A DNA stretch of 64,000 nucleotides from assembly GCF_045679555.1 (NCBI RefSeq), contig NC_092093.1:62202365-62266364 (forward strand), written 5' to 3'. The notes under the pieces are model-generated. The model had not been told where the DNA came from and made no database searches. It saw only the letters and a list, made by a program, of their open reading frames with translations. How positions within the stretch are numbered: the stretch's first letter is position 1; the number at the start of each line of letters is the position of its first letter. Made by a program: the position numbers and the translations under genes. Positions 1 through 64,000 of this stretch are shown piece by piece. The stretch comes from Salvelinus alpinus. Taxonomy: Eukaryota > Chordata > Actinopteri > Salmoniformes > Salmonidae.

Positions 1-246
1 CAATAGGAGGGTCAACCAATTATTTAATTCTAGGGTTCACATACTTTTCCCACCCTGCAATGTAAATATTTACATGGTGTGTTCAAATAAGACATGAAAA
101 TGTATAATTGTTTGTGTGTTATTAGATTAAGCAGACTGTGTTTGTCTATTGTTGTGACCTAGATGAAGATCAGATCAAATTTTATGACCAATTTATGCAG
201 AAATCCAGTCATTTCCAAAGGGTTCACATACTTTTTCTTGCAACTG
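1..246 (-). mobile_element. Tc1-like transposon, terminal fragment cut by the window edge
   Basis: The sequence ends with 'cacatactttttcttgcaactg' style terminal bases followed by a TA dinucleotide at 247-248, as expected for a Tc1/mariner terminal inverted repeat. An inner copy of the motif 'ggttcacatactttt' lies near position 33, resembling the paired direct repeats of salmonid Tc1-like termini. No transposase is visible; the rest lies outside the window. Orientation is uncertain. Confidence 0.6.
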
Positions 247-461
247 TATCTCTATTCTCTCTGACCTGTTTGTCCACTGAATTCTCTTCCTAGCCTTCCT
301 GTGTTCTAATAACCCGAGTCCTCTCTCTCCTCCTCTCCTGACCCCTCAGTGGCAGCCAGCCCTCCCACCGAGGACAAACAGCTGCCTCTGGAGGCCTTAG
401 ATGTCCAGCTCCAGTGCCTTCCCACGCACAGGTAGCCCTACACAATATGGTTGCATTATGG

Positions 462-802
462 GCAATTCCACATGAACGGAATTAAGCTGAGAATCCGATT
501 TTTCACTTTAAAATGTATGCCAAACAAAAACCTATGATTGCAAAGTTAAACTATACAACTCTATATGATGGAACAAAAAGCACTGCCCGTCATTCTGTTA
601 CCAAACTTTGCATCTGTACTGTTCTTCAAGTAAATGCGTCTTGTAACATTTTCTGTGGAAATTGTTAAAAGCCGTCCTTGTGCATATTGTATAGTTTGTT
701 TGACTTTTCAGTCATTGGTTTTCGTTTGGCATACATTTTAAAGTGAAAAATCGGAGTGTGGGCATAATTTCAAATTGCCCTTGTGCTTCATGTGAATACT
801 TA
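462..802. mobile_element. Foldback (MITE-like) element in a sharpin intron
   Basis: Bases 494-527 (cgatttttcactttaaaatg and on) recur in reverse complement at about 724-756. The outer bases (caattccacatga / ttcatgtgaa) also pair, giving a stem of roughly 100 bp per side around an AT-rich centre. No ORF of its own is visible. The class is not determined. Confidence 0.65.
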
Positions 803-1429
803 ATAGCGGTTGTGTGTACAGTAGTGGATAGGCCTAGTTTCTACCCTTTTCAATGGCTCACTGTCCCTGCCTCTTGGTTTCTTCCTTGTGTCCACTGGTC
901 TGTGGAGGAGATGTGTGCTGACCTGACCAGGGTCATCGAGGCTGGTGACATCCAGGCGGCCTCCATCTACGCTGCCGCCCTAGCTCATCAGCAGGCAGGG
1001 CTGAAGATCCAGCCCTCTGAGAGGAGCTACGGAGACACAGAGGTTAGGTGAGAGGGTTAAGAGCACTAGAGCTACTGGGTAGAAGAAGAGAAAGTTATTG
1101 AATAATTCAGAATATAACTTTGTAGGACAGGAAATGCATATTTTAGGAGTTTATGACGATTGTATCTTTCTGTGAAAGCTTGTCTGTAGTGGTCGAGGAT
1201 TCTTCATCTTCCTGTTGTGTCACGGTGAAAGTCCTCCCCCACACGACCATTGCAATACTCAAGCAGCAGGTCAGTCTGAACAGCTTAAACAATATATATT
1301 TATTTTTAAAAAGTTTGAATTTAAATTCAGTTCTCTATAAAATGTATTTAGCTATAAAATAGTTTTAACATGATGTTAACCTTTCTGTCAGCGTTTATTT
1401 GTCTTTCTGTCTGTCCCTCTGTCTCCTAG

Positions 1430-1709
1430 ATATTCTTGGAGTATGGCTTCCATCCGCGGGTGCAGTGCTGGGTCATCGGCCACTGTCTGTGTGCCGAGCA
1501 GCGCTCTCTGGCATCATATGGGGTGCGCAGGGATGGAGACACGGCCTTCCTGTACCTCCTCTCCGCCCGCCTCACATGGCAGCTGCTCCAGCAGGACCAG
1601 GAGAGTACCCTCCTCACCCGCGCTACCCCACCCCCCAGCAACTGCCCCACATCCCAGGACTGGAGGGGTTACAGCACCCTGCCACTCAGACTGAGCCACA
1701 GCAGCAAGG
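1430..1709 (+). CDS. sharpin: sharpin exon: ubiquitin-like domain, C-terminal half
   Basis: The exon is bounded by cctag and a gtgaga donor. It starts [17 protein letters not shown] and carries the invariant SLASYGVR and FLYLLSA motifs of SHARPIN/HOIL-1 UBL domains, the part that binds HOIP in the LUBAC complex. It joins in phase to exon 1179-1269 ([22 protein letters not shown]). A Pro/Gln/Ser-rich linker follows. This is the best-preserved part of the gene and has no defect of its own. Confidence 0.85.
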
Positions 1710-2644
1710 GTGAGACTGCTAAACACAAACAAGCACACACCACTGACATAAGGACCCATTGTTGGCACCCTCCTGACCAAGCGTTGTTCCTGTCCCTGTA
1801 GGTTCAAATGGAACAGGGCCAAATGGAGCAGGGGCAGAGAGGCTGAACATCAGTGAAATCAAAGACCTCATCAACCTGGAGATGCCACAACTCAATGATG
1901 CACTTAGTCCCAAGAAATCAGGCCCTCAGGTACACACAAGCTCTGTACAATACCCCTTGGTAATAATTGAATAACTATTTGACTCAGCTAAATGGATTTC
2001 ACCCTCAACATGACTGTTACATACCTAGATGCTGTAAGTTGACATACAGTAGATATCCATCTACACACCTGCAAAGACACTCTTGCTGTGTGTCTCAAGG
2101 TTGGGCCTGCCCCTCTTGTACGTACATAACAAGCCCACGCCGCCTGGCTGTGAGATCTGCAGTACAGACCGTCCAGAGAGTTCTACTGTTCCTGGGAGCC
2201 AGAAACCAGACACTCTGGAGCTCCACCGCATACAGCAGGAGGAAGAATCCGTCCAACAGTACCAGCAGGTAGAATGGTTTTAAGCTCAGACAGATCTATA
2301 CTCCCTCACTCATGCACGTAAACACGTTAAAATAGTGCTGATGCAAGCTGTCAGACCGTGCCGACAGGACAGGTAGGACTCTCTGATGTAGACACACACA
2401 TGCACACTCTTGCACGTACACAGTTGAAAGTTAATGCTGTGTAGTTTAAAGGTTTATTAAGGGAAAGGGAGGCTTAGTAGGATAATGTAAGAGTTGAGAT
2501 GACCAGGGAAGGTAGGATGGGCTCTCAAAGGCTGACTCTTCTTTTCTGTCTCTCTGTATTTTTAAAGCAGAAAGAGAGAAGAGAGCTGGGGGGCGCGGGT
2601 GCTCAAAACGGCTCCCTACTGGAAAACTTGGACCAGGACTACTG

Positions 2645-3773
2645 ACTCGCACGCTCCACGTATCATCACAGAAAGAGTCTCGCACGCTCCACGTATCATC
2701 ACAGAAAGAGACTGGCACGCTCCACGTATCATCACAGAAAGAGACTGGCTCGCTCCACGCATCATCACAGAAAGAGACTCGCACGCTCCACGTATCATCA
2801 CAGAAAGAGACTCGCACGCTCCACATATCATCACAGAAAGAGACTCGCACGCTCCACGCATCATCACAGAAAGAGACTTGCACGCTCCACGTATCATCAC
2901 AGAAAGAGACTGGCACGCACGCTCCACATATCATCACAGAAAGAGACTGGCTCGCACGCTCCACGCATCATCACAGAAAGAGACTGGCTCGCTCCACGTA
3001 TCATCACAGAAAGAGACTCGCACGCTCCACGTATCATCACAGAAAGAGACTCGCACGCTCCACGTATCATCACAGAAAGAGACTGGCTCGCTCCACGTAT
3101 CATCACAGAAAGAGACTGGCTCGCACGCTCCACGTATCATCACAGAAAGAGACTCGCACGCTCCACGCATCATCACAGAAAGAGACTTGCACGCTCCACG
3201 TATCATCACAGAAAGAGACTGGCACGCACGCTCCACGTATCATCACAGAAAGAGACTGGCTCGCACGCTCCACGCATCATCACAGAAAGAGACTGGCTCG
3301 CTCCACGTATCATCACAGAAAGAGACTCGCACGCTCCACGTATCATCACAGAAAGAGCCTCGCACGCTCCACGTATCATCACAGAAAGAGACTGGCACGC
3401 TCCACGTATCATCACAGAAAGAGACTGGCACGCACGCTCCACGTATCATCACAGAAAGAGACTGGCACGCACGCTCCACGTATCATCACAGAAAGAGACT
3501 CGCACGCTCCACGTATCATCACAGAAAGAGACTGGCACGCTCCACGTATCATCACAGAAAGAGACTGGCACGCTCCACGTATCATCACAGAAAGAGACTG
3601 GCACGCTCCACGTATCATCACAGAAAGAGACTGGCACGCTCCACGTATCATCACAGAAAGAGACTGGCACGCTCCACGTATCATCACAGAAAGAGACTGG
3701 CTCGCACGCTCCACGTATCATCACAGAAAGAGACTGGCTCGCACGCTCCACGTATCATCACAGAAAGAGACTG
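2645..3773. repeat. Minisatellite, about 33 copies of a 33/37-bp unit
   Basis: The unit core ctccacgtatcatcacagaa followed by agagactggcacg recurs 33 times by my count. Most units are 33 bp; some carry an extra 4 bp (cacgcacgctcc or ctcgcacgctcc). Variants (catc for tatc, ctcg for ctgg) recur in the same order about 309 bp apart, so a block of about nine units was itself duplicated. The array starts directly after the sharpin exon ending LLENLDQDY, within the gene. Long open frames seen here on both strands come from the repeat and are not genes. Confidence 0.95.
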
Positions 3774-4338
3774 ACACACACTTTCTATATTTTGCAGCTG
3801 TAACACGATGTACCATTCTCCTCAACCCATGCAGTCTCTCTCAAGCTACTGAGCAATAGTCAATTGTCTTACGACACAACCTCAGTGACTACATTACATA
3901 GGACAGCATTGTGGCTACCTACCCTCTGACCTTGTTTGAAACAAATACTGTATGTCTAAGCAAATTAATGGCTATTTTATGTTGAAATCTTTTTATATAG
4001 GACATTGTTAAAGCTACTATTTTGCATGTTTATAATAAATATTGTAACTGTACTGCAAGTCCATGTAGGCCATTTTTGCAGTGTGTCAACCAGTTGAAAC
4101 CTGTTTCAGAGAGGGAAAACAACTCTGCTGTGTTGCCCATTCTGTTCCTGTTTGTTTCAGTCTGGGTCAAGAAGTTCAAAACTGTAATTGCTGTTTGTTT
4201 TCAATGTGTTAACTCTCAAAATGCACAGTTGAATTAATAATGAATGCATTTTGACTGAAAGCATCTGTTATTGCAATTAAAACGTATTTAACTGTAATTA
4301 AGCAAGTAAAATGCTGTTTTGAATAAAATGAATGCCTG
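3774..4338. other. Spacer without recognised gene
   Basis: AT-rich sequence between two minisatellites, inside the sharpin gene. No RING1-type cysteine pattern was found on + in this stretch, where the missing sharpin exons would be expected. Nothing else is supported. Confidence 0.6.
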
Positions 4339-4346
4339 TGTGTTAA

Positions 4347-5132
4347 TTAGTGACCCTACCCCTAGTGACCCTATTGAACCTACCCCTAGTGACCCTATTG
4401 ACCCTACCCTTAGTGACCCTATTGAACCTATCCCTAGTGACCCAAGTGACCCTACCCCTAGTGATCCTACCCCTAGTGATCCTACCCCTAGTGACCCTAC
4501 CCCTAGTGACTCTACCCCTAGTGGCCCTAGTGACTCTACCCTTAGTGAACCGAGTGACTCTACCCTTAGTGACCCTATTGATCCTAACCCTCTTGATCCT
4601 ACCCCTAGTGACCCTATTGAACCTACCCCAAGTGACTCTAGCCTTAGTGACCCTACCCCTAGTGACCCTATTGCACCTACCCCTAGTGACTCTACTCTTA
4701 CTGAACCTAGTTACACTAGTTACTCTACTCCTAGTGACCCTATTGAACCTACCCCTAGTGACCCTATTGAACCTACCCCTAGTGACCCTAGTGAACCTAT
4801 CCCTAGTGAACCTACTCCTAGTGACCCAAGTGACCCTACCCCAAGTGACCCTATACCTAGTGATCCTACCCCTAGTGACCCTACCCCTAGTGACTCTACC
4901 CTTTGTGACCCTATTGATCCTACCCCTAGTGACTCTACTCTTAGTGAATCTAGTTACACTAGTTACTCTACCCCTAGTGACCCTACCTCTAGTTACCCTA
5001 TTGAACCTACCCCTAGTGACTCTACCCCTAGTGACCCTACCCCTCTTGATCCTACCCCTAGTGACCCTATTGAACCCACCCCTAGTGACCCTATTCCTAG
5101 TGACCCTACCCCTAGTGACTCCGCCCCTAGTT
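4347..5132. repeat. Minisatellite built of 9-, 15- and 24-bp units (agtgaccctacccct)
   Basis: Units agtgaccctacccct (15 bp), an extended 24-bp form with attgaaccta inserted, and short agtgaccct forms alternate irregularly for about 790 bp. All lengths are multiples of three, so two + frames and one - frame stay open (SDPTP-rich, LPLVT-rich and VTRGR-rich respectively). I see no start context, splice evidence or homology, and treat these frames as by-products of the repeat. It lies in the sharpin gene before the IBR exon. Confidence 0.9.
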
Positions 5133-5186
5133 TTCCAAAGATGCATGCAACGTGCAACAATTTCAACGATTTTACTGAGTAACAGT

Positions 5187-5863
5187 TCATATAAGGAAAT
5201 CGGTCGATTGAAATAAATAACTTAGGCCCTAATTTATAGATGGCCCACTTAGGCCCACCCATAAATGTATTTCAATTGACTGATTTCCTTATATTATGGG
5301 GGAGATGGGCCCAGCCAATCAGAATTAGTTTTTCCTCCTCAAAAGGGCTTTATTACAAACAGAAATACTCCTCGATTTCATCAGCTGTCCACGTGGCTGG
5401 TCTCAGACGATCCCGTAGGTGAAGAAGCCGGATGTGGAGGTCCTGAAATGAACATTCAGTTCTCTGGCAACAACTCTGGTAGACATTCCTCCAGTCAACA
5501 TGTCAATTGCACGCTCCCTCAAAACTTGAGACATCTGTGGCATTGTGTTGTGTGACACAACTGATTATTTTAGTGGCCTTTTATTGTCCCCAGCACAAGG
5601 TGCACCTGTGTAATGATCAGTACCAGGATGACCTGACAGCCCATTCTGTTTAATCAGCGTCTTGCTATGCCACACCTGTCAGGTGGATTATCTTGGCAAA
5701 GGAGAAATACTCACTAACAGGGACTCAAACAAATTTGTGCACAACATTTAGCGAGAAATACGCTTTTTGTACATATGGAACATTTCTGGGATCTTTTATT
5801 TCAGCTCATGAAAAATGGGTCCAACACTTTACATGTTGCCTTTATATTTTTGTTCAGTATACC
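5187..5863 (-). mobile_element. Internally deleted Tc1-like element
   Basis: The right end (gttgcctttatatttttgttcagtat) and the inner segments about 5400-5560 (gggatcgtctgagaccagcc and tgccacagatgtctcaagtt in reverse) match a common salmonid Tc1-like family as I know it. The transposase region is almost wholly deleted. A 24-nt stretch at 5618-5641 is foreign to the element and matches the sharpin exon at 6144-6167 (see findings). Confidence 0.75.
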
Positions 5864-6362
5864 TAAACATACTAGCTACTTAAGATGGCACATTGGATAT
5901 TATAGACATTCTGTATAAACACACTGGCTAATGCAGACCAGAAAACTTCGGATGGTGTGTGCACGAGGACACAGTCAACGTGTTCCACTGCCCCGTCTGC
6001 AACAAGCACAACTGCCTGCCCTGCAAGGTACACACATCACATTTACATTCACCAATGATTGCAAACTAAATGGATTTGAAAAGACCACCTCCTCTACTTT
6101 CCCCTCTCTCTCTCAGGCGATCCATGAAGAGATGGACTGTAAACAGTACCAGGATGACCTAACAGCCATGCTGAGAATGACTCAGCAGCCTGCAGAAGCA
6201 GAGATCTGCTCAAGGTGACACACAATCAGACACTTTTACATGTACTTTATACCTGTAGATTGATTTCAACAAGCATTGAAGACAAGTGGAAGGAATGTTA
6301 GGGTTTTCAGGTAGTTAGACTTTGCTCATATCATATTCACAGAAAATAACCCTCTCTCTCAG

Positions 6363-6708
6363 ACCCTGGTCCTCTCCGGGGAGGCCTTGCACTGCCCTCA
6401 GTGCATTATCATTGTGCAGAAAAAGGAGGGCTGTGATTGGCTGTGTTGCACTGTCTGTCACACCGAGATCTGCTCGGTCACCAGACTGCGTCCCTGGGTG
6501 CCAGGGGTAAGAGCCCGCCTCTCCTGTCTCTCTCTGCCACATTCAGTCAAGCTCTGCTTGGTTGTGCTCCACTGCTCACCTCTAATGCAGAGATTTCCCA
6601 TCTGTGTCTGCTACCGGTCTGTGTTTCTGTTCCCCCTAAGGGTCCGGGTGACACCAGCAAGGGCTGCCGCTGGAACATCAACAACCAAAAGTGTCAGAAC
6701 TGTCACTG
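6363..6708 (+). CDS. sharpin-locus exons encoding a RING2 (Rcat) of HOIL-1 type
   Basis: Two exons, 6363-6506 and 6641-6708, are in phase with each other. They encode EALHCPQC, then [27 protein letters not shown] and a C-terminal CQNCH. In HOIL-1 the cysteine of GCDW is the catalytic Cys of the RBR ligase, and it is present here. Odd points: HTEICS replaces the usual HTEICW, and WLCC has Cys where HOIL-1 has Arg. The preceding IBR exon (5937-6027, [26 protein letters not shown]) keeps CPVC and CLPC but seems to lack the first Cys pair. Mammalian SHARPIN has no such domain. Confidence 0.75.
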
Positions 6709-7937
6709 AGAAAGACAATAAGGGATGTGTGTGTTGTGAGAGTCAGATAGGTAGCAAGTTAGAATGGTAGGAGTAGGAACCAGAAGCCAAAGTTGACCAT
6801 GCAAGACAAATGTGTATGTCACTCAAAAGGATTGATGATCTCACTGCATGTTCAGCTCTGCACATTTCCTGTTTGTTTTTGATCTCCCTATAAAGTCATG
6901 CAATACTGTTCAGGGACACATTAAACTAAGTGTCATTCACCTTTTCAGCACTCAAAGCTAAAGCCTAATGCCAATGACAGCGTTCTGGGGTTGAAACAGA
7001 GAGCGTACTGTGTTCTGACTGGAAATAATGCAATTTTTTCTGCTTAGAAACATAATAAAAATAATCTGTTTCAAACTACATTGCGCTGTGTGTCAATTAA
7101 TAGCCATTTTGTAAGTACATGAGTGTTCATGTGAAATTAATACTTTGACATGTTCTATGTTTTTGTCCTGAATGAATAATGCAAGGCTCTGTCACAGACC
7201 GGATGTGAATACTAAAGGTTCTGTTTATTACTCACTGGCTCCTATTACAAACTCATTATGAAGGCCAAGAAAACACTGTCTGTTTTCATGGAAGAATGTG
7301 TGGAATTGCGCAGGAACTGCTGGTGTGACATTGTGCCTTAACAGTGTGTCAAAGCCACTAAACACGAGGCCTCACAAGACTCATCTGAAGGTCCCTGGTA
7401 CCAGTTGAAAAAATGAATGGAAGTATATATGGAGACTGTTTTTAATGCCAAAAATACAGTGTAAAATAAATAAATTCCTGATCTTTCTTATCTCTCAGAT
7501 ATAGGAGAAACACTTAAGAACATTCTGCTGTTCCATGTAGTGAATGTTATTAAATGTGTTTGTATGGGCTAATAGCAGTATAGTTCAAGGGGTCTTAAAA
7601 TTCCAAATCAAATAGCTAAAGGATCCTTGGTAAAACAATTTCATATCACTAGCTAGTAAAAAAAATGGGATTACATAATAAAAATAGTTTGATTGCATAA
7701 TTTCTTTACATATTTTCTTCATTTATTTGCCAAGTAGCAAACATATTATTTATTCGATGACACCTAAAAATCTATTGTGAGAGCCTATAATATAATTTAC
7801 CTCAAATGCATAGTTTTGGTGCGAAATGCAATAATAAAAAGTCAAGATAGCTGATGAAGGTAGGCTAGTCTTCTCCAGGACCCATTGTTGTTCAAGACAG
7901 TCAGTCATTCATTCAATTCTTATTGGAATCACTTAAA
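6709..7937. other. sharpin 3' flank, no gene recognised
   Basis: AT-rich sequence following the sharpin stop. It holds several AATAAA-like hexamers (for example in gtgtaaaataaataaattcc near 7460) that could serve polyadenylation, but none can be assigned with confidence. No ORF or repeat was recognised. Confidence 0.5.
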
Positions 7938-8147
7938 CTCTTAGAAAAAAGGGTTCCAAACGCGTCCTCCTGCCTTCCCCATAGATAGCTCTTTTTGGTT
8001 CCAGGTAGAACCCTTTGGGGAAAAGGTTATACTTGGAACCAAAAAGGGTACTACCTGGAACCAAAAATGGTTCTTCAAAGGGTTCTCCCATGGGGACAGC
8101 CGGAGAACACTTTTAGGTTCTAGATAGAAAAAACGGTGCTAAGAGTA
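7938..8147. mobile_element. Foldback MITE (gggttcc / ggaaccc family)
   Basis: A short element with inverted repeats: tcttagaaaaaagggttcc at one end and ggttctagatagaaaaaacg with ctaagag at the other. The inside is made of alternating ggttccaggtagaaccct and its complement. Such elements are abundant in salmonid DNA. It has no coding capacity. Confidence 0.7.
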
Positions 8148-8271
8148 GTTAGGCTGGGCTACAGTTTATTGATAGTCATAGATTGAATTGTACTGTTTCA
8201 AGGCATTGTTAATGATGGTTGAGTATTACAATATAATTAGTAGAGCATAATAAACTGTAATGTAGTAGAAT

Positions 8272-9204
8272 ATGTGGGCGGAATTTCAAGTTACACACAA
8301 TATTGATAACTATTTTGAATTATATTTTAGATTCTTGGAGACAGGGGACTCCTACAGGACCATTGGATTCAGCTTCGGAGATGGACGGTCCACGGTGGCA
8401 GGCATTGTTCCCTCTGTGGCACAAGCCATTTGGGACTGTCTGGTTGGTGAATACATGCCTGTCCCCAAGAGGAAGACTGGAGGGCCATCGCTGCCGAGTT
8501 CCTGGAGAGGTGGAATTTCCCAAACTGCCTTCTACTGTTTCCGTGTCGTCGATGTTGGTGCTTACGGCAAGGGAAGTGATGGCGGGACCCTCCGGGACTC
8601 TGCCTTCGGCCAGCCACTTCAGGATGGCACCCTGGAGATTCTACCACCTGCATCACTCCCTGGGGCTGAAAACCTGGGACCTGTTCCCCACGTCTTCGTT
8701 GATGACGAGGCCTTCCCTTTGAGACGCAATCTCATGAGGCCCTACGCTGGACGCCAGCTGCCATTGCCAAAGCCTGTAAGGATCTTTAACAAACGACTAT
8801 CCAGGGCAAGGTTAGTTGTTGAATGCACCTTTGGGATTCTGGCAGAGCGGTGGAGTATGTATCGGAGAGTGCTTGGTCTCAGCCCCTCAAATGTCGATGC
8901 CTGCGTGAAGGCCACATGTGTTCTCCACAACGATGCCTGCGTGAAGGCCACATGTGTTCTCCACAACGATGCCTGCGTGAAGGCCACATGTGTTCTCCAC
9001 AACTCCCTGCGGAGGTCATTCCAGGAGCCACTCCAGATGGAGACGGGCACGCCAAATGGTCACCTACCTGATGTCACCGGGGCAGGTGCCAACAACGCCC
9101 CCAGACAGGCACTCCAGGTGAGGGAGAAGCTGACCACCTACTTCTCATCGCCAGCAGGTGACAGTATGCCGTGGAGTGAAACAGCTCTTTTAAGAGCCCC
9201 TTAA
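8272..9204 (+). pseudogene. PIF/Harbinger (HARBI1-like, DDE_4) transposase, decayed
   Basis: A 310-codon open frame encodes RFLETGDSYRTIGFSFGDG and STVAGIV (N-terminal helix-turn-helix region), VVDVGAYGKGSDGG (second acidic region) and DDEAFPLRRNLMRPYAG, all typical of HARBI1/PIF transposases. The segment that should hold the first catalytic Asp (GAxDGKH) is absent. Around 8455-8530 the family frame (EEDWRAIAAEFLERWNF) is in another reading phase, so compensating indels flank the deletion. Codons 209-244 are a perfect triple repeat of 12 codons. An active nuclease is therefore not expected. It probably belongs to the same element as the MADF-BESS gene at 10687-12741. Confidence 0.8.
8896..9003 (+). 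repeat. 36-bp unit in three perfect tandem copies
   Basis: Copies at 8896-8931, 8932-8967 and 8968-9003 are identical (gatgcctgcgtgaaggccac and on). Each encodes DACVKATCVLHN within the Harbinger transposase frame. A single copy is normal at this place in HARBI1-like proteins, so two were gained in frame. Confidence 0.95.
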
Positions 9205-10686
9205 CACCAAACCATCCATCGTTGTCCATAAAATAGCATTTTTCCCCCAGATTATTTTATGTCTCCTTGTCTCTCTTCATTTGGAAGTTATATTTAAGTG
9301 AAATTTGGGAGTAAAGACCACAACTTAACTCCTTCCCTCTCCCATTAACATTAGTATTATACACACCTGGCTGGCATGGTACATCGGGTGAGCAGGACCT
9401 CTCAGGTTATATGACATACAGTTAGTATGATAATGGGAAAAGGTAACCTAGGATCCATACAAATAGTACAGTTTACCACCATCTTCACTGCCCTGACAAA
9501 ATGCAAGTGGAAAAAAAAACAATTAGGAAGAGAATGTGTTTTTACTTTCATCTTGTCTTAGATCTGCAAAGGTATAGGGAAGAAATAAGCAGATTAAGTC
9601 TAAATGAGATATTAATAAACAAATGAAACAACTGACTATAAAAACATTATAATTTAACTATTCAAGTACAGGAAAGAACATGACAGGTATGTGTGTTGTA
9701 AAAATGTAGAAAAAACAAAAAAACTATTGAAAGAGTTGTGTATGTCCGTGTAAAAATACAAAAAATTATGTGCAGCCTGTAATCTGTAAGAGAACAGCAA
9801 GAGCATGTATTTTTGGCACAACTGCAGACAGATACAGGCACTACTCATAAAGACGTAGTAGGGGAACTTCAGACATGGCCATAAAGAGAGAGAGGGCAGG
9901 GCACTGGAGATCTGAGGTACAGAGAGGAGTGGAGGAGAGTGGATGTGTAGCCACAATACAAGTAAACACATTTCACCTTTAGTCTTGTAAAATAACAACA
10001 AGAGCATCTGAATTCTCCAGTGTGTCAGGTTCAATTCAGTCAATTTTCATGCAATCTTTGTTCAACTAATAATGAATGCTATCCTAAGTATTGAGAAACT
10101 ACTAACAAGGACATAGTAAGCGGAATAAGGTCAGTTGGAAAATCTCAGTTGCATTTCCTTGATTCCTCGCGTCCTCTCTCCTCACCTCCCGTTCAAAACC
10201 CATTGGAGGACAACCAGACAAGTCTCCTCTTCCTGTCCTTCCTTTGAGCGGGTCGGCTAAATTGACTCCATCTCTGGAAGGGAAGAGAAAAACAACACAT
10301 ACAAGCGTCACATAATATAACACCATAAAAGGTGAGATTTATGTTAACTAAATACTGCTTGTATGGTGTAGTTAGTGGCATAAATATTGGAACAGTGTGG
10401 TAAAGTTGGTCATTCTTGCTGTTTATTCATGGAATTTGTATTTCAGATCAAAAGATGAATATGACAGGTAAATATTTAGACAGCAAACTGTTTTAGAATA
10501 TTGTCTAACCCAGAAACAACAGCTATACATTTGCCTCATATTAATCCTTTGATCTGAAATACCAATTAGCCTACATGAGTATACTGTAAAAATGACCTAC
10601 TTCACTGTCGCAATACTTAACACTACTTGTGTTGTGGAGAAAAAAACATACAATTGAACTCGGCATCGAAAAGCAGCTGATGAATT
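9205..10686. other. Inter-gene part of the putative Harbinger element
   Basis: AT-rich sequence between the 3' ends of the two convergent Harbinger genes. No ORF with homology, RNA gene or clear repeat is visible. The segment 10130-10290 is GC-richer but unidentified. Confidence 0.4.
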
Positions 10687-12741
10687 TTAACCTGTTCTTT
10701 GCTGAGGCAGCCTCCTCAGGGTTGGCACCAGACTCATGGCAAAGAGGGTATCTTTGTCCTCCTTCCTATGAGTATCAGGTTGGGCTGCATCCCCCTCGAC
10801 GGCCTCGTTTGTCTCCACGGCCACATCCTGTTCAACGAGGTCCTCAGTGACTTCCGTGAGGGTCATAATAATCTCAGGTGGTCCCAGATCCAGAGGTGTT
10901 TCCTCCATTTCATCATCTTCCATGGCTGCACCGGTGGTGGTCATACTTGTGGATGATGTAGAGGGTCTGGCTGCACCGGTGGTGGTCATACTCGTGGATG
11001 ATGTAGAGGGTCTGGCTGCACCGGTGGTGGTCATACTCGTGGATGATGTAGAGGGTCTGGCTGCACCGGTGGTGGTCATACTTGTGGATGATGTAGAGGG
11101 TCTGGCTGCACCGGTGGTGGTCATACTTGTGGATGATGTAGAGGGTCTCGCTGCACCGGTGGTGGTCATACTTGTGGATGATGTAGAGGGTCTGGCTGCA
11201 CTGGTGGTGGTCATACTTGTGGATGATGTAGAGGGTCTTGCTGCACCGGTGGTGGTCATAATTGTGGATGATGTAGAGGGTCTGGCTGCACTGGTGGTGG
11301 TCATACTTGTGGATGATGTAGAGGGTCTGGCTGCACCGGTGGTGGTCATACTTGTGGATGATGTAGAGGGTCTGGCTGCACCGGTGGTGGTCATACTTGT
11401 GGATGATGTAGAGGATCTGGCTGCACTGGTGGTGGTCATACTTGTGGATGATGTAGAGGGTCTGGCTGCACCGGTGGTGGTCATACTTGTGGATGATGTA
11501 GAGGGTCTGGCTGCACTTGTGGTGGTCATACTTGTGGATGATGTAGAGGGTCTGGCTGCACCGGTGGTGGTCATACTTGTGGATGATGTAGAGGGTCTGG
11601 CTGCACCGGTGGTGGTCATACTTGTGGATGATGTAGAGGGTCTGGCTGCACCGGTGGTGGTCATACTTGTGGATGATGTAGAGGGTCTGGCTGCACCGGT
11701 GGTGGTCATACTTGTGGATGATGTAGAGGGTCTGGCTGCACCGGTGGTGGTCATACTCGTGGATGATGTAGAGGGTCTGGCTGCACCGGTGGTGGTCATA
11801 CTTGTGGATGATGTAGAGGGTCTGGCTGCACCGGTGGTGGTCATACTTGTGGATGATGTAGAGGGTCTGGCTGCACCGGTGGTGGTCATACTTGTGGATG
11901 ATGTAGAGGGTCTGGCTGCACTGGTGGTGGTCATACTTGTGGATGATGTAGAGGGTCTGGCTGCACCGGTGGTGGTCATACTTGTGGATGATGTAGAGGG
12001 TCTGGCTGCACTGGTGGTGGTCATACTTGTGGATGATGTAGAGGGTCTGGCTGCACCGGTGGTGGTCATACTTGTGGATGATGTAGAGGGTCTGGCTGCA
12101 CCGGTGGTGGTCATACTTGTGGATGATGTAGAGGGTCTGGCTGCACCGGTGGTGGTCATACTTGTGGATGATGTAGAGGGTCTGGCTGCACTGGTGGTGG
12201 TCATACTTGTGGATAATGTAGAGGGTCTGGCTGCACCGGTGGTGGTCATACTTGTGGATGATGTAGAGGGTCTGGCTGCACCGGTGGTGGTCATACTTGT
12301 GGATGATGTAGAGGGTCTGGCTGCACCGGTGGTGGTCATACTTGTGGATGATGTAGAGGGTCTCACTGCACTGGTGGTGGTCATACTTGTGGATGATGTA
12401 GACGTTGTAGAGGGTCTCGCTGCACCGGTAGAGGCGTGGGTCTCACTTGTAAATGACGTAGAGGGTCTTGATGCACCGGTGGCGCCCACACTTGTGGATG
12501 ACGTAAAGGGTCTGGCTGTAAAATTGCCACTCGTTGCCCTAGGCACAATAAATGGATCCAGAAAAGAAAGAATGTGGCAGAAGCGCCAAGGCTGCTGGCC
12601 TGAAGCTGCTGACCCAGACCTCTTCTTCTCTTTCTCTGCCCTTCTCTCTCTCTGATACCTGTCCCCGAGTCCTCTCCACTTCCTCCTACAGTCTTCTTCT
12701 ACATAGACATGAACATGATAAGCCAAACCATTATCTAGCAC
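10687..12741 (-). CDS. MADF-BESS domain protein, probable second gene of a Harbinger element
   Basis: A 684-codon open frame. Residues about 14-65 (CRRKWRGLGDRYQRERR, later PWRFCHILSFLDPFI) are the C-terminal half of a MADF domain, a Myb-like DNA-binding fold. The N-terminal half must come from an upstream exon that I did not find, so the ATG at 12741 may lie in an intron. Residues about 111-605 are tandem copies of a 15-residue Thr/Ser-rich unit (MTTTGAARPSTSSTS). After an acidic stretch the last 20 residues (DTLFAMSLVPTLRRLP) match the BESS interaction motif. In other animals PIF/Harbinger transposons often encode a Myb/SANT- or MADF-like partner that carries the transposase to DNA. That role is inferred here from the neighbour at 8272-9204. 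Confidence 0.7.
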   Translation of the reverse strand: MLDNGLAYHVHVYVEEDCRRKWRGLGDRYQRERRAEKEKKRSGSAASGQQPWRFCHILSFLDPFIVPRATSGNFTARPFTSSTSVGATGASRPSTSFTSETHASTGAARPSTTSTSSTSMTTTSAVRPSTSSTSMTTTGAARPSTSSTSMTTTGAARPSTSSTSMTTTGAARPSTLSTSMTTTSAARPSTSSTSMTTTGAARPSTSSTSMTTTGAARPSTSSTSMTTTGAARPSTSSTSMTTTSAARPSTSSTSMTTTGAARPSTSSTSMTTTSAARPSTSSTSMTTTGAARPSTSSTSMTTTGAARPSTSSTSMTTTGAARPSTSSTSMTTTGAARPSTSSTSMTTTGAARPSTSSTSMTTTGAARPSTSSTSMTTTGAARPSTSSTSMTTTGAARPSTSSTSMTTTSAARPSTSSTSMTTTGAARPSTSSTSMTTTSAARSSTSSTSMTTTGAARPSTSSTSMTTTGAARPSTSSTSMTTTSAARPSTSSTIMTTTGAARPSTSSTSMTTTSAARPSTSSTSMTTTGAARPSTSSTSMTTTGAARPSTSSTSMTTTGAARPSTSSTSMTTTGAARPSTSSTSMTTTGAARPSTSSTSMTTTGAAMEDDEMEETPLDLGPPEIIMTLTEVTEDLVEQDVAVETNEAVEGDAAQPDTHRKEDKDTLFAMSLVPTLRRLPQQRTG
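10925..12409. repeat. 45-bp coding minisatellite, 33 copies
   Basis: Unit gctgcaccggtggtggtcat and on to gatgtagagggtctg (45 bp) recurs every 45 bases from 10925, with the 33rd unit at 12365 and two diverged units after it to about 12515. Most differences are single transitions, such as ccggtg/ctggtg, which switches Gly to Ser in the encoded repeat. A 9-bp extra piece occurs in the last unit. Because the unit is a multiple of three, the MADF-BESS frame stays open. Confidence 0.95.
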
Positions 12742-12789
12742 AACTATAGTTTTTAGAAAGCTATCATGGACATGTCACCTACTGTACAT

Positions 12790-12812
12790 ACACACACACA
12801 CACACACACAAG
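12790..12812. repeat. CA microsatellite
   Basis: About eleven CA dinucleotides in a row, just upstream of the MADF-BESS frame on its strand. Confidence 0.9.
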
Positions 12813-14500
12813 CAGGTTATCTGACCAAATGATCAGGGGTACAGTACTATCTACCATTTCTATTACTATTTATCTGACATTCACACTCTTTCAAACATGA
12901 TTATTTGGGCAAGTTATCAGGGGTAGTAACTAGCATAATTTATATTACTATTTCTTTCACACACACCTCATTGGCTAGGTTAGCAAGCTAGCTAACTAGC
13001 CACATCTAGCACAAGCTCACTACTAAACTGACCTGGTAATCCTACTATCGTAGACACTTGTATCTGTTGATATCACAAGTTTACTGGAGAACTGAGACGA
13101 AGTAGAGACTCTGGACAGGGTGGATAAGGTTTAATTAAAAGCAATTTATTCAGAGGTAAAGATATCTGAAATAGCGTGCACGGACCCTTTCATCAAGCTC
13201 AAATGGAACTATCCGAAAGAAGCCCAGATTACAGAGTGCATAGACATTTTATACAAAGATAGAAAGTAGGTTGAGTCTGGAAGTTCTTGTCCTCTGGTTG
13301 GTCCTGATGAGTTGGGCGAGGTCCCCTTCAGGCTAGTATCACTGTCTCATTGGCTCTGAGTAGATTTCTTTGTCTTCAGAAATGTTCAGCTAAAACAGGA
13401 GATTAGGTGTGTGCGTAGATGTTCCTATTTTGACATTTCTGTGTGTCTCTGTAAAATGTTCAGACTGAAGAGGAGATTTTGTGTGTGCGTAGATGTTCCT
13501 GTCTTATCAGTGTTTATGAAAGGTTTGCGTCAGCCCTCTGTCCTTGGGTATGTGTGTGTCTCAGTATCTCGTGATATGCAGTACCAGGCACCCTTTTCTT
13601 ATCAGTCTTTATGAAAGGCCTGTGTCAGCCATCTGTCTCTGGGTGTGTGTGGGTCTCAGTATCTGCTTATGAGTTTGTGAGAAACTCTGTTTGGAAAGAA
13701 GTTAGTTATAACAACGTAATAGCAAATATGCTTGTGTTATAATAAATGATATTTATTACATATCCAAGCAGCATTTGTTGTGTTTATGTCCCTGTAGCTG
13801 TCAGCTGTTGTGTCAAAAAGACACGGTTTTGAGGATACTGCGAACATGATTCTCTCATCCATGTGTCCAACCGCATGCGACCATCTGCAAAAGGTACCTG
13901 CATCAGTATAGTTGCATAGCTGCACAAAATGTTATGCAGCATTGATGCAATGACGCAGTGGGTGTGTTCGAAGTGTAAGGAACAGGACAGCATCATTGCA
14001 TTTTGGGACACCAGAATTACATTCATTTCCAATGAAACGCTGCGTTTGCCTTGCAGCATTGTATTGCAGAGGCAGTTGCAGTGTTGTAGCGCCTACAATC
14101 TATGTGCAGCGCTCTCTCAACACACACACACGCTCCTCCGGGCCTCCACCCCACTCACTCAGTAACAGCCTGCTCACTGCCGGATAGTCAGCAACAGCAG
14201 GTCACAGTGAAATCGTTTTTGTTGTTGATTAATGCCATGGCGGCCACGGTGAAATTTAGAAGTAGCCCAAAAACCGGCAACCAATACATTTTCACCCATA
14301 ACATAACTTTCAAAGGTGCCCAATTTCTGAGAAAGCCATGGGGAAAATAACGGACATGGCAACTTTGCCTGCAGCTCGAGAACACACGGAGATGGCTACC
14401 CTGCCTGCAGCTTGTGAACATCTCATCCAGAGCCTGAAAGCACTCAGCAAGAGAAGATTCTGCAAATGGAAAAGCTTAATTGGAAGAAGATTAAAAGCCA
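12813..14500. other. Non-genic region around the Harbinger element
   Basis: Apart from the duplications at 13369-13680 I see no gene here. Position 13140-13230 (tttattcagaggtaaagata) weakly resembles 27980-28000 in the oplah intron and could be shared retroelement sequence. The Harbinger termini could not be placed. Confidence 0.35.
13369..13680. repeat. Diverged local duplications of unknown element
   Basis: The segment gtgtgcgtagatgttcct occurs at about 13409 and 13483. The segment cttatcag.gtttatgaaagg with gtgtgtctcagtatct occurs at about 13503 and 13597. The region may be part of an unrecognised retroelement. No ORF is convincing. Confidence 0.5.
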
Positions 14501-14913
14501 TGTCCCTGGTGATTATGCTAGGTTGAGAGGAGTCATCACTGGGGTCCGATATCTATGTCCACAGATGATATTAAAGAAAATGTGAAGGGAGGAAGAGTGA
14601 TTGAAGGTTGATTAGTAGGAAAGGGTTAAAGAAGTGAAAGCTTATCCATGCTGCTGAGGTTTGAGAAGGTTTTGCCTGGAAAAGTACAGATAGGATTCCT
14701 TACTTTCAATATCAGAGAATTTGTCCCATCCCCATTGAGGTGTTTTAAATCCCAAATAATGGACATGTAGCTGTTCAATGTAAAGAAAGAAAAATATGTG
14801 CCAAGTGTGGAGAGGTTAAAAAAACGTAGATAAAAAATATAAAAATAAAAACATGAGCTGGCGCACACCCAGAATAATAGTTTGTGTGGAGGTGCTGACT
14901 AATGGCCAATAAA

Positions 14914-15135
14914 CTATCAAAATAAAGAAAGTTGTACACTCCATGTGTAATCTCCCAGCAATTTAATGGGTATTTACCAACGTTTCGGCATCACTGTGCC
15001 TTCTTCAGGGTGCAGCACAGTGATGCGAAACGTTGGCAAATAGACATTAAATTGCTGGGAGATTACACATGGAGTGTACAACTTTCTTTATTTTGATAGA
15101 GATTACACATGGAGTGTGCGACTTTATTTTGATAG
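14914..15135. mobile_element. Foldback MITE inserted in the LINE ORF1 fossil
   Basis: Arms 14914-15002 and 15016-15099 are inverted copies (ctatcaaaataaagaaagtt and cacagtgatgc.gaaacgtt), separated by about 13 bp. A partial direct copy of the right end follows to 15135. It separates two zinc-knuckle fragments of the ORF1 fossil. Confidence 0.8.
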
Positions 15136-15184
15136 TTCCAAGTGTGGAGGGGAACATGATTACGTTGAATGTGGGAGCAATGTC

Positions 15185-15397
15185 TTAACTCTCTTATCTT
15201 ACCTCATTTGCACTCAATGTATATAGACTTTTTGTTTTCTTTTTTTCTACTGTATTATTGACTGTATGTTTTGTTTATTCCATGTGTAACTTTGTGTTGC
15301 TGTATGTGAATTGCTATGCTTTATCTTGGCCAGGTCGCAGTTGCAAATGAGAACTTGTTCTCAACTAGCCTACCTGGTTAAATAAAGGTGAAATATA
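15185..15397 (+). repeat. Salmonid LINE-type 3' tail
   Basis: The segment ends tggccaggtcgcagttgcaa, then gagaacttgttctcaac and ggttaaataaaggtgaaata. This tail is very common in salmonid DNA, as known from the family. It is inserted in the ORF1 fossil. Confidence 0.65.
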
Positions 15398-15430
15398 AAG
15401 GTTAAGTGTTGTAATTGTGGGGGGGAACTG

Positions 15431-15773
15431 TAACGAGCGTTGTTTGTAGGAGACCAAGTCACAGCGTAATTTGTGGTCATCATATTTATTTAAATGAGAA
15501 CCAGCAACAAAATAACAACGTGAAACCAAAACGAACGTACCGTTCCGTAGGCTACAAGAGCTGTACAAAAACAAGATCCCACAACATTGGTGGGAAAAAA
15601 GGCTACCTAAGTATGATTCCCAATCAGAGACAACGATAGACAGCTGCCTCTGATTGGGAACCACACTCGGCCAAACACAAAGAAATACAAAACATAGAAT
15701 GTCCACCCCACATCACACCCTGACCTCACCAAATAGAGAAATAAAACGGCTCTCTAAGGTCAGGGCGTGACAG
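15431..15773. mobile_element. MITE-like insertion between halves of the ORF1 fossil
   Basis: The element interrupts the fossil after VKCCNCGG and ends ggtcagggcgtgaca. It is flanked by gtaac on both sides (15430 and 15774), a probable 5-bp target duplication. It contains the pair gattcccaatcagaga / ctctgattgggaa as an inverted repeat. It has no ORF. Confidence 0.6.
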
Positions 15774-16375
15774 TAACGGTGCGGTATTTGGTGGATGCCA
15801 GGTGCAGAGAGCGGCTAGAGAGGTTCAGAGATATAAAATTAGTCGTATGCATAGATATAAAATTGGTCGTATCCATAGGCTGTAAGACAGATTGGTGGAA
15901 GTACAGTGTGGAATGAAGGAGCTTCCACGGCTGCTCCTCAACTAAGTGAACCTAATGTCGGGGCTGGTGTTCTTGCTGGTCCTGGCATGGTTCCGAGGCC
16001 TGTTCAGAAATCTTGCGCCCATGAACGTGCGGTGTCAAAGGACACTTTGATAATGAATAAAGTTGACTTCATAGGTTTTATTGGTAAGGCTATCAATACG
16101 ACTCAGGTCGTGGGAAGCAGAAATAACAGGTTGAAGGTTATTGTGGAGACTGGGGGTAACATATGTTACAGTAGAAATGGTTGTTGACATGCTGAATAAT
16201 CTGAAGGGTGGAATCTTTCAGCATGAAATATAACAAGTTTAATGGGGTATTTTAATGGTAGTACAGAATTGGGCATATCATAATTGATCGTACATTCCAG
16301 CACAGTAGGTGGCGTCATGCACGTAGCCTAAACGTTTGTTTGCGGACCGCCGTGTCGAAGAAGAAGAGCACGAAG

Positions 16376-17058
16376 GCAAGGGGGTGGAGTGTAGTCTATA
16401 GTAAATTAGAAACCGTATTGACTTTGGCAACCAGAGCAGAGATATCCAGCATTGAGACAAGAGTGAGAGTGAGGAAGGAGAACGGCAAAGGACGATAGAC
16501 GACTGGCAAGGATTTGCGACACATCGGATCATCAGTGATACACCCAGAGCAAGAAGACTCGTAAGTAGCCTAAAGATCGGAAAATTACCCACTCAACTTT
16601 TGAAAACTGACCGAGAAAAATGTATTAAAGCCATGCCAACCTACCACTACACCGGCAGTACAAAGTGGTCGCTCGTGGATCAGTGACTTATGAACGACCT
16701 ACATAAATGGAGCAATCCGTCATTTATGACCAAAGCAATTAGGATAATAATATAGTAATTGCCTCATTGATTTAGTCGAATGTATTGCTCATGACAGTTC
16801 GCTGTATGAATAGAACTGTGCACAATATTGCCGATTGATAAAGACTGCATGCCTGCGATACAAACTGCATCCGCCCTCACCAGACTGTTCTCCAGTTAGC
16901 GTTTCCTCGGCGTAGTCTAGTCTACTATGTGTTTACATAAGGGGCTATAATATAGTAATATGTGCAAAACCACTATTGAGTGCACTTATGTCTTCAAATC
17001 TTCTGGTAGCATATGGTATATATTTGCTGTGGCAGATGCAGTAGTGGAACCACTGAAG
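16376..17058. other. oplah upstream region, no gene recognised
   Basis: Sequence upstream of the Tc1 element that precedes oplah. A splice donor-like site (gactcgtaagta) at 16555-16570 ends a GC-richer stretch from about 16430. It could be a noncoding first exon of oplah (inference only). Confidence 0.35.
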
Positions 17059-18497
17059 ACATCAAACCATGAAATAACACATGGAATCATGTAGTAACCA
17101 AAAAAGTGTTAAACAAATCAAAATATATTTTAGGTTCTTCAAAGTAGCCACCCTTTGCCTTGATAACAGCTTTGCACACTCTTGGCATTCTCTCAACCAG
17201 CTTCACCTGGAATGCTTTTCCAACAGTCTTGAAGGAGTTCCCACATATGCTGAGCACTTGTTGGTTGCTTTTCCTTCACTCTGTGGTTCCACTCATCCCA
17301 AACCATCTCAATTGGGTTGAGGCCAGGTCATCTGATGCAGCACTCCATCACTCTCCTTCTTGGTCAAATAGCCCATACACAGCCTGGAGGAGTGTTTTGG
17401 GTCATTGTCCTGTTGAAAACGAAGCGCAAACCAGATGGGATGGCGTATCACTGCAGAATGCTGTGGTAGCCATTCTGGTTAAGTGTGCCATAAATTCTAA
17501 ATAAATCACAGACAGTGTCACCAACAAAGCACCATCACACCTCTTCCTCCATGCTTCACAGTGGGAACCACACATGCCGAAATCATCCGTTCACCTACTC
17601 TGTCTCACAAAGACACGGCGGTTGGAACCAAAAATCAAAAATTTGGACTCATCAGACCAAAGGATAGATTTCAGCTGGTCTAATGTCCATTGCTCGTATT
17701 TCTTGGCCCAAGCAAGTCTCTTCTTCTTATTGGTGTCCATTAGTAGTGGTTTCTTTGCAGCAATTCAGCCATTAAGGTCTGATTCACACAGTCTCCTCTG
17801 AACAGTTGATGTTGAGATGTGTCTTACTTGAACTCTGTGAAGCATTTATTTGGGCTGTAATCTGAGGTGCAGTTAACTCTAATGAACTTATCCTCTGCAG
17901 CAGAGGTAACTCTGTCTTCCTTTCCTGTGGCAGTCCTCATGAGAGCCAGTTTCATCATAGCGCTTGATGGTTTTTGCGACTGCACTTTATGAAACTTTCA
18001 AAGTTCTTGAAATGTTCCGCATTGACTGACCTTCATGTCTTAAAGAAAGGATGAACTGTCGTTTCGCTTTGCTTATTTGAGCTGTTCTTGCCATGATATG
18101 GACGTGGTCTTTTACCAAATAGGGCTATCTTCTTTATACCTCCCCTACCTTGTCACGACACAACTGATTGGCTCAAACGCATGAATATGGAAATAAATTC
18201 CACAAATTAACTTTTTAACTAGGCACACCTGTTAACTGAAATTAATTCCAGGTGACTACCTTATGAAGCTGGTTGAGAGAATGCCAAGAGTGTGAAAAGC
18301 TGTCATCAAGGCAAAGGGTGGCTCCTTTGAAGAATCTAACATATAAAATAGATTTTGATTTAACACTTTTTTTTAACAACATGATTTCACATGTGTTATC
18401 ACATAGTGTTGATGTCTTCACTATTATTCTACAAGGTAGAAAATAGTTAGAAAAAAAATTGAATGTGTAGGTGTGTCCAAACTTTTGACTGGTAATG
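17059..18497 (-). mobile_element. Tc1-like transposon, degraded, missing one terminus
   Basis: The right end gtccaaacttttgactggtaatg is followed by TA at 18498-18499. The left terminus is missing. On - the remnants of a transposase start near 18094 (atggcaagaacagctcaaat), but stops and deletions leave no long frame. The element lies immediately upstream of the oplah start exon. A 177-bp relative sits at 22013-22189. Confidence 0.8.
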
Positions 18498-18603
18498 TAA
18501 ATATCTCTATCTCTCCAGAAACCAGATTACTGCATCTTGAGTGAGTAGTTTTGTCCATGATTTCAGGAGCAGCAGTTCTCTGTCCATCCTTCATTTCTTC
18601 AGG

Positions 18604-40879
<22,276 letters not shown>

Positions 40880-43403
40880 GAACAGGCGACAGGCCAGAGC
40901 TGGAGGGGAAAGAGACACAGTTCCACTAAGAAGATGAGAGATGTGCTGAGAAACTCCGCCAAAGATGAAGGCTGGAGAGAGCTTTTAAAATGCTAATGCG
41001 TTCATGTCCAGGTTTTTTTAGGCCTTGAACAATGCCTTTTTTCATGTCTGTAGTCAACAACCCATACCACAGTGTTTAAAAGGATGCTAGTGGTATGTCC
41101 TTTACAGTACTTTTGAGTTTGCACAGAGACAAACATGGAAATTGTTTCACCGGTAGGGGAGTTAATGAAACAAGTTTAATCCTCTGAAGACAGTAGACCT
41201 TTAGGCCTAGATTCAGTCAGGTCAAGGGTTAACCTGACCTGTGTCAACAGTATCGTTTGTTGTATTTTCCTTTAAGCTTAGGCAACACAGTGTGTTAAAG
41301 CTATCTGTAGACATCTAGTCTACGCTCTTCTAGACTAGTCTGCTGCCTCACCACAACTGATTAGAAACAGGATGTAAAAGCAACACTAGATTATACAGTT
41401 GTATGGCTTCAAGGGTGCTAACTAACTAGACTTTAAACATTACTCTTCAAATCTGTTGAGGTGTAACGAAGACTAGCCGACCTTTGGATCAGATGTATAC
41501 AGTAAATCGCTGCATTGGATTTGTTCTGTGTGGAACTTTGACTTTCATTCCATTATTATACAACTAGTTTGGAGATGGATACATGCAGTTATGTGATACC
41601 AATTGACTACATTTGAAAGCTTGCCATTTATTTATTGAAAAATGACGCCATTTAAAACATTCATGAGGTTTTACAGTAGCAGTGTGAGCACAGCCCTGAC
41701 AACAGGGAGCATCTCAATTGCATACTCTCCTTCTCAAAACTCATCCAATGGGTTGAGGCATCAAGGAATATCCATTTGAGTCTCCCAGGGAAGCAAGGAA
41801 AGTAGTTATCAAAATTCACACACACACAAAGCCAAAATGTCTGACCCCTCTGGTTTGCTGTTCTTGCACTGCCACCCTGTGTTCAGAGCACCACACGACA
41901 CAAAATAACCTGTCATGAAGGGTCCGTGAGCTATGGGAATGAGTACAATGATTGCGCTCACAGGCCTCAGTTACAACACTAACCCCTGCATGGTGCCTAG
42001 GTTTACAGTATCCCCTCGAACTAAAGCCCCGACCCCAATATGAATTCCAGGGTGTTCTGGGAGATTAGGAGACACAGCAGGAGTGTTTGAGGAGGAGGAG
42101 GGGGGGGTTCAGGGGAAGGGGTACAGGCTCTGGGCAGGCATGCATGGAGACTAGATTGAGAGATAGTGAGCATTGCTGTTCCAGCAGCAGGAGGTTGGAG
42201 TGGCGTGGGACCGCGGATCAAAGACAAGAAAATCACATTTCCTGTGGTAAAAATGTTGGTCACACCCAAAGAGCAAGTCTGCCTCTCCTTGTCACCACTG
42301 AGCACTCACCCACGCTTGGGTTGAGAGACAGGGTGGTAGCTACAGCCCTGACTGACATAGGATATCTGCCTACGCATCAGGAAATACTACTCAATCGGCA
42401 GTTTTGTATACAGTTAAATAGCTCTTTTAAAAATGGGTGAAATAGATCAAATTGTAGACATGACTCCAGTCTAGAAGTTATCCTTCACAGTATACAAATA
42501 AGCCCTTTAGAGCTGACTGGGGGACTGAAGCTCAACTTTTGTCAACTGAAAATAGAGACACAGTAAGATCAAATTGTCTTGTAACACTGGCACAGCTCTA
42601 AAGGACAAGGAATACAAGGTATTTGACAAGGAACGTTAACGCTGAACCCATTAACACTGACAACTTTACTCAAGTCAGGAACAAACACTTAATTTGGGTT
42701 GCACCATCTGAACAAACAACTTCCCTGGAATAAAAGGGGGGTGATCCACTGGTCTCTAAAGCAATGAGACAAGATGACCAACACACCACGCACGCACACA
42801 AAGACAAACAGCTCACTCTTCACTTTGAGGTTTAGAAAACCTCACTTTGTTTTCCTACTTGAGGCTCTCGGCACTGGACGAGCACAATGTTGAACAGCAC
42901 CCTGCCTCTTCCTACATTGACACTCAAAAGAGTGGGGAAAAAGTCATACCCTGTAAAAGATAAGTAAACTTTTTCAATAATGCTCTTTCCATAACCTGGC
43001 TTGATGTGCAGTTCTACAATTAAATCTTAAATACAACCATAAAGACAGGAGGGGAGAAAAAAAAATCCACTGAAAAACATTGAATAGTTGCAACAAAGAA
43101 TTCTTAAAAGAAAATTAACATATACAATAGTGAAAACAAATCCCTGTATTAAGACGGAGGTAAACAGTGGTTATATTTGAGGTAAATATTAGTGGTTGTA
43201 TGGTCGAGTTAGATGTTAGTAGCACATTTCAATGTACAATTGTCTTCTGTAAACATTTAATACTATGACCTGTCAATTAGAAGTGACAGATTGATAGGGT
43301 GGACACATTTCTAGCCATGAGTTAAGCTTGTACGAATAGGTCAGTAGTATCCTTGCATTGCACTTACAATATATTTGGTGCTGGTTTGATTTGAAAGTCA
43401 TAG
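40880..43403. other. Convergent 3' regions of oplah and foxh1
   Basis: Contains the oplah 3' UTR (+) and the foxh1 3' UTR (-). I found no clear AATAAA signal that fixes either end. A G-rich stretch (ggaggaggaggggggggttc) lies at 42090-42112. No additional gene or repeat was recognised. Confidence 0.5.
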
Positions 43404-46400
43404 TCAATAATGGGGATGACGCCTGAGAGGGGGCCCACTCTGTAGGGTATACTGACCAGCAGGCTGGTGAGACGACTGATTGGGCGGACCCAGCGCATCA
43501 AACACACTCTTATTGGGCGGTACTGACTGGAGCATAGCGTCCAAGTCCATAATGAGGGGAGGGCGCCCGCTGGGTAAGAGGGGCCAGTAGGCATGACCTA
43601 CAAAATGGCTGGATGTGACAGGAGACCCCCCATAGCCATACAGAGGCATCCCTAGTGGAATCAGAGGGCCCCCATTAAAACGCATGCTGGGCGGGGCCAC
43701 AGCGTTGGGCGGTGTGTACTTGGCATACGAGGTGGGCAGCTCCCAGGGAGGTGCGGAGACTCTGCGGGCAGACTTGTGTGGAGGGAGTCTGCAGTCCTCG
43801 TACCCATCTGATCCCGCCTCTCCCTCAGGCACCCGCTTCCCTCCCTGCGACACGCCCCTCCAGTCCTCATCGGAGGAGGAGGAGGCGGGGCTGGCGGAGC
43901 TGGCTGAGGCGCTGCGGGCAGTGGAGGAGTAGCGAGGGTGTGGACGAGTGTGGAGCTCCACCCCCCAGCAGTCCCTGCCAGGCTCTCCTGCAGCGATGGC
44001 CGGCCTCAGGCTGTGGAGGAGGGAGTCAATGGCAAAGGACGAGTCCAGCTTGGGCCGGTACAGCTCCTCCTGAAGGGGGGAGTGTTGTCTGGTGGGAAAG
44101 AGGGGTAGAGCAGTGACAGGTGGGCCTGGGGGTAGAACAGTGACTGGTGGCGGTGGGGCCGGGGGCTCTGCGTCTGGCTTATGTTGGTGCCCATGCAGGA
44201 TGTAAGGGGCGAGGTCCTGGGCGAAGATGGTCTCATCCTGGCGCGACACGGCAGTGTTCTGTCTCTTGAGGAGCTCCAGAGGCACCCGGCTCTCCTCCAC
44301 AGCCCAGAAGTTGCCCTTCCCCTGGGGCTTACCAGGATCCTTCAATACCTACAGGGACCAGGAGTGACAGACAGCAGTGAGATCAAGAGTATAGTACAAC
44401 CTGAAAACCAGTCAGACAGGATTGCCCCAGTTTCACAAAACTCAGAATTAGCTAGAATGATTTACTTGATCTAAAGTTTCATGAAGCACTGCAGTGACCC
44501 TTGGTAGGCTACAAATAAAATGTATTCTGTATTTATTTGTACAGTGAAGCTTAAACTTAATTTCTCTCAATACTCCAGCATTTGGGATCAATTGTTTTAT
44601 ACACAGTATGAGGCGACACAGCGGCACCTTTTATTTTAGGGTATTTTAAAATATAATTTTTACTGTTTAGAAATAAAAAGCACTTTTTGTATTGAGTCCC
44701 CCCATTTGAAGGGGTCATAAGTATTTGGACAAATAGTCAAAAGTTTAGTATTTGGGCCCATATTCCAAGCACGCAATGACTACATCAAGCTTGTGACTCT
44801 ACAAACTTGTTGGCAGCATTTGAAGTTTGTTTTGGTTGTGTTTTTTGGAATATGTTTTGCCCAATAGAAATTAATAGTAAATAATGTATTGTGTGCACAA
44901 AGATCATGCCCCCAAAACATGCTAACCTCTCACCATTGTCAATAACAGGGGATGTTAGCATTTTGGGGGGGGGGGTATGATATTTGCTTCCAACTTTCTC
45001 ACTCATTATTATTTACAATTAATTAAATGATAATCTGTAGTCACAGTAGCATCCATTTAGAAGTGTTTAGAAACATTCTTATTTACAATAAAAGTGACTC
45101 CAAAACATTATTTTACCATTAATTAATTACACATGTCTAGAGTCACAAGCTTGATGTAGTCATTGCCTGCTAGGAATTTGGAACCAAATACTGACCTTTT
45201 GACTACTTTAATACATGGCACCTTACAATGGGGGGGGGGGGGGGGGGTAGATACTTAATGATTTCATTTCTAAGCAGAAAAACAAGTATGAAAATACCCT
45301 CACAAAAGGTGACATTCTGTACTGTCGACTCATATAAAACATTTGATCTCAAATAAAAAAAAAAATGCTGAAGTATAGAGCTGAATTAAAAGTTTTTGCT
45401 TCATTGTCTAAAGAAATACAAATGGGAGAGTATACTTGCTTGTAGGTTGTTTGGATTTTAGAATAAAAAATGCCTTTTTGAGCCCACTGATTGACATACC
45501 AATAAAGACCCCTAATAAGACACACCTTAACAAAGCAGTCATAGGAAGAGAGGTTGTGTCTCACTGAGTCCCGCCAGCCCTTGTAGTTCCCTTCGAAAAA
45601 AGGGAAAAGTGTACTAATCTCCTTTAGAATCTGGGGAGAGAGAAGGGAGTCAATTTACTTCAATTGGTGTCTGCATTAAAACAGACAAATTAACCGACTA
45701 TATTAAGATATGTACGATTTAACACACCACATGTTTGTAGGCATACATTTAACTAATCATTCACTGTCATCATGCAGCATTTTCATAGGCCTAGAATAAA
45801 TAACCTAAGATACACTGTAGGACTGCACAGAGAGCAATCCTTGACCATACTTCTTATCAACTCAACCCACTCCAGCTGATACATCTCAGTGTCTGGTTTC
45901 ACTGTATGCTGCTATCCTTAACAAAACAAACCAAGAAAAGCATGGCAGTGTTACTACTCTGTTAAGCGTCAAATGATTGTCCTGTTGGTTTAATGCAATT
46001 GAACTGCATATCCCTACCCCAACAAAGACAGTTTTTTTTACTTATCATAAGAGAACATCCCCGATTAGAAATTAAGTTTTAAAATAATTAAAACCCATTT
46101 AACCTTTATTTTCGGAAACTTAAATACTATATTAAAATAACAATCATTTAATAGACAAAACTACCATGCATAATTTGGCCAAAATTGACACAACCGTTCG
46201 TAATTAGGGCCAAAATGTACCATTCTAAACTCGCATGTCCACACACAAACTCACTTTACCTCAGACAAAGTAAGTTTCTTCTCTGGAGAGTTTTGGATGA
46301 CCATGGTAATCATTGCGAGGTAGGAGTAGGGTGGTTTGGGGTAGCGCTGATAGTTCTTTTTCTTTCCACTTTTCGCATTTTTCTCTTCGTCCCAAGATTT

Positions 46401-46667
46401 CTCCTGGTCTAGCGGACTCGCTTTATCCATGGGCGCTGAGACCAGGCTGAATTGGTCACGGGCAGGCTTCTCGAGCCGTGGAGGCTGTCGGACTGGCGCC
46501 TGGATTGGGCAGTAGGGCCAGTGTTGGGCTGGAGAGCTCCGCGCTGTGTTGCTCAGAGGATGGATCTGGAAGTCAAGTTGATGATCTTGGTGGCCTTCCA
46601 GGCTAGGACAGTGCAGGTAGAGAGCGGGTGGTGCCAGCATGCTCTGACCCCCCCAGTGCTTTGTCAT
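43404..46667 (-). CDS. foxh1: Forkhead box H1 transcription factor, three exons, 485 aa
   Basis: Exons on -: 46667-46260, 45630-45526, 44348-43404, all phase 0 with GT-AG introns. ATG 46667 gives [20 protein letters not shown]; a TTG three codons upstream is not a start. The forkhead domain spans residues about 111-200: [25 protein letters not shown], then [52 protein letters not shown]. The Pro/Ser-rich rest ends with a Smad-interaction region: [19 protein letters not shown] at residues about 439-458. FoxH1 binds Smad2/Smad4 in the nucleus and activates Nodal targets in mesendoderm and left-right patterning. No disruption is seen. Intron 2 carries a foldback element. Confidence 0.95.
44515..45335. 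mobile_element. Foldback DNA element in foxh1 intron 2
   Basis: Bases about 44700-44800 (agtatttgg.cccatattcc, atgactacatcaagcttgtg) recur inverted at about 45135-45205 (cacaagcttgatgtagtcat, aatttggaaccaaatactga). A related element lies at 48766-49690. Two G-runs (44965-44976 and 45230-45247) occur inside. No ORF. Confidence 0.75.
45230..45247. repeat. Run of 18 G
   Basis: Uninterrupted G homopolymer within the foldback element in foxh1 intron 2. It could form a quadruplex and is liable to sequencing error. Confidence 0.95.
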
Positions 46668-46699
46668 GCTGATCAACCTGGGGGCAGATCGGGATGCAC

Positions 46700-48765
46700 G
46701 GTCGGAGAGGGAGGGAGTCGGCCCTTAACCCCTGGCAGACTGCTGGCTCCAGGCCGCTGGCTGGCTACCTATTTGAAGAGCAAACAATTAACAGTTTCAT
46801 GTAAATCCCGCTGTGTAATCGATGAGAGAATGGAGCGCTATCTGCGGGCAGAATGACTGATCGCCCCGGGCGGCTAGGGAGGGTCTGTGTGTGAGAAAGA
46901 GACAGTAAACCTGTAAATAACCCCTCGGACAAACAACATGCCACTTAGCACACAGCGTTAATTTTGGTAATCCGCTCCAAAACTTTTACGCATCAGGTGC
47001 GCACAGGAGTGAGCTTCTTATATCCGCAGAGAGAAACATCCAAATGTTTTTATTTATATATCAGTCCACTGGAATGAATTGAATCATTAGCCCCCCTTAC
47101 ACAAGGTGTTGGGGATCACAGTGAGAAAGGTACCCCCAACCTCCATCTCATTCCCTTCATTTTTAAAACTTGCTTACAGTAAGCACAGATTGTGACGTTC
47201 CAATGCCACGACATCAGTCGCCAGCGTGCCCCATATAAAAGGGGTGAATTGAGAGCGGGGAGAAGTAGAACGAGAGGGTCCCACAAAGCAGATTGAAAAA
47301 TAAACCAAGAGGTATTTTTTTGTGAGGCTTTCATTTCATTCAATATACATAGGACCGCTAATATACAAATATTGAGGGATTAACACCCTGGCCCACTAAA
47401 ACACATACTGACGGAAGACAGAGAAAATGTCAACTGAAAGATTACCTCAATTGTGTTGCTGATTTGTTATAAATTGTCAACACCGGACAAAATCTAATCG
47501 ATCACATTTGTCAATAGTAACTGCCCGATTAAGATCCTGTATACCATATTTATTAGAAGGATAATATAATCGAATTATTTAAATATGGTAGATGTTGCAT
47601 AGTCGGAGAAAAGAAACAGTAGGCAGACTAGGCACTGGTATAGCCTACGTGGTGTCAGCAGAATTAGGATCGATGTTCGTATTCAAGAGTAAATACACAT
47701 TTTTGAGAGTTCTCAAAAACCCAGGGACCGTGCAGGAGCGCACCGGGTTGAGGGTGTATTGCGCACAGTAGGAAGTCCCTTGAGAATATGCAGTGCAGGT
47801 CCAAAGAGATTAGTTTCTTTTGTGTAAATTAATGTAGTGTTAATGCCATAGCCCCTACCTCTCAGCAAAACAAGTTGGATTAGCCAGATTGACCCCGTCT
47901 CGTTCCTGGGATTGCCTACTATTCAGCATGTGAGGAAGACAATGGAAGATTGAACACCATCCATGGTCGCCAAGTGATGGGGACATTCGCACCTTGTAAA
48001 TACGAGCTATTGTCCGATTTATGCACAGGTTCAATTTAAATATAGGCTATGCAGAAGCCGTTACATGACACATTATTATGAAGGCTGTCTAACCAAGGGA
48101 ACATTTTAATTAATTAACTCTGACAGTTAGGCAGACCAATATGGGGAGAAATTTGCACGTTCAAACAAAACTGAAAAATGTGCAAGTAATAAATACATGT
48201 TGCCTACAATATGTGAAAGTGGCAAAGCGCGTTTTACCCTGTTGAGTGTCTCAGGTAAGCTAGGTCTGACGTTTTTTTTTTATGTCTTCGATCTTACGGT
48301 GTAGAAATGAGCAGTCAAATGTTTCAGATCAGATATTGGAGTGAAGATGATATCGAAAAGGTACAGGAGACCGTCGTGCATTCATGCTGTCCTCACCTGG
48401 CTAGCAATCGCCTGGTACACGGTCTAATTGCTCCAATGTGACCTCTCGTTTCCAATTAGTTGTAATCGACCAACTCTTCCTGCTTCCTATTATGAATTGT
48501 GTTCTGACAGGCATTCCATGCAAAACACAATTTCAGAGTACTATGCAACTAAATATGTTTGGTTATTTGGGTATTTATAGAAGAACAATGTGATATAGTT
48601 TATAAAGACTAACTCATATTTTATAGTCTGCTGTTCAGAAACTTGTTAGGACATGTATGTACATTTGAGTAGACATGTTCAGGCCAAAATCAATACTTCA
48701 GAATTGCTCCCTGATGACTATTAAAATTAGAAAATGAAGGATAATAGATTATACAGTGCCCTACT
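46700..48765. other. foxh1 upstream region
   Basis: No gene or repeat is recognised. A perfect TATA box motif on + (tataaaag, 47234-47241) lies about 570 bp upstream of the foxh1 ATG and points away from it. Regulatory elements of foxh1 are likely here but cannot be defined from sequence alone. Confidence 0.4.
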
Positions 48766-49690
48766 TAATTAATGGGACAGTGAAGCATGTTTTTCTTATT
48801 TTGGCGCTATACTCCACAAGTTTGGATTTGAAATGACTATGAGGTTAAAGTCCATACTGTCAGCTTTAATTGGATGGTATTTTCATCCGTATCACGTGAA
48901 CCGTTTAGAAATCACAGCACTTTTTGTACATAGTCCAGCCAATTTAGGGGACCAAAAGTATTGGGACAAATTCACTTGTACTTATATTAAAGTAGTAAAA
49001 AGTTAAGTATTTGGTCCCATATTCATAGCACGCAATCAAATCAAATTAAATGTATTTATATAGCCCTTCTTACATCAGCAGATATCTCAAAGTACTGTAC
49101 AGAAACCCAGCCTAAAACCCCAAACAGCAAGCAATGCAGGTGTAGAAGCACGGTGGCTAGGAAAAACTCCCTAGAAAGGCCAAAACCTAGGAAGAAACCT
49201 AGAGAGGAACCAGGCTATGAGTGGTGGCCAGTCCTCTTCTGGCTGTGCCGGGTGGAGATTATAACAGAACATGGCCAAGATGTTCAAATGTTCATAAATG
49301 ACCAGCATGGTCAAATAATAATAATCACAGTAGTTGTCGAGGGTGCAGCAAGTCAGCACCTCAGGAGTAAATGTCAGGTGGCTTTTCATAGCCGATCATT
49401 AAGAGTATCTCTACCGCTCCTGCGGTCTCACACAGGACACCGGACCGAAATTCACACAGGACACCGGATAAGAAAGGATAAGTACTCCAGATATAAAAAC
49501 TGACCCTAGCCCCCCGACACAAACTAATGCAGCATAAATACTGGAGGCTGAGACAGGAGGGGTCAGGACACACTCAATGACTACATCCAGCTTGGTACTC
49601 TACAAATTTGTTGGATTCACCTTGTTTGGTTGTGTTTGAGATGATTTGATGCCCAATAGAAATGAATGGTAAATAGTGTATTATGTTATT
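48766..49690. mobile_element. DNA element related to the foxh1-intron foldback, split by a dispersed repeat
   Basis: The bases up to 49033 (aagtatttggtcccatattc, atagcacgcaat) and those from about 49566 (caatgactacatccagcttg, ttgatgcccaatagaaatga) are the two parts of one element of the 44515-45335 type. The sequence between was inserted at caat, which is present on both sides. Confidence 0.65.
49034..49565 (+). repeat. Abundant salmonid dispersed repeat, nested
   Basis: Starts caaatcaaattaaatgtatt and contains aaacccagcctaaaacccca, ggctaggaaaaactccctag and ggagattataacagaacatg. Known to me as one of the most frequent salmonid interspersed repeats. Class unresolved. The apparent 116-codon frame inside is not a gene. 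Confidence 0.7.
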
Positions 49691-49905
49691 TTGGAGTCAG
49701 TAAAGAACAAATTCTTATTTACAATGATGGCCTACACCGGCCAAACCCAGATGATGTTGGGCCAATTGTGCGCTGCCCTATGGGACTCCCAATCACTGCC
49801 GGTTGTGATACAGCCTGGATTCGAACCAGGGTGTCTGTAGTTATGCCTCAAGCACTGAGATGCAGTGCTTTAAACCGCTGCTTTCACTCTGGAGAACATG
49901 CATCC
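49691..49905 (-). mobile_element. tRNA-derived SINE, reverse orientation
   Basis: On - it contains the B-box like core ggttcgaatccaggctgtat, followed by a body shared with 52912-53145 and ending with attgtaaataagaatttgtt. This is the salmonid SINE/LINE tail arrangement. Confidence 0.75.
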
Positions 49906-50039
49906 TGTTTGCAACAACACACTAAAGTAATACTGCAAAAAATGTGTCAAAGCAATTCATTTTTTGTCCTGAATGCAAAGTGTTATGTTTGGGGCAAATT
50001 AATGGATTGGAGCTAAGCACAGGCTAAATCCTAGAGGAA

Positions 50040-50604
50040 ACCTGGTTCAGTCTGCTTTCCACCAGACACTGGGAGATTCATTCACCTTTCAGCAGGACAA
50101 TAACTTAAAATACAAGACCAAATCTAAACTGGAGTTGCTTACCAAGAAGACAGTGAACGTTCCTGAGTGGCCAGTTTTGACTTAAATCTGCTCGGAAATC
50201 TATGGCAAGACCTGAAAATGGTTGTTTAGCAATGATCAACAACCAATTTGACAGAGCTTGAAGAATTTGAGAAGAATAATGGGCAAATGTTGCACAATCC
50301 AGGTGTGGAAAGCTCTTAGAGACTTACCCAGAAAGACTTACAGCTGTTATCGCTGCCAAAGGTTATTCTAACATGTATTGACTCAGGGGGTAACGGAATT
50401 GAATTTATTAAATCAAGATATATTAGTGTTGTATTTTTTATATTTTTTATAAATGTTAGAATTTTTCTTCCACCTTGACATTACAGAGTATTTTGTGTAG
50501 ATCATTGACAAAAAATGACAATTAAATCCATTTTAATCCCACTTTGTATGACAACAAAATGGGGGAAAAGTCAAGGGGTGTGAATACTTTCTGAAGCCAC
50601 TGTA
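50040..50604 (+). mobile_element. Tc1-like transposon, 3' half, very decayed
   Basis: Remnants of the catalytic C-terminal part (ttcagcaggacaataactta, then cctgagtggcc, aatctatggcaagacctgaa) and the right terminal region (aaagtcaaggggtgtgaata, ctttctgaagccactg, TA at 50603). The 5' half is missing. Confidence 0.75.
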
Positions 50605-51104
50605 ATCCTTTAAAGCTTCTCTGAGATACTCCCCGATACTGAGATGGACTAAAGAGAGTAGGTTTAGTCCTGCTGGGAGAGAGGAGTCGCTGTCTTTGTC
50701 CCCCTGAAGCTTTCCAATAAAGGGACAAATTCCATGTCTGAATCATCTACAGACCTTTCAAATACATTCTCAGTCAGGATGCACAATCCTCTGGTTTGGA
50801 TAAGACTAAGACAAAATCTTTAGTTTGAGAAACAGAAATGGAGGGCACTGCACAGCATGGATGATCCACATGAACAATAACCATGCAATCCCAACATCCT
50901 ATTTAAGTTATCTTGAATCGGTACACATCATGAGATAATGGCAAACCTTCCTTTTCCTGAGCCTCCTCTAGACAATGTTGCTTCAACAAGCACAGTCAAT
51001 AAAATATAATTTCCCCACCGATCACAAAACAATTGAGAAAACACATAATTCAGGATGCATCATTCCTAAAGTGAAAAACAACAAGAGAAGCATCCCATTC
51101 TCTG

Positions 51105-51430
51105 TGCTGCTACCATGTTGTGTTGCTTTAAAAAAAAACATGTTGCTACCATGTTGTTGTCATGTTGTGCTGCTACCATGCTGTGTCTTCATGTGTTGCT
51201 GCCTTGCTATGTTGTTGTCTTAGGTCTCTCTTTATGTAGTGTTGTGTTGTCTCTCTTGTCGTGATGTGTGCTATAAAATATATATATATTCATTATTATT
51301 ATTATTTTTATCCCAGCCCCTGTCCCCGCAGGAGGCCTTTTGCCTTTTGGTAGGCCATCATTGTAAATAAGAATTTGTTCTTAACTGACTTGCCTAGTTA
51401 AATAAAGGTTAAATTAAATTAAATAAAAAA
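51105..51430 (+). mobile_element. RSg-1-like LINE, 3' end
   Basis: Shows the tail tgttgctgccttgctatgtt, ccagcccctgtccccgcagg, aggccttttgccttttggta and gttaaataaaggttaaatta, known from salmonid RSg-1-like LINEs. The 5' part with reverse transcriptase is absent. Confidence 0.65.
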
Positions 51431-51761
51431 TCTGTGTCCAAACCTCTGCAGAATGTTACTCCAGTGTTGACCAGGGAGGTCAGCAGAGGTCAACAGATTA
51501 CTGAGTCATCATTGTCTGTGGGTCTCAGTAGCAGATCGTCTTGGCCTGGGAGTTTTCCCAGGATTATCTATCAGTCCAACCAACCCCGAGCTGTCAGTGG
51601 ACCCGTCACATAAACAGAATAGGCCTACATTTTAAACAAATTTCAGGTCAAATATAGCACATGTTAGCTAGATTTCTTCAGGTGTGTTATCTTCATTATC
51701 TGATAGATACAATACCCTCCACTTTCACTATTGTAAAATATAACACACCTATATATTTTTT

Positions 51762-51985
51762 CTAGTGGTTAGAGCCTTGGGCCAGTAACTGAGAGGTTGC
51801 TGGATCGAATCCCCGAGCTGACAAGGTAAAAATCTGTCGTTCTGCCCCTGAGCAAGGCAGTTAACCCACTGTTCCCCGCACTGAAGACGTGGATTCAGAG
51901 GGGTTGGGTTAAATGCGGAAGACACATTTCAGTTGAATGCAATCAGTTGTACAACTGACTAGGTATCCCTCTTTCCCCTTTCTAT
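51762..51985 (+). mobile_element. HpaI-type tRNA-derived SINE
   Basis: Box A-like tagtggttagagccttgggc and box B-like ggttgctggatcgaatcccc are followed by ctgacaaggtaaaaatctgt, which is the HpaI SINE body. A second member lies at 61513-61706. Confidence 0.85.
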
Positions 51986-52229
51986 GAAGCATGAGAAGGA
52001 GTGGACTACAGTATTTTTCATACAGCTGTTCTTTTGAATGATTTTAAAGGGAAATGTCAGAAAATGTGAGACTAAGTTTAGGTAGCTAGGATTTTGTTGT
52101 CAAATAGTTTGGTGAAGGTCATTTTACTGTACAGTTACAGTTGATATGCACTGTATGTCACATAATAAATATTGCACTAGGCTCACAGTATTTTAATTTA
52201 TAGGGTTTGGTCTGAGCAATGTCGTCCTC

Positions 52230-53745
52230 TTGTGGCACCTTTCAATGACAACAGCCGATGTTATGTTTGAATCAGATGGCGTGTCAAGTGGAGATGAGAG
52301 TGAGAATAATTGGATTACAGTGGAAAATGCAAAAGGAAATAAGAGAAGTAAATTGCTAGTGGACTCTAGACTCCAAGCGTAGTTATGACAATTTTTAGGT
52401 CGGAGTAAAGGTTTTGGATCGATGTTGTTACCTGGGAGATCCGATTGAAGTCTATAGAAATTGTGGTTTGAGGTGGCGTCGATGAGAGTAAGGAGAGGTG
52501 TGCACTTTTTGTTGTGTGTATCTTTGGAACAGAAGGAGCGTGCTCTGCGCCTCAAGAAGATATCGGATTGGAATGTGACGTGTGTGGCTCTTCGAAGCAG
52601 AGCGCATATCAAGGGTGTTATCTCTGGGGTGGCACTAGAAGTGAAATCAAAGGATATATGTGAAGAATTGGATCAAGTGGTTGGTGCACACCGACTGACC
52701 CGCGAAGTAGATGGCGCGAAGAAGCCCACTCCATCCATTCTATAGTTTAAAAAAAACGAAGTCTCTTCTCCCTTCACCTGTGTATTTTGATTTTATGAGA
52801 TACCCTGTGAGAGCCTTCATGCCCAAACCCACGCAGTGTGATAAATGCAAAATATTTGGTCACGTGTATGTAGATGGGCAGGGTATCGTATGCCAGCTGA
52901 GCCAATTTTTTATTTTACCTTTATTTAATTAACTAGGCAAGTCAGCTAAGAACAAATTCTTATTTACAATGACGGCCTAACCTGGCCAAACCCTAACACG
53001 CTGGGCCAATTGTGCGCCACACTATGGGACTCCCAATTACGGCCAGTTGGGATACAGCCTGGAATCAAACCAGGGACTGTAGTGACGGCTCTAGCACAGC
53101 GATGCATTGCCTTAGACCACTGCGCCACTCGGGAGGCTTCTGCTGTAATTGCGTTGGTGAACATGCACCCGAATTTCTGAAGTGTCCTGTTAGGGCGAAG
53201 GAGACAGGCGGTAAGAATATGGACTGTCCAGCATGTCCTATCCAGCGGCGGTGAGAAGAGTGGAAGAAAGGAGTGAAGTTTAAGAAATAATGTTAATAGG
53301 AGTAGAGACACCAGATAATATTAATTGTCAGAGGGATCCTGACATGTTGCATGTTAAGAAGGTGGACTTTAGCGTTAATTGCATTGGTTATCATTTGCGC
53401 AGGGCAAACAAGAGGACATCTAAGAAAATAGGTATTGTGAGTGCGGCTGAGCATTTTGTTGGGACTGTGGTATTTTTTTATTTTTTACAGCAGAGGCATT
53501 ACAAGGAATGCTGTCGATGAATGCTCCATCTTCACATGCACCTAAGCCTGTTTATGGATGGGATTTGAACTGTGACTGAAGGAGTGAGATGTTTTTTATT
53601 TTGTATAACCTCGTGTTCCCACCCCATCCCGCAATGAAATATATTTTGTTTCAATACCCGGTGCAGTAGATGGCGGCAACAGACCTACACCAATAGGTGT
53701 ATTCTGCCAAACAACCTTAAAAAGAAAAAGAAGAAGAAGAAGAAT
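52230..53745 (+). pseudogene. Second LINE ORF1 (zinc-knuckle) fossil, split by a SINE
   Basis: Fragments in three frames give RALRLKKISDWNVTCVALRS, GVISGVALEVKSKDICEELD, YPVRAFMPKPTQCDKCKIFG (first knuckle, ends near 52865) and, after the SINE, CCNCVGEHAPEFLKCP. The 3' motif cagtagatggcgg followed by an AAG run at 53664-53745 matches the end of the copy at 14540-16375. ORF2 is missing. Frameshifts and the insertion make it dead. Confidence 0.65.
52912..53145 (-). mobile_element. tRNA-derived SINE within the LINE ORF1 fossil
   Basis: On - it starts ctcccgagtggcgcagtggt (box A) and contains ggtttgattccaggctgtat (box B region). Its tail on + begins ttttattttacctttattta with ctaggcaagtcagctaagaa. 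It sits between two Cys clusters of the zinc knuckle region. Confidence 0.85.
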
Positions 53746-53897
53746 ATGACAGCGCAGCGGTTGTTATGGAGAAGCATTTCCCCTGAAGGCTGGAGAAACA
53801 TTGGAGAGCTGGCGTTGGGGACAGAAAGCAGCTGATCGGTTTCAGACGGGCTGAGAACACGAGCTCGCGCTTCTGTCAGACTGAATGAACTCCATAG
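53746..53897 (+). other. Candidate noncoding 5' exon of an unidentified gene
   Basis: A GC-richer stretch after the LINE fossil ends in a strong donor (ccatag/gtaagc at 53897/53898) and has no long open frame. Intron-like sequence follows to the end of the window. The call is inference from composition and the donor alone; the gene would lie beyond 64000. Confidence 0.3.
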
Positions 53898-56800
53898 GTA
53901 AGCAACGAGACAGCAACATGCTTTGTTTTTCATCGCCAATACATTTGAAAGTCGACATTTGAGCTACGCAAAGCAAACTTTTACCGCGACTGAATGAGGT
54001 CAGGTAAGTGAGTTGTGTTAGCAGCCTAGCGATAGCTTGGCTTCCTAATTAATTTGCATGGCAGGCATTACAAAATGGCAATGACGCACAGGTTGGCCAC
54101 GGAGAGCGGTAACGTATGTTTGATGTAGCAGGTAGTTTATGATAAGCGACGTAGAAACGTTTGTTGATGACCAAATTTAATTTAGTACGTCAGATAACCA
54201 GCTGCATAGTTTTTGTGACTGGAGGATTAGATTTAGACTTTTGGCTGAACTAGATAGCTACCTAGCTACTTACTGCGTCTAGTGTAACCTGGCACCTAGC
54301 ATGCTAAACTAGTCTCTTACCTGAGGCGTGCTAGTTAAATCTGCTAACATCTACACACAGTGAAACAGATTTTTCATAATGATTCTGCTTGCTTACTATT
54401 CAAAGTTTGTAATGTATTATTCAGTTATCAGACATTTCCTGTTATTTTAGGAGGATAACTTGTTACATGATTGTAGACAGTTGTTATCATGTTCAATTCA
54501 TGCAACAAGTTACTTGCATTTTTCAGTAGGCTAGCACTGCAAGACTGTTGTTTTGCCAGGTACCAAGTAAAGAAGCATAGATAGATGTATACATTTTAAT
54601 GCCTTACTTTAGAATAGAAATTCAAGTCTATTGCATTTATGTATTTTGTCCATGCGTTCTTTTCCAGGTCTGACTGTATGAAGTGTTAGTGTATTATATT
54701 TGTGTGTGTCAAGGACCAACAGGATATCAGGCTTAGAATTTACGTTATAAGAATGACACAGCCTTGTAAATGACAAACGCACTTTGCACCTTATGTCGGC
54801 TTTCCCTACACTTAATGTCCGTGCTGCTAATATTTATGATACTGGTCATAGTTGTTCTTATTTCCCTGGATTTGCATAAGTTAGCATTTGATTTTGTTTT
54901 CATGAAGAAACAGTCTATTGAAAGAGAGGAAGCAGGTCACATTTCTTATTGTACTTTAGAGAGATCTGGCAGAGGAGAGGTAGAGGTTACATCTACTGCA
55001 TGAGCTTGAGTAGCGCACACTGCTGCACTCACATGTGTACACTATCTAAGATTCTGGAGATTCTGGAGATTAACACAATAGCTTAGGCCACATTGCAACA
55101 TGGTACACACACTGGCCTACGTAAACTTCTGCTCTGTGGCTGATTTGTGTTTGGTTGACTTTAAATCTTGCTAACTCTTTTGAAAGAGGGTCTAAGGTCT
55201 TTATGTTGAACAGTACAGATTTCATACAGCAAGGAGAGAGAACCATACCTAACCAAACGTCTTATCCAACCATAGGATAAACAATACTAGCTCTGCTTTT
55301 CTCTGCCTATCAATGGAGGCCTAACTGCTGGGGACAATGTTCAGTTTTCAGAGGAGCCATATAGTGTAGCCTTCACAAATATTGCTGTCACTTATCCATT
55401 TCTAACTACTGTATAGCCTAATGATAAGACAGTGAGACGGTTGGGCTGATAAGCCTTGAAGGAGTTTATAACTACTGCACCCTGACTTTGACATTTCCTC
55501 TTCATTTTTTGCCATCTACTGAACGGAACCCATTAAAATATTGCCTTTGGGTCTGTCTCCCTCCTGCCTTCCCATTCCTCTTTATCTCCATCACTGTCTT
55601 TACCTCCACATCCTCTTGCCTTAATTTCCCTCTGCTCTCCTGTCTGTCTTTCTCCGTCTGTCTTCCCCTGTAGCCTCAGAAGGCTGAGTGATTGTGGCTA
55701 ACATGGTCACTCCAGTCCACACATGATGGGACTTCTGAAGTGTCATGTGTTAGTTGCTCATTAAACCATTTTAAAGCTGGGGATGGGGGGGGGGGGCTTT
55801 TGGAAAATTGACCAGGAGATTAGACAACTGGGCAGTAGTTCAGGTGGCAGGATCATTCCAGAACACCATTGATTCAGCATTGTTAGCCTATATAAAAGCC
55901 AGGGACACAATGTACATGGGGTTGGTTCTTCCTGTCCTCTGATGGAACAGGAATGCTATTTAGGCCCAAGCTAAATCTAGCCAACATGTATGGTCAACTA
56001 CCACTATCAATTGATATGTTGCTGGATTTATCATTATTGCCTATAAGGCTGCTTTAATCAGATTTCAAACCCATTTTTAGATTACATTTGTCTCCCTAAC
56101 CAATACTTAGGCCTGTTTGTTACTAAGCCTCGGCCTATGTGGAACACAGGTTCACAGTAATCCCTGTTTTTGGCCTATAAAGTCCCTTTGAATACCTTAC
56201 TCTGTAACTCATGTATGCACAAATGTGTAAGTCATTTGCTTTTTCTCTTGGGGACTAAACCACACCAAACAAATATTTTTGTGTGAGTATTCATAGTGAG
56301 GGCCAGTCACTGAGTGATTTGTTCCACAGAACCACCGGCCCTCCCTGTCCAGGCTGAGTCATTGACACGGTGGCTCATGTTAAAAGTTCCAAGCATTCAC
56401 CGACCAATCTCAAAGTACACTGATGATACATGAAGAATGCAGATGAGCAAACTAGGCCACACAGAAGCCTATAAGCTGGTAGTGTGCACTACTGAGGTAG
56501 AGAAGAGATTCAGCAACACTTGGAGGACAATGGAATCAAATAAAAAGCTTCTTTATTTAAAAAAGTAGAACCAACGCATTTTGACTTTTGGCCTCCAGGG
56601 GTTTTTTCCACTCCTGCCGGTGATGCCCAAGCTGACGCATTCCTATACAAACTTGAATACTTACAGGGTATGGTTAGGGAGTGACATGTCAAACTTTCAG
56701 TAGGCCTACCTAGTGGCACCCATTTTTAAAAGGTATGATAAACTGTCATCTGCTTGCTGCCAGAAGACAGTTTGTTTTACTCTGGTATGCCTGGTTGCAT

Positions 56801-58281
56801 ACATGAACTGAGATACAGGAGAGAGCGTCCCTCCCAGTAAATTATCCTTGATTTCATCTTCCCTATGCTATTGACTCTATTAAAGGCCCAGTGCAGTCTA
56901 TATCTAGTTGTTCCTGTGTTTTTGTATGATATTGTACAACAGCTGATGAAACGAATACTGTAAAAGTGTGAATAAATTAGTTCAGTGTTATTTCCTGATA
57001 GTTGCTGGTTGAAAAACAATCTACACAGGAACTTCAAATCAGCAGGTTTCCATGGTGACATTACCATACGTTAAATTGGCTAATAGACCAATAATGAGTT
57101 CCAAACCTCTGCCAGTAACAACTTGTTTTCAGTTTTCCCCTCCCCACTAACACCACTCACAGACAGTCCTGGCAAAATACTTGTTTGAGAAATATTTTTT
57201 GCTAAAAAGCCATTTTTGCCCATTTTAATGGAAATCTATTGCAGTAAAGTACTTAATTGTTACCCAGAAATAATTTGACGTTGATATAAAACTGCTGCGT
57301 GGGGACTTTTTAATAGCCACACAACCCTCACACACTCTTTCTTGCAGGTAGTCATTTCTGTGGAGGAGGGTTGGGGTGGAGCCAGTCTTCGGCAAGAACA
57401 AGCTGTGAGGTTCAGTTTAAGGGGTGGGAGGTTCTGTGTGGAGTAGAGCGAGGAGTGCGTTCTCACTGCTTTTTTTATGTTCTCTGAGTTTAGAAGACAC
57501 CGTGGCTGTTATTGAACTGAGTCTCCTGTGGGCCTGTCTGCTCGGCTAAAGCACATATACTGTTCTGTCTCTGTTCCAGACTTGCTCGCTGTTCGACTGA
57601 CTGGCTGCGACTTGGTTTGTTTTATCTGTTTTATTTGAACTACAACAGATGAGCAATGATGTCCTTCCTTCCTAAAAGCTCACTCTGCAACTAACTCTAT
57701 AATGGACTGTGTACACACAGGGTCAAAGTTCAGCGATAGGTGCCTACATGTTTCCTGTCCCCAGGAGAGGCTTGAGATCATATCTATGGTTTGTTATGTA
57801 ATTCAACTATCACTTTCAAAATGACTTATGAACCACCAGGTGGTTATATTCACATAAATATGAGCATGCTCTCTTCCTATCCTTGTCAGATTTTGATTTG
57901 ATCAGTTGATATCTAGTTGACTATTCTACTGGCTATCCAGGGTGAAATTAGACACTTTGTGTAGGTTTCATGGAAATTGAACAAGTGTGATTATATAGGC
58001 TAAGCTTCATGGTCACTTATGGTCTTGATGAGGTATAATGATAAGAGGTGAAGGGGTGTATCTCCATGGTGATTGACAGCATTACTGGGAGAACTGTCAG
58101 CCAAAGACCGTGAGATTAGGCAGGAAGGGGAAGTTAGCGGTTTTGTGATTTAGGCCAACATAACGTGCAAAGATGTAGACATGCAGACACATGCACTTCT
58201 GTCAGGCTCACACAGATCAGTGTTCACTCTGCAACTGAACAGGCTCGTGACTTTCAGCAGTACAGAGGGGCACAAAGATGG
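53898..58281. other. Intron-like or intergenic sequence without recognised gene
   Basis: No homologous ORF. Contains the dispersed repeat at 56878-57305, a G-run (55789-55797) and a pyrimidine-rich segment about 55545-55680. Short open frames here show no family resemblance. Confidence 0.45.
56878..57305 (+). repeat. Dispersed salmonid repeat, copy 2
   Basis: Starts ttaaaggcccagtgcagtct and shares its second half with 22455-22735. Class unknown. Confidence 0.65.
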
Positions 58282-58717
58282 GTGATGACTAGAGGTCGAC
58301 CGATTATGAGTTTTCAACGCCGATACCGATTAATCGGCCGTTTTTAAAAATGTATTTATTTATTTGTAATGACAATTACAACAATACTGAATTAACACTT
58401 ATTTTTAACTTAATATAATACATCAATAAAATCAATTTAGCATCCAATAAATAATGAAACATGTTCAATTTGGTTTAAAAAATTCAAAAAAAAAGTGTTG
58501 GAGAAGAAAGTAAAAGTGCAATATGTGCCATGTAAAAAAGCTAACGTTTAAGTTCCTTGCTCAGAACATATGAAAGTTCCTTTTAACATGAGTCTTCAAT
58601 ATTCCCAGGTAAGAAGTTTTAGGTTGTAGTTATTATAGGACTATTTCTCTCTATACCATTTGTATTTCATATACCTTTGACTATCGGATGTTCTTATAGG
58701 CACTTTAGTATTGCCAG

Positions 58718-58945
58718 TGTAACAGTATAGCTTCCGTCCCTCTCCTCGCCCCTACCTGGGCTCGAACCAGGAACACATCGACAACAGCCACCCTCGACGC
58801 ATCGTTACCCATCGCTCCACAAAAGCCGCGGCCCTTGCAGAGCAAGGGGAACAACTACTCCAAGTCTCAGAGCGAGTGACGTCACCGATTGAACTGCTAT
58901 TAGCGCGCACCCCGCTAACTAGCTAGCCATTTCACATCGGTTACA
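58718..58945 (-). mobile_element. Small tRNA-like element with TGTAAC/GTTACA ends
   Basis: 228 bp, starts tgtaac and ends gttaca, with CCAG on both sides (58714-58717, 58946-58949). On - it holds a box B-like core ggttcgagcccaggtag, so it may derive from a tRNA SINE. Confidence 0.6.
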
Positions 58946-59327
58946 CCAGCCTAATCTCGGGAGTTGATAGGCTTGAAGTCATAAACAGCTCAATGCTTGA
59001 AGCATTGCGAAGAGCTGCTGGCAAAACGCATGAAAGTGCTGTTTGAATGAATGCGTACGAGCCTGCTGCTGCCTACCATCGCTCAGTCAGACTACTCTAT
59101 CAAATATCAAATCATAGACTTAATTATAACATAATACACAGAAATACGAGCCTTTGGTCATTAATATGGTCGAATCCGGAAACTATAATTTCGAAACCAA
59201 AACATTTATTGAAATATGGAACCGTTCTGTATTTTATCTAACGAGTGGCATCCATAAGTCTAAATATTCCTGTTACATTGCACAACCTTCAATGTTATGT
59301 CATAATTACGTACAATTCTGGCAAATT

Positions 59328-59757
59328 AGTTCGCAACGAGCCAGGCGGCCCAACTGTTGCATATACCCTGACTCTGCGTGCAATGAACGCAAGAGAAGTG
59401 ACACAATTTCACCTGGTTAATATTGCCTGCTAACCTGGGTTTCTTTTAGCTAAATATGCAGGTTTAAAATATATACTTCTGTGTATTGATTTTAAGAAAG
59501 GCATTGATGTTTATGGTTAGGTACAGTCGTGCAACGATTGTGCTTTTTTCGCAAATGCGCTTTTGTTAAATCATCCCCTGTTTGGCGAAGTTGGCTGTCT
59601 TTGATAGGAAGAAATAGTCTTCACACAGTTCGCAACGAGCCAGGCGGCCCAAACTGCTGCATAAACCCTGACTGTTGCAAGGGAAGTGACACAATTTCCC
59701 TAGTTAAAAGAAATTCATGTTAGCAGGCAATATTAACTAAATATGCAGGTTTAAAAA
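59328..59757. repeat. Internal 299-bp tandem duplication of the hAT-like element
   Basis: gttcgcaacgagccaggcgg begins copies at 59328 and 59627. The matching tails gtattgattttaagaaaggc lie at 59482 and, displaced by the Tc1 insertion, at 61250. The second copy was therefore interrupted at 59760. Confidence 0.85.
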
Positions 59758-59759
59758 TA

Positions 59760-61238
59760 CACTGCTCAAAAAAATAAAGGGAACACTAAAATAACACATC
59801 CTAGATCTGAATGAATGAAATATTCTTATTAAATACTTTTTTCTTTACATAGTTGAATGTGCTGACAACAAAATCACACAAAAATTATCAATGAAAATCA
59901 AATGTATCAACCCATGGAGGTCTGGATTTGGAGTCACACTCAAAATTAAAGTGGAAAACCACACTACAGGCTGATCCAACTTTGATGTAATGTCCTTAAA
60001 ACAAGTCAAAATGAAGCTCAGTAGTGTGTGTGTGGCCTCCACGTGCCTGTATGACCTCCCTACAATGCCTGGGCATGCTCCTGATGAGGTGGCAGATGGG
60101 CTCCTGAGGGATCTCCTCCCAGACCTGGACTAAAGCACCCGCCAACTCCTGGATAGTCTGTGGTGCAACGTGGCGTTGGTGGATGGAGCGAGACATGATG
60201 TCCCAGATGTGCTCAATTGGATTCAGGTCTGGGGAACGGGCGGGCCAGTCCATAGCATCAATGCCTTCCTCTTGCAGGAACTGCTTACACACTCCAGCCA
60301 CATGAGGTCTAGCATTGTCTTGCATTAGGAGGAACCCAGGGCCAACCGCACCAGCATATGGTCTCACAAGGGGTCTGAGGATCTCATCTCGGTACCTAAT
60401 GGCAGTCAGGCTACCTCTGGCGAGCACATGGAGGGCTGTGCGGCCCCCCAAAGAAATGCCACCCCACACCATGACTGACCCACCGCCAAACCGGTCATGC
60501 TGGAGGATGTTGCAGGCAGCAGAACGTTCTCCACGGCGTCTCCAGACTCTGTCACGTCTGTCACATGCTCAGTGTGAACCTGCTTTCATCTGTGAAGAGC
60601 ACAGGGCGCCAGTGGCGAATTTGCCAATCTTGGTGTTCTCTGGCAAATGCCAAACGTCCTGCACGGTGTTGGGCTGTAAGCACATTTGTGGCCTGCTGGA
60701 GGTCATTTTGCAGGGTTCTGGCAGTGCTCTTCCTTGCACAAAGGCGGAGGTAGCGGTCCTGCTGCTGGGTTGTTGCCCTCCTACGGCCTCCTCCACGTCT
60801 CCTGATGTACTGGCCTGTCTCCTGGTAGCGCCTCCATGCTCTGGACACTACGCTGACAGACACAGCAAACCTTCTTGCCACAGCTCGCATTGATGTGCCA
60901 TCTTGGATGAGCTGCACTACCTGAGCCACTTGTCAGGGTTGTAGACTCCGTCTCATGCTACCACTAGAGTGAAAGCACCGCCAGCATTCAAAAGTAACCA
61001 AAACATCAGCCAGGAAGCATAGGAACTGAGAAGTGGTCTGTGGTCACCACCTGCAGAACCACTCCATTATTGGGGGTGTCTTGCTAGACCTGTTGTCTAT
61101 TCCATTTGCACAACAGCATGTGAAATTTATTGTCAATCAGTGTTGCTTCCTAAGTGGACAGTTTGATTTCACAGAAGTGTGATTGACTTGGAGTTACATT
61201 GTGTTGTTTAAGTGTTCCCTTTATTTTTTTGAGCAGTG
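59760..61238 (-). mobile_element. Tc1-like transposon nested in the hAT-like element
   Basis: 1,479 bp, ends cactgctcaaaaaaataaag and its inverse, TA on both sides (59758-59759, 61239-61240). On -, the transposase reads [20 protein letters not shown] (from 60929), VLFTDESRFTLSM, a frameshift near 60562, then DRFGGGSVMVWGG, LMQDNARPHVAG and [12 protein letters not shown] to 59996. Compared with the relative at 25273-26721, about 25 residues (the AQTVRNRLREAGLRA region) are missing after LQQAT. Confidence 0.92.
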
Positions 61239-61512
61239 TATATACCTGTGTATTGATTTTAAGAAAGGCATTGATGTTTATGGTTAGGTACACGTTGGAG
61301 CAACGACAGTCCTTTTTCGCGAATGCGCACCGCATCGATTATATGCAACGCAGGACATGCTAGATAAACTAGTAATATCATCAACCATGTGTAGTTAACT
61401 AGTGATTATGATTGATTGTTTTTTATAAGATAAGTTTAATGCTAGCTAGCAACTTACCTTGGCTTCTTACTGCATTTGCGTAACAGGCAGGCTCCTCGTG
61501 GAGTGCAATGTA

Positions 61513-61706
61513 AGGCAGGTGGTTAGAGTGTTGGACTAGTTAACCGTAAGGTTGCAAGATTGAATCCCCGAGCTGACAAGGTAAAAATCTGTCGTTCTGT
61601 CCCTGAATAAGGCAGTTAACCCACCGTTCTGAGGCCGTCATTGAAAATAAGAATGTGTTCTTAACTGACTTGCCTAGTTAAATAAAGGTTTAAAAAAAAA
61701 TATATA
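61513..61706 (+). mobile_element. HpaI-type SINE in the hAT-like element
   Basis: aggcaggtggttagagtgtt (box A), ggttgcaagattgaatcccc (box B), body ctgacaaggtaaaaatctgt, tail cctagttaaataaaggttta plus an A-rich end, where the next Tc1 element inserted. Confidence 0.88.
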
Positions 61707-61708
61707 TA

Positions 61709-63312
<1,604 letters not shown>

Positions 63313-63415
63313 TATATCGGTGTCCAAAAATACAGATTCCCGATTGTTATGAAAAGTTGAAATCGTCCCTAATTAATCGGCCATTCCGATTAATCGGTCG
63401 ACCTCTAGTGATGAC

Positions 63416-64000
63416 ACCCATGCATAGAAAGTTATTAAATCCCTGATTCACATGGTGTGTGTTCCTAGTGCGAACAGCAAACACAGTAAACCGGTTTTAT
63501 GAACAAGGATGTTGGATTGAGGACAAACACATATAGACATGAAGACCAGTAGTTCTCATGTCTACATCACTGTTTTCAATGCAAAAAGTACATTTAAAAT
63601 ATAGGCAAACAACTGGTGTGGTGTTGTATTTTGTAAACGCTGATTGCGGTTTTATTTCGGTGGCATTGTTTGTTTTTTAAATTGTTTACAGTGCTTTCTT
63701 CTGATCCTGAAGTAAAGTCCCTAAAGGGATTGTGGGGGACATGGCCTCTCTCCATTCCTCTTCCAAATCTCCTTAAGCGTCTGTAAATTATGTCTTCTCT
63801 CTCTGTGTTCACTGTGGTGGGGAAGTAGGCCTTGAAGGGTTACGCTACTTAATGCTCACTGATTACAAACTGTTCTGTGGTGTGTGGACACTAGACAGCC
63901 ACAGTTGACTGGTTTACCATGGTGATTTAGCCTATAGCCTGTTAGCCTATGCGTCCGCAGCTGGTTTGTGTGTGTAAACGGCTGCTTAGTCAGTCTGTAG
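63416..64000. other. Window end, no gene recognised
   Basis: AT-rich sequence without homologous ORF, exon signature or recognised repeat. It probably continues the intron or intergenic region on the left side of the hAT-like element. Confidence 0.45.

Follow-up and report, generated by a model that had tools for sequence, protein, structure and literature searches.

A Probably Decayed SHARPIN-Type Locus with HOIL-1-Type IBR and RING2 Exons in Salvelinus alpinus

At the start of the analyzed window, a stretch of 64,000 nucleotides from Salvelinus alpinus, exons of SHARPIN type are followed by exons that encode an IBR-RING2 portion of HOIL-1 type. Judging from its sequence, this locus is probably a pseudogenised fish sharpin copy, whose intact ancestor would have had the architecture LTM-UBL-NZF-linker-RING1-IBR-RING2. 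SHARPIN (SIPL1) and HOIL-1 (RBCK1) are both subunits of LUBAC, and the latter is an RBR ester-forming ligase. Mammalian SHARPIN terminates after the NZF without an RBR and is usually regarded as an adaptor. With SHARPIN, the locus shares the LUBAC tethering motif (LTM), a UBL with SHARPIN-type residues, the NZF and the oplah neighbourhood. In contrast to mammalian SHARPIN, it additionally harbors HOIL-1-type linker, IBR and RING2 exons, its frame is broken and its NZF is not intact.

Location and Extent of the Locus

All exons and repeats discussed here lie on the + strand. In agreement with a preliminary description that had placed the locus beside oplah, the Hydant_A_N, Hydantoinase_A and Hydantoinase_B domains of this gene start at about 18.6 kb in the same orientation, and foxh1 is located past oplah as seen from the locus. 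On human 8q24, oplah and foxh1 are likewise neighbours of SHARPIN. The boundaries proposed initially, 1179 and 6708, correspond to the beginning of UBL exon 1 and to a position within the final stop codon (6707-6709), respectively. The locus starts upstream of 1179, at least at 898-908 and possibly at 350 or before the window, and the expected place of the N-terminal PH-like dimerisation domain of SHARPIN is before window position 1. Scans of genome and viral contig sets confirmed no relative.

The SHARPIN-Type Exons

The LTM exon (898..1047) was recognized by its Pfam profile (PF25393, E=5.1e-16) and its splice borders. A possible, weak exon further upstream (350..431) displays AG...GT borders and a frame open toward the LTM exon. 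For splicing in phase with 350-431, the LTM exon would have to use a TG as its acceptor, which counts as a lesion only if the upstream exon is real; should it be unreal, an AG at 906-907 provides an alternative. The residues of the LTM exon leave its affinity undecided with a slight lean toward HOIL-1, as three are of SHARPIN type, five of HOIL-1 type and 18 of neither.

The UBL is encoded by two exons with an open reading frame, which were assigned by structure-chain matches and splice borders (exon 1, 1179..1269) and in addition by diagnostic residues (the SHARPIN-like exon 2, 1430..1709). Splice borders also delimit a linker exon between UBL and NZF (1802..1929). When the LTM-UBL portion was compared with solved structures, a Sharpin chain ranked first (E=2.5e-31, 111.9 bits), whereas the HOIL-1 chain reached 98.5 bits. 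Using two SHARPIN and two HOIL-1 sequences in an unrooted comparison with no outgroup, 33 strictly diagnostic columns were obtained, 16 of which carry the SHARPIN residue, three the HOIL-1 residue and 14 neither. The UBL exons account for 15 of the 16 SHARPIN-type sites; counted by exon, SHARPIN residues outnumber those of HOIL-1 by 9 to 3 and by 12 to 6. Matches to HOIL-1 make up 3/19 of the decided strict sites, and 14/38 of the decided sites when one sequence per family is used. As the comparison comprises these few sequences and no outgroup, it does not root a tree of the UBL. The likeness of the UBL to SHARPIN, which had been noted before, is upheld by both bit scores and diagnostic columns.

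The NZF and Its HOIL-1-Type Linker

A single exon (2100..2268), supported by PF00641, tblastn and splice borders, holds both the NZF and a HOIL-1-type linker. The preliminary description had expected a linker after the NZF, and it is indeed present, inside the NZF exon itself. The NZF is recognizable yet spread over two frames, which had to be joined by hand for the profile match (PF00641, E=7.2e-08), and its NKPT portion is HOIL-like. In the spliced frame, translation encounters a TAA at 2127-2129 inside this exon. The following exon (2571..2645, KERRELGG...LENLDQDY-stop) resembles HOIL-1 by eye only; its position corresponds to the HOIL-1 stretch preceding RING1, and it terminates in a TGA at 2643-2645. 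If the NZF exon is omitted, translation remains open through this post-NZF exon.

The HOIL-1-Type IBR and RING2 Exons

Further downstream, HOIL-1 alignment and tblastn delineate four exons on the same strand as the upstream ones and with introns at AG/GT borders. These are IBR exon a (5937..6027, GWCVHED...CPVC...NCLPCK), an exon for the IBR-RING2 helix (6117..6214), RING2 exon a with the catalytic GCDW and CTVCHTEIC (6363..6506), and RING2 exon b with the CQNCH-stop end (6641..6709). Together, they match the HOIL-1 chain of 8bvl with E=1.2e-48 (E=2e-25 by tblastn in the raw DNA), and 80 of the 131 compared residues are identical to HOIL-1. The earlier recognition of an IBR-like exon and of a RING2 with GCDW, CHTEIC and CQNCH-stop as in RBCK1 is hence well founded.

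HOIL-1 and the locus have LTM, NZF-linker, IBR and RING2 in common, and among the HOIL-1-specific traits of RING2 the C-x19-C spacing, the catalytic cysteine of GCDW and the terminal histidine of CQNCH are retained. Unlike HOIL-1, the locus shows no detectable RING1 and lacks the first part of the IBR, its frame is broken and its UBL is less similar to HOIL-1 than to SHARPIN. IBR exon a does not contain the cysteine of the HOIL-1 TPDC motif. The RING2 of HOIL-1 forms a Zn2/Cys6 cluster with the spacing C-x19-C-x-C-x6-C-x3-C-x2-C (PMC9834252); according to an alignment with this spacing, four of the six cysteine positions of the binuclear cluster are retained and two are missing. The helix exon comprises 98 bases, one fewer than the 99 needed for the HOIL-1 alignment, which breaks the frame.

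The Region between the Two Halves

The two halves are separated largely by repeats. A minisatellite of about 33 copies of a 33-base unit (2644..3773) starts inside the stop codon of the post-NZF exon, and a second tandem-repeat tract (4351..5131) consists of CCCTAGTGA-type units. A third segment (5143..5862) with an internal inverted repeat (5189-5218/5265-5294) is a probable non-autonomous mobile element with putative ends. In addition, polyA-like AATAAA motifs occur at 4034 and 4322. By tblastn, nothing homologous that would join the two halves was found in 2645-5937, and a RING1-only tblastn search of the window, including the other strand, did not detect RING1 (best E=0.34), consistent with its previously suggested absence.

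Probable Decay of the Gene

The lesions comprise the frame split of the NZF, the two stops, the 98-base exon and the lost zinc-ligand cysteines. The stop at 2127 hinges on the chosen splice phase; the NZF frame split and the 98-base exon do not. All lesions were observed in one assembly, and part of them could be sequence errors. That frame disruptions fall in NZF and IBR but not in the UBL would be unremarkable if they fell at random (rough estimate, about 0.07). A coding sequence running on from the NZF into the RBR exons, as had been envisaged, is contradicted by the TAA at 2127-2129, the TGA at 2643-2645 and the 98-base exon. The concomitant proposal of an RBR in decay agrees with the lesions in IBR-RING2, yet it is too narrow, as the NZF is broken as well. 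Hence, the locus appears to represent a pseudogene rather than a gene for a living SHARPIN-RBR protein, and in its present form the frame and ligand lesions in the remaining exons preclude the production of an RBR ligase. A retrocopy was considered and rejected because introns with AG/GT borders are present.

Origin of the Locus

Conceivably, the two halves stem from two genes, namely a sharpin gene that ends at 2645, just as mammalian SHARPIN terminates shortly past the NZF, and an independent rbck1 duplicate, the 3' end of which came to lie downstream and decayed. The halves are more than 3 kb apart with mostly repeats in between, the polyA-like AATAAA motifs at 4034 and 4322 lie between them, the C-terminal part resembles HOIL-1, and a juxtaposed rbck1 fragment can be entertained because 2645-5937 contains no homologous link. 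However, the NZF exon already carries the HOIL-type linker, which is absent from mammalian SHARPIN, and order, strand and the missing RING1 piece are those of one interrupted gene. An origin from two genes therefore appears unlikely.

Slightly less likely still is a living, shortened scaffold, in which the NZF exon would be skipped to give a UBL-bearing SHARPIN up to 2645 with polyadenylation near 4034, so that the RBR alone would be dead. The open UBL exons and the frame that continues without the NZF exon to the TGA of the post-NZF exon are compatible with such a product, and skipping of the LTM exon (150 bases) would, by length only, also preserve the frame. Yet, this protein would have lost its NZF and perhaps its LTM, and the lesion-free UBL exons may be due to chance. 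A quite improbable alternative is a teleost gene of rbck1 (HOIL-1) type with a merely SHARPIN-like UBL, in which case the locus would not be a SHARPIN orthologue. The HOIL-1-like architecture after the UBL and the slight lean of the LTM (5 vs 3) would fit, as would the unrooted residue comparison, but the locus is closer to SHARPIN in both bit scores and UBL residues, and the oplah/foxh1 synteny is that of SHARPIN.

For the preferred reading, a pseudogenised sharpin copy, we infer that a single gene once held all parts. In its product, a SHARPIN-type, HOIP-binding half would have been fused to a catalytic half of HOIL-1 type. By analogy to HOIL-1, this ancestral protein would dock on HOIP via LTM/UBL, and its RING2 would possess a catalytic cysteine and a C-terminal histidine. 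The present copy would then have lost RING1 together with the initial portion of the IBR, with minisatellites and mobile-element-like DNA now in their place. The shared NZF-linker exon, the gene order and the synteny suggest that the RBR was SHARPIN's own.

Implications for SHARPIN and LUBAC

Among the matches listed from the open-licence literature, as far as these texts were accessible, there was no description of a fish SHARPIN with an RBR. If the RBR was not SHARPIN's own, the locus is one among many decayed gene copies. There is perhaps an even chance that the SHARPIN of early vertebrates was a complete RBR ligase similar to HOIL-1, that ancestral LUBAC contained two RBR accessory subunits besides HOIP, and that the RBR of SHARPIN was lost in mammals; the locus would then be a fossil of this state, and some fishes may keep an active version. 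If the RBR was indeed SHARPIN's own, mammalian SHARPIN would be a ligase minus its catalytic half, which would account for the LTM, UBL and NZF common to SHARPIN and HOIL-1, and a second ester-forming ligase would be possible in the LUBAC of fish.

Exon structure of the locus

Within its opening 7 kb, the window carries the exons of one LUBAC-type gene on the + strand, with borders read directly from the sequence. An exon for the LUBAC tethering motif (LTM, 898-1047) is followed by two UBL exons (1179-1269 and 1430-1709), a linker exon (1802-1929), an exon encoding the NZF and further linker (2100-2268), a post-NZF exon (2571-2645) that closes with a stop, two IBR exons (5937-6027 and 6117-6214) and two RING2 exons (6363-6506 and 6641-6709). 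A possible, weak upstream exon lies at 350-431 (+). Internal borders carry AG/GT with two exceptions: the acceptor of the LTM exon reads TG, and the post-NZF exon has its stop at the 3' side. The LTM border was picked to match the phase of the weak exon; if the latter is unreal, the AG at 906-907 could be the acceptor instead, and the acceptor lesion would then be void.

Identity of the two halves

The 137-residue LTM-UBL query matched 13 distinct PDB sequences (E up to 0.01), led by the Sharpin chain 5y3t_C (111.9 bits) ahead of the HOIL-1 (RBCK1) chain 5y3t_A (98.5 bits); the remainder were Sharpin, HOIL-1 or ubiquitin entries. Pfam found the LTM (PF25393, E=5.1e-16). Identity of this half is 65/125 with the mouse SHARPIN row versus 56/128 with that of mouse HOIL-1. 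At 33 strict diagnostic columns, where both rows agree inside each family and the two families differ, the fish residue is that of SHARPIN in 16, of HOIL-1 in 3 and of neither in 14; as the LTM is missing from the human rows, 18 of the 19 decided columns fall within UBL exons. Taking a single row for each family gives 70 differing columns (SHARPIN 24, HOIL-1 14, neither 32), distributed in the same order as 3, 5 and 18 in the LTM exon, 9, 3 and 8 in UBL exon 1, and 12, 6 and 6 in UBL exon 2. At residue level, the UBL thus favours SHARPIN, as the preliminary description had held, and the LTM settles nothing, in a comparison that has no outgroup and cannot place the fish branch.

The IBR and RING2 exons are of HOIL-1 type, as proposed. 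Joined, they hit six distinct PDB entries by sequence at E up to 0.01, of which five are HOIL-1 (best E=1.2e-48) and one is an Ariadne chain (E=0.0044), and they share 80 of 131 compared residues with human HOIL-1. On raw DNA, tblastn placed the pieces at 5938-6027, 6108-6506 and 6635-6706; in Pfam, IBR_1 scored no more than weakly, below its cut-off (14.7 bits vs 27, E=0.028). Hallmarks of HOIL-1 given in two papers (PMC9834252, PMC9853177) are catalytic Cys460, His510 at the C-terminus and the Zn2/Cys6 cluster C-x19-C-x-C-x6-C-x3-C-x2-C. The locus retains the catalytic Cys and the x19 spacing and still ends in CQNCH, but it lacks two of the six cluster Cys and four residues near the end, and the Cys that HOIL-1 has in its TPDC is absent from the IBR.

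The suggested linker after the NZF was indeed recovered, inside exon 2100-2268, which runs on into a 10-residue stretch aligning with HOIL-1 EEEALRQYQQ behind the HOIL-1 NZF (47 residues, 55% identical, part of the NZF included). Mammalian SHARPIN, in contrast, stops soon after the NZF; hence, HOIL-type sequence is already part of the SHARPIN-side gene, within a single exon. IBR and RING2 then follow downstream, ordered and oriented as they should be and split by introns, and a single interrupted gene is a simpler reading than a chance neighbour.

Genomic neighbourhood

The anticipated adjacency to oplah was found as well: Hydant_A_N, Hydantoinase_A and Hydantoinase_B domains lie on the + strand at ~18.6-37.3 kb, and foxh1 (- strand, 45-46.7 kb) encodes a Forkhead domain whose top solved-structure match is FOXH1. 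Both neighbours agree with a SHARPIN identity of the locus; in human, SHARPIN, OPLAH and FOXH1 presumably lie together at 8q24.

By Pfam, oplah extends over nearly 19 kb (18541-37342, +), by eye perhaps to 39.4 kb, and its span holds Tc1-like transposase copies at 21041-21442 and 23756-24568 (+) and at 34310-34939 and 35244-35933 (-). The foxh1 span is 43407-46724 (-), with the forkhead domain in two pieces (46254-46724 and 45352-45654); the frame 43407-44348 (-), which has no Pfam match, may be its C-terminal part. An open frame at 8269-9201 (+) with a DDE_Tnp_4 endonuclease domain, which we take to be Harbinger-type, contains three exact copies of a 36-base stretch (8895-9003). At 10690-12774 (-), a 695-residue open frame matches MADF and BESS weakly towards its ends, with BESS under the cut-off; other frames across it contain long internal repeats.

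Decay of the coding sequence

A coding sequence continuing through both halves, as originally suggested, did not hold up. The spliced frame ends at TAA 2127-2129 inside the NZF exon, the NZF is encoded in the other two frames with a break within it that is independent of the splicing chosen, and the post-NZF exon terminates in TGA (2643-2645). Exon 6117-6214 has 98 bases; the alignment with HOIL-1 calls for 33 codons, one base more. RING1 was not detected across the window (best E=0.34), in line with the decay without RING1 described initially.

A minisatellite (33-base unit, ~33 copies) starts within the post-NZF stop codon and runs from 2644 to 3773. Its unit contains CAGAAAGAGA, similar to the start of the post-NZF exon (CAG|AAAGAGAG), from which it may therefore have grown. 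Up to 5862, a second repeat tract and a probable mobile element account for much of the sequence.

Judging from the reading frames, a UBL-bearing protein could still arise if the NZF exon were skipped, so that complete silence of the locus is likely rather than established.

Function and ancestry

Among the matches listed in the open-licence literature, a SHARPIN with an RBR (RING1-IBR-RING2) is undescribed; the parts consulted of PMC9084887, PMC5413910, PMC6044281, PMC3305615 and PMC5090701 give SHARPIN without an RBR or leave the question untouched. The survey covered open-licence papers, so an annotated fish sharpin with an RBR may already be in databases. Scans of genome and viral contigs confirmed no relative.

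An RBR ligase cannot be made from the present copy. That the RBR was SHARPIN's own we infer as an evenly balanced to modestly favoured reading. By analogy, the intact ancestor would most likely have docked on HOIP via its LTM/UBL, bound ubiquitin through the NZF and carried an RBR like that of HOIL-1.
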